The position numbers were made by a program, and so were the translations under genes. A stretch of DNA of 64,000 nucleotides from Zhongshania sp. R06B22 (GTDB lineage Bacteria; Pseudomonadota; Gammaproteobacteria; Pseudomonadales; Spongiibacteraceae): contig NZ_JBFRYB010000001.1 of assembly GCF_040892595.1 (NCBI RefSeq), forward strand, positions 1,736,001 to 1,800,000, written 5' to 3'. Below the pieces are notes generated by a model, which saw only the letters and a list, made by a program, of their open reading frames with translations, was not told the DNA's origin and ran no database searches. Below are positions 1 to 64,000 of this stretch, piece by piece; position 1 is the first letter of the stretch, and every line of letters begins with the position of its first letter.

Positions 1-128
1 ATATTGAGCAGTGGTTTATCTCCGAAGCTCTGCGTAAAGAGCAGGGTGTGATTACCCGTGCAGCTCAGTTGCTGGGACTGCAGCGCACAACTTTAGCCGA
101 GAAAATGAAGAAATTAGGTGTGTTGTAA
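1..128 (+). CDS. fleQ: FleQ C-terminus (partial): flagellar master regulator
   Basis: Only the last 41 codons lie in the window; the frame runs in from the left edge and stops with TAA at 126-128. The visible part is a Fis-type helix-turn-helix: ARAAQLLGLQ-type helices followed by RTTLAEKMKKLGV, the way FleQ/FlrA proteins end. FleQ is the sigma-54-dependent activator at the top of the polar flagellar hierarchy and normally sits just upstream of fleSR and fliE. The following gene order and the sigma-54 promoters downstream fit this. The AAA+ domain is outside the window, so another sigma-54 activator cannot be excluded from this fragment alone. Confidence 0.75.
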   Translation, partial: IEQWFISEALRKEQGVITRAAQLLGLQRTTLAEKMKKLGVL

Positions 129-434
129 TCCATTATGATTACTCCGCTTGCTTATTAGCTAGGGCCCATAATAATAAGTATCCCGCCTTAGTGCATTTTC
201 AGTGTTATTTAAACTCCTACATTAAAAACTAACGTCAATAATAAGTTGGTTTTGCACATAAAATAATTCCAAACTTTATCCCTTCCGTTTGCTTATAAAT
301 GGCGCCAAAAAACGCTCGCCAAAAAACCGTCGCGAATATCAATTTATACTATAACTTGTTGTTTTTGAACGGCTTTATATAGTGGCATGACGATTGCTTT
401 ATGTTTGGAAAGTAATTGATGTAGGCCTGCGACG
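129..434. other. intergenic region between fleQ and the fleR-like unit
   Basis: This is 306 bases of AT-rich DNA with no convincing gene of its own. It carries the sigma-54 promoter at 383-398. In pseudomonads and vibrios the histidine kinase gene fleS/flrB would follow fleQ at about this point; here there is no room for it. Confidence 0.7.
383..398 (+). promoter_or_regulatory. sigma-54 (-24/-12) promoter of the fleR-like/fliE unit
   Basis: The sequence TGGCATGACGATTGCT matches the sigma-54 consensus TGGCAC-N5-TTGCW at all but one position. The GG and GC dinucleotides have the required 10-base spacing. It ends 36 bases before the small ORF at 435 and about 215 bases before the fleR-like gene. 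FleQ is the expected activator. Confidence 0.85.
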
Positions 435-611
435 ATGACAAAAGATAAATCTAAGAACAATAGTTTCAATGGAAACAAAAATCTTATCGATAGTCGTTGC
501 TTGGATTTCTGTCATCGCGAAATAACATACGCCACGCAACGTTTACTTACGGAATTATCGATTGCAAAACGTCTCGCTGCGAATAGCCGTGCTACTAATG
601 GAGGTCGTTAA
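435..611 (+). CDS. small ORF between fleQ and fleR-like gene, 58 residues
   Basis: An ATG at 435 opens a 58-codon frame ending at TAA 609-611, one base before the fleR-like ATG at 613. It lies just downstream of the sigma-54 promoter, so it would be the first translated frame of the transcript. The product is basic and polar, with a possible helix near residues 28-52, and I recognise no domain. No good ribosome binding site precedes the ATG. It occupies the place where fleS normally lies. It may be a real small gene, a remnant of fleS or of the lost receiver domain, or untranslated leader. Confidence 0.35.
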
Positions 612-612
612 G

Positions 613-1611
613 ATGGCTGATCTAATTATAGCCGATAAGGCATCAAAATCAGTACAAGAGCTCGCGTCTCGTGTTGCTAAGACTGATGCGACCGTATTGA
701 TAAGTGGTCCGAGTGGCGCTGGTAAAGAAGTTTATGCACGTTTTATTCACAGTCAGTCTCGGCGTTCCGAAGCGCCATTTATTGCTTTGAATTGCGCAGC
801 GATTCCAGAAAACATGCTTGAAGCCATGCTGTTCGGTTATGAAAAAGGTGCGTTTACCGGGGCGATCAGTAGCCATACAGGGAAGTTCGAGCAGGCTCAG
901 GGAGGAACTTTATTACTTGACGAAATTTCAGAGATGGACCTCGGCTTGCAAAGCAAGCTTTTGCGGGTATTGCAGGAGCGTGAGCTAGAGCGTTTAGGTA
1001 GCAGGAAAACGCTGAAACTTGATGTCCGGGTTATTGCAACGAGCAACCAGGATGTTCGCGCGGCAGTTCGCGAAGGTGAATTTCGTGAGGATTTGTTTTA
1101 TCGCCTAAATGTTTTCCCCTTGTTCGTCCCCAGTCTTGCTGAGCGTCGTGGCGATATTTTGCCTCTTGCATATCACTTTTTGGGTCGCGATAGCAGTGTC
1201 CGTGATCCCTCTGTCATGTTGAATGAGGAGGTGATTCATAAATTATTGGCCTATGCATGGCCTGGCAATGTTCGCGAACTGGATAACGTGATTCAGCGCG
1301 CTTTGATTTTGAGACAGGAAGACGTCATCACTGAGCGAGATATTCAATTTGAAACTGGATTGAGATTTGTCAGTGATTTTGACGAGCACTTTGATCGTGC
1401 TGCTGCCGAGAATACGGTTGGAGAGGTGCAGTCTAGTGATAATGGCGGTGTACTGGGTGGATACATGCGGGATCAGGAGCGCCGCGTTATAACGGACGCC
1501 CTGCAAATGGGGCGATCTAAAAAAGAGGCAGCTGAAATCCTCGGTATTAGCCCGCGGACTTTGCGCTACAAGCTCGCACGCTTGCGTGAACAACGTTATA
1601 TCGCCGGTTAA
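613..1611 (+). CDS. FleR/FlrC-like sigma-54 activator lacking a receiver domain
   Basis: This 332-residue protein starts directly with a sigma-54 interaction AAA+ domain: Walker A GPSGAGKE at residues 32-39, the sigma-54 loop GAFTGA at 79-84, Walker B LLLDE near 100-104 and the R-finger region [14 protein letters not shown]. It ends in a Fis-type HTH ([19 protein letters not shown]). FleR/FlrC normally has an N-terminal phosphoacceptor domain of about 120 residues and is driven by the kinase FleS; both are absent. The ATG at 613 is preceded by GGAGG at 600-604 with good spacing, so a further 5' start is unlikely. It probably activates the class III genes (fliE onward) without phosphorylation control. 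fliE follows after 11 bases. Confidence 0.85.
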
Positions 1612-1622
1612 GGAGTAGAGAC

Positions 1623-1970
1623 ATGTCAGATATGCGCGTAGACCAAATTCTCACTCAGATTCGCTCACTCCGCGACCAAACTGCGGTCTCTGGGCCCGAA
1701 GGCGGCACAAATAGCCTGGGCGCTATAAATGTGGGTGGCACGCCGAAAGTCGATTTTGGCTCGGTACTTAAGCAGTCCATTGACTCCGTAAATGATATGC
1801 AGAAAAGCGCTGGTACATTGCGTAACGCCTTCGAGCGCGGAGACCCAGATGTGAGCTTGACCGAGGTGATGGTTAGCTCGGAGAAGTCTTCGGTTAGTTT
1901 TAAAGCCATGGTAGAAGTGCGCAATAAATTTGTAGAGGCTTATCAAGAAGTGATGAGGATGTCGATGTAA
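1623..1970 (+). CDS. fliE: FliE, flagellar hook-basal body junction protein
   Basis: The 115-residue product has the FliE C-terminal helix pattern (VMVSSEKSSVSFKAMVEVRNK followed by VEAYQEVMRMSM), which is typical for this rod-MS ring adaptor. FliE joins the FliF ring to the proximal rod in the periplasm and is one of the first substrates of the flagellar export gate. AAGGAG at 1610-1615 precedes the ATG at good spacing. The gene sits between the fleR-like activator and fliF, the usual order in polar flagellar loci. Confidence 0.93.
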   Translation: MSDMRVDQILTQIRSLRDQTAVSGPEGGTNSLGAINVGGTPKVDFGSVLKQSIDSVNDMQKSAGTLRNAFERGDPDVSLTEVMVSSEKSSVSFKAMVEVRNKFVEAYQEVMRMSM

Positions 1971-2009
1971 TGGCAGGTATCAGCGTAATCGTGACGGTGG
2001 AGAATCATC

Positions 2010-3641
2010 ATGGCCGAAACTAAAGCAAACCCACCCGCCAATTTGTTGGCGCAGCTGGCAGGGAATGACGTTCTGCGCCAATTACTTATATTAGTGGGAA
2101 TTGCCGCCAGTGTTGCTGTCGGGGTGGCGGCAGTAATGTGGTCGCAGGGTAGTGATTACCGCACTTTATACGCCAATGTTGAGCCGCAGCGGGCTGCCGG
2201 CGTTGTCGATGCACTAACTGCTGCGGGTATCCCTTATAAAATTGAAGACGGTACTGGGTCTATCATGGTACCAACGAAGCAGTTGCATGACGCGCGTATC
2301 AAACTTGCTGGGCAGGGCGTTATGCGTGATGGGTCTGGTATGGCTATGCTAGAGCAGGAACAAGGCTTTGGTGTTAGTGAATTTATGCAGTCTAAGAAAT
2401 TTCATTACGCCTTAGAGCAGGAGTTGGGCCGAACGATTGAAAGTATGCATCAAGTGCGCAAGGCACGGGTGCATTTGGCCATTCCCAAGCAATCAGTATT
2501 TGTTCGTGACCGCAAAGCGGCTAGTGCGTCAATTATGTTAGATGTGTTCCCCGGCAGCATTATCGACAAGCAAAATGTGGGAGCTATTGTGAATCTGGTA
2601 GCGTCAAGTATCACCGGTTTATCACCCGATCAAGTTACTGTAGTCGACCAGCAGGGGCAGCAATTGTCTTCTCAGGACGACCAGGACGACCTGGGGCTGA
2701 GCTCGCGTCAATTTACTTATCGTCAGCGTATTGAAGAGTCTTATCAGAGAAATATTGAAGAGTTATTGGGCCCCTTGGCCGACGCCGGTCAAGTGCGCGT
2801 TAAGGTGGCTGCAGATATTGATTTTTCCAGTGCCGAGCAAAGTCGCGAAAGCTGGAGTCCAGAAAGTAAGGTGGTTCGCAGCGAGCAGATAAATGAGCAG
2901 ATGAGCGGTGATGTGAACGCCAATGCCAGCGGTATTCCTGGCGCTTTAACTAATCAGCCGCCAACTAACGGCGCAGGGAATAACAATGGGGCGGCGGATA
3001 CCGGTAACCGATCTATTGTTCGTAATTACGAAATAGAGCGAATTCTGAATTATTCATCGACACCGACTGGCACGGTTCGTCGGCTCTCGGTTGCAGTGGT
3101 GGTGGCTAATCGTCAAGGCACTGATGCAGAGGGTCAAAGTACATTGGTAGAAGTGTCACCGGTAGAGTTGGAAAAACTGAATTTGTTGGTGCGAGATGCT
3201 ATCGGTTTTGACGCGACCCGCGGTGATCGAGTCACCGTAGTTTCTGCCGATTTTATACCCCAAGAAAATATTGAAATGGAAACGGTTGAAACGGCTTTCT
3301 GGGAGCAAGCATGGTTTGCAAATCTGATTAAGCAGTCGCTGGTTGGTATAGGCGTATTGTTTATTATTTTCGCCATCCTGCGCCCCGGAATGCGGACATT
3401 AATGAATGCGCAGGTTAACGCCGCGCATGCCGCGCCTCGGGCCTTAGCAGGTGGCGGGGAAGCTGGTGTCAGCGGTGAGGTATTGCACCCTGCGATAGCC
3501 GCACTAGGTGCACCACCTATGGAGGGACGTATGGGCTTTGAAGATAAGATGACTGAGGTGCGCTCGGTGGTGGATGAGAATCCACAGCGGGTTGCTCAAG
3601 TAATGAAAAAATGGGTGGCAGAAGAAAATGGCAAATCCTGA
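2010..3641 (+). CDS. fliF: FliF, flagellar MS-ring protein
   Basis: This is a 543-residue inner-membrane protein. A first membrane segment lies at about residues 24-46 and a second at about 435-458. Between them are the ring-building YscJ/FliF domain (for example DYRTLYANVEPQ) and the FliF C-domain with a Gly/Asn-rich linker near 295-330. The cytoplasmic tail (VRSVVDENPQRVAQVMKKWV) is the part that binds FliG. FliF forms the MS ring, the base on which the C-ring and the export gate assemble. The stop overlaps the start of fliG by 14 bases, so the two rotor genes are translationally coupled. The start is preceded by GGTGGAG. Confidence 0.95.
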   Translation: MAETKANPPANLLAQLAGNDVLRQLLILVGIAASVAVGVAAVMWSQGSDYRTLYANVEPQRAAGVVDALTAAGIPYKIEDGTGSIMVPTKQLHDARIKLAGQGVMRDGSGMAMLEQEQGFGVSEFMQSKKFHYALEQELGRTIESMHQVRKARVHLAIPKQSVFVRDRKAASASIMLDVFPGSIIDKQNVGAIVNLVASSITGLSPDQVTVVDQQGQQLSSQDDQDDLGLSSRQFTYRQRIEESYQRNIEELLGPLADAGQVRVKVAADIDFSSAEQSRESWSPESKVVRSEQINEQMSGDVNANASGIPGALTNQPPTNGAGNNNGAADTGNRSIVRNYEIERILNYSSTPTGTVRRLSVAVVVANRQGTDAEGQSTLVEVSPVELEKLNLLVRDAIGFDATRGDRVTVVSADFIPQENIEMETVETAFWEQAWFANLIKQSLVGIGVLFIIFAILRPGMRTLMNAQVNAAHAAPRALAGGGEAGVSGEVLHPAIAALGAPPMEGRMGFEDKMTEVRSVVDENPQRVAQVMKKWVAEENGKS

Positions 3642-4650
3642 GATGGCGACGAATTCCGGCGGTAGCGGCAGCGAGAAGGCAGCTTTATTCTTGCTGATGC
3701 TCGGTGAAGAGCAAGCGTCCAAGGTACTAAAGTTTGTAGAGCCATACGAGGTTGAACGAATCGGCACCGCTATGGCGTCTATTCGCAGTGTAGACAATCG
3801 TTTGGCCGAGGCCGTCGTAGATGACTTCCGTAGCGCCTTGCATCAAGAAACCTCCCTAGGTGTGGGTGTGCATGGCTATGTGCGTAAGTTATTTACTTCA
3901 ACCTTAGGTGATCAAAAAGGCAGTACCTTAGCTGATCGGGTTCTCGGTGATGAAGAAACCCAGGAAATGAGCTCCCTGCGCTGGTTGGAGCCAGAGGCAT
4001 TGCTTCACATGATGCAGGATGAGCACCCCCAGATTATCGCCATTACCATGGCGCATATGGATCAGGCTCAGGCAGTCGCGGTGCTCAAACAGATGCCGCC
4101 TGCACTACAAGACGATATCGTGATGCGTATTGCCAATATGCAAACCATTCCCCAGTCAGCTATGCGCCAATTACAGACCGTGCTCAAGAAAAAACTGTCT
4201 GTAACCGCGACCTTTAAAAACCGTAAAATTGATGGTGCCAAGACCGTTGCAGGCATTATGAATGGCTTAGATCCCGATTCTGAAACTCGCATTCTGGAGG
4301 TGGTCGCCAAAGAAAATCAATCCCTCTCTGATCGCATCCAAGACCTGATGTTTGTGTTCGGTAATCTCATCAATATTCCTGACAAGGGCATTCAATTACT
4401 GTTGCGCGAAGTCGGTTCCGATGTGCTGCCAATGGCACTTAAAGGCGCCGATGAGCAGGTGCGTGAGAAGATCTTAGGAAATATGTCTAAGCGCGCTCGC
4501 GAGATGTTGCTTGAAGACATGGAGTCACGTGGCCCCATGAAGCTAAGCGATGTTGAAGCTGCCCAGAAGGATATATTGGCGGTGGCAAGAAAGCTTGCAG
4601 ATGCTGGCCAAATTGACTTGGGTCGCGGTGGTGGCGATGACTACGTTTAA
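3628..4650 (+). CDS. fliG: FliG, flagellar motor switch protein
   Basis: The 340-residue protein shows FliG organisation: an N-terminal FliF-binding part (EKAALFLLMLGEEQASKVLKF), a middle domain with the EHPQ motif (DEHPQIIAITMAHM, about residue 131) and a C-terminal torque domain with alternating charged residues (ADEQVREKILGNMSKRARE). FliG sits on the cytoplasmic face of the MS ring and contacts the stator. The gene overlaps fliF. A second in-frame ATG at 3643 is a possible alternative start. Confidence 0.95.
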   Translation: MANPEMATNSGGSGSEKAALFLLMLGEEQASKVLKFVEPYEVERIGTAMASIRSVDNRLAEAVVDDFRSALHQETSLGVGVHGYVRKLFTSTLGDQKGSTLADRVLGDEETQEMSSLRWLEPEALLHMMQDEHPQIIAITMAHMDQAQAVAVLKQMPPALQDDIVMRIANMQTIPQSAMRQLQTVLKKKLSVTATFKNRKIDGAKTVAGIMNGLDPDSETRILEVVAKENQSLSDRIQDLMFVFGNLINIPDKGIQLLLREVGSDVLPMALKGADEQVREKILGNMSKRAREMLLEDMESRGPMKLSDVEAAQKDILAVARKLADAGQIDLGRGGGDDYV

Positions 4651-4720
4651 TGGGATTGGTTGTTTGGTGTCGATTAGTCTCGCCGTCACCTTGCGAGTTA
4701 TAGGGAATTAGGAAGCTAGT

Positions 4721-5437
4721 ATGGCAGATATCTTTCAGGTCTTTAGTCCCCGCGTTGTAGCCGCGGATGCGCAAGCCCAAGAGCCGCCGGTGAAGAGCCC
4801 GGTTGATGAGCGAGGGTATCAAACGTGGGTGCCACCGCGGGTTAGCGGTGCGGTAGCCAACACGGCTGCAGCGAAAAAAGAATCATCGCCCCATAGCGAC
4901 CTGCCAAATGAAGCGGATCTTGCCCGTGAAGCCGCTAAAAAACAGGGTTTCGAGCAAGGACTTGCAGAGGGACACGCCGAGGCTAAGCGCATACTTGCCG
5001 AACAAAGCCAGCAACTACAACTGGCAATGGCAGCCTTGCGCGAGCCGCAAAAATGGGTGGATACCGAGCTAGAGCGTGAATTATTGGCCATGACCCTGAC
5101 CTTGTCTCGCCAGCTTTTGCGACATGAGTTGAGTGTTCGGCCGGAATTGATTGAAAACCTAGTGCATCAGGCCATCGAGGCCTTACCGCTGACCAGCGGC
5201 GACTTAAATATTTATCTTAACCCCGCCGATGTTGATGTGTTGCGTGAACTAGCGGCGGAGCACGGCGAGCCAATCGAATCGTCATGGATTCTTCTAGAAG
5301 ACCCTAGTGTGAGCCGCGGCGGATGCCGTATCAGCAATGACTGCTCGCGTATTGACGAGGAGCTTGAAACTCGACTGCAGCGCATTACGGCTGAAATGTT
5401 GGGTGAGCAAACGGAATTAACGCCTGCCCATGGCTGA
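4721..5437 (+). CDS. fliH: FliH, flagellar export ATPase regulator
   Basis: This 238-residue soluble protein has a variable N-terminus, a helical region around residues 68-90 with the FliH-type glycine spacing (KKQGFEQGLAEGHAEAKR), and a C-terminal domain like V-ATPase subunit E. FliH binds FliI and docks it on the export gate and C-ring. It lies between fliG and fliI, as in most gammaproteobacteria. The 70-base gap after fliG holds only the GGAAG ribosome binding site. Confidence 0.9.
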   Translation: MADIFQVFSPRVVAADAQAQEPPVKSPVDERGYQTWVPPRVSGAVANTAAAKKESSPHSDLPNEADLAREAAKKQGFEQGLAEGHAEAKRILAEQSQQLQLAMAALREPQKWVDTELERELLAMTLTLSRQLLRHELSVRPELIENLVHQAIEALPLTSGDLNIYLNPADVDVLRELAAEHGEPIESSWILLEDPSVSRGGCRISNDCSRIDEELETRLQRITAEMLGEQTELTPAHG

Positions 5438-5479
5438 GTACATCGCGGCAATACCACTGCAGTATAAGAGTAAGTGTTT

Positions 5480-6820
5480 ATGACAGTATCAGCTCGCGGC
5501 GAACTGACGGCAAAATTCGCACAGTATCGTCAACGTCTCAGTGGTGCTGATCGGCCGGTGGTCGAAGGCCAGCTTAAACGTGTGGTCGGCACCATGCTAG
5601 AGGCGGTGGGTTGCAAGGCGCCAGTGGGCGGTTACTGCCTGGTGGAAGCGGCTGATGGCGAATGGCTAGAAACTGAGGTGGTTGGCTTTGCCACCGACAA
5701 AATCTTATTAATGCCCACTGGTGAATTGCGCGGGGTAATGCCAAATGCCCGAGTGATACCTATTGAAAAGGGCTCAGACTTCCCGGTTGGCGACGGTCTC
5801 TTGGGGCGGGTGCTAGATGGCGCAGCAAGACCCCTAGACGGCAAAGGCCCGCTGCAATGCAGTCAGACACGCTCCATCTCAGGCGTGCCTATAAACCCTT
5901 TGTTACGCCAGCCTATACGCGAGCCGCTGGATGTTGGGGTGCGCTCTATCAACGCCTTACTCACAGTAGGTCGCGGCCAGCGACTTGGCCTTTTTGCCGG
6001 CAGTGGTGTGGGTAAAAGCGTACTCCTGGGTATGATGACCCGATTCACAGAAGCGGATGTGGTGGTAGTAGGTCTTATTGGCGAACGTGGCCGAGAAGTA
6101 AAAGAATTTATCGACAGCATTTTAGGTACAGAAGATATGAAGCGCGCGGTGGTCATCGCCACGCCCGCAGATCACCCGCCACTGATGCGTATGCGGGGTG
6201 CTTGGCTAGCAACATCTATCGCCGAACACTTCCGTGATCAGGGTAAGCAGGTGTTACTACTTATGGATTCTCTCACTCGTTTCGCTCAAGCTCAACGTGA
6301 GGTTGCGCTGGCCACGGGTGAGCCGCCGGCGACCAAAGGGTATCCGCCATCGGTATTTGCGCGCTTACCAGCCTTGGTCGAACGAGCGGGTAATGGCGCG
6401 GCAGGCGGTGGATCAATCACCGCATTCTATACCGTTCTTGCGGAGGGCGATGATCAGAATGATCCGATTGTCGACTCGGCTAGGGCGATACTAGATGGGC
6501 ATGTGGTCTTGTCGCGGGCCCTTGCCGATGCTGGGCATTTTCCAGCCATAGATATTGAGCGGTCAGTGAGTCGAGCCATGAACGATGTCACCGACAAAAG
6601 TCACCAAGATCAGGTTCGCTACTTTCGGCAGATGTATTCGCTGTACCAGCAGAATAAAGATCTGATTACGATCGGAGCCTACCAACCGGGCAGTGACGCT
6701 CGCCTAGACGAGGCGGTATCGGCATGGCCTAGAATGGTGAAGTTTCTACAGCAGGCCTATGACGAGTCTGAGGGCTTTGATAGGTCACTAGATCAGTTAA
6801 GTGTCTTGCTAGACGAATAA
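5480..6820 (+). CDS. fliI: FliI, flagellum-specific ATP synthase (export ATPase)
   Basis: The 446-residue protein is a clear F1-beta-like ATPase: P-loop [14 protein letters not shown] near residue 168, the [10 protein letters not shown] motif, the Walker B stretch [20 protein letters not shown], and the [18 protein letters not shown] signature of type III export ATPases. It energises unfolding and delivery of flagellar substrates at the cytoplasmic gate. I prefer the ATG at 5480 because an AAGAG lies 9 bases upstream; a GTG two codons earlier at 5474 is the alternative. Confidence 0.96.
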
Positions 6821-6885
6821 TCAAGTAGTCGGTGTGGCACCCATCGCAGTAGCATTTTCGCAGTCACGTGGTAAGAGGTCTGACA

Positions 6886-7347
6886 ATGAAAAAATCCAAG
6901 CGTATGCAAACCGTTAATAGCATTGCTGAGCGGGACGAGCGAGAACAGGCCGATAAATTCTCAAAGAGCCAGCGACACTGCGAGGCCCAAAAAAATAAAT
7001 TAACAGAACTAAAGCAATATTATCAAGAATATGCAGACGCTAGTCGCAATCCGCGTGGTGAATTTTTAGATATAAACCGCTTGCAAGAATCCCGCGCCTT
7101 TATGGCCAAGTTGGCCACTGCGATTACCCAGCAGCGCGAAATAGTCCGTAAGACCGAACTTGCCATGAATACTGATCGCAAACATTGGATGGATTGTCGC
7201 CGCCGCGCAATGAGTATGCAAAAGCTCACTGAACGCTATGTTCATCAAGAATTATGCGAAGCGGAGGCAAGTGAACAGCGGGTAGCAGATGATCTAAGTA
7301 GTCAGCGCTTTGTTTGGGCTATGCGCCAAAATAGCGCGATGGCATAA
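6886..7347 (+). CDS. fliJ: FliJ, flagellar export chaperone/stalk protein
   Basis: This 153-residue protein is highly charged, with long helices rich in Glu, Gln, Arg and Lys (for example EREQADKFSKSQRHCEAQKN), the antiparallel coiled coil expected of FliJ. FliJ is the gamma-like stalk of the FliI hexamer and contacts FlhA. The ATG at 6886 has AAGAGG 8 bases upstream, so the longer GTG-started version from 6868 is unlikely. It follows fliI by 65 bases and precedes fliK. Confidence 0.85.
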   Translation: MKKSKRMQTVNSIAERDEREQADKFSKSQRHCEAQKNKLTELKQYYQEYADASRNPRGEFLDINRLQESRAFMAKLATAITQQREIVRKTELAMNTDRKHWMDCRRRAMSMQKLTERYVHQELCEAEASEQRVADDLSSQRFVWAMRQNSAMA

Positions 7348-7492
7348 ACATTGCCTATAACTATATGAATACAAAAATTTCGCCATAGATATTGCGTTAG
7401 ATTATTTCGTTAGGCGTATATAAATAGAATTTGTAAACCGATTTAGCCAGAAGTGAGTTACATTTCTAGACGTAACAAACAGGTCATACACG

Positions 7493-8785
7493 ATGCAGAA
7501 TAGTATTAGTCCAGCGTTACCTAAAGTAGACGGCAGTGCAAAGACCACTGCTCTGAGCAGCACGGGCAGTAGTGATGATGCTCAGCCAAGTACGCCATTT
7601 AATCAGTTGCTGAGCACCGCGCAAGGCGCGACACCAATTAAAGATATTGCAAGCTTTGAGTCAGCTGAAATGACGGGTGACCAGCAGCTTAGCGCAGACA
7701 TTGATATATTTTCCGACTCTTTAGCCGATGTCGGCTTTGGCGGCAAATTGATGCCTGAAGGCGGACAGGGCTTGCCGTTTTCTGCGCTTGAGTCTAGCGA
7801 AGTCTTAAGCAGCGTTGCACTTCAAGAAGATAGTGAAGATGGCGATGTTCTAGTGACCTGGCAGCAGTCGCAGATTGACTGGTTTAGGCAGTCCACTTCA
7901 CTAGTTTCTAATCAAGGCTCTACCGCTAGTGCTAGCTTGAATGCGGTGGCAGTGGGCCTCGATCTTGATACTAATGCAGCCAGAGGAAAATTTAGTGGGG
8001 GCGAGAACGTTGCTACTACTTTACTCAGCGTAAATGATAAAGGCAGCGACACTAAGGCAAATGTTGCCCTAACGGCAACAGTAGCTGGTGATTTAAGTAA
8101 GCCTACCACGGGTTTTGCGACCGCAATGCAGCTAAGTTCGGCGGCTAATGCACTACCAACTGTGAAGGCCGCTGGTCAGCCAATCGAATTAAAAGCTGAT
8201 TTGACCGCAGGCCTTGATCTCTTGTCTGCTGCGCCGACGCGAAGCACCGATAATAGCGCCGCAGTGCGCGCGCCCGTTAATTTAACGGTAACTCAAAATG
8301 CTTTGACTGATCCTGCTTGGTCACAGGCTATGGCTGCTAAAATTTCGTGGATGGGGGGAAATGGTGTGCACAGCGCCACCCTGCAACTTCGTCCGGCTGA
8401 GCTAGGTAGCATCCATATTCAATTGTCTATGCAGGGAGATACCACCTCTGTGCAAATTCAAACCCAGCATAAAGATACCTCCGATCTTATGGAAAAGATG
8501 ATGCCGCGCCTACACAGCGGTATGGAGAACCAAGGTTTGCGTCTAGAGGACGTTAAAGTTAGTCATAATCCGAACTTAAACGATGGCGGCGCCGCAAATA
8601 GTGGCCAGCAGTTTGCAGGACAGTCTGCGGGTGATCGTTCTGGCGCAGCCGATGACGGTCGCAATGGTATTAAGCAAAATGGTCTTGGTGAAAATGGTGT
8701 TGATGGCGTTGACGACGGCAGTTCCTCAGGGCTGCAGAACGCGACCGTAGTATTGCAAAACAGCGGAGTCGATTACTACGCTTAA
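7493..8785 (+). CDS. fliK: FliK, flagellar hook-length control protein
   Basis: The protein has 430 residues. Residues 1-270 are low-complexity, Ser/Ala/Thr/Asp-rich and probably disordered, like the FliK ruler. Residues 275-360 carry the conserved hook-length domain (ATLQLRPAELGSIHIQLSMQ, then SGMENQGLRLEDVKVS). FliK is exported during hook growth and its C-domain switches FlhB specificity. A Gly/Asn/Asp-rich tail follows. The preceding 145 bases (7348-7492) are AT-rich without a clear sigma-54 site. Confidence 0.9.
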   Translation: MQNSISPALPKVDGSAKTTALSSTGSSDDAQPSTPFNQLLSTAQGATPIKDIASFESAEMTGDQQLSADIDIFSDSLADVGFGGKLMPEGGQGLPFSALESSEVLSSVALQEDSEDGDVLVTWQQSQIDWFRQSTSLVSNQGSTASASLNAVAVGLDLDTNAARGKFSGGENVATTLLSVNDKGSDTKANVALTATVAGDLSKPTTGFATAMQLSSAANALPTVKAAGQPIELKADLTAGLDLLSAAPTRSTDNSAAVRAPVNLTVTQNALTDPAWSQAMAAKISWMGGNGVHSATLQLRPAELGSIHIQLSMQGDTTSVQIQTQHKDTSDLMEKMMPRLHSGMENQGLRLEDVKVSHNPNLNDGGAANSGQQFAGQSAGDRSGAADDGRNGIKQNGLGENGVDGVDDGSSSGLQNATVVLQNSGVDYYA

Positions 8786-8844
8786 GTGCTTATGCTGATG
8801 TCACTATTACTTACCAATATTTACACGCATAGATATCTCTTCTT

Positions 8845-8864
8845 GCCGGCGCTTATTCGCCGGC
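8845..8864 (+). terminator. hairpin, probable terminator after fliK
   Basis: A perfect 7-bp stem GCCGGCG/CGCCGGC with a 6-base loop lies 60 bases after the fliK stop. Only TT follows before AAG, so it is weak as an intrinsic terminator. Confidence 0.5.
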
Positions 8865-9098
8865 TTAAGCAAAATTTGATGGGGCTGGTTTTTAGCCGAG
8901 CTAGCCACACCATCTGCTTCTACTAGTTTTGTATTCCCCGCATAAAAGTTATCTGCGCGTACTCATGCTGTGGTTATTACTAATGGCCTGATTTCTCTGT
9001 ATTGCTACAGTGGCTCTGTGCTCAGCCGCTAGCGCCAAATTATTGTCGTTCTCCCGGATAATTTTCATAACGTATTGTTATTTAAGCTATTTATTGGT

Positions 9099-9114
9099 TG
9101 GCATAAGCTTTGCT
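9099..9114 (+). promoter_or_regulatory. sigma-54 promoter of fliL operon
   Basis: TGGCATAAGCTTTGCT fits TGGCAC-N5-TTGCW with one mismatch, and the GG-N10-GC spacing is exact. It lies 52 bases before the fliL ATG. It should drive fliLMNOPQR and flhB. Confidence 0.87.
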
Positions 9115-9165
9115 GTAACCCTATTAGAATGCTGATTTTTGGCGAAAAAGGAATTAGGAACAGGT

Positions 9166-9639
9166 ATGAATAAAAAAATTATTATTATTGCGGTACAGGT
9201 CGTGGTGTTGATTGCGGCTGTGGGCGGTACCTGGTTTTTTATGCATGAACCTGAACCAGAGCCAGTTGCTGTTGTTGGTACCGACGGTAAGCCGATTGGT
9301 GAAGAGACAAATGCGAAGAAAGAGCCAGAGTATTACAGCCTGTCGCCGTCCTTTGTTGTTAATTTGCAGAATGAACGCGGTATTCGCTTTTTGATGGTGG
9401 AAATCGACTTAATGTCTCGCAAAGATGATGTCTTCTCTCGCATTGAGCAATATGAGCCGCGTATTCGCAATGACTTACTGATGTTATTCAGCAAATTAGA
9501 TAGAGATGCCATAGCCACTGCCGAGCAGCGTCAGGGACTTCAGAATGAAGCACTTGCTGCGATCAACGAGGTACTGAAGGCAGAGTCTGGGAAAGGTGGC
9601 GTCGAGGCAGTTTACTTCACCAAGTTTGTGATTCAGTGA
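9166..9639 (+). CDS. fliL: FliL, flagellar stator-associated membrane protein
   Basis: The 157-residue product has a basic N-terminus, one membrane segment (about residues 5-24) and a periplasmic stomatin-like domain (EYYSLSPSFVVNLQNERGIR at about 60, then MVEIDLMSR). FliL surrounds or supports the stator units. The ATG at 9166 has AGG at 9156-9158 and a normal cytoplasmic start to the membrane anchor; the in-frame TTG at 9139 is too far from any ribosome binding site. The gene opens the fliL-flhB run. Confidence 0.92.
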   Translation: MNKKIIIIAVQVVVLIAAVGGTWFFMHEPEPEPVAVVGTDGKPIGEETNAKKEPEYYSLSPSFVVNLQNERGIRFLMVEIDLMSRKDDVFSRIEQYEPRIRNDLLMLFSKLDRDAIATAEQRQGLQNEALAAINEVLKAESGKGGVEAVYFTKFVIQ

Positions 9640-9649
9640 GGATAGCGAC

Positions 9650-10597
9650 ATGAGCGATATTCTCGATCCCGAAGAACTAGAAGCTTTAATGGAGGGTGAG
9701 GATCAGAACGATCCGGGTCGCGAAAAGTATAATTTGGCCCGCCAAGATTATGCTATCCAGCGATTGATCCCCGCACTATCACTTATCCAATCACAGTTTG
9801 CTACGGCCACCCGGGATCGGATGCGCGAGTTTGTCTCCACAGTGGATGCGGTGCGAGTTGATAAAATTACCGTTATGAAATTTGACGAAATGCTGAATAC
9901 CTTACCCGCACCCTGCAGTATTTCTGTGGTGAAAGGTTTGCCAATGAACGCGAATATCTTATTGGCGTTTGAATCTGATTTGGTGTTTCAGATGGTCGAT
10001 CGCTATTTCGGTGGATCGGGCAGTATTCAAAAAGGTCAGCGCGAACTACTGTCGGTCTCTGAGTTTAGTTTTATGGAAATGCTCAGTTCGGCCTTATTAA
10101 CTGACGTGGCTAGCGCATGGAAATCGGTCATAAAAACTGAGCCCAGTATTGCCACCCAAGTAAGTGACTCGCGGATGTTGGACAGTATTGGCGAGGCTGA
10201 TTCCCTGGTGGCAACAAGATTTATTGTTAACGTTGGCGAATTTGCTGGCGGCCTTTGGTCGATAGTGCCTTGGAGTGCCATTGATGCGGTGCGTGATAGC
10301 TTAAGCGATCCGGCAAAACCTACCAGCAAAGCATCAAGTGCAGATTGGCGAGACCGTCTGCTTGAGGGGCTGGAGACCGCGCCTATTGAATTAGTCGCCA
10401 TTTTGGCTCAAACCCGAATGAGTTTAAAACGCGTTTCACTGCTTAAGGTGGGCGATGTCATCGATATTCCGTCGGCGGAAGATGTGATTCTTATGATCGA
10501 CGATACGCCGTTTATGCACGGTCGCTTTGGCAGTAATGAAGACAAGTTAGCTGTTCGCTTGATCGGTAGATCGGAAACGAATCGAAATCAGCATTGA
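9650..10597 (+). CDS. fliM: FliM, flagellar motor switch protein
   Basis: The 315-residue protein has the FliM middle domain (LIPALSLIQSQFATATRDRM, later MVDRYFGGSG and SEFSFMEML) and a C-terminal SpoA-like domain. The N-terminus (LDPEELEALMEG) is a diverged form of the CheY-binding segment usually read as LSQDEIDALL. FliM forms the C-ring wall between FliG and FliN. No che genes are visible in this window, so the state of its CheY partner is unknown. GAGGAT precedes the start. Confidence 0.95.
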   Translation: MSDILDPEELEALMEGEDQNDPGREKYNLARQDYAIQRLIPALSLIQSQFATATRDRMREFVSTVDAVRVDKITVMKFDEMLNTLPAPCSISVVKGLPMNANILLAFESDLVFQMVDRYFGGSGSIQKGQRELLSVSEFSFMEMLSSALLTDVASAWKSVIKTEPSIATQVSDSRMLDSIGEADSLVATRFIVNVGEFAGGLWSIVPWSAIDAVRDSLSDPAKPTSKASSADWRDRLLEGLETAPIELVAILAQTRMSLKRVSLLKVGDVIDIPSAEDVILMIDDTPFMHGRFGSNEDKLAVRLIGRSETNRNQH

Positions 10598-10606
10598 GGA
10601 TTGACC

Positions 10607-11011
10607 ATGACGGATCAAACTAATGACGAGCAAGTAAATGATGGCGATGCCACTAATCCAAATACGATGGCCGCAAGCGCGGAGAGCACAACTTTGAGTG
10701 ACAATAATGCAGCGCAAACTACATCTCCAAAACAAGGAAACGGACGCATGAGCAAGGATATGAGTCTGGATATGATTATGGACGTCAACGTGAGTGTCGC
10801 CGTTGAAGTGGGGCGGACCAAAATGAGTATCCGAGACCTGCGTGACTTGAATCAGGGTGCGATTATTGAGCTAGACCGAGCGGCGGGCACCCCGCTGGAT
10901 GTCCTTGTTAATGGGACCTTAGTGGCCCGTGGCGAGATCGTGGTAGTAAAAGATAAATACGGCATTATGCTGACCGAGGTGGTTGGTCAAGAAGAGCGCG
11001 AGCGTCACTAA
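10607..11011 (+). CDS. fliN: FliN, flagellar motor switch protein
   Basis: This is a 134-residue protein. The first 45 residues are a Thr/Asn/Asp-rich linker; residues 50-130 form the SpoA domain (MDVNVSVAVEVGRTKMSIRD, then LVNGTLVARGEIVVV). FliN forms the base of the C-ring with FliM and helps FliH docking. The ATG at 10607 has TGAGGA 8 bases upstream. Its stop overlaps the fliO ATG by one base. Confidence 0.95.
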   Translation: MTDQTNDEQVNDGDATNPNTMAASAESTTLSDNNAAQTTSPKQGNGRMSKDMSLDMIMDVNVSVAVEVGRTKMSIRDLRDLNQGAIIELDRAAGTPLDVLVNGTLVARGEIVVVKDKYGIMLTEVVGQEERERH

Positions 11012-11514
11012 TGGTTATTTTCGCTAGTCATCGTAGGCTCTGCACAGCAGTAAAACTATTCAGTGCTGCGACCTTTACGCTACCGCTGAAAGTATTTGCC
11101 GAAGACCTTGCGGCTAAATCTGCTGCAGCGCCAATGCCGGTGGCTCCGTCGATAGATGTAGCTGGTATGGTTGGTAGTTTACTATTTGTGATTGTGTGCA
11201 TTGTTGGCCTAACGTGGCTATTGCGTCGCAGTCGCTTGGTGTCTACAACTGGTCAGGCTGGTGTCAAACTGGTCTCGCAAATACCACTGAGCATGAAGGA
11301 AAAGTTGTTGGTAGTGCAGGTCGGCGATGAAAAATTATTGATAGGTTGTACCGCTACCGCAATCAATACGCTGCACTGCTGGGCGTCGTCGCCAGATGAC
11401 GAAAGTGATAAGCCAGCGGAGTCGCCATTTGCCAAATTGCTGGCAAAGCGTCAAATGATGGCGCCATTAAGTAAGGCCAATATAGATCTCTCAGTGCGGG
11501 GTGAGTCGCAATGA
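11011..11514 (+). CDS. fliO: FliO, flagellar export apparatus assembly protein
   Basis: The 167-residue protein has an N-terminal hydrophobic stretch and a main membrane segment at about residues 49-70 (MVGSLLFVIVCIVGLTWLLR), followed by the small FliO cytoplasmic domain (VSQIPLSMKEKLLVVQVGDE). FliO helps the FliP5 ring assemble. Position between fliN and fliP, with 1-base and 4-base overlaps, supports the call despite low family conservation. Confidence 0.88.
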   Translation: MVIFASHRRLCTAVKLFSAATFTLPLKVFAEDLAAKSAAAPMPVAPSIDVAGMVGSLLFVIVCIVGLTWLLRRSRLVSTTGQAGVKLVSQIPLSMKEKLLVVQVGDEKLLIGCTATAINTLHCWASSPDDESDKPAESPFAKLLAKRQMMAPLSKANIDLSVRGESQ

Positions 11515-12257
11515 AGCTTACCCGTATCCTGACGTTGCTATGCCTTTGTGGCTTGCCCTTGTTTGCCAATGCGGCGCCCTTAGCTTTACCTGCGGTTACC
11601 TCGGTAACTACCCCTGCAGGGGGCCAAGAATACTCGGTGTCATTGCAATTACTTGCGGTGATGACCGCGCTTACCTTGCTGCCAGCCATACTGCTGGGGA
11701 TGACGGCATTTACACGAATTATGATTGTCCTGTCGATTTTACGCTTGGCCTTAGGTACTGGCCAAACACCGTCGAATCAAATTTTATTGAGTCTGGCGCT
11801 TTTCCTTACCCTGTTTATCATGCATCCGGTAGCAGAAATAGCGTATACCGATGCCATCAAACCCTATATCGCAGAAGAAATGAGCTTTGACCAAGCTCTT
11901 GAAACGGGCTTCCAGCCCTTTCGCGAATTTATGCTCCGCCAAACACGGGAAGAAGATATCGGTCGTTTTGCAGAGATCGCTGGCCTGCAACAGCTTGATA
12001 AGCCGGAAGACGTGCCTTTCACTATTCTCATGGCGTCGTTTCTTACCAGCGAGTTAAAAACCGCGTTTCAGATTGGCTTCCTACTTTTCATCCCTTTTGT
12101 GGTTATTGATCTCGTCGTCGCCAGCGTACTGATGTCGATGGGTATGATGATGCTATCGCCCATGATGATTTCGCTGCCGTTTAAAATTATGTTGTTTGTT
12201 TTGGTGGATGGCTGGACTTTGGTGATGGGTTCACTGGCGGCGAGTTTCTATCAATGA
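11511..12257 (+). CDS. fliP: FliP, flagellar export gate protein
   Basis: The 248-residue protein carries a cleavable signal peptide (about residues 1-21), four membrane segments and the FliP signature (ILRLALGTGQTPSNQILLSL; PFKIMLFVLVDGW). Five copies form the core of the export channel with FliQ and FliR. The start overlaps the fliO stop by ATGA. The stop in turn overlaps, by ATGA, the ATG of a 35-codon frame that runs to fliQ. Confidence 0.96.
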   Translation: MKLTRILTLLCLCGLPLFANAAPLALPAVTSVTTPAGGQEYSVSLQLLAVMTALTLLPAILLGMTAFTRIMIVLSILRLALGTGQTPSNQILLSLALFLTLFIMHPVAEIAYTDAIKPYIAEEMSFDQALETGFQPFREFMLRQTREEDIGRFAEIAGLQQLDKPEDVPFTILMASFLTSELKTAFQIGFLLFIPFVVIDLVVASVLMSMGMMMLSPMMISLPFKIMLFVLVDGWTLVMGSLAASFYQ

Positions 12258-12361
12258 CGGCCTTCATGGCAAAAACGACCTTGATGGCAATGACGACCTC
12301 GGCAGCAGTAAAGATAGTGGCGGCAAAGACTATGATAATAATGTACGAGGCCAGGCAATGA
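12254..12361 (+). CDS. 35-residue ORF coupled to fliP and fliQ
   Basis: The 100 bases between fliP and fliQ are fully covered by a frame whose ATG overlaps the fliP stop (ATGA at 12254-12257) and whose TGA overlaps the fliQ ATG (ATGA at 12358-12361). The predicted peptide is Met/Ala/Thr-rich and begins MTAFMAKTTLMAMTTS; it contains an internal near-duplication (ATGGCAAAAACGACCTTG, then ATGGCAATGACGACCTCG). Most relatives have fliP and fliQ nearly adjacent. The frame could be a real microprotein or only a device that carries ribosomes from fliP to fliQ. No family is recognised. Confidence 0.4.
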   Translation: MTAFMAKTTLMAMTTSAAVKIVAAKTMIIMYEARQ

Positions 12362-12627
12362 ATGCAGACACGGTAATTGAACTCGGTCGTCAGGCTATGA
12401 ATGTCACCGTACTATTGTCCGCTCCCTTGCTGTTGTCGGCACTTGCTGCCGGTTTGGCGATAGGGATGTTTCAGGCTGCAACCCAGATTCAGGATATGAC
12501 TCTGAGCTTTATACCTAAGCTGGTTGTGCTGGTTGTGGTTTTGGGGGTTGCGGGCCCTTGGATGTTGGGCCAATTGCTTGATTATACCCGTCAATTATTC
12601 TCTATGATCCCGAGTTTAGTCGGGTAG
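12358..12627 (+). CDS. fliQ: FliQ, flagellar export gate protein
   Basis: The 89-residue protein has two membrane helices separated by a short polar turn (about 18-38 and 52-75) and the FliQ pattern AAGLAIGMFQAATQIQDMTL. Four FliQ subunits wrap FliP-FliR in the export gate. A GAGG lies just before the ATG. Confidence 0.95.
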   Translation: MNADTVIELGRQAMNVTVLLSAPLLLSALAAGLAIGMFQAATQIQDMTLSFIPKLVVLVVVLGVAGPWMLGQLLDYTRQLFSMIPSLVG

Positions 12628-12634
12628 CCTGGCG

Positions 12635-13411
12635 ATGATCGCGCCAACGCCAGACGAACTCAGCGTTATGCTCGCATCCGCGTGGCTGCCGTTTGTGCGT
12701 GTTAGTGGTGCGATGATCGCGGCACCCTTATTCAGCGCGGCGTATATACCCACACCTGCACGTATTTTAGTTTCAATATTCATCACCGCCATTATTTTAC
12801 CGATGTTGCCCCCTGTGCAGGCGACGAATTTAATCGGTATCGAAGCCATGCTGCTGGCAGTCAATGAATTGTTGATTGGTATCTGTATTGGTTTAATCGT
12901 GCAGTTGGTATTTGATGCCATTATTCTTGCCGGACAGATTATTGCCATGGGCATGGGGCTGGGCTTTGCCATGATGGTAGACCCTCAGCGTGGTGCGCAG
13001 GTACCTGTGCTGTCGCAGTTTTTACTGATATTTACCATGCTTATATTTGTTGCCTTGAATGGCCATATAGACTTTTTGGCGTTATTGGCAAGAAGCTTTG
13101 AATATTGGCCGGTGGCCGGCGACGGTATTTCCGTTGGCCAGTTTAGTATTGTGTGGATGCGCGGCGCTGAGCTGTTCTCTGGCGCAATACGAGTTTCCAT
13201 ACCCGCCGTAGTCGCTCTGCTGGTTGTGCAGCTTGCCATCGGTATTGTGAGTCGCGCAGCGCCAACCTTAAACCTGTTTGCGGTGGGTTTTCCTATCGCA
13301 ATGCTGATTGGATTCTTGGTGGTCGATCGTTTGCTACCCAATTTACTTCCCCTGTTAACGACTATGTTGGGCAGCGCATTTATTGCTGTCGAACTGTTTC
13401 TCGGAGGCTGA
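12635..13411 (+). CDS. fliR: FliR, flagellar export gate protein
   Basis: The 258-residue inner-membrane protein has about six hydrophobic segments and FliR features (FVRVSGAMIAAPLFSAAYIP at the N-terminus, GMGLGFAMMVDPQRGAQVPV in the middle). A single FliR completes the FliP5-FliR core. Order fliP-fliQ-fliR-flhB is canonical; flhB starts 3 bases after the stop. Confidence 0.95.
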   Translation: MIAPTPDELSVMLASAWLPFVRVSGAMIAAPLFSAAYIPTPARILVSIFITAIILPMLPPVQATNLIGIEAMLLAVNELLIGICIGLIVQLVFDAIILAGQIIAMGMGLGFAMMVDPQRGAQVPVLSQFLLIFTMLIFVALNGHIDFLALLARSFEYWPVAGDGISVGQFSIVWMRGAELFSGAIRVSIPAVVALLVVQLAIGIVSRAAPTLNLFAVGFPIAMLIGFLVVDRLLPNLLPLLTTMLGSAFIAVELFLGG

Positions 13412-13414
13412 TGT

Positions 13415-14542
13415 ATGGCTGAGAACGAAGACGGTCAGGAACGCTCAGAAGAGGCAACCCCCAAGAAATTGGCGGATGCCAAAAAAAAGGGGCAAGTAGC
13501 GCGGTCCAAAGAATTAACCACAATGATGGTCACCGTAGGTGGCTCCGCAATATTACTATTTACTGGCGCCGACCTTGCCGAAGCGCAAAAGGCATTGCTT
13601 GCTAGTAGCCTGTCACCAGAATTTTTATTAGTCGACAGTGAAACTCTCATTGTCTCCCGTTTGTATAAAACATTGATAATGGGAATGTTGAGCATTTGGC
13701 CAATACTGGCTATTGCATTGTTAGCGGTCGTAGTTTCGTCGACTATTCTGGGCGGTTGGGTCTTTAGTTTGAGTGTAAAGCCGGAACGAATGGACCCCAT
13801 TAAGGGATTGGGTAAATTATTCTCTTTGCGCAGCCTTGGCGAGCTGGCTAAATCTATTATGAAAATGGTATTTATCGGTGTTGCGGCAATATGGTTATTG
13901 TCCGGAATGGCGGATGATATTCTAGGCCTTAGCCTGCAGTCACCTAAGGAGGCCATTGTTAATAGCGCCTTACAGCTGGGGTGGTTTTTCTTTGTCGTCA
14001 GTTTGCCTCTGGTAGCGATAGCCGCTATCGACGTGCCCTGGCAGTTATGGAATTTTAATAAAGAATTGAAGATGACTCATCAGGAAGTGCGTGATGAGCA
14101 CAAGGAATCTGACGGTAGCCCCGAAGGGAAAGCCAGAATGCGTGAAATGCAGCAGGCTGCTGCTAATAATCGCATGATGGAAAAAGTCCCCACTGCTGAC
14201 GTTATTATCACCAACCCTACTCATTTTGCAGTTGCCTTAAGATACGATGAGGCGCGCATGGGAGCACCTATTTTACTGGCGAAAGGCGCAGACAATATTG
14301 CGGCCAAGATTCGTGAGTTAGGAACGGAACACAATATTCCCATTGTGGAGTCCGCGCGTTTGGCAAGGGCCATTTTTGCGAGCACTGATCTAGATTCTGA
14401 AATCCCCGGAGGCTTGTACTTGGCTGTGGCCCAAATACTCACTTATGTCTACCAGTTACGCAGCTGGGAAACCATGGGTGGAGATTGTCCAGATACCCCA
14501 GAACCTGATATTGCTGATGAATACCTTGGCAATCTGCTGTAG
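13415..14542 (+). CDS. flhB: FlhB, flagellar export substrate-specificity switch
   Basis: The 375-residue protein begins with the usual charged segment (GQERSEEATPKKLADAKKKG), has four membrane helices (about 30-215) and a cytoplasmic domain with the autocleavage site NPTH (ITNPTHFAVALRYD, about residue 268). Cleavage between Asn and Pro and contact with FliK change export from rod/hook to filament substrates. GGAGG precedes the start. It is the last gene before the sigma-54 promoter of flhA. Confidence 0.96.
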   Translation: MAENEDGQERSEEATPKKLADAKKKGQVARSKELTTMMVTVGGSAILLFTGADLAEAQKALLASSLSPEFLLVDSETLIVSRLYKTLIMGMLSIWPILAIALLAVVVSSTILGGWVFSLSVKPERMDPIKGLGKLFSLRSLGELAKSIMKMVFIGVAAIWLLSGMADDILGLSLQSPKEAIVNSALQLGWFFFVVSLPLVAIAAIDVPWQLWNFNKELKMTHQEVRDEHKESDGSPEGKARMREMQQAAANNRMMEKVPTADVIITNPTHFAVALRYDEARMGAPILLAKGADNIAAKIRELGTEHNIPIVESARLARAIFASTDLDSEIPGGLYLAVAQILTYVYQLRSWETMGGDCPDTPEPDIADEYLGNLL

Positions 14543-14608
14543 CAAACCTCACTCGAGAGAGTTGAAAGTAGTCGTCCACTGACGATCAGTATTTACCCCT
14601 ACAAATAG

Positions 14609-14624
14609 TGGCCTCCATGTTGCA
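14609..14624 (+). promoter_or_regulatory. sigma-54 promoter of flhA operon
   Basis: TGGCCTCCATGTTGCA fits the -24/-12 pattern (TGG, N10, TTGCA) with a weaker CT in place of AC. It ends 72 bases before the flhA ATG, in the only sizeable gap between flhB and flhA. Confidence 0.75.
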
Positions 14625-14695
14625 AAGGTAGTCTATAACGACGAAATTTTGGCGCAGCCTTAAAGCGCATTACGTTTTTGTAGAGAGACCATAGT

Positions 14696-16801
14696 ATGGC
14701 AACACAAGCAATTTCAATGCCCGGATGGCTACAAAAGACTGCCGACAGTGGCATTGGCGTTTTGGTATTGCTAATAGCCTGTCTGGGTATGTTGGTTATA
14801 CCCATGCCGCCGTTTTTATTGGATTTGCTGTTTACCTTTAATATCACTTTGTCGTTGGTCATTATTCTGGCGGTTATCTACGTAGATCGTCCCATCGACT
14901 TCTCCGTGTTTCCCACCGTATTGCTATTGGCAACCTTATTGCGGCTTGCCTTGAATGTCGCATCTACTCGGGTGGTGTTACTAGAGGGGCATACCGGCCC
15001 CGGCGCTGCGGGTAAGGTTATCGAATCCTTTGGTGAATTTGTTATCGGCGGCAATTATGTCGTCGGTATCGTGGTATTTATCATTCTGGTTGTTATTAAC
15101 TTTGTGGTGGTCACCAAGGGCGCTGGGCGGGTGGCAGAAGTGACTGCGCGTTTCACCCTAGACTCTATGCCAGGTAAGCAAATGGCAATAGATTCAGACT
15201 TAAACGCCGGCTTGTTAAATCAAGAACAGGCCAGCCTTCGCCGTGAAGAAGTGCGTACCGAGGCGGATTTCTACGGCTCCATGGACGGCGCCAGCAAGTT
15301 TGTACGCGGTGATGCAATTGCCGGCATTATGATTTTGTTCATCAATGTTATTGGTGGTCTTGGTGTAGGGATGACCCAGCATGGTTTGAGTTTTGCGCAA
15401 GCCATGCACAACTATACCCTGCTGACCATCGGTGACGGATTGGTGGCACAGCTGCCGTCATTACTGCTCTCAACCGCGGTCGCGATAATTGTCACCCGTA
15501 TATCCCGCTCGCAAAATATGGGTAAGCAGATTGTTGGCCAAATGTTTGCCAATCCCAATGTGCTGTATATGTCAGCGACCTTACTTGGCCTGATCGGTAT
15601 CATTCCCGGTATGCCAAATTTGGTATTTCTTATTTTGGCTGCGGCCTGCGGCGGCAGTGGCTGGTGGATGCAAAATCAGAAAAAAAATGCAGCAGAAATT
15701 GTTGATGAAGATCAAAACCTCGAAGAGCTTCCGTCTGCTCGTGAACCCAGTGAACTGAACTGGGACGAAGTCACCCCAATGGATGTAGTGAGTCTGGAAG
15801 TAGGCTACCGCTTAATTCCTCTGGTAGACCGCAATCAAGGTGGCGAGCTAATCGCAAGAATCACCGGCGTACGCAAAAAGCTCTCCAAGGATTTGGGCTT
15901 TCTTATTCAGCCTGTCCATATCCGCGACAATCTCGAACTCTCGCCCAGTAGCTACCGCATTCAGTTACTAGGAGACACTATCGCCCAGGGAGATATTCAG
16001 GCAGGCAAGGAATTGGCCATTAATCCCGGTGGTGCGCAAGGCACATTGCGCGGCTCTCCTACTAAAGATCCCGCCTTCGGTATGGAGGCAGTATGGATTG
16101 ACTCCAGTCAGCGGGATCAGGCGCAAACCATGGGCTATACGGTGGTCGATCCCTGCACGGTAATCGCGACTCATCTCAGTCAAATCATTAAGAATCATGC
16201 CCATGAATTACTGGGCCACGAAGAAGTGCAGCAGCTATTGGACAGGCTGGCTAAAACAGATCCACGCTTGGTTGAGAATGTGGTACCCAAACAATTGCCA
16301 CTCAGTATTGTGGTTAGAGTATTACAAAATCTGCTGAAAGAAGGCGTGTCTATCCGCAGTATTCGTCTAATCGCCGAAAGTTTGGCGGAGCAAGCGCCGC
16401 GCAGCAAAAATCCTGACGAATTATTGGAGGGGGTTCGGGTCGCCTTAGGTCGAATGATTGTTCAAGAAATCAATGGCTTAGAGGAAGATCTACCTGTTTC
16501 CGCACTAGATCCAGATCTGGAACAGTTGTTGCAAGACATGCTTAGAGGCAACGCTGCCGCCGCTGGATTAGAGCCAGGAATTGCAGAGCGATTACAGAAT
16601 GACTTGGCAGACTATAGCCATCGTCAGGAGCTAGCAGGGCAGCCAGCGATAGTTTTAGTGTCACCGTCTATACGTTCTTGGGTGTCACGTTTTACACGCC
16701 GCAGCGTACCGGGATTAGCCGTGTTGTCGTACAACGAAGTACCAGACAGCAAGCAAGTGAGATTACTGTCAACAATCGGTCAGCAAGGGCGCTTGAATTA
16801 A
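14696..16801 (+). CDS. flhA: FlhA, flagellar export gate protein
   Basis: The 701-residue protein has about eight N-terminal membrane segments (residues 20-330), the FHIPEP signature region (LLRLALNVASTRVVLLEGHT near 85 and VVTKGAGRVAEVTARFTLDS near 145), and a large cytoplasmic domain that docks substrate-chaperone complexes. It forms the nonameric export gate ring. It heads the flhA-flhF-fleN-fliA group. Confidence 0.97.
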   Translation: MATQAISMPGWLQKTADSGIGVLVLLIACLGMLVIPMPPFLLDLLFTFNITLSLVIILAVIYVDRPIDFSVFPTVLLLATLLRLALNVASTRVVLLEGHTGPGAAGKVIESFGEFVIGGNYVVGIVVFIILVVINFVVVTKGAGRVAEVTARFTLDSMPGKQMAIDSDLNAGLLNQEQASLRREEVRTEADFYGSMDGASKFVRGDAIAGIMILFINVIGGLGVGMTQHGLSFAQAMHNYTLLTIGDGLVAQLPSLLLSTAVAIIVTRISRSQNMGKQIVGQMFANPNVLYMSATLLGLIGIIPGMPNLVFLILAAACGGSGWWMQNQKKNAAEIVDEDQNLEELPSAREPSELNWDEVTPMDVVSLEVGYRLIPLVDRNQGGELIARITGVRKKLSKDLGFLIQPVHIRDNLELSPSSYRIQLLGDTIAQGDIQAGKELAINPGGAQGTLRGSPTKDPAFGMEAVWIDSSQRDQAQTMGYTVVDPCTVIATHLSQIIKNHAHELLGHEEVQQLLDRLAKTDPRLVENVVPKQLPLSIVVRVLQNLLKEGVSIRSIRLIAESLAEQAPRSKNPDELLEGVRVALGRMIVQEINGLEEDLPVSALDPDLEQLLQDMLRGNAAAAGLEPGIAERLQNDLADYSHRQELAGQPAIVLVSPSIRSWVSRFTRRSVPGLAVLSYNEVPDSKQVRLLSTIGQQGRLN

Positions 16802-16885
16802 GGTGTTTGAAGTTGGCGACAGACAGTTAGAGATAAATTTATTAATGACATTTCGCCGTAAATTGAGATGTGCTGGGAGTGGCTT

Positions 16886-18238
16886 ATGCAAGTGAAAAAA
16901 TATCAAGCAGCGGATACGCAGCAGGCCATGAGATTGGTTCGCGCGGCCCATGGTCCAGACGCTGTGATTCTCGACTGTCGTAGTGTGGCAGGCGGGGTGG
17001 AAGTGGTTGTTAGTCTTGAGAGTATGCTTGAAACCTCAATGGCTGCGGCGCCCCCAGCATCATTTCCGGCTCCGCAGCAAACCCGCAGCCCCGACGCAGG
17101 TCGCGAGCCAACAGCCCTCGATGCTCTGTTTAACCGCCGAAAAAAAGCCGAGGAAGAAATCAGCCAGCTCAGCAGTCCGCCAGCCCGGACTGCTGATAGC
17201 AATAGTAATGGTGTTAGACCGACTGCGGCAGAACCGCAAATGGTATGGTCCCAGAATGAAGAACTGCTCACCATGAAGCAGGAAATGGCCTCAATGAAAT
17301 CAATGCTGATGGACCAATTAAAAGGTCACAATTGGCAGCAAGCCAGTCATCAAGCACCAGAGCATCAAGGCCTAAACGATTTTCTTTCGGCAATGGATAT
17401 CGACCCAGCCCTAGGTAAACGCCTGTGCGCAGAAATTCCTAGCGATGAATCGGCCACGGTGCAGCGTGAAATGCTTAAGATGCTGTTAGTCAACAAATTG
17501 GCGGTTAAGGCGCCGCCTAGCGCTGGGGCTATTTGTTTGGTTGGCCCCCAGGGCGCGGGTAAAACCACCACCATTGCAAAAATTGCGGCGCAATATGTGC
17601 TGACTCACGGCCGCTCAGGCATTGCGATCTTAACCACAGACGCGGCTCGAGTCGGGGCGCAAGAACAATTGCGAGCCTATGGCCGCATTCTGCAAATACC
17701 GGTTCACGTCGCCAGCGACCCAGACGAGGCCGTTAAAACCTACCGTCTTTTACGTAAAAAGAATTTAGTGCTAATAGATACTGCGGGTATCTCTTTTCGG
17801 GACAAACAGGGTATCAGTGAACTCAATCAGCTGATTTCCGGTATGCAGGACCTTCAGGTGTTTCTAACCTTGCCCGCCGATTCAGAGAACTATGTGCAGA
17901 GCGAAATTATCGACGCCTACTCGTCATTTAACGTCCAGGGTGCAGTTCTTACCCGCATTGACGAAGCCATGCGCTTAGGCGGCGCCATGTCAAATTTGAT
18001 CCAGCACCGCTTGCCTTTGGTGTGGTGTGCTAACGGCCCCCGGGTACCGCAAAACTTGTCGGCGGCAGATGCCGGAAAACTGGTGAATATGGCCGTGCGG
18101 ATGACCAAGGCCTTTGAGGTTCGTCGCAATGGCACTCCGGCGCCAATGCCGGCACCCGCGCAGCAAGAATCGGTGCCCGCTGAGGTGGCTTCTGCCATGC
18201 AAAGTCAGCGTGGAAGTGCGCTAAATGTGCGGGTTTAG
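16886..18238 (+). CDS. flhF: FlhF, SRP-type GTPase for polar flagellar placement
   Basis: The 450-residue protein has a basic N-domain (MQVKKYQAADTQQAMRLVR), a long Pro/Ala/Gln-rich linker (about 55-140), and a C-terminal SRP-GTPase NG domain: G1 GPQGAGKTTT near residue 219, TTDAARVGAQEQL (usually DTYRIGAVEQL) and DTAG (LIDTAGISF). FlhF marks the cell pole where the flagellum is built and works against FleN. The ATG at 16886 has GGGAGT upstream; an in-frame ATG at 16868 lacks one. Confidence 0.95.
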   Translation: MQVKKYQAADTQQAMRLVRAAHGPDAVILDCRSVAGGVEVVVSLESMLETSMAAAPPASFPAPQQTRSPDAGREPTALDALFNRRKKAEEEISQLSSPPARTADSNSNGVRPTAAEPQMVWSQNEELLTMKQEMASMKSMLMDQLKGHNWQQASHQAPEHQGLNDFLSAMDIDPALGKRLCAEIPSDESATVQREMLKMLLVNKLAVKAPPSAGAICLVGPQGAGKTTTIAKIAAQYVLTHGRSGIAILTTDAARVGAQEQLRAYGRILQIPVHVASDPDEAVKTYRLLRKKNLVLIDTAGISFRDKQGISELNQLISGMQDLQVFLTLPADSENYVQSEIIDAYSSFNVQGAVLTRIDEAMRLGGAMSNLIQHRLPLVWCANGPRVPQNLSAADAGKLVNMAVRMTKAFEVRRNGTPAPMPAPAQQESVPAEVASAMQSQRGSALNVRV

Positions 18239-18378
18239 GCAAGATTAGTATGAAAAGTTAGTGATAGTGCGTAGAGCAATTTTAGGACGACAGACATACC
18301 ATAGAGTAACGATAGTTTGAGAATCCGCTACCATCTAATTGGGGTGGTTAAAAATGTATCGGGAGAGTGATAAAAACA

Positions 18379-19206
18379 ATGAGTCCTGTAAAAGTTATAG
18401 CCGTAAGTAGTGGTAAGGGTGGTGTTGGTAAAACCAATGTCTCAGTTAATTTGGCCTGCCAGTTAGCCAGACGCGGTAATCGTGTTTTGCTGATGGATGC
18501 CGATTTAGGTTTGGCTAACGTCGATATCATGCTGGGGCTAAAACCGAAATGGAATTTGTCACACGTACTGGATGGCAAGTGCTCAATCGAAGATATTCTG
18601 CTTCCCGGTCCAGAGGGGATTTCGATTATCCCGGCTGCATCGGGCATCAAAAAAATGGCAGAGTTGGGTAATGACCAGCATGCCGCCATTGTTCGCTCAC
18701 TAAGCGCGCTAAGTGGTGATTATGATGTAATGATTGTCGATACCGCCGCCGGTATTTCAGACAGCGTTATTACCTTCAGTCGCGCCAGCCAATATGTATT
18801 GGTGGTGGTGACAGACGAATTAACCTCAATGGCCGATGCCTATGCCTTGATTAAGGTTATGAACCGCGACGCCGGCATTAAGCGCTTTAAAGTATTGCGT
18901 AATATGGTTAACAGCCACGACCACGCCCGCGATGGATTTGAGCGTTTAAACGAAGTTGCCCAACGTTTTCTAGATGTCACTCTGGAGTACGCCGGATTTA
19001 TTCCCCGCGATCCGTATTTGATAAAGGCCGATACCCGCCAAAAAGCCGTCAGCGATTTATATCCCGGCGCAGAGTCCTCGCTGGCATTCCGCCGCTTGGC
19101 AGAAACAGTCGATAAATGGGCAATGCCCAGCGGTCCAAGCGGCGATATTGAATTCTTTGTCGACCGTATGTTTACACCGGCGGCCGCCGCCGGAGTTGCG
19201 ATGTGA
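18379..19206 (+). CDS. fleN: FleN/FlhG, MinD-like ATPase limiting flagellar number
   Basis: The 275-residue ParA/MinD-family protein has the deviant Walker A KGGVGKTN at residues 12-19, LLMDADLGLANVDIMLGL, and IVDTAAGIS. FleN binds FleQ and FlhF and keeps the number of polar flagella to one or few. The ATG at 18379 is preceded by GGGAGAG; a GTG at 18367 is also in frame but overlaps that ribosome binding site. The stop overlaps the fliA GTG start. Confidence 0.95.
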   Translation: MSPVKVIAVSSGKGGVGKTNVSVNLACQLARRGNRVLLMDADLGLANVDIMLGLKPKWNLSHVLDGKCSIEDILLPGPEGISIIPAASGIKKMAELGNDQHAAIVRSLSALSGDYDVMIVDTAAGISDSVITFSRASQYVLVVVTDELTSMADAYALIKVMNRDAGIKRFKVLRNMVNSHDHARDGFERLNEVAQRFLDVTLEYAGFIPRDPYLIKADTRQKAVSDLYPGAESSLAFRRLAETVDKWAMPSGPSGDIEFFVDRMFTPAAAAGVAM

Positions 19207-19934
19207 ACGGGCACTCCGCCTACCTCAATGTGCAATACGGCAGCCGCGAAGAGCTGGTAGAGCGTCATGCACCTTTGGTAAAGCGAATTGCCTATCACTT
19301 GGTCAGCCGTTTGCCGGCCAGTGTCGAAGTTGATGACCTTATTCAGGCGGGCATGATTGGCCTACTGGAAGCGGGCAGTAATTATCAAATGAATAAAGGC
19401 GCAAGTTTTGAAACCTTCGCCAGTATCCGTATTCGCGGCGCCATGATTGATCAAATGCGCCACAACGGCTGGGCGCCGCGCTCTGTAACCCGTCAACTGC
19501 GGGAAATGAGCGAAGCGGTTCGCAAGGTTGAAAGTCGCGTAGCCCGCGAGGCAAACGCCAATGAAATTGCCGATGAAATGGGCATATCACTAGACGAATA
19601 TCATGACTTATTGCGCGACACTAGTTCCGTGCGCCTGTTTAGCCTAGACCAAATGAGCGAAGGCGAACACGAAGCTATTGAGGTGGGCGGCGGCGATGAT
19701 CGTTACGCACCGCTGGAAAATGTACTTGAAGACGACTTTCAGACCGCACTGGTGAGCCAGATAAATGGCTTGCCAGAGCGGGAAAAGTTAGTGATGGCGC
19801 TCTACTACGAAAACGGTCTTAACCTTAAAGAAATTGGTGAGGTTATGGAAGTGAGCGAATCAAGAGTATGCCAAATCCACAGTCAAGCGATTGTCAGGCT
19901 AAAAGGTCGGCTAAGCGACTGGACTGCGGCCTAG
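19203..19934 (+). CDS. fliA: FliA, flagellar sigma factor (sigma-28)
   Basis: The 243-residue sigma-70-family protein has region 2 (VDDLIQAGMIGLLEAG; FETFASIRIRGAMIDQMRHN), region 3 (REMSEAVRKVESRVAREANA) and region 4 (LPEREKLVMALYYENGLNLK; VSESRVCQIHSQAIVRLK). It transcribes late genes such as flagellin and is held by FlgM until the hook is complete. Start GTG at 19203 overlaps the fleN stop by 4 bases. In related genomes cheY-cheZ-cheA follow; here they do not. Confidence 0.96.
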   Translation: MNGHSAYLNVQYGSREELVERHAPLVKRIAYHLVSRLPASVEVDDLIQAGMIGLLEAGSNYQMNKGASFETFASIRIRGAMIDQMRHNGWAPRSVTRQLREMSEAVRKVESRVAREANANEIADEMGISLDEYHDLLRDTSSVRLFSLDQMSEGEHEAIEVGGGDDRYAPLENVLEDDFQTALVSQINGLPEREKLVMALYYENGLNLKEIGEVMEVSESRVCQIHSQAIVRLKGRLSDWTAA

Positions 19935-19998
19935 GCAATATGAGCTGCTGCCAAGGTAGCAATCAAGAGCTAAGATTTAAGTACAGGAAGAATCTACA

Positions 19999-20460
19999 AT
20001 GACTAAATACGATTATCTCGAATTTCCTATGAAGTTTATTGAATGGTGCCAAAGATTATCTGAGGCGTCGTTGCTGGGCTTAGTCCTGAGTTTAGTTGGT
20101 ATTGGCTTGCTGATGTTTATGGTTAAAGCCCGCCGTAGCGATACTGTAAAAGAGATTAGCCAAACTCAAAATGCCGATGCCGATGCCGATGCCGTTGTGG
20201 TGGCATTGGAGCGCAAAATTGAATACCAAAACTCTGCTATGACAATGCTCGGCGAGCGTATATCGGCGTTAGAGGAATACTTGGAGATGCTCGGCGAGCG
20301 TCAGCAGCGGAATGACGCCGATAAAAAAGACATGCGCTTTTACCAGCAAGTTAGCGTGATGGCAGGGCAGGGCGTTGGCGCGCCAGAACTAGCCCAGCGC
20401 TGCGGTATTTCTGCCAGTGAGGCGGACTTGATCACAGCGCTTTCGAAAAAATCACATTGA
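19999..20460 (+). CDS. DUF2802 protein of the flagellar/chemotaxis cluster
   Basis: The 153-residue protein has one membrane segment (about residues 25-43), a coiled-coil stretch (VVALERKIEYQNSAMTMLGE) and a C-terminal HTH-like segment (GAPELAQRCGISASEADLIT) typical of DUF2802. In pseudomonad-type genomes this gene closes the fliA-che-mot-parA-cheW cluster; its biochemical role is not known to me. Here it directly follows fliA with a 64-base gap. Four GATGCC hexamers (20171-20194) encode an Asp-Ala repeat, a tract prone to length change. Confidence 0.75.
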   Translation: MTKYDYLEFPMKFIEWCQRLSEASLLGLVLSLVGIGLLMFMVKARRSDTVKEISQTQNADADADAVVVALERKIEYQNSAMTMLGERISALEEYLEMLGERQQRNDADKKDMRFYQQVSVMAGQGVGAPELAQRCGISASEADLITALSKKSH

Positions 20461-20468
20461 GCAACCAG

Positions 20469-21047
20469 CTACTCTTTATCTATTTCAATCATGAGCTGCT
20501 TAAACAGAGAGAGCTTAGCTTTTCCAAGTGCTTCGCCTTCAAGAGTTTGGCCTTTGGATAAAGAAAGCCATTTCATACTCGTCGTGGCGTCAGTTTGAGC
20601 GGAAACTTTTTTTGTTAAAGTACCATTTTTGTACACATCAACACTTCCTACAATTTTGTAGTCGTAGTCGTACCAGAACAGTGGTTCTAGTATGAAAAAA
20701 GTAAAGCCCGTGATGAATGCCTTGATCATTCCGGAACCCATATGAGGATCCATTTCGAGGTCGAATTTTGATTCTAACGTGATATCTACTTTGTCATCAG
20801 GTCTTAGCGGGTAATAGACATTTTTGGCGAACCTAGAAGTTCGAAGCTCTGTTCCAAAAGATTCTGTGATGTTCCCGGCCGGAGCATAAACTTTGTCGCC
20901 TGGTATGTTTCGTAATCCTAGATCCTGGTATTTATAGTTGTAAATGGTTCCAAAGCTATCTGGATCCGGTGTGACTAATACCTTTGTTCCAGTGCATCCT
21001 GTTGCGAATATTGTCATTAGGATTGTTAGAATTAACTTCCTTTTCAT
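20469..21047 (-). CDS. hypothetical lipoprotein, 192 residues
   Basis: The N-terminus (MKRKLILTILMTIFATGC) is a lipoprotein signal with the acylated cysteine at residue 18. After it the protein is soluble with a hydrophobic stretch near residues 110-123 (AFITGFTFFILEPLFW), seen in some small envelope lipoproteins. I recognise no named family. It converges on the DUF2802 gene with an 8-base gap and is not part of the flagellar unit. AAGGAG at about 21055-21060 (read on minus) lies at ribosome-binding distance. Confidence 0.75.
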   Translation of the reverse strand: MKRKLILTILMTIFATGCTGTKVLVTPDPDSFGTIYNYKYQDLGLRNIPGDKVYAPAGNITESFGTELRTSRFAKNVYYPLRPDDKVDITLESKFDLEMDPHMGSGMIKAFITGFTFFILEPLFWYDYDYKIVGSVDVYKNGTLTKKVSAQTDATTSMKWLSLSKGQTLEGEALGKAKLSLFKQLMIEIDKE

Positions 21048-21582
21048 TTCTTAAGTTCTCCTTGGTTTTATATCTTTCTATAAAGTTGTAATTATATATT
21101 GTCGATTAAGGATGATTTTTTGTGTTTTCCTGATTTTTCTTATTTGGTTGGCGTGATCCTCTAATAATTCTAGTCGTCGACCATTTTGTTTTTATTTTTG
21201 GTGCGAGACTGGGGGTGAAAATTTCACCTCTATTTTTAGAGGAAGCGTAAATCTTAGGGTTTTTTTTAATCTTTTTTCTATAAAAATAATATTTTTTCGG
21301 TCGATATTTTGAGGTGTATCGATAGGTGGGCGTTTGCAGGTGGTTAGATATTTTGCGTAATATATGGATGATGGCCGCGACATTTATAGTAACCATTCCT
21401 TTGGCTAGGGTGTTGTGAAAGTGAAGTTATGTCCGAGGTTGAAAACAATAGTACGTAAATTGATGTAGGGCAAGTGCTACTTGCTTTTTCGTTGAAAATA
21501 TTTTGTTTGTTGCGGTGGTGGGGTGTAAGGTCTTTTGGTCTTCCCGAAAACAACTGAAACCTGATACAATCTCGCTCGAAAA
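21048..21582. other. AT-rich intergenic region before the thiamine operon
   Basis: This is 535 bases between two divergent genes, very AT-rich at 21105-21310 (long T runs). It must hold the promoters of the lipoprotein and of the thiamine operon. I see no coding frame with codon use like its neighbours and no other clear structure. Confidence 0.6.
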
Positions 21583-21683
21583 AACCTAAGGGGTGGCTGC
21601 GGCCTGAGATGTGGTGGATTTGAATAAATCCACACTGCAAACCCTTGAACCTGATCCGGTTAATACCGGCGTAGGAATAGGTG
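21583..21683 (+). ncRNA. TPP (thiamine pyrophosphate) riboswitch
   Basis: The segment contains the conserved TPP aptamer blocks in order: GGGGTG (21590-21595), CTGAGA (21604-21609), ACCCTTGAACCTGATC (21641-21656) and the closing CCGGCGTAGGAA (21666-21677). A P3-like variable arm (GTGGATTTG...AAATCCAC) lies between the blocks. CCTA and TAGG form P1. It sits 64 bases before the TonB receptor start and should reduce expression when TPP is plentiful. Confidence 0.95.
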
Positions 21684-21714
21684 AGCACTCAAAAACCCTC
21701 TTCTAGCGCGTGCC

Positions 21715-21747
21715 GGGTCTCTTATTTTTGTTATATATGAGAGAGCC
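21715..21747 (+). promoter_or_regulatory. hairpin masking the ribosome binding site of the receptor gene
   Basis: GGGTCTCT (21715-21722) can pair with AGAGAGCC (21740-21747), 7 of 8 positions, around an AU-rich loop. The right arm includes the GAGAGAG ribosome binding site and touches the ATG at 21748. This is a likely expression platform for translational control by the riboswitch. An intrinsic terminator is not evident. Confidence 0.5.
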
Positions 21748-23895
21748 ATGAATTATATATTTACCCCAAAACCCATCGCCTTGTCTGTTGGTCTTGCCTG
21801 TCTAATGACAGCGGGACTCATCCATGCTGGCAGCAGTTCTAAAGCCAATAATCTTGAAGAAGTGGTGGTGACTAGTCAATTTAGGGACAGCAGTTTGCTG
21901 GATCTTGCTAGCACCGTCAGTGTGTTTGACGCCGCAACTATTGAAGCGCGCGGCGCTAACAACATCGAGCAGCTACTCAATTTGGCCCCCAACGTAAATT
22001 TCTCCTCTGGTGCGTCGCGCGGTCGTTTCTTTCAGATTCGCGGTATCGGTGAGCGCAGCCAATTTATTGATCCAGTCAGCCCGTCGGTGGGTTTAATTAT
22101 CGATGGTATTGATTTTAGCGGCCTAGGTTTGGCGGCGAGCACTCTCGATATTGGTCAGGTCGAAGTACTGCGTGGTCCCCAGGGCACAGCCTACGGTGCC
22201 AATGCCTTGGCAGGCCTGATCAGTATGAGTAGCAATACGCCAACGGCAGAGCAAATGCTTAAGGTCTCTGCGGAGGCGGCTACTTACAATGGTAAAACCC
22301 TGGGGCTTATAGCCAGCGGGCCGCTCAGCGAGCGCGTCGGATACCGGCTTGCGCTACAAAATCAGCAATCCGACGGTTACATTGAGAACACATTTTTAAA
22401 CCGAGATGATGTCAATAATATCGATGAGTCGGTGCTGCGTGGCAAGCTGAGTTTTGCAGCCAGCGAGACCTTAGAGATCGACTTTAATCTTTTATATATT
22501 GATGCCGACAATGGCTACGATGCCTTCTCGTTTTACAATAATCGTAAAACCCAGTCTGACCAACCAGGCACAGATGCGCAGGAAACCCTTGCTGGCTCAG
22601 TGATTACGCGCTGGTCGGGGAATTCGGCCTTTAGCCTTGAATCGATATTAAGCGCGGCCAGCTCAGAAACTGAATACGGTTACGATGAGGACTGGAGCTA
22701 CGTGGGTTTTGATCCCAATGGGTACAGCTCGCAAGACAGCTACCTGCGCGATAAAGATAATATCAGCGCGGAATTGCGGTTTATTTCTAGCGATCAGTCC
22801 AAACTGTTTAACGCCACTAGCAGCTGGGTAGTGGGGGTCTACTTGCGTCAGGAAGCCGAAGACTTAGAGCGCAATGCCAGCTTTAGCAGCCAGTTCGAAA
22901 CCGAGAACTACGCCGTGTATGGCCAGTTGATAACGGCCCTTAGTGATAAATTGAACTTGGTGTCGGGTTTGCGCTTTGAAAAACGTAACGCCGATTACAG
23001 TGACTCGCTGATGCCGAGTTCGGCCAACGACGAGGATCTGTGGGGCGGCAATCTGACTCTGGAATACCGCTACGCCGACTATAAGCTGATATACAGCACT
23101 ATTTCGCGAGGCTATAAGGCGGGTGGTGTAAACGGCCGTATTATATCTGCTGCGCCAGAAAACTCTGATATTAGCAGTGATATGTATGAGTTCGATACCG
23201 AGCACATGATCAATTATGAACTAGGTATAAAAGGTTCATGGCTGGATAGTCGTCTACAAGCGCAGGTGGCGGTGTTCTACCAAGATCGTAGCGACGTTCA
23301 AGCCAAGCAATCTATATTTGATGGCAATGATCGTTCCTTTGACGATTTTCTCGTTAACGCCGCCGGTGGTAAAACCACCGGCGTAGAAGTAGAGCTTAAT
23401 TATCTTGCTACTGAGCGGCTGCGCTTTTTCGCCGCTGCTGGGTTGCTAAATGCAGAGTTTAACGGCTTTAGCAGTAAGTCCCACGTCGACGCAAAAGACG
23501 ATGTTAATCGCGCGGAGTTGCCACCGGTCAATCTTGACAGTCGTGAAGTTGCCCACGCGCCGAAATACCAATTATTTGTGGGTAGCGAGTTATCGCTGAC
23601 GACTAATCTGGTGTTGCGTTTGGAGGTGGAGGGCAAGGATGAGTTTTATTTCTCGAACAGCCACAACGAGAAATCCACAGCCTACGAGTTAGTCAATGCG
23701 CGTTTGACCTATTTCGCCAGCAACTGGGAAGTGTCTTTGTGGGGCCGCAATTTAACGGACGAAGATTACGAAACCAGAGGTTTTTACTTTAGTAATGCCT
23801 CCGGTAACAACCCAGCCAATGGCTACGCGCCAGAGGCTTACTATCAGTTGGGCGAGCCGAGGGTAGTGGGTGTGTCGGCTAACTACACTTTTTAA
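21748..23895 (+). CDS. TonB-dependent outer-membrane receptor, probable thiamine uptake
   Basis: The 715-residue protein has a signal peptide (about 1-27), a TonB-box-like EEVVVTS at about 37-43, a plug domain (NIEQLLNLAPNVNFSSG; VEVLRGPQGTAYGANALAG) and a 22-strand-type barrel ending in the aromatic residue F (VVGVSANYTF). TonB receptors import large or scarce nutrients through the outer membrane. Position directly behind a TPP riboswitch and before thiamine transport and kinase genes points to thiamine or a precursor as substrate; this is inferred from context. Confidence 0.9.
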   Translation: MNYIFTPKPIALSVGLACLMTAGLIHAGSSSKANNLEEVVVTSQFRDSSLLDLASTVSVFDAATIEARGANNIEQLLNLAPNVNFSSGASRGRFFQIRGIGERSQFIDPVSPSVGLIIDGIDFSGLGLAASTLDIGQVEVLRGPQGTAYGANALAGLISMSSNTPTAEQMLKVSAEAATYNGKTLGLIASGPLSERVGYRLALQNQQSDGYIENTFLNRDDVNNIDESVLRGKLSFAASETLEIDFNLLYIDADNGYDAFSFYNNRKTQSDQPGTDAQETLAGSVITRWSGNSAFSLESILSAASSETEYGYDEDWSYVGFDPNGYSSQDSYLRDKDNISAELRFISSDQSKLFNATSSWVVGVYLRQEAEDLERNASFSSQFETENYAVYGQLITALSDKLNLVSGLRFEKRNADYSDSLMPSSANDEDLWGGNLTLEYRYADYKLIYSTISRGYKAGGVNGRIISAAPENSDISSDMYEFDTEHMINYELGIKGSWLDSRLQAQVAVFYQDRSDVQAKQSIFDGNDRSFDDFLVNAAGGKTTGVEVELNYLATERLRFFAAAGLLNAEFNGFSSKSHVDAKDDVNRAELPPVNLDSREVAHAPKYQLFVGSELSLTTNLVLRLEVEGKDEFYFSNSHNEKSTAYELVNARLTYFASNWEVSLWGRNLTDEDYETRGFYFSNASGNNPANGYAPEAYYQLGEPRVVGVSANYTF

Positions 23896-23917
23896 TTAAT
23901 CGCTTGCTCTATTTTAG

Positions 23918-23939
23918 CAGGGGTAGTTAGTTGCCCCTG
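23918..23939 (+). promoter_or_regulatory. small hairpin after the receptor gene
   Basis: CAGGGG and CCCCTG form a 6-bp stem with a 10-base loop between the receptor and the next gene. No T run follows. It may protect the mRNA or partly end transcription. Confidence 0.35.
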
Positions 23940-23981
23940 ATAGCCGATTAAGTAATAACCCGATATTGAAGGATGAGCGCA

Positions 23982-24245
23982 ATGAATCTCTCTGTTGAAA
24001 TCAGTATGTACCCTTTGAAAGACGAGTTTATACCCGCCATTCAAAATTTTATCGATAGACTGAATACCCACCCAGATTTGCAGGTATTAACCAATACCAT
24101 GAGCACCCAAGTATTTGGTGATTACGATGTGGTGATGGATGTCCTGAAAGAAGAAATCCGCCTGTCGTATGAGAAATTTGGTCGCGCGATTTTTGTATGT
24201 AAGTTTATTGACGGCGATTTAAGCCCAGAGCCTAGTCATGCTTAG
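23982..24245 (+). CDS. YkoF/MTH1187-family thiamine-binding protein
   Basis: The 87-residue product begins NLSVEISMYPLKDEFIPAIQ and continues with the alpha/beta fold typical of the YkoF/MTH1187 superfamily, whose YkoF members bind thiamine or its hydroxymethylpyrimidine part. It has no signal peptide and should be cytoplasmic. The ATG at 23982 is 8 bases after AAGGA; an ATG at 23973 overlaps that site. The gene overlaps pnuT by 8 bases, so the two are coupled. Its likely task is to bind thiamine or HMP on entry. Confidence 0.75.
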   Translation: MNLSVEISMYPLKDEFIPAIQNFIDRLNTHPDLQVLTNTMSTQVFGDYDVVMDVLKEEIRLSYEKFGRAIFVCKFIDGDLSPEPSHA

Positions 24246-24864
24246 CGAGCAGGTCGTCACCGCGATTTCTGATGCGGTTGCGGCGATGTCCTTCTGGGAG
24301 TTGGGCGCAGTGGTATTAGCGCTGGCCTACCTTATTCTCGCTATGAGGGAAAATAGCCTGTGCTGGTATGCGGCATTCTTCAGTACGTCTATCTACGTCT
24401 TTTTGTTTTGGGATGTCAGCTTGCTGATGGAATCTGCACTACAGATTTTCTATTTAGTGATGGCGGTGTACGGCTGGTGGCAGTGGCGCAATAGGGGCGA
24501 TGAGCAGCAGGAATTGCGTATTCATCGCTGGTCGCTGCGCACCCATTTACTAATCGCTGCGGTGGTGGGGGTGTTAACACTGGTCTTTGGCTACGTATTG
24601 CATACCTCCACCCATGCGGCCTTACCTTATTTGGATTCATTTACCACTTGGGGCGCGGTCATCACCACCTATATGGTGACACGCAAGGTATTGGAGAACT
24701 GGATTTACTGGATTGTGATCGACGGCGCCTCGGTGTATTTATACATTGACCGTGGTTTGTATCTCACTGCCTTGCTGTTTGTGATTTATGTGGTGTTGGT
24801 GGTGATTGGTTTCTTTCAGTGGTACGCCATTTACAAGCGCGAGCAGCTCGCGTCGCAATCATAA
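24238..24864 (+). CDS. pnuT: PnuT-like thiamine transporter (PnuC family)
   Basis: This is a 208-residue polytopic membrane protein with about seven hydrophobic segments. It contains the PnuC-family pattern VYGWWQWRNRG near residue 78 and NWIYWIVIDGASVYLYIDRG near 150. PnuC proteins are facilitated carriers of vitamins; PnuT members behind TPP riboswitches move thiamine, which is then trapped by phosphorylation. The riboswitch upstream and kinase gene downstream support thiamine rather than nicotinamide riboside. Confidence 0.85.
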   Translation: MLSEQVVTAISDAVAAMSFWELGAVVLALAYLILAMRENSLCWYAAFFSTSIYVFLFWDVSLLMESALQIFYLVMAVYGWWQWRNRGDEQQELRIHRWSLRTHLLIAAVVGVLTLVFGYVLHTSTHAALPYLDSFTTWGAVITTYMVTRKVLENWIYWIVIDGASVYLYIDRGLYLTALLFVIYVVLVVIGFFQWYAIYKREQLASQS

Positions 24865-24871
24865 GGTCGCT

Positions 24872-25747
24872 ATGACTTCAGCGCTAACAGACATTATTCC
24901 CCTCGACTGGCCCCTGTGGAGCAAGTCCAAGCCTGTCCTTATTAGGCCGCTATTGGGTGGCTTGACCAATAAAAGTTGGCTGATTTCGGCTGATAACACA
25001 GTGATGGTCTTGCGCCAAAATTCGCCCATCAGTTCGGCGCTGAATTTAGACCGGGTTACCGAGGCGCAGGTTTTAAAATTAGCGGATCGCGCTGGGCTAT
25101 GCGCTCCGCTGATTCACTATGATGCAGATTATAAATATATGGTTGGCTATTTTGTCAGCGGCCAGCATTGGCGGGCGGATGCGGCGGGCTTAACATCCTT
25201 AGCGTATTTACTGCGCAGTATTCATGGCCTAGCTGCAGTTGACGGATATTTAGATATTAATGAAAAAGCGGCGAGTTACTGGCGGGCGATAAGCAGCGAC
25301 GCTGAGTTTGCCGCTGACTTAGAAAATCTAGCGGAGGATGTGGCATCGCATATTCAAGATGCCAAGGCTCTGAGTGCGGGGAGCTGTCTCTGTCATAACG
25401 ATTTACTGCTAGAAAATTTAGTTGCCGCCGATGATGGCGGTCTCTACGCCATCGATTGGGAATACTCAGCCATGGGTGATGCCTTCTACGAGCTTGCGGT
25501 CATTGTTGAGGGGCATGGCTTGAATGAGCAGCAACAGCGCTTACTACTGACGGAATATTTGCAGCGACCTCTGACAAGCGATGACTGGCGTCGTCTGTAT
25601 CACTGGCGGGTTATTTACGCTTATTTAACGGTGCTCTGGTATGCGGTCCAGTGGTCTAGCGGTGTGATGGCCTCCGCCAAGACGGCCAATGATATTGTGC
25701 AGCAGATTTGTGCTTTGCGTACTCTTATGAAGATTGAGCCAATATAA
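24872..25747 (+). CDS. thiamine-kinase-like aminoglycoside/choline-kinase-family protein
   Basis: The 291-residue protein has the APH/choline-kinase fold motifs: a Gly-rich N-lobe start (PLLGGLTNKSWLI), the catalytic loop CLCHNDLLLENL near residue 170 and the metal-binding IDWEYSAMGDAFYELA near 193. In this operon thiamine is the likely substrate, giving thiamine phosphate and trapping it in the cell. It resembles the thiK/ycfN class, but the assignment rests on context. The ATG at 24872 follows AAGG; longer in-frame starts run inside pnuT. Confidence 0.8.
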   Translation: MTSALTDIIPLDWPLWSKSKPVLIRPLLGGLTNKSWLISADNTVMVLRQNSPISSALNLDRVTEAQVLKLADRAGLCAPLIHYDADYKYMVGYFVSGQHWRADAAGLTSLAYLLRSIHGLAAVDGYLDINEKAASYWRAISSDAEFAADLENLAEDVASHIQDAKALSAGSCLCHNDLLLENLVAADDGGLYAIDWEYSAMGDAFYELAVIVEGHGLNEQQQRLLLTEYLQRPLTSDDWRRLYHWRVIYAYLTVLWYAVQWSSGVMASAKTANDIVQQICALRTLMKIEPI

Positions 25748-25781
25748 AAGCCGCGCTGAATTGCTTCAACGCGGCTTTTTT
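25748..25781 (+). terminator. rho-independent terminator of the thiamine operon
   Basis: AAGCCGCG pairs with CGCGGCTT around a 14-base loop, followed by a run of T (25776-25781). It starts right at the kinase stop codon. Its reverse side could also serve leuA, which ends at 25811 on the minus strand. Confidence 0.9.
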
Positions 25782-25810
25782 CTCTCGATGGTATCAGTTA
25801 GCCTAAATAG

Positions 25811-27490
25811 TCAGGCCGCTTTCGCTTGGCTCTCGGCGGCTTGCTCGGCTGCATTGAGCACCGCTTTTAGTGAGGCTGAAATCACATCGCGATGTTTGGC
25901 TACCCCAATATAACGCTGATTATTGATAGACAGATGTACATAGGCAATCGCCTGCGAGTCTGTGCCGCTACCCAGTGCGTGTTCGCGGTAGTCCAGAATT
26001 TCTATCTTGTCGCCAAACTCCTGCTGCCAAGCGTCAGCCAGCGCGCTAATGGCGCCGTCGCCATGCCCTTGAAGATGGCTGATGCCTCGGCGATTCTTGT
26101 AGCTAAGGCTGAGCAAATCCTGCCCCGCGTTTTCAGTATTGTCTTGGCTAACTGAAAAATTTTGAATGCTGATATTCCGGCTCGTTTGCAGATAATGGGC
26201 GTCGAACAAATCCCATATTTGCGCCGAGGTGACTTCGCCAGAAATTTCCTCTGCCCGCGCTTGTACCATGCGACTGGCGTCTATTTGCAGCCAGCGTGGC
26301 AGTTCTAAGCCGTAGTCATTTTCTAGCACCCAGCTCACACCGCCTTTGCCGGACTGGCTGTTAATACGAATGACCGCTTCGTAGCTGCGACCCAAATCGG
26401 CGGGGTCAATGGGCAGGTAGGCAACTTGCCAAGGCTCATCAGCTTGTTGCTTGCTCAGGCATTTACGGATTGCATCCTGATGGCTGCCAGAAAAGGCAGT
26501 AAAGACCAACTCGCCGGCATAGGGGTGACGGGGATGAAGTGGTATCGCCGTGCAGTGTTCTACCACCGCAATGATCTCATCCATATCAGCCAAATTTAGA
26601 CCGGGGTCTACGCCCTGGCTGTAGAGGTTCATGGCCATAGTGACAATGTCCATATTGCCGGTGCGCTCGCCATTCCCCAGCAGCGTACCTTCAACCCGAT
26701 CGGCGCCCGCCATAACGGCCAGCTCGCCAGCGGCAACGCCACAGCCGCGATCATTGTGGGTGTGTACGCTCACGGTAATATCTTTGCGATAGCGCGTGTT
26801 GCGGCAGAACCATTCGACTTGATCGGCAAACACATTGGGGCTGGCGCACTCGACGGTTGCCGGCAAATTGATAATGATGGGATTCCCGCTGTCGCGCCAT
26901 TCTGCAATCACCGCGTCGCTGACTTCGACCGCAAATTCAATCTCCGTGCTGCTAAAACTTTCCGGCGAATATTGGAATGACCAGTTGGTTTCAGGCTGAC
27001 GGATAGCATACTCCTTAACCCACTTTGCACCCTGTATCGCAATATTGCTAATGCCTTTTTTATCCAGACCGAAAACCCGTTCACGCTGCACCGGACTGGT
27101 GGAATTGTAAACGTGAACAATGGCGTTCTTAGCGCCTTTCAGTGCCTCGTAACTGCGGGCAATCAGTTCTTCACGGGCCTGAGTTAACACTTGGATAGTG
27201 ACATTGTCAGGAATGCGATCTTCTTCTATCAGCACCCGCACAAAATCGAAGTCCGGTTGTGACGCGGCGGGGAAGCCCACTTCAATTTGAGTGAAGCCGA
27301 GTTTGACGAGTAGATCCCACATACGCAGTTTTTGCTGCACGTTCATGGGCTCAACCAATGCCTGGTTACCATCGCGTAAATCTACAGAACACCACTGTGG
27401 TGTTGTCGAGATGGTGTTATTGGGCCACTGACGGTCTGCTATGCTGATGACCGGTGTGGGCCGATATTTGCGGTGGTTGAACTCGCCCAT
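25811..27490 (-). CDS. leuA: 2-isopropylmalate synthase
   Basis: The 559-residue protein condenses acetyl-CoA with 2-oxoisovalerate, the first step of leucine synthesis. Visible are the DRDG-like VDLRDGNQALVEPM near residue 40, the metal/acyl loop motifs VHTHNDRGCGVAAGE and GNGERTGNMDIV, and a C-terminal regulatory domain. The start MGEFNHRKYRPTPVIS fits the long-type LeuA. I chose ATG at 27490 because AAAGGAAAG lies upstream; the frame stays open 59 codons further, but that extension is basic and Arg/Pro-rich, unlike LeuA. Confidence 0.95.
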   Translation of the reverse strand: MGEFNHRKYRPTPVISIADRQWPNNTISTTPQWCSVDLRDGNQALVEPMNVQQKLRMWDLLVKLGFTQIEVGFPAASQPDFDFVRVLIEEDRIPDNVTIQVLTQAREELIARSYEALKGAKNAIVHVYNSTSPVQRERVFGLDKKGISNIAIQGAKWVKEYAIRQPETNWSFQYSPESFSSTEIEFAVEVSDAVIAEWRDSGNPIIINLPATVECASPNVFADQVEWFCRNTRYRKDITVSVHTHNDRGCGVAAGELAVMAGADRVEGTLLGNGERTGNMDIVTMAMNLYSQGVDPGLNLADMDEIIAVVEHCTAIPLHPRHPYAGELVFTAFSGSHQDAIRKCLSKQQADEPWQVAYLPIDPADLGRSYEAVIRINSQSGKGGVSWVLENDYGLELPRWLQIDASRMVQARAEEISGEVTSAQIWDLFDAHYLQTSRNISIQNFSVSQDNTENAGQDLLSLSYKNRRGISHLQGHGDGAISALADAWQQEFGDKIEILDYREHALGSGTDSQAIAYVHLSINNQRYIGVAKHRDVISASLKAVLNAAEQAAESQAKAA

Positions 27491-27804
27491 GATCTGACTT
27501 TCCTTTTGCGTTAGTGTTCTACGTAAATAGTGTGGGGTAGGAGCCCGGTGTACCGGGCGTTTTACCGTGTTTCCTTGGCCATCTTTTGTAAAAGCTGGTG
27601 TTTTCGTGCGTGCTGAGCGCGGGGTGTAGCGGTCAGTGCGACGTAGTGTGCGGAGCGGTAACTCCACGGTCCCCAGTATAGGGGCAACGCTTTGGCAGGG
27701 GATTGCGAAGTTGTGCTTAGAATGGTGTCAATGTAATCGATAGTTGCTTAAAATATTAAATTAATGGCATATTATGCCTATATTCTATGGGTGGTTGGAA
27801 TAAA
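27491..27804. other. leuA-lrp divergent intergenic region
   Basis: This is 314 bases between divergent genes. It holds a GC-rich palindrome GCCCGGTGTACCGGGC (27543-27558) in the leuA leader and GGCATATTATGCC (27766-27778) close to the regulator gene. No leucine-rich leader peptide was seen. Confidence 0.6.
27766..27778. promoter_or_regulatory. palindromic candidate operator upstream of the Lrp/AsnC gene
   Basis: GGCATATTATGCC is a perfect 13-base palindrome with an AT centre. It lies 27 bases before the regulator ATG and about 275 bases from leuA. Self-regulation is common for Lrp/AsnC proteins; the link is inferred. Confidence 0.4.
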
Positions 27805-28284
27805 ATGAGTTTAGATGGCTACGATCGGCGGATTTTAGAAGCTTTGCAAGAGGATGGTCGCCTGAGTAATCAGGATTTGGCTGATCTTATTGGTTTGTCA
27901 CCCTCGCCGTGTTTGCGACGGGTGAGGCGCTTAGAAGAGGCGGGGCTGATTGCCGCCTATCGCGCCGTGCTAAATGCTCGTGCGCTGGGGCTAAATTTAA
28001 TGGCGTTTATTCAGATTAGTATGGATAGGCATACACCGGAGCGTTTCGAGAATTTTGAACGCCATGTCGGCGAGCTACCCGAGGTCTTGGAATGTCATTT
28101 GATCACCGGTCAATCGGCGGACTATTTGTTAAAAGTGATAGTTGCCGATATGGACGGCTTTCAGGCTTTGCTGCTCAATAAGATCACTCGAATAGATGGT
28201 GTGACCGGCGTACACTCAAGCTTTGTGATGAAGTCTCCGGTGAGTAAAACCTCGCTGCCCTTGTTGTCATCACCAGCGGGCTGA
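27805..28284 (+). CDS. Lrp/AsnC-family transcriptional regulator
   Basis: The 159-residue protein has the AsnC winged HTH (DRRILEALQEDGRLSNQDLA; GLSPSPCLRRVRRLEEAG) and the C-terminal RAM ligand domain (VLECHLITGQSADYLLKVIV). Such regulators sense amino acids as octamers. It is divergent from leuA, which may be a target. The ATG at 27805 has TTGGAA upstream; an ATG at 27787 has no ribosome binding site. Confidence 0.9.
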   Translation: MSLDGYDRRILEALQEDGRLSNQDLADLIGLSPSPCLRRVRRLEEAGLIAAYRAVLNARALGLNLMAFIQISMDRHTPERFENFERHVGELPEVLECHLITGQSADYLLKVIVADMDGFQALLLNKITRIDGVTGVHSSFVMKSPVSKTSLPLLSSPAG

Positions 28285-28339
28285 TATCGTTGAATGCGGC
28301 GATATTTAACGACGAAAATAGATAATAAGAGAGGGATTT

Positions 28340-28705
28340 ATGGAAAAGATTTTTGTAGCAAATCTTGATGATATTGAGACGGATGCCCTGTTAAGTAAAA
28401 ATGTCAGTGGCAATAAAGTATTACTGAGTCGAATAAACGGCCAGATTTGCGCGGTAGAAAATCGCTGTCCTCATCTGGGCTTGCCGCTCGCCAAGGGTAA
28501 AGTATGCGACGGCGCGGTGGTGTGTCCCTTCCACGGTTCAAGTTTCGACCTCCTTAGTGGTGAGAATATTGATTGGACCAACGCATTTGTCGGTATGCCC
28601 ATGCCGGGATGGACCCATAAACTGATTGCCCTCGGGAAATCGCCACAGCCACTGAAAACTTTCAAAGTAGAGTGCGAAGGCGAACAAATTTTTATTTACG
28701 TATAA
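28340..28705 (+). CDS. small Rieske [2Fe-2S] protein
   Basis: The 121-residue protein is a single Rieske domain with the cluster motifs C43-P-H45 and C62-P-F-H65 (VCPFHGSSFDL). It lacks a signal peptide and catalytic domain, so it is like the ferredoxin component of ring-hydroxylating dioxygenases or a NirD-like protein. Its partner is not evident: the neighbours are a Lrp regulator and a DUF2721 protein. GAGAGGG precedes the ATG. Confidence 0.88.
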   Translation: MEKIFVANLDDIETDALLSKNVSGNKVLLSRINGQICAVENRCPHLGLPLAKGKVCDGAVVCPFHGSSFDLLSGENIDWTNAFVGMPMPGWTHKLIALGKSPQPLKTFKVECEGEQIFIYV

Positions 28706-28737
28706 GAAGTCAGTTAAGCAGCGTCTTAAGGAATAAA

Positions 28738-29175
28738 ATGGCAGTTGATTTTGAAGTCGTCACCATTACCCATGCGATTCAGCAAGCCGTCGCGCCCGTG
28801 TTCTTGCTGGCGGGTATTGGTGGTATTTTAAATGTACTAACTAATCGCTTGGCGCGGATTATTGATCGCAGTCGCAATTTACACCACCGCTTAGAAACTG
28901 TGAGCGAAGAGCGTCGTCTAGTGATTCTCGACGAGTTGGCAATGCTCACTCGTCGGGCGCGGGTGGTGCATCGCGCTATTGGCTTTAGTACTGCTAGCGC
29001 ACTGCTGGTGTGTGTGGTGATTGCCATGTTGTTCTTGAGTGCGGTCATGAGCTGGAATAGCAGTGTTGCCGTGGCCTTGCTGTTTGTTTTTGCGATGTGT
29101 TTTTTAATAGTGGCCCTAACCGGATTTTTACGCGAAATTCAGTTAGCCACGCGGATTATGTTAAACGGTCCTTAA
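28738..29175 (+). CDS. DUF2721 membrane protein
   Basis: The 145-residue protein matches DUF2721 by its N-terminal pattern (AVAPVFLLAGIGGILNVLTN then RLARIIDRSRNL) and by two hydrophobic segments near residues 85-105 and 110-128. The function is unknown. The ATG at 28738 has AAGGAA upstream; the frame is open further 5' inside the Rieske gene, which I do not accept. Confidence 0.8.
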   Translation: MAVDFEVVTITHAIQQAVAPVFLLAGIGGILNVLTNRLARIIDRSRNLHHRLETVSEERRLVILDELAMLTRRARVVHRAIGFSTASALLVCVVIAMLFLSAVMSWNSSVAVALLFVFAMCFLIVALTGFLREIQLATRIMLNGP

Positions 29176-29219
29176 GCCTAAGTATTGAAACGGCATAGGC
29201 GATTAGCCAGGGAGGCGTG

Positions 29220-29927
29220 ATGATTACCTTATATGGATTTGGTGAGGCGTTTGGCATGGTAGATGCCAGTCCCTTTGTGTTGAAGATCGATGCCTATTTA
29301 CGCATGGCGGGCTTGGATTTTGAGCGCAAGTCTGTCATTTCTAATTTGCGTACCGCTCCCAAGGGCAAGCTGCCGTATATCGTCGACGATGGTAAAACCA
29401 TTGCGGACTCGGCCTTTATTATCGAATACTTAAACGACAAGCCCGGTGTCACCATGAGTTCTGCTCTGAGTCCTGAGCAGCGCGCACACGCTTATTTGAT
29501 CGCAAAATCCTTGGATGAAAATTTCTACTGGTGCTTGCTGTATTCACGTTGGCTTAGTGATCAAACCTGGCCACTAACCAAGCAGGCGCTGTTCGGCGCT
29601 CTGCCTTTTCCTATAAGCCATATTGCCGCGGCAGTCGTGCGCAGGAATATCCGCGCTGCTGTTTATAAGCAGGGCATGGGCCGGCATTCAGAGTCGGAAA
29701 TTCAACAGATATATATTAATACCCTAGACAGTCTTTCGGTTCTGCTGGGCAGTAAAAGCTACTTTATGAACGATAAACCCAGCGTACTCGACGCATGTGT
29801 TTTCGGTTTTCTAGGCCAAGTTATTTTAGCCGATGTCGCCAATGATTTTAGCACTATTGCCATGCGGTATGAGAATCTAGTGGCCTTCTGTAATCAGATT
29901 CAAAAGCGTTATTACACTGGAGTTTAG
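29220..29927 (+). CDS. metaxin/Faxc-type glutathione S-transferase family protein
   Basis: The 235-residue protein starts ITLYGFGEAFGMVDASPFVL, the thioredoxin-fold N-domain of the GST_N_4/metaxin-like group, with GKLPYIVDDGKTIADSAFII and a helical C-domain (DKPSVLDACVFGFLGQVILA). It is a soluble protein. Actual glutathione use is not shown for most bacterial members. GGGAGG lies just before the start. Confidence 0.85.
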   Translation: MITLYGFGEAFGMVDASPFVLKIDAYLRMAGLDFERKSVISNLRTAPKGKLPYIVDDGKTIADSAFIIEYLNDKPGVTMSSALSPEQRAHAYLIAKSLDENFYWCLLYSRWLSDQTWPLTKQALFGALPFPISHIAAAVVRRNIRAAVYKQGMGRHSESEIQQIYINTLDSLSVLLGSKSYFMNDKPSVLDACVFGFLGQVILADVANDFSTIAMRYENLVAFCNQIQKRYYTGV

Positions 29928-30293
29928 CACTCTATTCACAGTGTGTTGATTTATCCTAAGGGGGGCAACCGTCACAAGAGCGGTCAATTGTTGTTATAAC
30001 ATCGCTAAGGCACTTAAACACTAGACTCCTTCCCATTAACACATTGACGAGTTACTTAACTCATTGAAATTTCTAAAAAACGGGATATGATCAGGGGAAC
30101 GGAATGTTTGGCAGAATTAAAGGAAATCATTCTTCGTTTGACCGGCGCTTGCTACTCGCGAGACATACATTTTATTGAATTTCCGTATATTTTTTAATCC
30201 ATGCTGAAGCCCCGATTTTGATAAGCGGGCCAAAGCGATAAGGGCCTGAGTCGTTATAAACTCTCGGGTGTCATTGAAACAGGGTCAATATCT
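29928..30293. other. intergenic region with a perfect palindrome
   Basis: This is 366 bases without a convincing gene. It contains the palindrome GAGTTACTTAACTC (30049-30062). A 24-codon frame (30104-30178) is preceded by AGGGGA but is too short to judge. CACAAGAGCGGTCA near 29975 resembles fragments found at 38.8-44 kb. Confidence 0.5.
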
Positions 30294-30698
30294 GTGATCG
30301 AAGGGGAATGCTTCTGTGGCGCGGTGCGATACCGAATTGACGGCGCACTGAAGAATGCACGTTCTTGCCATTGCTCTCGATGCCGAAAGGCATTCAGTGG
30401 TGCCGCCTCAGCGTACGCTGAATTGGAAAGCCCGAAAAGCTTTGTCTGGGTAGCGGGCGCGGAAAATGTGACCCGGTGCAGTTCGCAAGTTGACTGGGGG
30501 CTGGGGTTCTGTAGAACCTGTGGCTCGACTCTATGCGGCTACTTCAAAGAATCTGTGCACGGTGTCACGCTCGGTTGTGTGAATGGTGATCCTGGGATTG
30601 AAATTGGCGCCCATATCTTCGTTGGGTCCAAGGCTCCCTGGGATCATGTCGGCGGGGATGCTCCTCAGTTCGAGGGGCATCAAGTACGATTGCCTTAA
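30294..30698 (+). CDS. GFA-family (glutathione-dependent formaldehyde-activating-like) zinc protein
   Basis: The 134-residue protein has the complete GFA cysteine set: C6-x-C8, C25-x-C27-x2-C30 and C73-x2-C76. The family binds two zinc ions and includes enzymes proposed to act on S-hydroxymethylglutathione, though most members have no proven reaction. The start is the GTG at 30294, because the family begins right before the first CxC. It precedes a DUF427 gene by 33 bases. Confidence 0.88.
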   Translation: MIEGECFCGAVRYRIDGALKNARSCHCSRCRKAFSGAASAYAELESPKSFVWVAGAENVTRCSSQVDWGLGFCRTCGSTLCGYFKESVHGVTLGCVNGDPGIEIGAHIFVGSKAPWDHVGGDAPQFEGHQVRLP

Positions 30699-30731
30699 TA
30701 TTGATAAAGCAGCAGCGCTTTGGGAGTAAAT

Positions 30732-31013
30732 ATGAAAGCTACTTGGAATGGGGTGATATTGGCCGAGTCTGACGACACAATCGTTGTGGAAAATAATCAC
30801 TATTTCCCAGCCGATGCGATCAAAAAGCAGTACTTTTCCGAAAGTGCTCATACGTCGCACTGCCCTTGGAAAGGTACTGCAAGCTACTTTTCAATCGACG
30901 TTGCGGCGCACCGCAATGAAAATGCGGCCTGGTACTATCCGGAACCACTTGAGGCTGCTGCTTCCATTCGCGGTCGGGTGGCGTTTTGGAAGGGCGTTGA
31001 GATCGGGGAGTGA
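30732..31013 (+). CDS. DUF427 protein
   Basis: The 93-residue protein has the DUF427 pattern: NGVILAESDDTIVVENNHYF, the SAHTSHCPWKGTASYFSI motif around residues 40-57 and AAWYYPEPLEAAASIRGRVA. The fold is a small beta barrel of unknown role. GGGAGT precedes the ATG at 30732. It may form a unit with the GFA gene. Confidence 0.88.
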   Translation: MKATWNGVILAESDDTIVVENNHYFPADAIKKQYFSESAHTSHCPWKGTASYFSIDVAAHRNENAAWYYPEPLEAAASIRGRVAFWKGVEIGE

Positions 31014-31242
31014 TGACGCCCGACAAATCGTTGCAGTGGACTTTTTTGACTCGCCACTCATTTTTGCTTGCATAAAAACGTGCCTTGCCTCGAAATCCGC
31101 TGAGCTCGGGCGTTATTAATCTTAGCTATAAGTGAGGCGTCTTCTAAATTAGTGCTTTTCTTGCACTCCATACTTGGAGGTAGCTAGGTGCTATTTTCGA
31201 CTATCAAATTCATATCAATCGCCGCAATTGCCGCTGAAAAGT

Positions 31243-31290
31243 GCGGCGGGACAGGCAAAACGTTGCGCTTCTTTTGCCTGTCCCCGCTGC
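31243..31290. repeat. long imperfect hairpin
   Basis: GGGACAGGCAAAA (31248-31260) and TTTTGCCTGTCCC (31272-31284) are perfect complements around an 11-base loop. The stem continues imperfectly through GCGGC and CGCTGC. It directly adjoins the repeat that begins GGCGTTGAGG. It could be a terminator remnant or a degenerate attC-like arm. Confidence 0.65.
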
Positions 31291-31292
31291 AG

Positions 31293-31433
31293 GGCGTTGA
31301 GGCTGTAGAAAAACCTACCAACTTACATCTGATTCTGGTTTTTGAGCGCCTGCTTATTACCCGTTCAGGAAGTGGCTGCTTAGATACTGGGTGTGTCTGG
31401 CTCTAGCGTCACATTAGCGGTTAGTCGCTGAAT
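31293..31433 (+). repeat. dispersed degenerate repeat, copy A
   Basis: It starts with GGCGTTGAGGCTGTAGAAAA, identical to 43671-43690, and ends with a stretch (31348-31433) that is about 80% identical by eye to 41059-41143, including CACATTAGCGGT and AGTCGCTGAAT. It is the most complete of three copies. It has no coding frame. It may be a decayed insertion-sequence end. Confidence 0.7.
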
Positions 31434-31651
31434 TTCAAATCATCAACTGTGTCGTAAACCCAGGGCAGTTCAGTTCCTAGCTTCCATTTCTATCCTAATA
31501 TGGGAAAGGTTGGGAATAAGGCAATCCTAGGGGGCGCGTTTGAAATCGCCGATATATTGACTAAGCTAAACCCAAGCCCGTCTGCTATCCGGTAGCGTAC
31601 TGAACAAGCTACTCAGCCAATACCTTGATCATTACTAGGCAAGCCTGACAC

Positions 31652-34600
31652 ATGAAATCAAAAACCGGAAAATTAACACGTTTCATTCAACAAAAGCTCG
31701 GCAATACCCCTGAGTCTGAGGCCTTAAGTGCCTTAGCGAGCCGTTACTGGGATGTTACCGCCAGTGAAACCATTGCCAAGCGCAGCGCCGCTGAGCTGCT
31801 CGGTACGGTTCAGTCACACTTGAGTCTTGCCGAATCACGACGTCTCGACCAGCCGAAAATAAGCATTAGCGAGCAGGGCGACAGCGGTCTATTGGTATTT
31901 GAAATGGTGACCAAAGATCGGCCATTCATCTTTGATACGCTTTCCAGCCTAATATACGATGCCGGCTACACGGTGCTCTTATCGCACCATCCCATTTTCT
32001 GGGTAAACCGAGACAAGGTCGGACAACTTCTTGATATCGTTGCACTCGATCGCAAGCAACAAGAGCTCACCGACTACCGCGCCGAGTCATTTGTGCGCTA
32101 TGAGCTGGAAGCTTCCCCAAGTGCAATATCACACACTCGCCTAAAACAGCGTATCCGCAAAGCACTTAGCACTATCGAGCAGATTGTTAAGCACTGGCAG
32201 CCCATGCGGGAAAAAGCGGAAGCGCTGCAACTCTATTATTCACAAAGCCCGGCGCCGATGAAAACAAAACCGCGCCGGCAAATTTGTAATTTTCTTAGCT
32301 GGCTTACCGCCAATAACCTCACCTTTCTTGCTTATGTTGAAATGCAAGTTAAGCAACAGGGTGGCCAAAGAAGCTTGCATGCAATCGAATCATCACGGCT
32401 CGGTTTGAAATTAGAATCTACCCCTTGGGAGCACATCGAATCGCCACAGCAGCGCCAACAGATTTTAGAGCACTATTTAGAAAGTCCACGCGTACTTACC
32501 ATTACCAAATCGACCGAGCTGGCGCCCATCCGACGTTTTGTGCCCATGGACTATATCGCCATTAAAGATTTTAACGCCAAAGGCGAGCTGAAAGGTGAAC
32601 ACCGTTTTTACGGTTTAATGACCCGCGTCGCCTATAACAGCCGCGCACTTGATATTCCGTTGTTAGCTGACCGTATCCACGCCGCCATGAACCTCGCGCA
32701 TTTCCCGTTAGGCAGTCACAACGGCAAAGTGATGCTGCAAACACTGGAAACCTTTCCTCGCGATGAACTATTTCAAAGCAGTGCCAAAAAATTATTTGAA
32801 ATCGCCATGGGCCTGGTCGCCATAGAAGAACAGAATCGTGTGCGGGTGTTCAGCCGTACCGACCCCTTTCATCGTTACTACTCTATTCTGGTCTACATTC
32901 CCCGAGAGCAGTACAGTCAGTACGTTCGCGAGAAAATACAAACTTTAATAGCCGCAAAACTGAATGCAGATAGTAGCGACTTTGCCATTTATTTCACCGA
33001 CAACCGTATGGCGCGCCTACATCTCATTGTTCAAGTTCGCACCGAGGAAGCGAAAAGCTTAGATAATGCAGCACTGGAAGAAATGATCAGCGGCGTCACG
33101 GAAAGTTGGCCGGAAAAGCTGAAGTCGGTACTTTATAGCAAGCATTCGCGCAAAACCGCGCAACAGCTATTTCTTCACTACGGCGAGGCTTTTACCGCGC
33201 CCTATATTGCCAAGACCACTATTGAAACCGCCACCGATGACATAGAACAGCTGGAGCAATTACAAAAATCAAGTAATAACTTAGCGGTAAAAATTTACCG
33301 CGACGCATCCCGCCCCGACGAGCGAGTTGAACTACGTTGTTATTTTAAGGACCAGCCGCTGCCGCTCTCCGACATACAGCCGCGGCTAAGCAACCTCGGA
33401 TTGCGCCTAGTAGTGGAAGATTTATACCCAGTTACCATTAACAACGATAAAACATACTGGATTCAGGATTTTCGTGCCCGGACAGCCGTCAATGTGAATC
33501 ACGTGTTTTGGCACGACGCCAGTCAATTTGAGCAGGCTTTTATCGCCATTCACAAGGAATTATGTGACGACGATGATTTCAATCGTTTGATTATTAGCGC
33601 CGATATCAGCTGGCGTGAAGCCTCGCTAATTCGCGCCTATTGCCGTTATCTAAAACAGCTAGGCAGCCACTTCGAACAAAATTATCTCAGTAAGTTATTG
33701 GTTGATAACAGCGGCATCAGCCGCCTGTTAATCGATTTATTTCACGCCCGTTTCAAGCTGCATGTCACTGATCGCGACAGCCTACAAATAAAGCTAACTG
33801 AACAATTAGACATTGCACTGGAATCTGTCCAAAGCCTTGATGCCGACCGTCTATTCCGCAGCTTACGCAGCCTCATTATGGCAACGTTGCGCAGCAACTA
33901 TTATCAAAGCGAGAATGAGCAAGCCTTAAAAAATGCCATATACGCCTTCAAATTTTCGACGCGAGATATCCCAGAGGCACCAGCACCGCGGCCGCGATTT
34001 GAAATCTGGGTGCACGCGCCGCGCTTTGAAGCAGTGCATCTACGCGGCGATAAAGTCGCTCGCGGTGGCCTGCGCTGGTCAGACCGGCCGGAAGATTTTC
34101 GCACCGAAGTCCTCGGCTTAGTGAAAGCGCAAATGGTTAAAAATGCCGTTATCGTCCCCGTCGGTGCCAAGGGTGGCTTTGTGTGCCGCCGTTTACCCGA
34201 GAACGGAACGAGAGAGGCCACCCAAGCTGAGGTGATCCGCTGCTATAAAGATTTTATTGGAGCAATGTTATCGCTAACCGACAACCGACAAGGCGACCGT
34301 GTCATTCGCCCGCCGTTAACGGTTTGTCACGACGACGAAGATCCCTATCTTGTGGTTGCCGCTGACAAAGGCACGGCGGCATTTTCCGATATTGCCAATA
34401 GCGTCTCCAAAGACTTCGGCTTTTGGATTGGCGACGCCTTTGCTTCAGGTGGCTCCAATGGCTACGACCACAAGAAAATGGGCATCACCGCCAAAGGTGG
34501 CTGGGAAGCGGTCAAACGGCATTTTCGCGAACAGAACAAAGACATCCAACGCCAAGAATTTACCACGGTGGGCATTGGCGATATGGCCGGCGACGTGTTT

Positions 34601-36454
34601 GGCAATGGCATGCTGCTATCGAAGAAAACGGCCTTAATCGCGGCCTTCAATCATCTGCATATTTTTCTTGATCCGACACCCAATACCGAAGAAAGCTGGA
34701 AGGAGCGCAAACGCCTATTTAAACTGCCCCGTTCAAACTGGAGCGATTACGACAAAGCACTTCTGTCAAAAGGCGGCGACATTTATTCCCGCACATTAAA
34801 AAGTATTACACCTAGCGAGCAAGCCTGCCGCGCATTGGCCTTGGAACACCGCGCTTACACCCCAGATGAACTGATTTACCACATTCTGCAAGCCCCGGTG
34901 GACTTACTTTGGAACGGCGGTATTGGCACCTATGTCAAAGCAGAGAGCGAAACTCATCAACAAGCGGGAGATCGTGCCAACGACAATCTCCGTGTGAACG
35001 GCGCGCAATTACGCTGCAAGGCGGTAGGCGAAGGTGGTAACTTGGGCCTTACCCAAGCCGGGCGTATTGAATACGCGCTGAAGGGTGGGCTGTGTAATGC
35101 TGACTTTATCGACAATTCGGCCGGTGTCGACTCATCAGACAATGAGGTCAATATAAAAATACTGCTTAACGAGCTTGTCGCCAAACAAGCAATAAGTTTT
35201 ATCGATCGAAATAAACTGCTGAAAAGCATGACCAAAGATGTGGAGCGGCAAGTTCTACGCAGTAACTACCTGCAAACTCAATCGATTAGTATGGTTGCCT
35301 CGCAATCGCCGGAGCGCTTGGGTGAGCAGGCTGAACTGATCCGCATATTAGAACGCGACGCCGGGCTGGATCGAAAACTCGAATCACTACCCGATGAAAA
35401 AACCATTCAAGGCCGCCGCACTGCAGGACTCGGGCTCACCCGCCCTGAGCTAGCCTGCCTATTGTCTTACTCCAAAATACATATCAATAAAATTTTGCTG
35501 GATTCTACTGTTCCCGAAGATCCCTATCTAGCACAGGAGCTATACCGCTATTTCCCGCAACAATTAGGTGAACGCTACCCCGACGAAATCAGCCAGCACC
35601 GCCTGCGCCGAGAAATTATTTGCACGGTGATTACCAATAGCTTGGTAAACCGCATGGGTAGCGCCTTTGCCCATCGTTTAAATGACGAGCTTGGCAACAG
35701 CTTCGAAGATATCGCTCGCGCGTATACCGTTGCGCGTGATCTTTTCGACATTCGCTCACTTTGGACGGACATTGAAAAACTAGACAATAAAGTGCCCGAC
35801 GAATTACAAACGCGCATGATGGTTGAAATCCGCCGCCTCGTAAAACATGTCACGCTATGGCTAATCAACAACAAGGAGCAACTAAACAATATTCAGAGCT
35901 TAATAAACCGCTACGCTGCAGACATAAAGTTGCTGGGCGACGAAGTTAAACACTATTTGTCTGAGGATGAGTTACAACTCATTGAGCATCGTATTACTGA
36001 GTACTGCAACAGCGGCATTCCACGCCAAGTGGCGCAACGGGTTGTTATGCTCAAAGCCCTGTTCGCGAGTCCCGACATCACTTGGCTGAAGGAGCACACC
36101 AGCGTTTCTGCAAAAGTTTTAAGCGAAATCTACTTCAGATTGGCGGAGTCCTTACAAATAACTTGGGTGCGTCGGAATATCGACAAACTCACTGCCGAGT
36201 CCCGCTGGCATGCATTGGCCCGCAACGCCCTGCGCGATGATTTATATCAGCGTCACCGCGAGCTCTGCGCCAAAGTGGCCGGCGACATCGACGTGAATGG
36301 CCACATCGCGACGGAGCTCGATAACTGGCTGGACGGCAACAATGTTCAAACTGGGTATTTGAGCAACTTGATTGCAGAGGTTAAAAGTACTCAGCAAGCC
36401 GACTACCTAAGCTTATCGGTCATATTGCGGCAGTTGGGACGGCTGTCCGCATAA
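31652..36454 (+). CDS. gdhB: NAD-specific glutamate dehydrogenase, large (about 180 kDa) type
   Basis: The 1600-residue protein matches the length of the bacterial L180 NAD-glutamate dehydrogenases. The N-terminal half contains ACT-like regulatory domains ([20 protein letters not shown] near 88). The catalytic core is near residues 785-1100: [20 protein letters not shown], the lysine motif [10 protein letters not shown], and the Rossmann part [18 protein letters not shown]. It oxidises glutamate to 2-oxoglutarate and ammonia with NAD, mainly for catabolism of glutamate and arginine. The gene stands alone between intergenic regions of 638 and 199 bases. Confidence 0.95.
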   Translation: [1600 protein letters not shown]

Positions 36455-36653
36455 TCGTACTTTTTTCTTTCTGATTGTCCGCTAATTATCTGTCATTTGG
36501 TTTGACGTATAAGGTCGACAACCGCAGTAACATTCGGTCAATACGTACTGAAATTGCTGCGTCTGTGACATACCATCTCCAGATCAAGCTGGGAACGACG
36601 CTTTGATAATGAAGTAGTATGATTTCAGTAAAGCTAGGGAAGGTGCCTTTGTT

Positions 36654-37808
36654 ATGTTTAAAATTGTAGTCAGTCACAGCAATGACCCGGACACACGCTC
36701 AGCTACCGAAGACCTTCTCCTTCAGTGCGATAAACAGCTTGATGGGCAGATGCCAACGGCGGGGCTGCTATTTGCAGCTATTGATTTTGATCATCAATCA
36801 CTGCTAAACGACATTATGGATGCATGGCCTGACCTGCAACTGATTGGCTGCACCACCGATGGTGAGGTTTCCTCGGTACTTGCGTTCCAGCAAGATTCCG
36901 TCACGCTGATGCTGTTCTGCGCTGACAACTCGATTCAAATCAGTGCAGGTATCGGCAGCGACGCATCGAGTGACGCGGCGGCAAGCGCCAGATCGGCTAT
37001 CACACAGGCGACACAAGCTTTGACCAAGCCCGTGCGCTTATGCATTACGGTGCCTGAAAGCCTAGGGGTCAACAGTAAGGCCATTCTCGACGGTCTAGCA
37101 GATGCACTGCCCAATGGCGTACCTGTGGTGGGAGGCTTGGCCGCAGACCGATGGCAATTCGACACCACCTACCAATTTCACGGTCGATCTTTGTATTCTA
37201 GTGCAGTGCCGGTGTTACTGTTTGCTGGCGCCTTGCGTTGCGCCCATGGGGTTGCCAGCGGCTGGCAGCCAATAGGTAATCCGGGTATCGTGACGCGCTC
37301 GAAAGCTAACACAGTTTACGAAATAGATGGTGAGCCGGCACTGTCTTATTATCGAGAGTATCTCGGCAAACACGAACCGTCATCCAACTACCCGCTTGCA
37401 GTCTTCACTGAAGACGACCAGTTTTACTTGCGTGCTCCCAGCGGTGAATTTGATACAGAAACAGGTAGCGTTAATTTTTTCGCTGAAGTACCAGTGGGTG
37501 CTAAGGTTCAGATGAGCGAGTCAAATAGGGATGATATTCTGGCGGCCAGCCGCGAATCGATGCTACAAGCTGTCGCTGCTTATGGCCCCGGCGAGCCTGT
37601 CGCGGCGCTGTACTTTTCTTGTGCAAGTCGGCGTCAGCTATTGGGAACCCGCACACACGAAGAATTCGAACAAGCACGCGACAGCATTGGTATCAGCGTA
37701 CCGAGTTGCGGCTTTTACACCAACGGCGAAATTAGTCCCATGGAACTTGGCGCAGCTACCCATTTTCACAATGAAACGTTTATTTCGCTATTGATCGGTT
37801 CCGAATAA
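36654..37808 (+). CDS. FIST-domain sensor protein, NosP-like
   Basis: The 384-residue soluble protein has a FIST N domain (about 15-210; ADALPNGVPVVGGLAADRWQ is typical) and a FIST C domain (about 220-365; VAALYFSCASRRQLLGTRTH). FIST proteins bind small ligands. The NosP subgroup binds haem and nitric oxide and is encoded next to a histidine kinase (NahK), which is exactly the neighbour here at 26 bases. Haem binding cannot be read from the sequence, so nitric oxide sensing is inference. Confidence 0.85.
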   Translation: MFKIVVSHSNDPDTRSATEDLLLQCDKQLDGQMPTAGLLFAAIDFDHQSLLNDIMDAWPDLQLIGCTTDGEVSSVLAFQQDSVTLMLFCADNSIQISAGIGSDASSDAAASARSAITQATQALTKPVRLCITVPESLGVNSKAILDGLADALPNGVPVVGGLAADRWQFDTTYQFHGRSLYSSAVPVLLFAGALRCAHGVASGWQPIGNPGIVTRSKANTVYEIDGEPALSYYREYLGKHEPSSNYPLAVFTEDDQFYLRAPSGEFDTETGSVNFFAEVPVGAKVQMSESNRDDILAASRESMLQAVAAYGPGEPVAALYFSCASRRQLLGTRTHEEFEQARDSIGISVPSCGFYTNGEISPMELGAATHFHNETFISLLIGSE

Positions 37809-37834
37809 AATTCCGATAAGCAGGCCAATAATTG

Positions 37835-38797
37835 ATGTCAACCGAAACAGAAAAGCAACTTCGCATTCTGCGCAAGCAGCTCGAGCGCTCAGAAGCCGAC
37901 CGTGCAGAATTAGAAATTAACAAAGAAAAAGGCGACGCATTACTGCATAACGTGATTATTGAGCTGCGCGAATCCAAGCAAGACCTAGAATCAAAAAGCA
38001 CACTGCTGGAACAGGCGCTAAAGGAACTGCACTCAGCCCAAGATGTGCTGATTCAATCGGAAAAGATGTCAGCCCTAGGTCAACTGGTGGCGGGTGTGGC
38101 ACACGAGGTCAATACACCCATCGGCGTTGGTGTGACCGCCGCGTCACATATGCAAAGCGCGACACAATCATTGCTAGACAAGGTAGAGGAAAATACGCTC
38201 ACGCACAGCTTTGCTAGTACTTCAGTGTTACACATTCAGGAATGCGCGGATATCGTTTTACGCAATCTGCTGCGTGCTGCGGACCTTATCAACAACTTTA
38301 AGCAGGTTGCAGTTGACTGTTCGTTTCAGAGCAATCGCGTCTTCAATATAAATGAGTATCTCAATAGCGTAATAATCTCAGTGAAATCGTTGCTCGATAA
38401 ACGTGATGTCACTGTGTCGATTGATGGCCCACTAGAACTTTCCATATATAGCGATCCCGGATCATTTGCTCAAGTCATCACCAACTTCGTTACTAATTCC
38501 CTCGCCCATGGCTTTGTCTCTAACAAGCCGGGACATATCCACATCGACTTTGAAGCGCAAGGCGACTGCTTGTGCTTGCGCTACCGAGACGACGGTGCGG
38601 GTATTAGCGCTACGCATATTAAACAGATATACGAACCATTTTTTACGACTCGGCGTGGAGAGGGCGGGAGTGGTCTAGGCCTGAATATTGTATTCAATAT
38701 AATAGTAAATAAACTCAAAGGTAGTATCCATTGCGACAGCGAGCTCGGCGAAGGTTGCTGCTTTACGGTGATACTTCCAGGCCTGCAAACAGCATAG
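37835..38797 (+). CDS. stand-alone histidine kinase, partner of FIST protein
   Basis: The 320-residue kinase has no membrane segment and no PAS or other sensor domain. Residues 1-75 form a coiled coil (QLERSEADRAELEINKEKG), followed by the phosphoacceptor motif VAGVAHEVNTPIG with His90, then the HATPase with the N box (NFVTNSLAHGF), DDGAGIS and GSGLGLNI. It must get its signal from another protein, most likely the FIST protein upstream. No response regulator gene follows. The ATG at 37835 is preceded by a weak ribosome binding site. Confidence 0.88.
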   Translation: MSTETEKQLRILRKQLERSEADRAELEINKEKGDALLHNVIIELRESKQDLESKSTLLEQALKELHSAQDVLIQSEKMSALGQLVAGVAHEVNTPIGVGVTAASHMQSATQSLLDKVEENTLTHSFASTSVLHIQECADIVLRNLLRAADLINNFKQVAVDCSFQSNRVFNINEYLNSVIISVKSLLDKRDVTVSIDGPLELSIYSDPGSFAQVITNFVTNSLAHGFVSNKPGHIHIDFEAQGDCLCLRYRDDGAGISATHIKQIYEPFFTTRRGEGGSGLGLNIVFNIIVNKLKGSIHCDSELGEGCCFTVILPGLQTA

Positions 38798-39276
38798 AAT
38801 AGAGCGAGGAAAAATAAATTTCTGGCGCATAGCTCTTGATTGATTCATTGCCAAACTGATTTTTACAGTACAGACCTCGGATGTAATAATCCCGGCCGGT
38901 CAGATGGCTTGGAGCTACTTGTTCACCGCAGCCGCCAAACTTTCTGGATTCCCGCCCCGAGAAAGTGTGAGGGGCGGTCACTCTGGCTGACACTCGGGAA
39001 ATTTCGGATCGGGGTGGCGTGAGATAAAGATTCGGTCTGTATGCACAAAAAGTTTGAGGCGTTTCGGCACTGCCGACCCGGAGGCCTCTTTTCGGAGTCT
39101 CTTCGCTGATTAGCCTCAAAAAGGCCGGGAAGTCACAAAAGCGGTCATGCAGCACCGCTATATCAACACGCAAGCCTTAAGTCCGAGTTAAAATGTAAAC
39201 GTAATATATTGCTCTTAGTACTTGCCAAGCGAGATTCTAGTCTTTGCTGGCATGGCATTAGGTAAGAGCGCGCGCC
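38798..39276. other. intergenic region without recognised gene
   Basis: These 479 bases contain GC-rich fragments such as GAGGGGCGGTCACTCTGG and AAAAGCGGTCATGCAG that recall the degenerate repeat family of this accessory region. A 136-codon minus-strand frame is open here but looks unlike a protein of this genome. I find no promoter or RNA gene I can defend. Confidence 0.5.
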
Positions 39277-39822
39277 TTATTTAGCCAAAATGCGTTTAAG
39301 CGTCTGATCAATAATCTGTTCTCTTTCCTGCAACTTGTGCGGATGAGCAAGCAGCCCCTCGATCACGTAAATCAGTAATTTTGCATCAAGTTGCGCCTCG
39401 TCAAGGCACACCTCGGCGTTGACCAGCTCTGACACCGATAGTTGTTCTACCATCGTATGAAACTGTTCGTGCCAGACTTGCACTTTGGTGGAATGGTTTA
39501 CGCGGGAGTGAACATCAGTCATCAATGAACCTGAGTTCTCAATTTGGCCAATCAGTGTTAGCACTCTTGCTCTGAACGTTTGCTCGCGTAACGTGGCCAT
39601 CTCGGCTATGGCTTGAGACACCACTCGGTTTAGTACAGCAATCAGGACGTCGTCCTTGTTTTCGAAGTACCAGTAAATGGTATTCGCGGCCACACCGGCG
39701 CTTCTAGCGATTTCGGCCATAGAGGTTTTGTCGTAGCCCTTTTCCTTAAGTAGCGCCATGGCTACAAGCTCGATCTCTTCCTTTTTAACTTTCGGTTCCA
39801 AGTGGCGTTTGTTGCGGGCCAA
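39277..39822 (-). CDS. TetR-family transcriptional regulator
   Basis: The protein has the TetR HTH (LLKEKGYDKTSMAEIARSAG; ANTIYWYFENKDDVLIAVLN) and a helical ligand domain. I prefer the TTG at 39822 because AGGAG lies 6 bases before it and it gives a 181-residue protein of normal size; the frame is open up to 39945 with an ATG at 39909. With the shorter start the palindrome at 39893-39906 falls in the promoter region. It is divergent from an alpha/beta hydrolase gene, its probable target. Confidence 0.88.
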   Translation of the reverse strand: MARNKRHLEPKVKKEEIELVAMALLKEKGYDKTSMAEIARSAGVAANTIYWYFENKDDVLIAVLNRVVSQAIAEMATLREQTFRARVLTLIGQIENSGSLMTDVHSRVNHSTKVQVWHEQFHTMVEQLSVSELVNAEVCLDEAQLDAKLLIYVIEGLLAHPHKLQEREQIIDQTLKRILAK

Positions 39823-39892
39823 GGCAAGCTCCTGTGAGGCCGACTGATGGCCTGTTGCGTCTATTTGTTGATTGGGATTCAAGATACATGAT

Positions 39893-39906
39893 ACATTCTT
39901 GAATGT
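39893..39906. promoter_or_regulatory. palindrome, candidate TetR operator
   Basis: ACATTCTTGAATGT is a perfect inverted repeat (ACATTC-TT-GAATGT). It lies between the divergent TetR and hydrolase genes, 51 bases before the hydrolase start. A nearby GATACAT-GATACAT tandem (39883-39896) overlaps it. Confidence 0.5.
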
Positions 39907-39957
39907 CATTCTAGAAACAGGCAGGCGTAGAGCTTGCTGACACAAAGGGGCTTACAC

Positions 39958-40851
39958 ATGACTCAGTCGATCTGCCAGAAAGGCTCATTTACTCACCAGC
40001 AAACACGGTGCGCGGCAACGCTGCATAAGCGCCAGAATGCAGACGCGTCAGCGTATCCGACGATTCTGATCGTTCACGGATGGGGCGCTACCCAGCTGAC
40101 GCTGATCACAAACTACATCGCCGCGTTTAACGACGCTGGGTTTTGTGTCGTCACGTTTGACTACCCCGGCTGGGGAGACAGCGAGGGTCTCCCGCGCAAT
40201 GTCATCAGTCCATGGCGGCGCGAAAAAGTTGTCGAGAGCGCGCTGGCATATACCAAGTCACTGCCTGATGTTGATGAGACGAATATAATTCTGTGGGGTA
40301 GTTCATTCGGTGGCGGGCATGTCGTAAGGATCGCCGCAGAACACCCGGAATTGCGCGGAGCCATTGCGCAGGTGCCGATGCTTGATGGCTTGCTCGCCGT
40401 CAAGTCCGTGCCCTTGGCGCGTATGTTGCGATTTGGCGTCGACATTCTGCTTGATCTGCTCAACCCCTTCAGCACCCGTTATGTCCCAATTATCTCTGAG
40501 GCCGGTGGCTACTCATCAATGGATCGCGACGGAGCCTGGCGGGTAGAAGAATGGATAAGGGCCAACCTGACGCAACTTAATGACAACCGCGTCGCGGCCC
40601 GATCCTTGGCTACGATGGCGTTTTATCGCCCGTTTAAATACCTGCAGTCGATCCAGATTCCGACTCTGGTCATTGGCGCGACACGCGATACCGTCGCGCC
40701 ATTTGATGAAGATAAAGTAAAGCGAATGTCTTCAGAGGCTATTGAAATTCGTACTATCGATGCCAACCACTTTGACCCCTATCTCGAGCCTTGGTTTGAG
40801 GGAAATATCAAGCTACAGCTGGATTTTGCGACCAGAATTATTGCACGTTGA
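39958..40851 (+). CDS. alpha/beta hydrolase
   Basis: The 297-residue protein shows the full alpha/beta-hydrolase layout: oxyanion loop LIVHGWGATQLT near residue 39, nucleophile elbow LWGSSFGGGH near 115 (Gly-x-Ser-x-Gly), acid in VIGATRDTVAPFD near 245, and the histidine in DANHFDPYLEPW near 273. It has no signal peptide. It resembles the DUF-type peptidase/esterase group; the substrate is unknown. AAGGGG lies 8 bases before the ATG. The divergent TetR gene probably controls it. Confidence 0.88.
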   Translation: MTQSICQKGSFTHQQTRCAATLHKRQNADASAYPTILIVHGWGATQLTLITNYIAAFNDAGFCVVTFDYPGWGDSEGLPRNVISPWRREKVVESALAYTKSLPDVDETNIILWGSSFGGGHVVRIAAEHPELRGAIAQVPMLDGLLAVKSVPLARMLRFGVDILLDLLNPFSTRYVPIISEAGGYSSMDRDGAWRVEEWIRANLTQLNDNRVAARSLATMAFYRPFKYLQSIQIPTLVIGATRDTVAPFDEDKVKRMSSEAIEIRTIDANHFDPYLEPWFEGNIKLQLDFATRIIAR

Positions 40852-41442
40852 AACCTGATAGCTACGTAAAAAATGTTGTTGCAGCGCACAAGTATTTCTA
40901 TAACGAATAAGAGTGGGATAAATATCTGGGCGGCTGATAAGTCTGATCGTTTAATCTAAGAAGCTATTAAATCGTTCGCCCCTTGTAGACCGCAGTGCAT
41001 TCTCGTTGATTGTCCATAGTGAGTTGCGAGCTCTATATCCACAGTCTGACCACAAGAGGTCCGCTTTTTACCAGATCAGGAAATGCCCCTTAGTTACTGG
41101 GAGTGTTTGGCTCTAGTGTCACATTAGCGGTCAGTCGCTGAATAGCGCTGAGTACTTGGGGAAGTCCAGTCAAGCTCGTATTCAGCAGCACTGCGCTCAC
41201 TAATTCCGGTGGAAATTACTTAAGCAATTGATTTTTATTGAGAAGTGATTATGCTCAGCACTAAGGGATTCCACATCAAATGCAGGATGCACACAAATGA
41301 AAAAACCATCTCAGGCTTACTATCACTCTGATTTAAATAGAATTATCCTGCTTAATCATCTCAAGGCTTAGACTCGCTATGTACACGAGTTATAAAGCGC
41401 AACGCATTAGAATTTACTGTTAAGTTTCACAAGGAATCACCT
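40852..41442. other. intergenic region preceding the cassette array
   Basis: These 591 bases carry no credible gene. Repeat copy C lies at 41059-41143. The last part is AT-rich and leads into the first cassette gene, with AAGGA before its ATG. GTTAAGT at 41420-41426 fits an attC/attI core, but I cannot find a complementary left arm, so no integrase or attI site is called. Confidence 0.55.
41059..41143 (+). repeat. dispersed degenerate repeat, copy C (right half)
   Basis: It aligns with 31348-31433 at about 80% identity by eye; shared blocks include GGCTCTAG, GTCACATTAGCGGT and AGTCGCTGAAT. The left half seen in copies A and B is not recognisable here. Confidence 0.7.
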
Positions 41443-41982
41443 ATGAGCGAAACGAAAATAATAATTGATCTAACAGGCCCCGCGATGATTTTCGCAACGA
41501 TTGCTGGCCCTGTTCTCGCTGTATGGGCATCTGAGTGGCGACACTCTCGTAGGTCGAAGCATGAGGCTCGTGAGAGAGTTTTCCAAACACTGATGAGCAC
41601 CCGAGCAACAAGGCTGAATATCGTTCACGTCGAAGCTCTGAATCAGATAGATTTTGTATTTCAAGATAAGAAATATAACCAGATTCGAGAGTCTTGGATG
41701 TTATACCGGCAGCATTTGCAGTCAATTGAATCTGCCTCAGTTGGCGAGGCTCAAGCTGTCTGGCAGTCAAAGGCAAATGATCTTTTTGCAAATTTGCTTC
41801 ACGAGATTGCAAAGGGTTTAAATTTGTCATTTACTAAATCCTATATCATTGATAAGTCATACCGACCTGATGCCCACCTTGCTAATGAGCTGGATTTTAT
41901 TGAAATCCGCCAATTAATCTTGCAGGTATTAAAAGATGGTCGCCCTATAAATATTCGCTCCGTAGATGAGTCAAAAACTTAA
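41443..41982 (+). CDS. cassette gene 1: DUF6680-like membrane-anchored protein
   Basis: The 179-residue protein has one N-terminal hydrophobic segment (about 12-28), then a basic helical domain (ASEWRHSRRSKHEARERVFQ; TLMSTRATRLNIVHVEALNQ). This pattern, with 'FxTLMxTRxxxLxxxHVEALN', recalls the DUF6680 family, which I know as frequent in integrons and accessory islands; its role is unknown. The stop codon lies inside the left core of an attC site, as is normal for integron cassettes. AAGGA precedes the ATG. Confidence 0.7.
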   Translation: MSETKIIIDLTGPAMIFATIAGPVLAVWASEWRHSRRSKHEARERVFQTLMSTRATRLNIVHVEALNQIDFVFQDKKYNQIRESWMLYRQHLQSIESASVGEAQAVWQSKANDLFANLLHEIAKGLNLSFTKSYIIDKSYRPDAHLANELDFIEIRQLILQVLKDGRPINIRSVDESKT

Positions 41983-42047
41983 CAAATCAAAGCAGCATCG
42001 CCTTCGGCTGGACGCGCTAAAGCGCGCCGCTGTTTGAGGCGTTAGCT
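41977..42047 (+). mobile_element. attC recombination site of cassette 1
   Basis: This is a 71-base site. The left core is ACTTAAC (RYYYAAC consensus) and the right core GTTAGCT (close to GTTRRRY). The inner arms TCAAAGCAGC and GCTGTTTGA pair except for one extra G in the left arm, the extrahelical base that integrases require. GCGCGCTAAAGCGCGC forms the central stem. Confidence 0.85.
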
Positions 42048-42062
42048 CCGGTAATCCTCCCT

Positions 42063-43055
42063 ATGAGATCACGATCCCAAACACTAGCTAGAAAGTCTGT
42101 AGATGCGATGGTTGCGGCTATTGAGGCATACAACAAACCTAGCTTTTCCTACCGAGAGGAAACTTTCGCAATTCTCGCTATAAACGCGTGGGAGTTGTTA
42201 TTGAAAGCCCGGATTTTGCAGCTGTCAGGGAATAAGATCAGCTCCGTACTCAAATATGAGAAGCGGAGAAAGGCCGATGGCGAAATGTCTACTAAACTGT
42301 ACCGAGCCCAAAATAGGTCAGGGACACACCTGTCAATAGGAATGTTTAAAGCCTTTGATCTTCTGGAGCATGAATACGGTGACAGCATGCCAGCAGAGGT
42401 CAGGAAGAACTTAGAGCTCTTGTGTGAAATTAGAGACAACTCGATTCATTTTGTGAACAAAGGCTTTGATCTGGCATTGCTTGTACAGCAGCTCGGTACA
42501 GCATGTCTCAAAAATTATTTGGTGGCGGTGAGACGGTTATTTGGCATAGATTTATCAGATTATAACTTCTTCTTAATGCCTCTGGCCTTCTACGGAAGTG
42601 ATGCAGGGCTGCAGGGAGTATCTCTTAACGCCGAAGAAAAGAAGCTATCGACGTATCTGAGAGCCGAAACGCGGGTTCCAGAATCCGAAGCCGAGCCGGG
42701 CTACTACAACGTATCCTTGAACGTGAATGTTAAGTTCACTAAATCTAAGAGCGATGATTCTGAGCACGTAAGAATTACAAATGATCCAGACGCCACTCCC
42801 ATAACCATGACAGAAGAAGATGTTAGGGAAAAGTATCCTTGGGACTACAAAATCCTGACTACTAGGCTCGGAAAACGCTATTCAGATTTCAAGATCAATA
42901 AGGAATACCATGATATTCGCAAGTCGTTAGAGTCCAACGAGAATTTTTGCAACAAGCGCTACCTAGATCCAGCAGTTCGTACAGGAATTGGAAAATGTTT
43001 TTACAATCCCAATATAATTAAAGAGTTTGATAAACATTACTCGAAAAAGAGCTAA
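42063..43055 (+). CDS. cassette gene 2: DUF3644 protein with HEPN-like motif
   Basis: The 330-residue soluble protein matches DUF3644 at its N-terminus (AIEAYNKPSFSYREETFAIL; INAWELLLKARILQL). Residues 124-129 read RDNSIH, an R-x4-H motif as in HEPN ribonucleases, with the family's helical context around it. The C-terminal third (residues 200-330) is polar and charged (Lys/Asp/Glu-rich) and I do not recognise it. The stop overlaps the left core of a second attC. A role in RNA cleavage for phage or stress defence is a hypothesis from the motif and the cassette context. Confidence 0.75.
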   Translation: MRSRSQTLARKSVDAMVAAIEAYNKPSFSYREETFAILAINAWELLLKARILQLSGNKISSVLKYEKRRKADGEMSTKLYRAQNRSGTHLSIGMFKAFDLLEHEYGDSMPAEVRKNLELLCEIRDNSIHFVNKGFDLALLVQQLGTACLKNYLVAVRRLFGIDLSDYNFFLMPLAFYGSDAGLQGVSLNAEEKKLSTYLRAETRVPESEAEPGYYNVSLNVNVKFTKSKSDDSEHVRITNDPDATPITMTEEDVREKYPWDYKILTTRLGKRYSDFKINKEYHDIRKSLESNENFCNKRYLDPAVRTGIGKCFYNPNIIKEFDKHYSKKS

Positions 43056-43139
43056 CAATTGCATGGAGTGGGACAATTTTTTCCACTACGGCCTTCGGCA
43101 CTTCGTTCCAAAAATAGCCCCTCATGCAAGGCGTTAAGC
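43050..43139 (+). mobile_element. attC recombination site of cassette 2
   Basis: This is a 90-base site. The left core AGCTAAC and right core GTTAAGC are near-complementary. The arms TTGCATGGAG and CTCATGCAA pair with a single extra G on the left, the extrahelical base. The arrangement resembles Vibrio-type attC sites (ending AAGGCGTTAAGC). Confidence 0.88.
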
Positions 43140-43169
43140 AATCGAAAATACCAAACCTAAGGAGCAACA

Positions 43170-43589
43170 ATGAAGTCATTACTATTTATTCTAGCAATCA
43201 CCTTATCCACAGCTACTTTTGCAAAAGAGGCAATAGTAGAAAGTGGTTTCAAAGCTTTCAAAGAAGGCGGCGCCAATGCAGCATGGCCAGCATGGGCGAA
43301 AGGCGGGCCTCTTGATGGAAGCAAAGAATTGATAGCTCAAGCATCACAATTTGGAACTATTGCTGCTTACTACGGAAACTATGTCAGCCACGAGTATATT
43401 TCTGAGATAAAGTTGGGAGATAACAATAAAGTGTTGTATGTGATTATGAACATGGACAGCGGCCCACTTTATGGGGCGTTCTATCTGTATAAATTACCAA
43501 GTGGAAACTGGAGCGTTCCCAACTTTATGTTTCATATGCAAGCCCAACAAGTTTGGCCACAATGCATGTATTCAGTTTGTGGAGAGTAA
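43170..43589 (+). CDS. cassette gene 3: small secreted protein
   Basis: The 139-residue protein has a clear signal peptide (MKSLLFILAITLSTATFAKE, cleaved at about residue 18). The mature part carries FKEGGANAAWPAWAKGGPLD and FMFHMQAQQVWPQ, and has two cysteines near the C-terminus that could form a disulphide. I recognise no named family; such proteins are frequent in chromosomal integron arrays. AAGGAG lies 6 bases before the ATG. The expected third attC after the stop is not well preserved. Confidence 0.75.
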   Translation: MKSLLFILAITLSTATFAKEAIVESGFKAFKEGGANAAWPAWAKGGPLDGSKELIAQASQFGTIAAYYGNYVSHEYISEIKLGDNNKVLYVIMNMDSGPLYGAFYLYKLPSGNWSVPNFMFHMQAQQVWPQCMYSVCGE

Positions 43590-44195
43590 TGCTTAATAAG
43601 GCAATCAACCATTGCTACTTCGTGGCTAAACAGCCTAAATCGCGCTTCGCACACGGATGCCGGCTATGGCGGCGTTGAGGCTGTAGAAAAACATGCAAGC
43701 TTGCATCTAGGGCGCTGTTTTGACTGTCCGCTTTTTACCAATACCGGCCCTCGATTGAGAGTTCCAACACTCTTTTTACCATAAAGTGTCCAGCGCCAAT
43801 TTTTACCGTACGTTTGCCAAATCGTTTATCTTATGGGCGGACCGACAAGCGGGAACGAAACCGGCTCACTGACTCGGCCGCTCGCCTAGTAAGCGGAGTG
43901 CCCCACTCACTGTAAATAGAGCAGTTAATACTGGCGTTCATTGCTGTGGTGTCGCGTAGCTGGCATCAATCTTGTTATTGCATATTGATGGTTTTATTTT
44001 TGGCTATATGCATTCAAAAGCTGGCGTCAGAATGAGACTAGGTTTACTCTCGCGGTTAATCTTTCCAGGCTTATTTTTCTGGCGGCCTAAAGAACTTCTT
44101 GATCATTATCGTTTAGTGGACGGCACTGCATTCTGTAGCTCGTCACCATCTAATCGTTTTTATACGCCGTTATAGCAAACAGGGAAATGTTGCTT
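43590..44195. other. intergenic region after the cassettes
   Basis: These 606 bases hold a possible decayed attC (43591-43679, cores GCTTAAT and GTTGAGG with poorly matching arms) and repeat copy B. A 67-codon frame at 43972-44175 begins with TTG and does not look coding. The remainder shows nothing I can name. Confidence 0.5.
43671..43740 (+). repeat. dispersed degenerate repeat, copy B (left half)
   Basis: The first 22 bases are identical to 31293-31314. Similarity continues through CTTGCATCT and CCGCTTTTTACC, the latter shared with copy C. It begins at the GGCGTT that would end a third attC. Confidence 0.65.
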
Positions 44196-44663
44196 ATGAG
44201 TACACCAAAATACGCAGGCTTCTGGGTGCGTGTAGGCGCATCAATCATCGATTCAATATTGATTTTACTTGTGCTTGGCCCCTTGTTAACGGCGATATAC
44301 GGTCGCGGCTACTGGTTGGGCGAAGATGGCATTGGCACAGGTTTAGATGTGTTGCTCAATTACGTGCTTCCCGCCGTTGCGGTGCTGATGTTCTGGGTGT
44401 ATAAGTCTGCGACTCCTGGAAAAATGATGACCCATTTATGCATTGTTGATGCCCGCACTGGCGCAAAACCAACGACCACTCAATTTGTATTGCGCTACAT
44501 CGGCTACTACGTGTCGATGATCCCCTTGTTTCTAGGGATCCTCTGGGTCGCTATAGACCCAAAGAAGCAGGGTTGGCACGACAAGATGGCAGGCACCGTG
44601 GTTATTGTGAAATCAGCAGAATATCAAGCCCAGGACGATAACGAGTCGTACGAATCGAGTTAG
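44196..44663 (+). CDS. RDD-family membrane protein
   Basis: The 155-residue protein has the RDD pattern (AGFWVRVGASIIDSILILLV at the start) and hydrophobic segments at about 15-36, 48-68 and 105-123, plus GKMMTHLCIVDARTGAKPTT. Some RDD proteins exchange sodium for protons; most have no known role. AGGGA precedes the ATG at 44196 at good spacing; an ATG at 44187 is too close. The next gene, a NADH dehydrogenase, follows after 21 bases. Confidence 0.85.
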   Translation: MSTPKYAGFWVRVGASIIDSILILLVLGPLLTAIYGRGYWLGEDGIGTGLDVLLNYVLPAVAVLMFWVYKSATPGKMMTHLCIVDARTGAKPTTTQFVLRYIGYYVSMIPLFLGILWVAIDPKKQGWHDKMAGTVVIVKSAEYQAQDDNESYESS

Positions 44664-44684
44664 CGATGTAGAAGTGAGGTGAGT

Positions 44685-45959
44685 ATGAATATTGTTATTG
44701 TTGGCGGTGGGGCAGGAGGTTTACCACTGGTAACAAAGTTAGGGAAAACCTTAGGCAAGCGCGGTAAAGCAAATATTACCTTGGTAGATGCCAGCCCCAG
44801 CCATATTTGGAAGCCCCGCTTTCACGAAGTCGCCACTGGCGCGATAGATTCAGATTTGGATGCGGTAGATTATCGAGCCCACGCCTATCAAAATCATTAC
44901 AACTTTTCTAAAGGCCGCATGAGTGGCCTAGATCGTGATAAAAAAGACATTATCCTTGAGCCGGTCACTACATCAACAGGCAAGGAGATACTGCCCGAAC
45001 GTCGTATTCCCTATGATTATCTTGTGATTACTGTGGGTAGCCTTGGCAACGATTTTAATACCGCTGGGGTGCGAGATCATTGTCTGTTTTTAGACACCCG
45101 CGAGCAAGCCGACCGCTTTCATGAACGATTTTTAAATCACTGCTCAAGCGCAGATTATTATCACGATCCTCTGTCAGTTGCGATTGTCGGCGGCGGCGCC
45201 ACAGGCGTTGAGCTAGCTGCAGAAATTCACCACGCTGTGGGGCTGTTAAAACTCTATGGCCTTAAAGCGCTGGATCGTAGTCGACTGCAAGTTCACGTCA
45301 TTGAGGCGGGGCCGCGCCTATTGCCCGCTCTAAGTGAGCAGATCGCAAGCGCCGCCCAGGCCGAGCTAGAAAACATGGGTGTAAAAGTGCATACCGCAAC
45401 CATGGTTAAAGAAGCCGACGAGCAGGGCTTTATCACCGGCGACGGCGAACGTATTGACGCCGCGCTTTTGGTTTGGGCCGCTGGAATCAAGGCGCCGGAT
45501 GTAGTGGGGCAGTGGGGTCTGCAGGTTAATCGTATTAACCAGTTGGTGGTTGATCCAAATTTACAAACCGCCGATGCCGCCATCTTCGCAATGGGTGATT
45601 GCTGCGCCTGTGAACTTGCAGCGGGCAAGAACGTACCACCGCGCGCGCAATCGGCTCAGCAAATGGCCAAGCACACAGCAAAGAACTTGCAGCGCATTGT
45701 TAAAGGGCAGCCACTTAAACCGTTTAGCTATCGCGATCACGGTTCATTGGTATCGCTGTCTGAATATTCCGCACTGGGGAATTTAATGGGCAGTATGCGC
45801 GGCGGCAGCTTTTTCATAGAAGGCTGGATGGCGAGAATAATGTACGTCAGCCTATATCGACTGCATCAAGCGGCTATCTATGGATGGTTGCGAACGGTGA
45901 TGTTGCTAATGGCGGGGCGTTTTAATCGGTTGCTAAGGCCTAGATTGAAGTTGCACTAG
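44685..45959 (+). CDS. ndh: type II NADH:quinone oxidoreductase-like flavoprotein
   Basis: The 424-residue protein has two dinucleotide-binding motifs: FAD at the N-terminus (IVIVGGGAGGLPLVTKLGK) and NADH in the middle (VAIVGGGATGVELAAEIHHA), and the FAD-closing motif IFAMGDCCACELAAGKNVPP. The C-terminus (about 360-424) is hydrophobic/amphipathic and would anchor it to the inner membrane. It passes electrons from NADH to quinone without pumping protons. GAGGTGAG precedes the ATG. A strong terminator follows. Confidence 0.9.
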   Translation: MNIVIVGGGAGGLPLVTKLGKTLGKRGKANITLVDASPSHIWKPRFHEVATGAIDSDLDAVDYRAHAYQNHYNFSKGRMSGLDRDKKDIILEPVTTSTGKEILPERRIPYDYLVITVGSLGNDFNTAGVRDHCLFLDTREQADRFHERFLNHCSSADYYHDPLSVAIVGGGATGVELAAEIHHAVGLLKLYGLKALDRSRLQVHVIEAGPRLLPALSEQIASAAQAELENMGVKVHTATMVKEADEQGFITGDGERIDAALLVWAAGIKAPDVVGQWGLQVNRINQLVVDPNLQTADAAIFAMGDCCACELAAGKNVPPRAQSAQQMAKHTAKNLQRIVKGQPLKPFSYRDHGSLVSLSEYSALGNLMGSMRGGSFFIEGWMARIMYVSLYRLHQAAIYGWLRTVMLLMAGRFNRLLRPRLKLH

Positions 45960-46017
45960 CTTAAAAATTAGAGTGATGCGGCAATGACTAGGCCGATTTT
46001 CTGTAGTACGGCAAAGC

Positions 46018-46057
46018 AGCCCCACAATGAACGTTACATCTCATTGCGGGGCTTTTT
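46018..46057 (+). terminator. rho-independent terminator after ndh
   Basis: AGCCCCACAATGA and TCATTGCGGGGCT form a 13-bp stem with one mismatch and a 10-base loop. A run of five T follows. It ends the RDD-ndh unit. Confidence 0.92.
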
Positions 46058-46140
46058 ATGTGGGCGCAGAAAGGCTGCTTGGAAGCATGTATTTAGCGCT
46101 TAGCGAGCGCGCTGGCAGTCAAAGCTTGATCTTCTTAGGT

Positions 46141-46419
46141 CTATTCACTTGCATATACGGTATTAAAATAAAGCGCACCGCGCTTAAGGTAAATTTCAGT
46201 GCTTGTTGCCGGAATGCAGTTTTTTAAGCTTGAAATAATGTATCTACCGTTCTCAGTTTTAATGGTGGCGTGTGATACTCCTTCCATCGTAGCGCCACCA
46301 AGAGTGTCACATTTCTGTACTTCACCCGCTATCACTTCTAGTACCTCACCACTTTTACTAATGCAAAGTGCTGTATAGAAACCAAGAATTAATAAAAAAC
46401 TAACAATAATCCAGCGCAT
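46141..46419 (-). CDS. small secreted or membrane-anchored hypothetical protein
   Basis: The 92-residue protein starts with a hydrophobic segment (MRWIIVSFLLILGFYTALC) and continues with a short beta-rich domain containing two cysteines (KCDTLGG, KNCIPA). I recognise no family. It is the only minus-strand gene between the ndh terminator and the ApbE gene, with a 168-base gap to the latter. It may be monocistronic. Confidence 0.55.
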   Translation of the reverse strand: MRWIIVSFLLILGFYTALCISKSGEVLEVIAGEVQKCDTLGGATMEGVSHATIKTENGRYIISSLKNCIPATSTEIYLKRGALYFNTVYASE

Positions 46420-46587
46420 TTATAATCTATTTCATCCGTTCTGATAGTTGTAAGGTTTAATGACCGCAGCGGCGGTGGTCAGCGACAATTCAACATTAAG
46501 CTTGGAATAGGTTTTTGTAGATGGCCTTATTCATAGCTTCATTTGAGTTGATACCCAAGCCTATGCAGCTAACACGCACAAAGCGGT

Positions 46588-47472
46588 TTAGCGCTGTACC
46601 CAATGTAATACTTCTTGTGCCTGTATGAAATCCTCTGCGTCTTTACCTTGTAGCATTGATAAGGTGGCTAGTAGTCCTGCTTCGACGCAGCTGGCTGTGG
46701 CAACGGTAACTGAGTGGGGGGCGTCCATGACTGGCCATCCGGTCATTGGGTTAAGCACATGTGGGTAGCGTAGGCCGTCTCGAAGTAAGAACCGCCGAGC
46801 ATCGCCGCTGGTTGCAAGACCGCCGCGCTGTAACTGGATGTTGGCGGACTGCAAACCGCCGATATTCTCGACACCCACTAGCCAATGTTCTTGATAACTT
46901 GGTGGTGCATTTGCAAATAAGTCGCCACCGAAATTCACCAGTATCGGCACATCGCTAAGGCTGCTCACTAACGCGGCGGCTTTGTCGACTGCATACTCTT
47001 TGCCAATACCGCCAAAGTCGATCTCCATGCCGGGTAGTAATGTTAAGTATGGGGATGACCATGTCACTTTATGCCAACCAATGATGGGCAGTATTGCAGT
47101 CACGTCATCCGGATTGGGAATGTGATTGCCGCCATCGAACTTCCATAGTCGACGTAATACCCCAGAGCTTAGATCAAATAGGCGGTCACTTATTTGATAG
47201 GCGTGGGTGGCGAAATCAATAAGATGAGTCGTCTCTTGATCTACTTCTAGGGTTTTTCCCTTGGCGTTATTAATGCGATAAACAATATTGTCGTCGCGGT
47301 AGCGACTGAATTTCGATTCTATACGCCAAGCTTCTGCGGCAACGGTTGAAGTGATTTGTTCGGCGAGGGCTTTACTGTCGCAGTCGATCAACACTTCGCA
47401 GGGGCTGGCCATCGCTTTAAAGCGACCTCTATATCCACGCTCGGTTTTTGTTACTAGCCACTCTCGATTCAT
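46588..47472 (-). CDS. ApbE-family FAD:protein FMN transferase-like protein
   Basis: The 294-residue protein has the ApbE landmarks: IDFGGIGKEYAVDKAA (residues 151-166), NFGGDLFA (180-187), GGLATSGD (217-224) and HVLNPMTG (238-245). ApbE moves FMN from FAD onto a Thr/Ser of exported proteins. Two features are odd. There is no signal peptide or lipobox, so it may act in the cytoplasm. Near the C-terminus the usual EADALAT metal motif reads EAGLLAT, with Gly at the conserved Asp position (residue 266). It is the last gene of a five-gene unit and lies 32 bases after dsbD. Confidence 0.85.
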   Translation of the reverse strand: MNREWLVTKTERGYRGRFKAMASPCEVLIDCDSKALAEQITSTVAAEAWRIESKFSRYRDDNIVYRINNAKGKTLEVDQETTHLIDFATHAYQISDRLFDLSSGVLRRLWKFDGGNHIPNPDDVTAILPIIGWHKVTWSSPYLTLLPGMEIDFGGIGKEYAVDKAAALVSSLSDVPILVNFGGDLFANAPPSYQEHWLVGVENIGGLQSANIQLQRGGLATSGDARRFLLRDGLRYPHVLNPMTGWPVMDAPHSVTVATASCVEAGLLATLSMLQGKDAEDFIQAQEVLHWVQR

Positions 47473-47504
47473 GGTGTGCGGTTTCCCTGATGGAATAAAG
47501 AGTA

Positions 47505-49352
47505 TCAGCCACCTTGATCTTCATTTCCAGTTTGGGCATCTGTGAAGGTCGAAATTATCATGTCCTTATTAAGAATTTGCGGCAGTACCACGGGGGCTTT
47601 GCCACCGCCCGGAAAGTAAACGTAAAGCGGTACACCGCTTCTGTTGTAGCGGGCTAGCAGCCTGCTGACTTCGGCGTCACGACTGGTCCAGTCGGCGACC
47701 ATATAGCGAATATGTTGGTCTGCCATTGTGTTTTTTACTAAGTCTGTGTCTAAGACTAGGCGTTCATTGGCTTTGCAGGTGATACACCAGTCCGCCGTGA
47801 CGTCGAGGAAGATTGCGCCGCCATCGTTTTGCAATGACGTGAGCCGCTCTGAACTGTAAGCCAATGCAGCGCCGTCTTTTGCAGTTGGAAATGCGCTTGC
47901 AGATAGATTCTCGGTCTCGGCCATACTGGGGCGTAACAAGGCCGAGCCGAGTATTGTGGCTGCGGCAATACCTGACACAATGGCGATACCGCGATGCCAA
48001 TGTGCTTTTTTCTTCCAGAAATACAGCGCCATACTTATAAGTAGGCAGCCGATTAACACTAACATGGCAGCGTTAATACCTGCCTGCCTTCCAAGCACCC
48101 ACAGCAACCATATGCCGGTGAGATACATAGGGAAGGCCATGACTTCTTTGAGAGTAATCATCCAGTTGCCAGGCCGTGGTAATAATCTGCCGAGACCGGG
48201 GATGATCGAGAGCAGTAAAAAGGGCGCGGCCATGCCCAAGCCCAGAGCGATAAATACCGTGAGCGCAACATACATGGGCTGTGTTAGCGCGAAGCCTAAA
48301 GACGCTCCCATGAACGGCGCAGTGCAGGGGCTGGCAACCACAACAGCCAGTACGCCGGTGAAAAATGTGCCCTTTAAGCCGCCTTTTTCTACTAGCCCTT
48401 GACCGACCCCTGCAATACCAGCACCGAACTCTACTACGCCAGAAAAACTTAGCCCCATGGCGAAGAATAAATACACGAGTGCGGCGACAAACCATGGCGA
48501 TTGCAACTGATAGCCCCATCCCAATTCTTGCCCTGACGCTCTTAGAAACATCAGTAAGCCGGCAAAAAACATAAAACTTGCCACCACACCGGCGGTGTAA
48601 ACCAGGCCGTGTATACGGCGCTCGGCCGCTGATGTATCGCTACTTTCTAAGAGGCTGATTGCCTTTAATGCGAGTACCGGAAAAACGCAGGGCATAAGAT
48701 TTAGAATGAGACCGCCGACAAAGGCCATGGCGGCCATAATCAATAAACTCGCTGGCACCGCAGCCGCGATACGAGCTGGGCCAGAATCTGTTGACGTTAT
48801 AGATTGCGCAGATGCTTGAAGCGAATCCTTTGGCTGCTCTGTTTGAGACGTCGCAGGTTTTTGCGGGTCTAGTGGTGTCACCAGACCCGCTTGGGGGTCA
48901 ACCCTAAACCAGCGGTGATCTGGGGGGTAGCAGAGGCCGGCGTCGGCGCAGCCCTGCGAAGAGATCTTGATAGTAAACGGCGCTGTTGTCGGCAAGCTTA
49001 AATGGGATTGAAGCTGCTGATAGAACACCTCTACATCACCAAAATACTCATCATGCTTTAGCTTGCCCCCAGGGAGTTGAATGGCCAGCTTTTGAGTTTG
49101 CTCATCTACGCTCCAGCTCGCCTTGAATCCCTTGCCGTAAAGGTAATAACCCTCGGCAATCTGCCAATCCATTTCTAACTTGTTGCCGCTTAGCCGCGGC
49201 TTCATTTGGTAAGCCTGATCGACGGGTAAAAAATCACCTCCGCTTGTTGTGGTGGCAACCGTCTGGTCGACCTTAGCCTGGGTATCGATTGCCCAGCAAG
49301 ATACTGAGAACAGGCCAAGTAGAATAAGCAGGGATGCAATAATTCTTTTCAT
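47505..49352 (-). CDS. dsbD: DsbD, thiol:disulphide interchange protein
   Basis: The 615-residue protein has a signal peptide (about 1-21), a periplasmic alpha domain with Cys135 and Cys141 (SQGCADAGLCYPP), a polytopic membrane domain with Cys222 (LMPCVFPVLALKA) and Cys343 (ASPCTAPFMGA), and a C-terminal thioredoxin domain with Cys523/Cys526 (DWCITCK). All six redox cysteines are present. It carries electrons from cytoplasmic thioredoxin to periplasmic partners. In this locus it could feed the TlpA-like protein and the cysteine-tailed lipoprotein upstream. Confidence 0.93.
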   Translation of the reverse strand: MKRIIASLLILLGLFSVSCWAIDTQAKVDQTVATTTSGGDFLPVDQAYQMKPRLSGNKLEMDWQIAEGYYLYGKGFKASWSVDEQTQKLAIQLPGGKLKHDEYFGDVEVFYQQLQSHLSLPTTAPFTIKISSQGCADAGLCYPPDHRWFRVDPQAGLVTPLDPQKPATSQTEQPKDSLQASAQSITSTDSGPARIAAAVPASLLIMAAMAFVGGLILNLMPCVFPVLALKAISLLESSDTSAAERRIHGLVYTAGVVASFMFFAGLLMFLRASGQELGWGYQLQSPWFVAALVYLFFAMGLSFSGVVEFGAGIAGVGQGLVEKGGLKGTFFTGVLAVVVASPCTAPFMGASLGFALTQPMYVALTVFIALGLGMAAPFLLLSIIPGLGRLLPRPGNWMITLKEVMAFPMYLTGIWLLWVLGRQAGINAAMLVLIGCLLISMALYFWKKKAHWHRGIAIVSGIAAATILGSALLRPSMAETENLSASAFPTAKDGAALAYSSERLTSLQNDGGAIFLDVTADWCITCKANERLVLDTDLVKNTMADQHIRYMVADWTSRDAEVSRLLARYNRSGVPLYVYFPGGGKAPVVLPQILNKDMIISTFTDAQTGNEDQGG

Positions 49353-49433
49353 GGAAATAAATCACCAATTAGGGTGTAAACACAAAATCGCGCACCGCGA
49401 AGTAATGCAAGTGCGCGCAATGCCGTCAACCTT

Positions 49434-49449
49434 GTGCCGTGTACGGCAC
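49434..49449. terminator. small hairpin between the DUF3570 gene and dsbD
   Basis: GTGCCG and CGGCAC pair around TGTA. No T run follows on either strand, so it is more likely an mRNA-processing or pausing element than a terminator. Confidence 0.35.
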
Positions 49450-49468
49450 TGGTGTTGATGGAGAGGGC

Positions 49469-50803
49469 TTAAAAGTCGTAGCCGATCCTTAACATCAGGG
49501 CGTCAACATCGGGATAAAGCTCTTGATTTTTTAGTTCACCAAATGCCTGCGCGGGCTCATCGCCGGTTTGTAGATAATATTCCAAGGCAACACTCCAGGA
49601 GTTCTGAGGATTGTCCTGACCGTATTCCATACCCACGGTATAGGCCATAAACTCACCTAAACGATAGTCTGCAGAAGCGTCAGAAGATGTGTCGCCCACG
49701 GTGGGTTGATCACCGGCAATAAAGAACGGCGTATAGAAGTCAGCCGCCGTCTGCTGATACACGCGCACATGGGGCTCGAGATATGAGGTCTCGCCAAATT
49801 TCCACCGGTAGCGAAGGTCTACCGTGTTGGAGCTAATCCCCCAGTCATCGACCATAAAGCGATAGGACGTATCGAGAACATTGTTACCAATAAGGCGTTT
49901 ATATTGGCCGTAAAAACTGTGTTTAAGACGACTATCAGGTCTGTTTTCATACACCACCGTGGGCAAATTAGGTTCCGCATTATTCTCAAAGAGCGGCACG
50001 CCAGTCACTGGGTCAACGACACTGATAAATTTATACGGGTCTGTTAGGTAGCCACTTGAGGAACTCAGTGAGTAACTCAGTTGAAAAAGACTGTTTTGAT
50101 CAATAATCTGGGTTACGCCGACAACAAGATCAAACAAGCTCTTGGTATCATCGCTGCCGTTTTTTACCTTATTGCCATCGTCGTCTTCATCGTCATCATC
50201 GCCTTGTATTTGCAAGGTGCCAAAGGCAACCGGTTTACCATTCACTGGCTCGACCAGATCCATGCCCAGAGATATGCCGGCCGTTAGTGTGGTATTGCCA
50301 TTATTAATGTCTTTGGCAAACGTAGAGCTGACCGCAAATGAGGTGTAGTCATACTCTGATGAGAAATTACCACCAAGCACCATGGTTAGGTCTTTTGCGA
50401 TTGGCTTTTCCCAGGCCGCGTTAACAGCGACGCGAGTATCTTTAAAGGATTCGTCAAGCGGGGTTTCGCCCGCGGGTGTGACCACCGCTGTGCCGCCAGA
50501 GGGACTGGTAAAGGTCTGCGGCTGGTTGGTAGGTACCGCTCCACTGGCAGAGGCACCCGTTAGGGTGTCGACGGTCAATTTAAGCGATAGGGTTTCATCG
50601 GTATCAATCTGTTTTTTGGCGCTAATCACCGGTTCTGTTGCCGTAACGCGATCAGTCTCGCTGTAAAACAGTAGCGCCGCACTCACGTCCCACTCACCGA
50701 CATCATGTTTGTTCTCAGCCATTGCGGCGTTAGCACCAATTAAGGCGCAACTTGCTGCGGCCAATGACAAGCGAATATTCTTTTTAGTGTTCGATTTCAT
50801 CAT
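49469..50803 (-). CDS. DUF3570 outer-membrane beta-barrel protein
   Basis: The 444-residue protein has a signal peptide (cleaved near residue 29, NAAMAEN), alternating beta strands throughout and a terminal phenylalanine (MLRIGYDF), as in outer-membrane barrels. It fits DUF3570. Residues 79-85 read DTLTGAS, which resembles the ApbE flavinylation motif D-x-x-(S/T)-G-A-(T/S). An acidic loop DDDDEDDD lies at 202-209 and could bind metal. GAGGAAG precedes two adjacent ATG codons (50803, 50800); the second is better spaced. It lies between the DUF4266 lipoprotein and dsbD. Confidence 0.82.
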   Translation of the reverse strand: MMKSNTKKNIRLSLAAASCALIGANAAMAENKHDVGEWDVSAALLFYSETDRVTATEPVISAKKQIDTDETLSLKLTVDTLTGASASGAVPTNQPQTFTSPSGGTAVVTPAGETPLDESFKDTRVAVNAAWEKPIAKDLTMVLGGNFSSEYDYTSFAVSSTFAKDINNGNTTLTAGISLGMDLVEPVNGKPVAFGTLQIQGDDDDEDDDGNKVKNGSDDTKSLFDLVVGVTQIIDQNSLFQLSYSLSSSSGYLTDPYKFISVVDPVTGVPLFENNAEPNLPTVVYENRPDSRLKHSFYGQYKRLIGNNVLDTSYRFMVDDWGISSNTVDLRYRWKFGETSYLEPHVRVYQQTAADFYTPFFIAGDQPTVGDTSSDASADYRLGEFMAYTVGMEYGQDNPQNSWSVALEYYLQTGDEPAQAFGELKNQELYPDVDALMLRIGYDF

Positions 50804-50821
50804 ACTTCCTCAAAGTTCTTA

Positions 50822-51037
50822 TCAGTTACAGCCGCAGCCACCGCCGCCAAAACCACGGCCACCGCTTGATGCTTCTTTACTGAAGTAGATGTGATCGTCC
50901 AGGGCCGAGCGCAAGGGCGAACTGTCCAGTGCCATTTCCGGCTTGGCCAAGTTCTGACGTTGCCACGGTTCAACCCCCATATTGCTGCAAGCTGCCAACG
51001 AGCTGCTGGCGAGAAGTAACAGGATAATTTTCTTCAT
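50822..51037 (-). CDS. DUF4266 small lipoprotein with Gly/Cys-rich tail
   Basis: The 71-residue protein has a lipoprotein signal (LLLLASSSLAAC, acylated Cys at residue 17) and a mature part of 55 residues, beginning SNMGVEPWQRQNLAKPEMAL and ending GGRGFGGGGCGCN. The tail has two cysteines in a Gly-rich setting at the very end. The gene is 18 bases before the DUF3570 gene. DUF4266 and DUF3570 genes are commonly paired, but the function is unknown. The tail could be a substrate for the TlpA-like thioredoxin or bind a metal. Confidence 0.82.
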   Translation of the reverse strand: MKKIILLLLASSSLAACSNMGVEPWQRQNLAKPEMALDSSPLRSALDDHIYFSKEASSGGRGFGGGGCGCN

Positions 51038-51080
51038 GGTCTTATCTCATCAATAAATGACTGATTAGGATTTGTGAGAT

Positions 51081-51557
51081 CTAGCGCGAAATGGCTGCGG
51101 AAATTTTCGCACGTAGAAACTCAGGATCTTTTTTGGTAAAGCCCATATGCTTTAGGATTAGCTCACCATTGCGATCAAACAAAAATGAGTTCGGCATGCC
51201 GCTAACGCCATACTGAGATGCAACGCTGCCTTTGCTATCAAAGAAGACTGGGAAGTTGGGTTTGAATTCGGCGATGAATTCATCTGCGTTGTCACGGTCT
51301 TCATCGAGGTTAATTGTCACCACAGCTAGATCGTCACCATATTCAGCAGGCAGATCATTCATAAAGGGAAAAGACGCGCGGCATGGGCCACACCAAGATG
51401 CCCAAAAATCTAGATAGACCACTTTGCCGCGGTAATCTTGAAGATTAAACGCAGGGTTTTCAGCGCCACCTGTGGTTTCGGCATAGCTTGTGATTGGTAA
51501 TGCCAGACTGATAATTGCAAAGGTGAAAAAGGCGAGAAGAAATCGGCGCTTATTCAT
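51081..51557 (-). CDS. TlpA-like periplasmic thioredoxin
   Basis: The 158-residue protein has a signal peptide (about 1-26) and a thioredoxin fold with the active site WASWCGPCR (Cys56, Cys59) and the cis-proline loop GVSGMPNSFLF. The TlpA/ResA group reduces disulphides in the periplasm, often for cytochrome or copper-protein maturation. It is the first gene of the five-gene minus-strand unit, 43 bases before the DUF4266 gene. DsbD encoded further down could keep it reduced. Confidence 0.9.
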   Translation of the reverse strand: MNKRRFLLAFFTFAIISLALPITSYAETTGGAENPAFNLQDYRGKVVYLDFWASWCGPCRASFPFMNDLPAEYGDDLAVVTINLDEDRDNADEFIAEFKPNFPVFFDSKGSVASQYGVSGMPNSFLFDRNGELILKHMGFTKKDPEFLRAKISAAISR

Positions 51558-51979
51558 GGGAACCCTTTTGGTCGGTTATTTTAAGACAAGGGTAATTTTC
51601 AAAACTTAAGGAAAAATTAAAAGATGCTATAAAATTTTCTGAACAGGTGGTGGGGAGCGCGAGCAGACGAGATGCTAAATGTAATGCGACTCTAGCGATA
51701 GCTCTGCAGAAGTGCGCTGTTAGACGATGCAAAGTGGTCTAATTTTCGGCAGAAATGTATCAGCGAGCATTGACTTGAGTATTCGGCACTCAGCCATCGT
51801 CAGTTTGATAAGCGAGGTATAAGTAGTATTAATTTATAAATAACAAGATCTAACACTGTGTGTCAGGCGACGATATTAATCAAAAGTGACCGTTATCAGG
51901 CGCTATTGGCGCGATTCACCGTCTGGCGCTGCAGATAAATACTTCAATATATTTTTACGCAGATTACCTAGCGATGACG
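51558..51979. other. intergenic region between the ccoS-linked gene and the tlpA unit
   Basis: These 422 bases are AT-rich with no credible gene. They must hold the promoter of the TlpA-DUF4266-DUF3570-DsbD-ApbE unit. A half-conserved FNR-like TTGATTAATATCG (minus strand, near 51876) is too far and too weak to call. I see no clear terminator of the cco operon. Confidence 0.5.
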
Positions 51980-52819
51980 TTATTCCATGTGCATTAGGTG
52001 TTCTTGCTGGTTTGAGGTGCTGCTGTGGCCAGTGTGTTGAGCATGGGATTTTTCGCCCATAGCGAGCCAAGGTGTTATTGCCAGAGCAATTAATAATATG
52101 GCAAAACCGCGCCGTGCTAAGGGCTTTTTCATCAGCAGGCGGAGGCTGCCTGTCAAACCGCTTACCCCCATCACTGCAGGTACGGTTCCCAGTCCAAAAC
52201 AGAACATGAGCACGCCAGACTGTATTGCGCTGCCGCTTAGCGCCGACCATGCTAAGGCGCTATAGATTAGGCCGCAGGGTAAAAATCCCCATAATCCGCC
52301 AATGGCGAGGGCCTTGCGTGGCGAGTTAACGGGAATAAGGCGCTTGGTGAGAGGTTGAATTCGCTTCCAGACCCCGCCGCCGGCGCTTTCGAGGAAGCGG
52401 GTGAGCTGTGTCCATCCGGCAATGGACAAGGCGACCATTACCAGCATTAGGCTCGCCAGTATGCGTAAGCCTTTGGTGATGTTGGCTAGATCTTCAATAG
52501 CAAAGCTGCTGGCGGTTATGAGCCCCCCAACCAGTCCCCCGGCGAGTGCGCCCAGTAGGGCGTAGCAGCTTATCCGACCGAGCTGAAACAGACTGATAAG
52601 TAGTATTTGATAGAGCTGCTTTTGAAGTTGCGCAGGATCGCGGCGCTCGGCGATGGGAATATACTCAACGGTGGCAGACGCCGTGGATTGAACGGCAGCC
52701 GCGGATGGCGCCGTGCTTGAGGCAAGCAGTCCTGCGATGCCGCCGCACATACCCACGCAGTGCGGACTGCCGATTAAGCCGATCATAAACGCCGCAGAAT
52801 AGCTGATAGCCTCATTCAT
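51980..52819 (-). CDS. SafE/DsbD_2-type membrane protein of the cco cluster
   Basis: The 279-residue inner-membrane protein has about six hydrophobic segments and the motif GSPHCVGMCGGI at residues 17-28, with two cysteines set in Gly-rich context as in DsbD transmembrane domains. Related genes are found at the end of cco maturation clusters and are annotated sulphite exporter TauE/SafE-like or UreH-like; a metal or thiol role in oxidase maturation is suspected. The His-rich C-terminus (HAQHTGHSSTSNQQEHLMH) could bind copper. It overlaps ccoS by 8 bases. Confidence 0.8.
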   Translation of the reverse strand: MNEAISYSAAFMIGLIGSPHCVGMCGGIAGLLASSTAPSAAAVQSTASATVEYIPIAERRDPAQLQKQLYQILLISLFQLGRISCYALLGALAGGLVGGLITASSFAIEDLANITKGLRILASLMLVMVALSIAGWTQLTRFLESAGGGVWKRIQPLTKRLIPVNSPRKALAIGGLWGFLPCGLIYSALAWSALSGSAIQSGVLMFCFGLGTVPAVMGVSGLTGSLRLLMKKPLARRGFAILLIALAITPWLAMGEKSHAQHTGHSSTSNQQEHLMHME

Positions 52820-53021
52820 GCGGCGGTCCGCTGCTCTTTTCTATTTCGGTTTTAGATTTAGGCTGGTCTTTGGTTTCGCCTGGGTCGCTGTCAAACAGAA
52901 TGCGCTGGCCCTCTTTATCCAGATCATCAAACTGATTGTCGCCCACTGCCCAGAAAAACAAAGCCACCATCAGGCAAAAAAATATCAGTGCGACCGGTAA
53001 TAAAATATATAAGCTACCCAT
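52812..53021 (-). CDS. ccoS: CcoS, cbb3 oxidase maturation protein
   Basis: The 69-residue protein has one membrane segment (about residues 3-25) followed by the FixS/CcoS pattern FWAVGDNQFDDLDKEGQRIL. It is needed for insertion of haem and copper into the cbb3 oxidase. The ATG at 53021 has GGAG 7 bases upstream. It overlaps both the ccoI stop and the safE-like start by 8 bases, so all three are coupled. Confidence 0.9.
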   Translation of the reverse strand: MGSLYILLPVALIFFCLMVALFFWAVGDNQFDDLDKEGQRILFDSDPGETKDQPKSKTEIEKSSGPPHE

Positions 53022-55509
53022 GTGCATTCTCCACTGAGGTCTTGACCGGCGCCTGAATAGGCAATTTTTTGCTGTCGCTAAGATTAGCTTTGCCTTTGAT
53101 TCGCAGGGCGTTCAATACCACAACTAGAGAGCTGGTCGACATACCGATGGCAGCCAGCCAAGGTGGCACTAAACCTACCGCAGCCAGTGGCAATGAGGTG
53201 AGGTTATACAGCAGGGCCCAGCCGATGTTTTCTTTCAGCAGTCGCCGGCTTCGTTTTGCGGTGGCAAAGAGCGTGGAAACTGCGCTCAGCGAGTTATCTA
53301 ACAGACTGACATCGGCCTGATTGCGGGTCAGGGCACTGGCGCTACTCATTGCAATGGACATATCCGCAGCGGAGAGAATTGGGGCATCGTTGATACCGTC
53401 GCCCACCATTAACACCCTTTCTCCGGCGGCTTGGTAACGGTGTATCGCTTCCAGCTTGGCGGCAGCGCTGAACTCACCATGATAATCGGGAATATTTAGG
53501 GTATTGGCGATTTTTGCGACGGCTTGGTTTTTGTCGCCGCTGAGAATCGTTATCGCAATGCCTTGGTCGCGAATTTCAGATACCAGCGCGGCGGCCTCGG
53601 GGCGCAGGCTATCTTCGAGTATGAATCTGGCAAGAGGCCCTTTGCTGGAAACCAGATAAACTTCGGTGTTGTTGGCTTCTTGCTCAAGGCTTGGCAAGTC
53701 CGCCAGCGGTATACAAAACCCGCCTTGACCAATTCGGTAGGATTCACCATCGATGTTAGCGGCTATGCCTTCGCCGGCATAAATACTGAGCTTGTGAACT
53801 TCCGGTAAGTCGATGTTCGACGGCCTGCGGAAGGCTTCTGCGACGGGGTGATTGGAATGCTGCTCCAGAGCGGCGGCAATGCGCATTATTTGCTCGTGGT
53901 TATCTTGATAATAGTGGCTGCTTTGAATGTGCGGTTTACCCAGCGTCAGGGTGCCAGTCTTATCAAAAATCACCCGGTCAACCTTGTGCAAGGCTTCAAG
54001 GGTTTGGGTGCTGCGCAATACAATACCGTCGCGTCGCAGGGATGACACCGCCGCTGTGAATGTCGTTGGCGTCGCCAGTGACAGGGCGCAGGGGCAACTG
54101 ACCACGAGCACCGATAGCGCAATGATAAAGGCCTGTTCTGGACTGTGCTGCAGCCAATAAAGATAGCTTGCTAGGGCTAATAATATTACGGCGCTGACAA
54201 AATGACTGGCCAGCCGGTCTGCAAGTTGTGCAAATTTAGGCTTGGCAGCGTGAGCCTGTTCCAACAGCGCTTCCATCTGCACGATGCTGCTTTGACTGGC
54301 GGTGGCGGTGACTTCGATATCCAGACTGCCGTCGATATTTCCGCTGCCGGCCAGTACGGTGCTGCCGATTGCCACCTGCACGGGTAGAAACTCGCCGTTA
54401 AAGGCACTGGTTTCTACGCTGCTTTGGCCGCGCAGGACTCTGCCGTCGATGGGAATGGTTTCACCGGGCACGACACTGATAATATCGCCGCGCTGTAAAT
54501 CTTTCAGTGGTAGCCACTGGTAGCTATTGTCTCCGGCCTGGGTGATTTTTCTGGCGGCCAGCGGCAGCAATACGGTATTGCTGGTTTGTGTTTGTCTTAC
54601 CTTTGCCTGTAAATAACGGCTTAATAGTAGAAAAAAAGTGAACATGCTGACGGTGTCGAAATAGACATGCTCTTGTTGTTGCAGGGTTGCCAACACGCTT
54701 GCCGTAAACGCAGCCACTAGTGCCAGTGATACTGGCACGTCCATGCCGGGTTGTCCGGCTTTCAGTGATCGCCACGCGCCGCGGAAAAACGGCTGTGCTG
54801 AGTAAAGCAAAACCGGGGTGGCGACCGCGAGACTGAAATAGCGTAGTAAATTGCGCGTGGTGTCATCCATGCCCTGAAAGTCACCGGCGTATAAACCAAT
54901 GGCAACCATGCCGACCTGCATCATACCAATACCTGCCAGACCTAGGCGGCGCAGCAAGCCGTCAAGCTCCTCTTGCAAGTGTTGGTCACGATTGGCGGGG
55001 GAGTAGGGCAGTGCCTGATAGCCTAGCTGATGAATGGCTATCATGATTTCGCTCATCTTGATCTCATCGCGTCGCCAGCGAATTGTGACAAGGGCGTTTT
55101 GTAGATGAACGCTTACTGACTCAATACCGGGCAAGCGCTGCAGACGATTTTCGATCAACCACGCGCAGGCAGCGCAGTGCAGCCCAGCTACGCTCAGCCT
55201 GCTTTCCTGGCGCGTTCCACTGTCATCGAGGGCGTGGCTAAAATCTGCTAGCACCCCTGGATTATCGTAAAGGCTGTAATCTTCGTCGCGAGAGTCTGGT
55301 GTTGCTGGGTTGTCGCTGCGGAATCGGTAGTAGTCATTAAGCCCCGATCCAAGAATACACTGGGCGACGGCAAGGCAGCCGCGGCAGCACATGGCGCGCT
55401 GCTTGCCTTCTATCTCAATCGAGAGGGTTAGCGACGCTGGGACATTTTCGCCACAGTGGTAACAATATTTATCCACCTTATCGGACTCGTGAAAGAGCGG
55501 CTTAGACAT
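53014..55509 (-). CDS. ccoI: CcoI, copper P-type ATPase for cbb3 oxidase
   Basis: The 831-residue protein has an N-terminal Cys-rich region (CYHCG; CCRGC), a heavy-metal domain with GLHCAACAW (Cys112, Cys115), eight membrane segments, the metal channel motif VVSCPCALS, the phosphorylation site DKTGTLT and the hinge MVGDGINDAPIL. It exports copper for assembly of the oxidase rather than for resistance, as its place between fixH and ccoS shows. Its start touches the fixH stop. Confidence 0.95.
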   Translation of the reverse strand: MSKPLFHESDKVDKYCYHCGENVPASLTLSIEIEGKQRAMCCRGCLAVAQCILGSGLNDYYRFRSDNPATPDSRDEDYSLYDNPGVLADFSHALDDSGTRQESRLSVAGLHCAACAWLIENRLQRLPGIESVSVHLQNALVTIRWRRDEIKMSEIMIAIHQLGYQALPYSPANRDQHLQEELDGLLRRLGLAGIGMMQVGMVAIGLYAGDFQGMDDTTRNLLRYFSLAVATPVLLYSAQPFFRGAWRSLKAGQPGMDVPVSLALVAAFTASVLATLQQQEHVYFDTVSMFTFFLLLSRYLQAKVRQTQTSNTVLLPLAARKITQAGDNSYQWLPLKDLQRGDIISVVPGETIPIDGRVLRGQSSVETSAFNGEFLPVQVAIGSTVLAGSGNIDGSLDIEVTATASQSSIVQMEALLEQAHAAKPKFAQLADRLASHFVSAVILLALASYLYWLQHSPEQAFIIALSVLVVSCPCALSLATPTTFTAAVSSLRRDGIVLRSTQTLEALHKVDRVIFDKTGTLTLGKPHIQSSHYYQDNHEQIMRIAAALEQHSNHPVAEAFRRPSNIDLPEVHKLSIYAGEGIAANIDGESYRIGQGGFCIPLADLPSLEQEANNTEVYLVSSKGPLARFILEDSLRPEAAALVSEIRDQGIAITILSGDKNQAVAKIANTLNIPDYHGEFSAAAKLEAIHRYQAAGERVLMVGDGINDAPILSAADMSIAMSSASALTRNQADVSLLDNSLSAVSTLFATAKRSRRLLKENIGWALLYNLTSLPLAAVGLVPPWLAAIGMSTSSLVVVLNALRIKGKANLSDSKKLPIQAPVKTSVENAHG

Positions 55510-56063
55510 TATTGAGCAGCGGATAAATTAATGGTTTTGTAGCCTGCGCTTGAGGCGGTCAATGTGACCTCCGATTTCAGCCTCCAGCTTCCCGGGGTGT
55601 CGACTGATTCTGGTTTGATAGGACGGTCTTCAAGAGTCACATACCAGCGGCCACTGGGTAGGTCTTTGAGTTGGGCCATATACTGAGCCTGGCCCTGGTT
55701 GGTGAGCACGGTAGTAAAGTCGTTGGCCTCGTAGGTCGGATGCTGCCAATGTAGAAGTAAATGGTCAGGTGCGTTTTGCAAGCCCAATAGACTCACCGCA
55801 ATGGTGTCGGGCGCGGTGATACGTATTTGCGCGCCTAGATTCATTGCCGTGGCGAGATCATCTTGGGCGAGGTAGCGATTGATAGCGAGGCCGTCGCGGT
55901 AGTAATTATCGTCGACCAGATTGTCGCTATATCGCACTGCAATCACCAGCGTGCTGATGCTGGCGATAACCACGGTTCCCGGCAAAATCAACAAAAACCA
56001 GGGCCAGAATTGGCGGTACCAAGGTGATGTGTCCATGTCATTCAAACGCTCTTGCGCCATCAT
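55509..56063 (-). CDS. fixH: FixH-family cbb3 oxidase assembly protein
   Basis: The 184-residue protein has one membrane segment (about residues 20-42; FWPWFLLILPGTVVIASIST) and a periplasmic domain (DNLVDDNYYRDGLAINRYLA) as in FixH/CcoH. It stabilises the oxidase complex during assembly. The ATG at 56063 has GGTGAG upstream; the frame is open further into ccoG but that part is not FixH-like. An ATG at 56060 is equally possible. Confidence 0.9.
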   Translation of the reverse strand: MMAQERLNDMDTSPWYRQFWPWFLLILPGTVVIASISTLVIAVRYSDNLVDDNYYRDGLAINRYLAQDDLATAMNLGAQIRITAPDTIAVSLLGLQNAPDHLLLHWQHPTYEANDFTTVLTNQGQAQYMAQLKDLPSGRWYVTLEDRPIKPESVDTPGSWRLKSEVTLTASSAGYKTINLSAAQ

Positions 56064-56073
56064 ATACTCACCC

Positions 56074-57543
56074 TTAGTGCTCACTGCCAGGCGCAATAAA
56101 GCGACTTTCGACGGTGACAGTTTTATCCAGATTATCGGTGGCGGCGGCAATAAAACTGACGGCTACCGATGGTGTTTTTAAACTACCCGGTTCGGCTAGT
56201 AATTGGATGTTCAATTCGCGGACTTCACCGCTCTCAACTCTTAGCGCTTTGCTGCCCCTAAGTTGAAGTTCTGCCGTGCTGTTAATACGCAGTTGATAGT
56301 CGTGATCTTGTTCGGTTTTGTTGGCAATTCTTAAGGTATAGCGGTTTTCGATTAAACCATCAACGCTCTGGAAGTATAGGGCTTGGCGATCTCGCAATAC
56401 GCTGAGTACCAGAGTGTCGCGGGTAATCATGCGGTAGCCAAGTAGCGAGCACATGATCAGCACAGCAATAACATAGCCGACAAGTCTGGGCCTGATGATG
56501 CGCAGTGGCTTGCCGCTTAGGGCGTTTTCGGTGGTGTAGCTAATCAGACCCTTGGGGTAGTTCATTTTTGCCATGACGGAGTTGCAGGCATCCACGCACA
56601 GTGCGCAGCCTATGCACTCGTATTGCAGGCCGTTGCGAATATCGATGCCTGTCGGGCAGACTTGCACGCAGAGCTGACAGTCAATGCAATCGCCTAGTCC
56701 GACCTCAGCAGATGTCTCATTGCGCTTGCGTGAGCCCCGAGGATCACCGCGCGCGCTGTCGTAAGAGATGATGAGGGTGTCGCGGTCAAACATGGCCGAC
56801 TGAAACCGCGCGTAGGGACACATATGCATGCACACCTGCTCGCGCATCCAGCCTGCGTTTAGATACGTTAGCAGGGTGAAAATGAAAATCCAGACGCCGG
56901 CCCAGGCGCTGACCGAAAGGCTAAATAGGCCGTAGCCAAGCTCATCAATAGGGGTGAAATAGCCGACAAAAGTAAAGCCGGTGAGAAAGGCAAATCCAAG
57001 CCACATACCGTGTTTGAGAAATTTCTTGAGCGCTTTACTGGGTGTCCAGGGCGCTTTGTCGAGCTTTATACGTTGATTGCGGCTACCTTCAACGCGTTGT
57101 TCTATCCACATGAAAATACTGGTCCACACGGTCTGTGGACAGGTATAGCCACACCACACACGGCCAGCGAAGTTGGTTACCGCAAACAGGCCAAAAGCCG
57201 CAATGATCAACACCCATCCCAGCATCGACATATCTTGGGGCCAGAATGTCAGCCCCAGAATATGAAATTTACGTGCAGGTAGGTCGAACAATACTGCCTG
57301 CCGGTCGCCCCATTGAAGCCAAGGTAGCAGCAAGTAGCCCATTAACAGTGGCCATCCGGTAAACATCCGCAGCCGTTGAAATAAGCCCTCGATCTTGCGG
57401 GTGTAAATCTTTTCCCGCTTTTGATAAAGATCGATTTCCGACACTTCCGCTGGCGCAAATTCGTGCACCGAGATTAAATCGGGATCAGTGTTCGATACCT
57501 CTTCACTGCTAGCGGGCGTGATGTAAGGGGGCTTGCTAGTCAC
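56074..57543 (-). CDS. ccoG: CcoG, 4Fe-4S membrane protein of cbb3 oxidase assembly
   Basis: The 489-residue protein has about five membrane segments, the motif WCGYTCPQTVW near residue 130, two ferredoxin-type clusters (CIDCQLCVQVCPTGID and CIGCALCVDACNSVM near 285-320) and a C-terminal Ig-like domain. CcoG reduces copper during delivery to the oxidase. It lies 13 bases after ccoP and 10 bases before fixH. Confidence 0.95.
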   Translation of the reverse strand: MTSKPPYITPASSEEVSNTDPDLISVHEFAPAEVSEIDLYQKREKIYTRKIEGLFQRLRMFTGWPLLMGYLLLPWLQWGDRQAVLFDLPARKFHILGLTFWPQDMSMLGWVLIIAAFGLFAVTNFAGRVWCGYTCPQTVWTSIFMWIEQRVEGSRNQRIKLDKAPWTPSKALKKFLKHGMWLGFAFLTGFTFVGYFTPIDELGYGLFSLSVSAWAGVWIFIFTLLTYLNAGWMREQVCMHMCPYARFQSAMFDRDTLIISYDSARGDPRGSRKRNETSAEVGLGDCIDCQLCVQVCPTGIDIRNGLQYECIGCALCVDACNSVMAKMNYPKGLISYTTENALSGKPLRIIRPRLVGYVIAVLIMCSLLGYRMITRDTLVLSVLRDRQALYFQSVDGLIENRYTLRIANKTEQDHDYQLRINSTAELQLRGSKALRVESGEVRELNIQLLAEPGSLKTPSVAVSFIAAATDNLDKTVTVESRFIAPGSEH

Positions 57544-57556
57544 GTATTGCTACCCC

Positions 57557-58462
57557 TTATGGTTTAGCCTTGGCAGGTGATACTGGATTCGATAGCGAGT
57601 AAACATAAGCCGTTAACAGGTGAATCTTGTCAGCGCTCAAGGTTTCGCCTTGGGCAGGCATTTTGCCGTTGCGCCCCAATGCAAGGGTCTGTTTCACTTG
57701 GCCGGGATCACCGCCGTAGAGCCAGATGTCATCGTTGAGTCTAGGTGCGCCCATTAGTGGGTTACCGCTACCATCAGGCATATGGCAGGCAGCACATAGC
57801 ATCGCAAATTTCTCGGCAGCAGCGGGGTATTGTTCAGCTGCATTTCCCTTGGACAGAGCGACCACATAGCCCGTCATATCTGTTAGGCCTTGTTCGCCTA
57901 ATATTGACTCCCAAGCTGGCATCATGCCGTTGCGGCCAGCGGCAATGGAATGTTTTATTTCCTGGGCGCTACTGCCGTACAACCAGTCCTTGTCGGTAAG
58001 GTTGGGGAAACCGTAGCCGCCCTTGGCCTCAGTACCGTGGCAAATAGCGCAGTTGTTCGAGAATATCCGTCGGCCCAAGCGCATTGCCTTATTGTTTTCA
58101 GCGAGTTGCTCCACTGGGGTGCTGACGTAGCCTGCATAGAGTTCAGCTGTTTTTGCATCTGCCTTGTCAACATCTGCTTGCCATTGACCGACCGAGGTCC
58201 AGCCCAGTACACCTTTGAAATTACCCAGACCCGGGTAGGCAATCAGATAGCCGACTGCAAACACGATGCTGATAACAAACATTTTGAACCACCAGCTTGG
58301 CAGGGGATTGTCGTACTCCTCGATGCCGTCATAAACATGGCCGGTGGTTGGGTTTTCTTCATCTTTGACGGTGGTAGTACGGTTGGCTAGCAAAAGCCAA
58401 GTCACAAGTACCAAGGTGATCACCGTCAATATGATGATCCATGCGCTCCAAAAACTAGTCAT
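57557..58462 (-). CDS. ccoP: CcoP, dihaem cytochrome c subunit of cbb3 oxidase
   Basis: The 301-residue protein has two N-terminal membrane segments (about 5-26 and 58-77) and two c-haem sites, C138-AI-C141-H142 and C223-AA-C226-H227, each followed by a methionine ligand segment (GMMPAWESIL; KMPAQG). It takes electrons into the oxidase. The ATG at 58462 has GGGGAT upstream and overlaps ccoQ by 8 bases; longer in-frame starts lie inside ccoQ. Confidence 0.95.
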   Translation of the reverse strand: MTSFWSAWIIILTVITLVLVTWLLLANRTTTVKDEENPTTGHVYDGIEEYDNPLPSWWFKMFVISIVFAVGYLIAYPGLGNFKGVLGWTSVGQWQADVDKADAKTAELYAGYVSTPVEQLAENNKAMRLGRRIFSNNCAICHGTEAKGGYGFPNLTDKDWLYGSSAQEIKHSIAAGRNGMMPAWESILGEQGLTDMTGYVVALSKGNAAEQYPAAAEKFAMLCAACHMPDGSGNPLMGAPRLNDDIWLYGGDPGQVKQTLALGRNGKMPAQGETLSADKIHLLTAYVYSLSNPVSPAKAKP

Positions 58463-58634
58463 TTTTATCCCCATTTGGCGTCTTCTTGAGGTCGTCTTCG
58501 CCATCCTCAACGAAGGGTAGATTGGCCGCGTCGTCGTAGTAGGAATTGCGTTTTCGATACACGCTTATCGTTAAACCGACAAACGCGAGGAAGATCAATA
58601 GTGTTGAAATTGCCCTTAGGCTGTCTTGGTCCAT
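58455..58634 (-). CDS. ccoQ: CcoQ, small cbb3 oxidase subunit
   Basis: A 59-codon frame fills the gap between ccoO and ccoP. It starts MDQDSLRAISTLLIFLAFVG, one membrane helix at about residues 8-26, followed by the usual YRKRN basic patch and an acidic tail (FVEDGEDDLKK). CcoQ stabilises the CcoNOP complex. The ATG at 58634 has GGAGCGGG upstream. Position and sequence pattern leave little doubt. Confidence 0.92.
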   Translation of the reverse strand: MDQDSLRAISTLLIFLAFVGLTISVYRKRNSYYDDAANLPFVEDGEDDLKKTPNGDKND

Positions 58635-58644
58635 ATCCCGCTCC

Positions 58645-59253
58645 TCAGCGCTTGTACTTCAACAGCGTACCCAATTGCTGCAGGTAGGCGACGACGGCGT
58701 CAATTTCAAGCTGGCCGTCAACGATTTCTGCGGCACCGGCGATATCTGCATCGGTGTAAGGCACGCCCACTTTGCGCAGCGCAGTCATTTTTTTGCCCAC
58801 TAGCTCGGCGTCAATGACGTTCTGGAACAACCAGGGGTAGCTGGGCATAATCGATTCCGGCACCACATCGCGGGGATTGTATAAGTGAGCGCGATGCCAT
58901 TCATCGCTGTATCGCTCGCCAACACGCGCTAGATCAGGCCCGGTGCGCTTGGAACCCCAGAGGAAAGGGTGTTCGTAAACGTGCTCACCCGCCACGGAGT
59001 AGTGGCCATAGCGTTCGGTTTCGGAGCGCAGTGGTCTGATCATCTGTGAATGACAAACATTACAGCCTTCGCGGATATAAATATCACGCCCGGTCAACTC
59101 CATGGCGCCTAGGGGTTTTAAGCCTTCAATCGGTTCTGTAGTTTGCTTCTGGAAAAACAGCGGAACCAGTTCAACCAAGCTGCCAAAGCTGATGGCAACG
59201 ATGATGAAGACAATCATTAGGCCGATATTTTTTTCGACGATTTCGTGTTTCAT
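58645..59253 (-). CDS. ccoO: CcoO, monohaem cytochrome c subunit of cbb3 oxidase
   Basis: The 202-residue protein has an N-terminal membrane anchor (about residues 10-32) and the c-haem site C64-NV-C67-H68 ([18 protein letters not shown]). The motif [20 protein letters not shown] supplies the methionine ligand. It relays electrons from CcoP to CcoN. It overlaps ccoN by 4 bases. Confidence 0.96.
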
Positions 59254-60680
59254 GCTGTTGCCTCCGCGGTGACGGCAGTGGACGCAGTTTGTTCTTTACG
59301 AATGGTCATCCACACATTCCAGGCCATGATTAGCATACCGACAAAGAACATGCCGCCGCCTAAGAAGCGCACTAGATAACCGGGGTGACTGGCGACAACA
59401 GATTCAGCAAAGCTATAAGTTAGGCTGCCATCGCTGTTATAGGCGCGCCACATTAAGCCCTGGATAATGCCGTTGACCCACATAGAGGCGATGTACAATA
59501 CGGTACCGATGGTTGATAGCCAGAAGTGCAGATTAATGGCGGGAATGCTGTACATTTTTGCGCGGTGATACAGCACCGGCACCATGTGATAGACCATGCC
59601 GATAGAAATCATCGCCACCCAGCCCAGTGCGCCGGAATGAACGTGGCCGATGGTCCAGTCGGTATAGTGCGACAGTGAATTGACTGTCTTAATAGACATC
59701 ATCGGGCCTTCAAAGGTGGACATGCCGTAGAAGGACAGAGACACCACCAGAAAGCGCAGAATTGGATCGTCGCGCAGTTTATGCCAAGCGCCAGACAAGG
59801 TCATAATGCCGTTAATCATGCCGCCCCAAGACGGCGCCAGCAGAATTAATGACATTACCATGCCCAAGCTCTGAGCCCAGTCAGGCAGTGCGGTGTAATG
59901 CAAGTGATGAGGGCCGGCCCAGATGTATACCGCCACCAGTGCCCAGAAGTGAACGATCGACAAGCGGTAAGAGTAAACCGGACGTCCAGCCTGCTTGGGC
60001 ACAAAGTAATACATCATGCCCAAAAAGCCTGCGGTCAAGAAAAAGCCTACCGCGTTATGGCCGTACCACCACTGAACCATGGCATCTACCGCGCCCGCAT
60101 AGGCCGAGTAGGATTTGCCGAGGGTTACGGGGATGGCCATGCTGTTGATGATGTGAAGGACCGCAATGGTGATGATAAAGGCGCCGTAGAACCAGTTAGC
60201 GACGTAGATGTGTTGGGTGCGGCGTTTCATTATGGTGCCGAAAAACACAATGGCGTAGGCCACCCAGACCACGGTAATCAGAATATCGATGGGCCATTCA
60301 AGTTCGGCGTATTCCTTGCCGGAGGTCATGCCCATAGGCAGGGTAATAGCCGCCAGCACAATCACCAGATTCCAGCCCCAGAATACAAATGCGGCGAGTT
60401 TCTTGGCGAATAGCTCAGCCTGACAGGTGCGCTGCACCACGTAGAACGAGGAGCCTATTAAGGCGCTGCCACCAAAGGCGAAAATAACGGCATTGGTGTG
60501 CAGCGGTCGCAGGCGGCCGAAGCTTAGCCAAGGAGTATCGAAATTCAGCGTTGGCCACACCAGCTGACCGGCGATCAGCAAACCGACAGCCATGCCGACG
60601 ATGCCCCAAACCACGGTCATGATGATGAATTTTCGCACCACATCGTAGCTGTATACAGGTGCAGGGAGATTAGATTCCAT
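59250..60680 (-). CDS. ccoN: CcoN, catalytic subunit of cbb3 cytochrome oxidase
   Basis: The 476-residue protein has about twelve membrane segments and the haem-copper ligands: [16 protein letters not shown] near residue 60, [20 protein letters not shown] (CuB His), [14 protein letters not shown], and [13 protein letters not shown] near 345. It reduces oxygen at very low concentrations. The ATG at 60680 has AAGGA 7 bases upstream; a second in-frame ATG 18 bases earlier lacks one. The 84-base gap to the Yip1-family gene has no FNR box, so expression probably depends on the promoter at 61446. Confidence 0.97.
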
Positions 60681-60764
60681 GAAAGGATCCTTCAACATTT
60701 AAAGTAAAACGGTTCAGTGCTAATACAGCGCAGTGGTGGCAAAGCCGCCACCGCTTCTTAAGTA

Positions 60765-61376
60765 TTAGGCGTCGATAAATACCGGCGCCATGCCCATGTC
60801 CCAAAGTATTACCACGGCACCCATCAGGGACATGAAGATAACCATGCAAATACCAACCACGGCAGAGGCGTATAAAAAGCCTCTTTCTTTGGGTATGTTC
60901 ATCACTTCAGGAATACCGACATATAGCAGGTAGACGGCCCAGCCAAGGCTGCCGATGCCAATCAGTAAATCCACCCAGAAAACTGGATAAAATCCGATGA
61001 GCCCAGCGAAAAAGAGGGGGGTGGCGGTGTAGCTAGCCACTACGGTGCCTTTCAAAAAAGACGATTTGCTGCCGTAGGTTTCCGCCATCCAGTGGATGAA
61101 GTAACCAATAACGGCAAGGGAGCAAAGCATGGCTATATAGAACGCGATGTTGATATGCAGCGCGCTCTCCTTTGTCATCAGGATTGTCTCGCCGTCACCG
61201 ACGGTCCAGCCTATTTGACTGGTACCGTAATACCAGGCGACACAGGGGCCTATGGCTAGAATCACGGGGTATAGCAGCTTAGTCAGAAGCTCATCGTCGT
61301 TGAGTAAACCAACGGCTCGCCACTGCGCACGCGTATTGAATAAAAATCCCAAGGGATTACTGGTGAATGTCGCCAC
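60765..61376 (-). CDS. Yip1-family membrane protein
   Basis: The 203-residue protein has five hydrophobic segments and fits the Yip1 domain (NPLGFLFNTRAQWRAVGLLN start; YGSKSSFLKGTVVASYTATP in the middle). I prefer the GTG at 61376: AAGGAG lies upstream and the FNR-dependent start of transcription inferred at about 61411 lies between it and the longer ATG at 61433, which would then be untranslated. It is the first gene of the minus-strand cco run. A specific role in cbb3 formation is not known to me. Confidence 0.8.
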   Translation of the reverse strand: MATFTSNPLGFLFNTRAQWRAVGLLNDDELLTKLLYPVILAIGPCVAWYYGTSQIGWTVGDGETILMTKESALHINIAFYIAMLCSLAVIGYFIHWMAETYGSKSSFLKGTVVASYTATPLFFAGLIGFYPVFWVDLLIGIGSLGWAVYLLYVGIPEVMNIPKERGFLYASAVVGICMVIFMSLMGAVVILWDMGMAPVFIDA

Positions 61377-61417
61377 GGTCTCCGTCTCTCCTTGTAAGTG
61401 GAGTGGTTGCGAGGGAG

Positions 61418-61459
61418 ACAATATCAGGATCACTATCGTCAGATGTTGATCCTGATCAA
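61418..61459 (-). promoter_or_regulatory. FNR/Anr-dependent promoter of the Yip1-cco unit
   Basis: TTGATCCTGATCAA (61446-61459) is a perfect FNR box (TTGAT-N4-ATCAA). On the minus strand a TATTGT (61418-61423) sits where the -10 element should be if the box is centred at -41.5, giving a start near 61411. This is the class II FNR arrangement. Confidence 0.9.
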
Positions 61460-61510
61460 TAGTGCGTGCGCTAAAGGCTTAAATTTATTGAGGCTGTGCG
61501 TAAGGTGCGT

Positions 61511-62251
61511 TTACTCGGCGAGGTTGGCGAGTTTTCGTAAAGCAGCAATATCCATGACGGTGACATCTTTATTTGATACCGAAATAAGTTCTTGCTTGGC
61601 AAAGCGGCTAAATACCCGGCTGACGGTTTCAATGGTCAGGCCGAGAAAGTTGCCGATGTCGCTGCGTGACATGGGAAGTCGAAAGGATACCGCCGATAAG
61701 TGCAAGCGGGCATGCCGTGCTGAGATGCTAACAAGCAGAGAAGCCAGTCGCGCCTCTGCCGAGTTTTTGCTTAGCAGGGTGATATGTCGTTGATCTTCTA
61801 CAATTTCTTGGCTGAGTAATTTGAAGAAATGCTTTTGCATGGTGGGAAGCTTAACACTGAGTTCTTCTATGCGGCTAAAAGGGATCTCGCAGATCGCTGA
61901 GACGTCCATCGCTTGGGCTGAGTTGGCGTAGCGATTCTGGCCGATGCCATCCATGCCGACAATTTCGCCGGGAAAATAAAAACCAGTGACTTGTTCTTCG
62001 CCGTTATCGCTTACGCTGTAAGCTTTTATCGAACCGGAACGAACCGCATAAATGGATTGGAAGGTATCACCTTCGCGATATACATGCTGTCCCTTTTGCA
62101 GTGGGCGGCCTCTTTGTACAATATCGTCCAGCTGTACTATTTCTTCCCTCTCTAGAGCCAAAGGTAGGCAAATACTGCTTAAGCGGCAGTTGCTGCAGCT
62201 TATCCCTTGGTCGTGTGGGCAGCTATGTTGTTTGCTTGCAGTCTTAATCAT
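61511..62251 (-). CDS. anr: FNR/Anr-type oxygen-sensing regulator
   Basis: The 246-residue protein has the FNR cluster cysteines Cys19, Cys22, Cys28 (SCSNCRLSSICLPLAL) and Cys121 (SAICEIPF), a cyclic-nucleotide-type sensor fold, and a Crp-type HTH (MSRSDIGNFLGLTIETVSRV) with the E-x-x-S-R recognition helix that binds TTGAT. The 4Fe-4S cluster is lost with oxygen. It likely activates the promoter at 61446. The ATG at 62251 is preferred because the frame before it (to 62281) is not FNR-like. Confidence 0.95.
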   Translation of the reverse strand: MIKTASKQHSCPHDQGISCSNCRLSSICLPLALEREEIVQLDDIVQRGRPLQKGQHVYREGDTFQSIYAVRSGSIKAYSVSDNGEEQVTGFYFPGEIVGMDGIGQNRYANSAQAMDVSAICEIPFSRIEELSVKLPTMQKHFFKLLSQEIVEDQRHITLLSKNSAEARLASLLVSISARHARLHLSAVSFRLPMSRSDIGNFLGLTIETVSRVFSRFAKQELISVSNKDVTVMDIAALRKLANLAE

Positions 62252-62312
62252 GGACAAATAAACCCGAAACTTTTTAAGCACTTTGAAAGGCGATGAACAG
62301 CTTGCCAGTGGC

Positions 62313-62342
62313 CTAGCTTATTGTAAACTAACAATAGGCTAG
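62313..62342. promoter_or_regulatory. inverted repeat between hemN and fnr
   Basis: CTAGCTTATTGT and ACAATAGGCTAG pair over 12 positions (one G-U) around AAACTA. It lies 10 bases after the hemN stop on the minus strand. No T run follows on the minus strand. It could slow hemN read-through into fnr. Confidence 0.5.
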
Positions 62343-62352
62343 CTAAAAAGTC

Positions 62353-63777
62353 TTACAGGGTTTTTGAGTATGCCGAGGTCTCTGCATCAAGATAATTATC
62401 AAACACCATGCAAATATTCCTCAACAGATTACGGCCAATGTCAGTGACTATAATGCCCTGCTCAGACAGTTTGAGAATGCCATCGTGTTCCAATTCCTTT
62501 AGTGCGTCAAAGTTTGTTTTAAAGTGCCCGCGGAAATCGATTCCGAAGAGATGCCGGAAAGTGTCGAAATCCAAGCTGAGATTGCAAATAAGCTGCGAAA
62601 TAACATAATTCCGCAGCCGATCTTCCTGATTCGATATCAAGCCCTTAGCTACCGGTAAGTGGCCGTTGTCCAATGCATCATAGTAGTGGTGAAGGTCTTT
62701 GTGATTCTGGGAAAAATTCCCAAGAATCGAGCTAATAGATGAGGCTCCCATGGCCAGTACATCTGGCGCAAGGCAGGTCGAATAGCCCTGAAAGTTTCGT
62801 TGCAGTCTGCCCTCTGTCTGGCAGATCGCTAAGCTGTCTGCCTTTTTAACAAAATGATCCATGCCAATGTGGACATAGCCCGCCTGGGCGAATTTTTCAG
62901 CTGCTAGACACAGCATTTCCAGCTTTTGGTCGCTATTGGGTACCGTGTGCCTGTTGATAGCGCGCTGGGCGGGAAACCGTTCTGGCATGTGGGCATAGTG
63001 GTAGAAAGCGATCCTGTCGGGCGATAGAGAAATAACGTCATCTAAGGTTTGCGTCATAGTAGAAAGTGTTTGCTTGGGCAGCCCGTAAATTAGGTCTATG
63101 GCAATGGAGTTAAAGCGGTAGCTCCGGGCCTGCGCCATTAATGACTTGAGCTGCTGAAAGTCATAACGCCGGTTCACGGCGGCCTGCACGTTGGGGTTGG
63201 TATCTTGAACCCCAAAACTTAGGCGATTAAAGCCCAGTCCTCGCAATAGCGCCAGACGATCGCCATCGACCGTGCGAGGGTCAATTTCAATCGAATACTC
63301 CCTCTCACTGTCATCATCAAGATTGAAGTGGCTTGCCAGCGAGTGAATTAATTCTGTTAGTTCTGCGTCGTCGAGAAAGGTTGGGGTGCCACCGCCGAAA
63401 TGTAGCTGAGTAACGTGGCGTCGATTGCCAATTTCCTTGGAGAGCATCTCAATCTCCCGGTTTAGGTAAGCCAGGTAGTGCTGACTCACAGTCGGGTCTT
63501 TGGTAACAATCTTATTACAGGCGCAGTAATAGCATAGCCACCGACAGAACGGCACGTGAACATAGAGAGATAAGGGGGCGTCACTTTTCCGAGCTTCGCG
63601 TAATAGTTTTCGGTATTCTTTTTCGGTGAAATCAGTGTTGAATTGCAAAGCGGTGGGGTAGGACGTGTAGCGCGGGCCTGGGCCGCTATATTTAGCGCTC
63701 AAGGTCTTGTTTATGCCATTTAATAACACCGGGCTAGCCTCGGGCGCAGGGTGATTACTTGTATTGATAAGATTCAT
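62353..63777 (-). CDS. hemN: HemN, oxygen-independent coproporphyrinogen III oxidase
   Basis: The 474-residue radical-SAM enzyme has the cluster motif C78-x3-C82-x2-C85 (FCRWLCYYCACNK), the HemN stretch YTSYPTALQF at the start and HFGGGTPTFLDDAEL. It decarboxylates coproporphyrinogen III without oxygen and so supplies haem for the cbb3 oxidase at low oxygen. The ATG at 63777 fits the family start; the frame is open 10 codons further. No FNR box lies right upstream; it may be co-transcribed with the frame to its left edge. Confidence 0.95.
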   Translation of the reverse strand: MNLINTSNHPAPEASPVLLNGINKTLSAKYSGPGPRYTSYPTALQFNTDFTEKEYRKLLREARKSDAPLSLYVHVPFCRWLCYYCACNKIVTKDPTVSQHYLAYLNREIEMLSKEIGNRRHVTQLHFGGGTPTFLDDAELTELIHSLASHFNLDDDSEREYSIEIDPRTVDGDRLALLRGLGFNRLSFGVQDTNPNVQAAVNRRYDFQQLKSLMAQARSYRFNSIAIDLIYGLPKQTLSTMTQTLDDVISLSPDRIAFYHYAHMPERFPAQRAINRHTVPNSDQKLEMLCLAAEKFAQAGYVHIGMDHFVKKADSLAICQTEGRLQRNFQGYSTCLAPDVLAMGASSISSILGNFSQNHKDLHHYYDALDNGHLPVAKGLISNQEDRLRNYVISQLICNLSLDFDTFRHLFGIDFRGHFKTNFDALKELEHDGILKLSEQGIIVTDIGRNLLRNICMVFDNYLDAETSAYSKTL

Positions 63778-63778
63778 A

Positions 63779-64000
63779 TTAATGGAGTCCCGTACCGGTA
63801 AAAGCATGCTTAGCTGTTATAGATTCGCAGCGCAGGATGTAGCCTTCGTCAATTGACTGTGAATCTCGGAACTTGAGTTGGCTAGCCACTTTGGCATTAA
63901 CCTCATCCCAGTCGGCGTTGCTAAACAGCTTGTCAATTAGCGAGAAAATGCTGCGTTCAGCATGGATATGCGACATTTGCTCCGCGTGGTACTGCCGACC
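63779..64000 (-). CDS. hypothetical protein, possibly partial at window edge
   Basis: This frame ends at 63779, one base from the hemN ATG. It has an ATG at 63976 (MSHIHAERSIFSLIDKLFSN) with GGAG four bases before, but the frame is open through to the window edge, so the protein may be longer. The 65 visible residues after that ATG are soluble and I recognise no family. Its tight coupling to hemN suggests a shared transcript. Confidence 0.45.
   Translation of the reverse strand, partial: GRQYHAEQMSHIHAERSIFSLIDKLFSNADWDEVNAKVASQLKFRDSQSIDEGYILRCESITAKHAFTGTGLH

Follow-up and report, generated by a model that had tools for sequence, protein, structure and literature searches.

What do five envelope redox genes do together when they stand in tandem on one strand of a Zhongshania sp. 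R06B22 contig, and where would the electrons that they handle end up? The genes occupy positions 46588-51557 of the window, the term used here for the whole 64,000-nucleotide stretch of DNA that was analyzed. Our leading reading, to which we give an even chance, is that the locus is a heme-free electron conduit whose end point is FMN bound covalently to an outer-membrane barrel, with the FMN attached in the cytosol prior to export.

The five genes and their linkage across genomes

A preliminary description of this DNA had listed five tandem minus-strand genes, their families, and intergenic gaps of 43, 18, 116, and 32 nt, all of which were confirmed by an open reading frame check and Pfam searches. 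The first gene encodes a TlpA/ResA-like periplasmic thioredoxin with a signal peptide (51081..51557; 158 aa; Pfam Redoxin/AhpC-TSA) and a WCGPC redox motif at residues 55-59 (51381..51395); its nearest solved structure, 3gl3 (E=1e-36), is labeled a DsbE-like protein. The second encodes a DUF4266 lipoprotein (50822..51037; 71 aa; PF14086, E=1e-24) with the lipobox LAAC and a Gly-rich tail. As first described, this tail is rich in Gly and Cys: it ends GRGFGGGGCGCN, and the C-G-C-N C terminus (50825..50836) is a presumed dithiol or metal site, a CxC being present among the last 8 residues in 103/107 DUF4266 relatives shorter than 115 aa. The third gene (49469..50803; 444 aa) encodes the DUF3570 protein (PF12094, E=3e-129), and the fourth encodes DsbD (47505..49352; 615 aa). 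The latter is complete, as had been claimed, with alpha, transmembrane, and gamma domains detected by Pfam (DsbD_N, DsbD_TM, and Thioredoxin_7) and cysteine pairs read from the sequence; the genome encodes one further DsbD_N protein. The fifth gene encodes ApbE (46588..47472; 294 aa; PF02424, E=3.5e-56), which scores 191 bits against a curated cutoff of 25.6. A promoter scan of the locus performed at chance level, and a terminator scan performed little above it.

The gene set itself is already published. Meheust et al. (2021, eLife, PMC8238504) described clusters of DsbD, thioredoxin, DUF4266, DUF3570, and ApbE and demonstrated that ApbE attaches FMN to a DUF3570 protein at [S/T]GA[S/T] sites, the covalent FMN on DUF3570 coming from an experiment with C. 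luteolum. The initial statement that DUF3570 has no established function is therefore outdated, as the protein is an experimentally shown ApbE substrate. What is new is the barrel model, the ApbE clade, and a class of DUF3570 loci that combines a degenerate motif with a diheme cytochrome.

DUF4266 and DUF3570 occupy an identical set of 71 of the 195 genomes sampled within the order. The gene neighborhood search that had been proposed as a check bore out the association for DUF4266, found beside 112/114 DUF3570 genes, and for thioredoxin (90/114); ApbE (67/114) and DsbD (22/114) are not always adjacent. Linkage of DUF4266 and DUF3570 is far beyond chance. The flavin motif accompanies a nearby apbE gene (58/65 versus 19/39; Fisher p=1e-5). 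For 19 motif-bearing DUF3570 genes, apbE is absent within 6 kb, and type I/II genomes usually have one elsewhere. With core linkage across 71 genomes, it is highly improbable that the five genes are chance neighbors or an accessory to cbb3 oxidase maturation, an idea suggested by the cbb3 maturation genes directly upstream in the window. Six flanking genes (four upstream, including those for cbb3 maturation, and two downstream) were sought, and none lies near any other sampled DUF3570 locus; the adjacency thus has no evident meaning and the cbb3 neighbors look incidental. The cbb3 link was accordingly rejected, and the locus is separate from these genes, as initially proposed.

The predicted DUF3570 barrel and its flavin motif

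The AlphaFold2 model of the window DUF3570 protein is confident (pLDDT, 88.7; pTM, 0.85) and predicts a closed barrel with an even number of strands (16) and both termini on the same side, as in outer-membrane beta-barrels. Structural matches of the model are outer-membrane barrels as well, which supports the initial barrel call; MtrB appears among the Foldseek matches along with many unrelated barrels, and no kinship to MtrB is claimed. By a simple score, the protein has a hydrophobic N terminus consistent with secretion. Its single strict [S/T]GA[S/T] motif, TGAS (residues 82-85; 50549..50560), lies at the end of strand 3, and Ser85 is the predicted FMN site on the basis of the motif chemistry in PMC8238504; a second motif is degenerate (SGAV, SGGT). 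The termini and the uniformly short turns share one side of the model, and the motif loop is opposite. Strands 3 and 4 are linked by a long loop (residues 84-120; 50444..50554) that falls on the assigned extracellular side. The TGAS site is hence predicted to be extracellular, a placement that follows from topology rules, the model itself containing no information on the membrane. The genome also encodes a type II paralogue whose predicted topology is identical (pLDDT, 91.0) and whose two motifs lie where strands 3 and 4 end. Conservation is skewed in the same direction: 40 of the 45 most conserved DUF3570 residues fall in the extracellular half, compared to ∼30 expected from residue counts. 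Either the lipoprotein or the barrel had been suggested as the modified end point. The TGAS motif favors the barrel; for the lipoprotein, a dithiol or metal site formed by the CxC is more likely than a role as the modified protein.

These observations also bear on an alternative in which a flavinylated thiol-to-flavin system operates on the periplasmic side, with the FMN loop in the barrel lumen or facing the periplasm, and serves envelope repair or metal reduction, the cytosolic look of ApbE being secondary. DsbD, TlpA, and DUF4266 are indeed all in or facing the periplasm, and the DUF3570 protein of the only Bacteroidota locus examined (L004) is served by a canonical, apparently exported ApbE with a hydrophobic N terminus; cytosolic loading is therefore no requirement for all DUF3570 proteins. 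We nonetheless regard the periplasmic placement as unlikely, given that the motif lies opposite the termini and short turns in models of two subtypes and that conserved residues cluster on the motif side.

DUF3570 loci with degenerate motifs usually have no nearby apbE, and a diheme cytochrome adjoins 41/43 of them versus 0/57 of the others. Searches for families matching the recurrent r414 and r271 neighbors at type III loci gave no match, and the open-frame C-terminal extension of DUF3570 at L079/L080 matched no Pfam family besides DUF3570. At type I loci of other genera, a two-component pair is frequent; it scores highest against the PmrAB/QseBC and heavy-metal family models, though below the curated cutoffs. 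Such pairs fit a role in metal handling, in which the DUF4266 CxC would bind copper or iron, DsbD and TlpA would keep it reduced, and the flavin barrel would reduce or import the metal; 25 of the clusters published in PMC8238504 include a VIT1 iron transporter. No metal transporter was recognized inside the window locus, however, the window genus has no two-component pair, and the kinase family scores do not point to a particular signal. We hold metal handling to be just as unlikely as the periplasmic placement.

An ApbE clade without signal peptides

The window ApbE had been described as an ApbE-like flavin transferase. Its assignment to PF02424 stands, and both its clade and its N terminus set it apart from an ordinary exported ApbE. 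It belongs to a clade recognized by a GGxxKE loop, and this separate branch (support, 0.978) persists when the two diagnostic columns are removed from the tree. In a comparison of 70 clade sequences with 23 canonical ones, the metal-ligand Asp of canonical enzymes (T. pallidum D284 and E. coli D283; PMC5655446) is present in 22/23 canonical sequences and is replaced by Gly in 70/70 clade members (G266 in the window; 46675..46677). Conversely, the Glu of the metal-center loop (K158-E159; 46996..47001) occurs in 70/70 clade sequences and 0/23 canonical ones; E. coli E169, which neighbors this position, ligates metal 2 (PMC4767422). The catalytic His, corresponding to V. cholerae His257 (PMC5655446) and window H238 (46759..46761), is kept in 93/93 sequences. 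A candidate covarying pair, C25/C262, was dropped, as each Cys is found in 81% of sequences rather than invariantly and the structure of one canonical enzyme likewise has a Cys at the second site.

Loss of the Asp ligand in 70/70 members raises the question of whether the window-type ApbE is a changed enzyme rather than the DUF3570 FMN transferase, for example one with FAD pyrophosphatase activity or with a different cytosolic protein as its substrate; hydrolysis of FAD is within reach of the ApbE fold, as T. pallidum Ftp demonstrates (PMC4767422). Against this reading, which we consider quite improbable, stand the invariant catalytic His, the gain of the loop Glu in the same 70 sequences, and the near-perfect match between the clade and flavin-motif DUF3570. 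The clade ApbE is present in 40/42 genomes with a flavin-motif DUF3570 versus 1/29 others; its 51 genes in the order sample fall in 41 genomes, every one among the 71 with DUF3570, and 46/51 are within 7 kb of a DUF3570 gene. This exclusivity to DUF3570 fails in a phylum sample of 299 genomes, where 5/16 clade-bearing genomes have no DUF3570. In further support of the conduit reading, clade ApbE genes in three other genomes adjoin a small protein of the EF-hand type that carries an [S/T]GAS motif and lacks any obvious signal peptide. A wider search in the class of G221 yielded the two clade members already known and no more.

By the same simple score used for DUF3570, the window ApbE has no hydrophobic N terminus, and neither a signal peptide nor a lipobox was found. 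The 16 codons from the upstream stop to its start are RSRWLILFIPSGKPHT, with no usual start codon among them. Across the clade, signal-peptide-like N termini occur in 4% of sequences (2/45; in each case the start call is over-long), compared with 95% for canonical ApbE proteins; for DUF3570, DUF4266, and TlpA, the corresponding values are 84-97%. Judging from these N termini, the window ApbE appears to stay inside the cell.

A proposed route and its relation to known systems

In the proposed conduit, ApbE without a signal peptide would move FMN from cytosolic FAD onto Ser85 of the DUF3570 precursor, Sec would export the flavinylated precursor, and the 16-strand barrel would insert with its FMN site extracellular. 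Electrons would pass from cytosolic thioredoxin through DsbD, the periplasmic WCGPC thioredoxin, and the CxC tail of DUF4266, which may extend up to or into the barrel, to FMN. From there they would reach an extracellular acceptor, for which the candidates at window-type loci include a metal ion and an organic oxidant; secreted diheme cytochromes are likely partners at related loci. An extracytoplasmic path through thioredoxin, DsbD, and TlpA had been put forward in the preliminary description; it agrees with the linkage and with the route up to the flavin proposed in PMC8238504, and to that extent had already been described. The broader picture, a surface-displayed covalent flavin loaded in the cytosol by a separate ApbE clade whose metal ligand has been relocated, alongside a sister barrel class in which the flavin site is gone and a diheme cytochrome takes its place, is plausible, although we place it somewhat short of an even chance.

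The prevailing view is that exported proteins acquire their flavin outside the cytosol, for which FAD must be exported. If the proposal is true, a covalent cofactor can be added before Sec export by a cytosolic enzyme devoted to an outer-membrane barrel, which would be a simple way to put flavin on the Gram-negative surface without cytochromes. Sequence rules (GGxxKE plus a Gly replacing the Asp; barrels with TGAS as opposed to SSASIDV) sort genomes into flavin and cytochrome versions and render cytosolic loading directly testable.

The closest known systems are the DsbD-type flavinylation clusters (PMC8238504), which share with the window the five families, the DUF3570 motif, the DUF4266 CxC, and the proposed flow from DsbD via thioredoxin to flavin. 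The window locus belongs with them: the five genes are together, the [S/T]GA[S/T] motif is present, and the secretion signal is on DUF3570 and not on ApbE. The text of that paper says nothing about DUF3570 being a barrel, and the parts of it used here are silent on both a separate ApbE clade that lacks a signal peptide and whose metal ligand has moved and a class pairing motif-less DUF3570 with a cytochrome. Canonical exported ApbE/Ftp enzymes (V. cholerae, E. coli, and T. pallidum) share PF02424, the catalytic His, an HxxxPxTG-type motif, and the metal-site Thr/Ser with the window ApbE, which differs in having no signal peptide, Gly in place of Asp, GGxxKE in place of GGIAKG, and a separate branch. 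The ApbE of the Klebsiella soluble fumarate reductase is cytosolic (reviewed in PMC12052999). It resembles the window enzyme in having no signal peptide and flavinylates in the cytosol; its substrate remains there, whereas that of the window would be an exported outer-membrane barrel, and the likeness drawn here is one of function. MtrCAB porin-cytochrome conduits, in turn, offer an analogy, not a membership, in that a barrel carries electrons over the outer membrane to the surface. The MtrCAB barrel has 26 strands and the conduit uses hemes, whereas the window locus would rely on thiol and flavin carriers and a predicted barrel of 16 strands.

Composition, linkage and distribution of the locus

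The five minus-strand genes at 46588-51557 (TlpA-like, DUF4266, DUF3570, DsbD and ApbE, with gaps of 43, 18, 116 and 32 nt) agree with the preliminary description in identity, order, strand, coordinates and spacing, and Pfam returned each of the five families. The thioredoxin is TlpA-like with the motif WCGPC, the DUF4266 protein is a lipoprotein with a CGCN end, and DsbD is full-length by Pfam. A DUF3644 protein (PF12358) is encoded past the downstream side of the locus, at 42063-43055; its relation to the locus is not evident.

The functional link between these genes had been proposed to be chance if DUF3570/DUF4266 pairs rarely co-occurred with apbE and thioredoxin genes elsewhere; by gene neighborhood, such linkage was not rare. 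DUF4266 and DUF3570 were found in exactly the same 71 of 195 genomes of the window's order. Among 114 DUF3570 genes (from 112 fetched stretches plus the window; ORFs were called from the first in-frame start), neighbors included DUF4266 (112/114), thioredoxin (90/114), ApbE (67/114), and DsbD (22/114). The window genome carries a second DUF3570 locus (L091, G000:C1, ~51.6 to 54.6 kb) with its own TlpA, DUF4266, and ApbE, and a third ApbE, of the canonical type, lies elsewhere. The system is accessory, since two of six other sampled genus members are without it. In one same-genus genome, TlpA-DUF4266-DUF3570 is tandemly duplicated, with copies of equal length (L067:7976-12234). We predict with high confidence that the locus is a dedicated flavinylated redox system.

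DUF3570 subtypes and a matching ApbE clade

In an alignment of the 114 DUF3570 sequences, the motif region takes three main forms, with 10 genes outside them: type I (22 genes, window-like; DTLTGASxxGA), type II (39 genes; SGASP, mostly with a second SGAS ~20 residues further), and type III (43 genes; YYVDxVSSASIDV, the motif mostly degenerate). With contig-edge cases excluded, a strict motif was present in 58/65 DUF3570 proteins with a nearby apbE versus 19/39 without (Fisher P = 1.4e-5), although the genomes of the order sample are related and P values therefore overstate independence.

The ApbE proteins encoded beside DUF3570 are of two kinds that never mix. Of 93 aligned ApbE sequences, 70 combine GGxxKE with Gly at the canonical metal-ligand Asp position, and 23 combine GGxxKG with Asp (22) or Glu (1) there. 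A single branch (support, 0.978) separates the two sets in a tree built without both diagnostic columns, and the catalytic His is kept in all 93. In solved enzymes, the canonical Asp ligates one metal (D284 in Treponema pallidum [PMC5655446]; D283 in Escherichia coli), and the second metal's ligand in E. coli is E169 (PMC4767422), which aligns one residue ahead of the Glu position of the GGxxKE clade. From these alignments, we infer that the acidic metal ligand has moved in the clade. By a simple hydrophobicity score, signal-peptide-like N termini were seen in 95% of canonical ApbE proteins versus 4% of the clade (2/45, both with overlong start calls) and in 84 to 97% of the DUF3570, DUF4266, and TlpA positive controls. 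The frame 5' of the window apbE is open for just 16 codons and lacks a usual start codon.

A clade profile searched against the 195 order genomes scored members at >280 bits and everything else at ≤233, yielding 51 genes in 41 genomes, all among the 71 with DUF3570. Forty-six lie ≤7 kb from DUF3570, and the other five lie elsewhere in DUF3570-bearing genomes. Clade ApbE occurs in 40/42 genomes with type I or II DUF3570 versus 1/29 with other DUF3570 only (P = 3e-16, relatedness ignored). In two of the three exceptions, the DUF3570 gene lies where its contig stops (one such stretch, L085, shows a truncated apbE), and the third has the variant motif SGSSP. Across 299 phylum genomes, wherever a type I/II locus carried the motif and had ApbE next to it (14 loci), the enzyme was of the clade form (14/14); a Marinobacter locus likewise had this form, and no apbE was found near type III loci. 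Unlike these Pseudomonadota type I/II loci, a Bacteroidota DUF3570 locus (L004:5855-8948) encodes an ApbE of the canonical kind whose N terminus is hydrophobic.

Five phylum-sample genomes have clade ApbE and lack DUF3570. In three DUF3570-less genomes, the enzyme gene adjoins one for a small EF-hand protein (L229:8367-8780, minus strand; L231:4140-4541 and L233:6688-7023, plus strand) that bears [S/T]GASxxMPPxxKM close to its N terminus and has no evident signal peptide. This protein, which appears to be cytosolic, is a new candidate for a substrate of ApbE.

Barrel model and proposed mechanism

AlphaFold2 (83 sequences) models the window DUF3570 as a 16-strand barrel (pLDDT, 88.7; pTM, 0.85). 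Both termini and the complete set of short turns (2 to 5 residues) share one side, which by the usual rule would be periplasmic; the opposite side holds every long loop plus three short ones. TGAS (residues 82 to 85) ends strand 3 on the long-loop side, and that half contains 40 of the 45 best-conserved residues versus ~30 expected. The type II paralogue in L091 has the same topology (pLDDT, 91.0), and its two motifs lie where strands 3 and 4 end opposite each other. Structure comparison returned ordinary barrels of the outer membrane (BamA, PgaA, CymA, and OmpG), which support the predicted fold rather than a function. Some DUF3570 open frames reach 912 to 955 aa (L079:7880-10747, L080:7955-10747, and L236:7266-10004); the C-terminal ~350 aa of the first two look like a second barrel and matched no Pfam family.

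In the mechanism we propose, FMN would be loaded onto DUF3570 in the cytosol, and the loaded protein would be exported by Sec and inserted as a barrel with FMN at the surface, reached by electrons passing from DsbD through TlpA to the CxC tail of DUF4266. Sec would probably be able to carry FMN attached to a side chain, since proteins bearing bulky groups have been translocated in vitro. Cytosolic loading and surface FMN are each predicted as fairly probable; for the whole chain, from loading through export and surface FMN to the DsbD/TlpA/DUF4266 electron supply, we hold the prospects to be evenly balanced.

Partner genes and published flavinylation systems

A gene for a ~900-aa protein with a hydrazine-synthase-alpha-like domain, usually with two CxxCH motifs, occurs at 41/43 type III and 0/57 type I/II loci. 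At 42/43 type III loci there are also two small SH3/OMP barrel proteins. The type III operon is conserved, comprising the hydrazine-synthase-alpha-like diheme protein, two SH3/OMP_myx_plus barrels, TlpA, DUF4266, and the degenerate-motif DUF3570 (e.g., L118:2683-8966, L127:7816-14514, and L150:7895-13807, among 43 loci). A large CxxCH protein lies ≤7 kb from 18/39 type II genes, some RoxA-like or planctomycete-cytochrome-like, and from 0/22 type I genes. Secreted RoxA-like cytochromes (PF21419) stand beside type II loci, including the window genome's second copy (L091:911-3373; also L095:1809-4289 and 10158-12353). PmrAB/QseBC-like two-component genes lie near ten type I loci, all outside the window's genus.

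In a literature search, DUF3570 or DUF4266 was named only in Meheust et al. 2021 (PMC8238504), which had already made known both the set of genes and what it broadly stands for. There, the cognate ApbE flavinylates two [S/T]GA[S/T] sites of the C. luteolum DUF3570; DsbD clusters with ApbE, DUF3570, thioredoxin, and DUF4266 in 221 to 227 cases, with a further 316 without DsbD; and DsbD is proposed to supply a thioredoxin/flavin hybrid chain. No barrel is mentioned in that text, where the outer membrane comes up for TonB receptors only. A 2024 follow-up refers to flavinylated domains in the outer membrane, with no treatment of DUF3570 in the passages retrieved. Judged by the partner genes, loss of the flavin motif goes with the presence of a cytochrome, which fits the interchange of flavins and cytochromes that PMC8238504 discusses.
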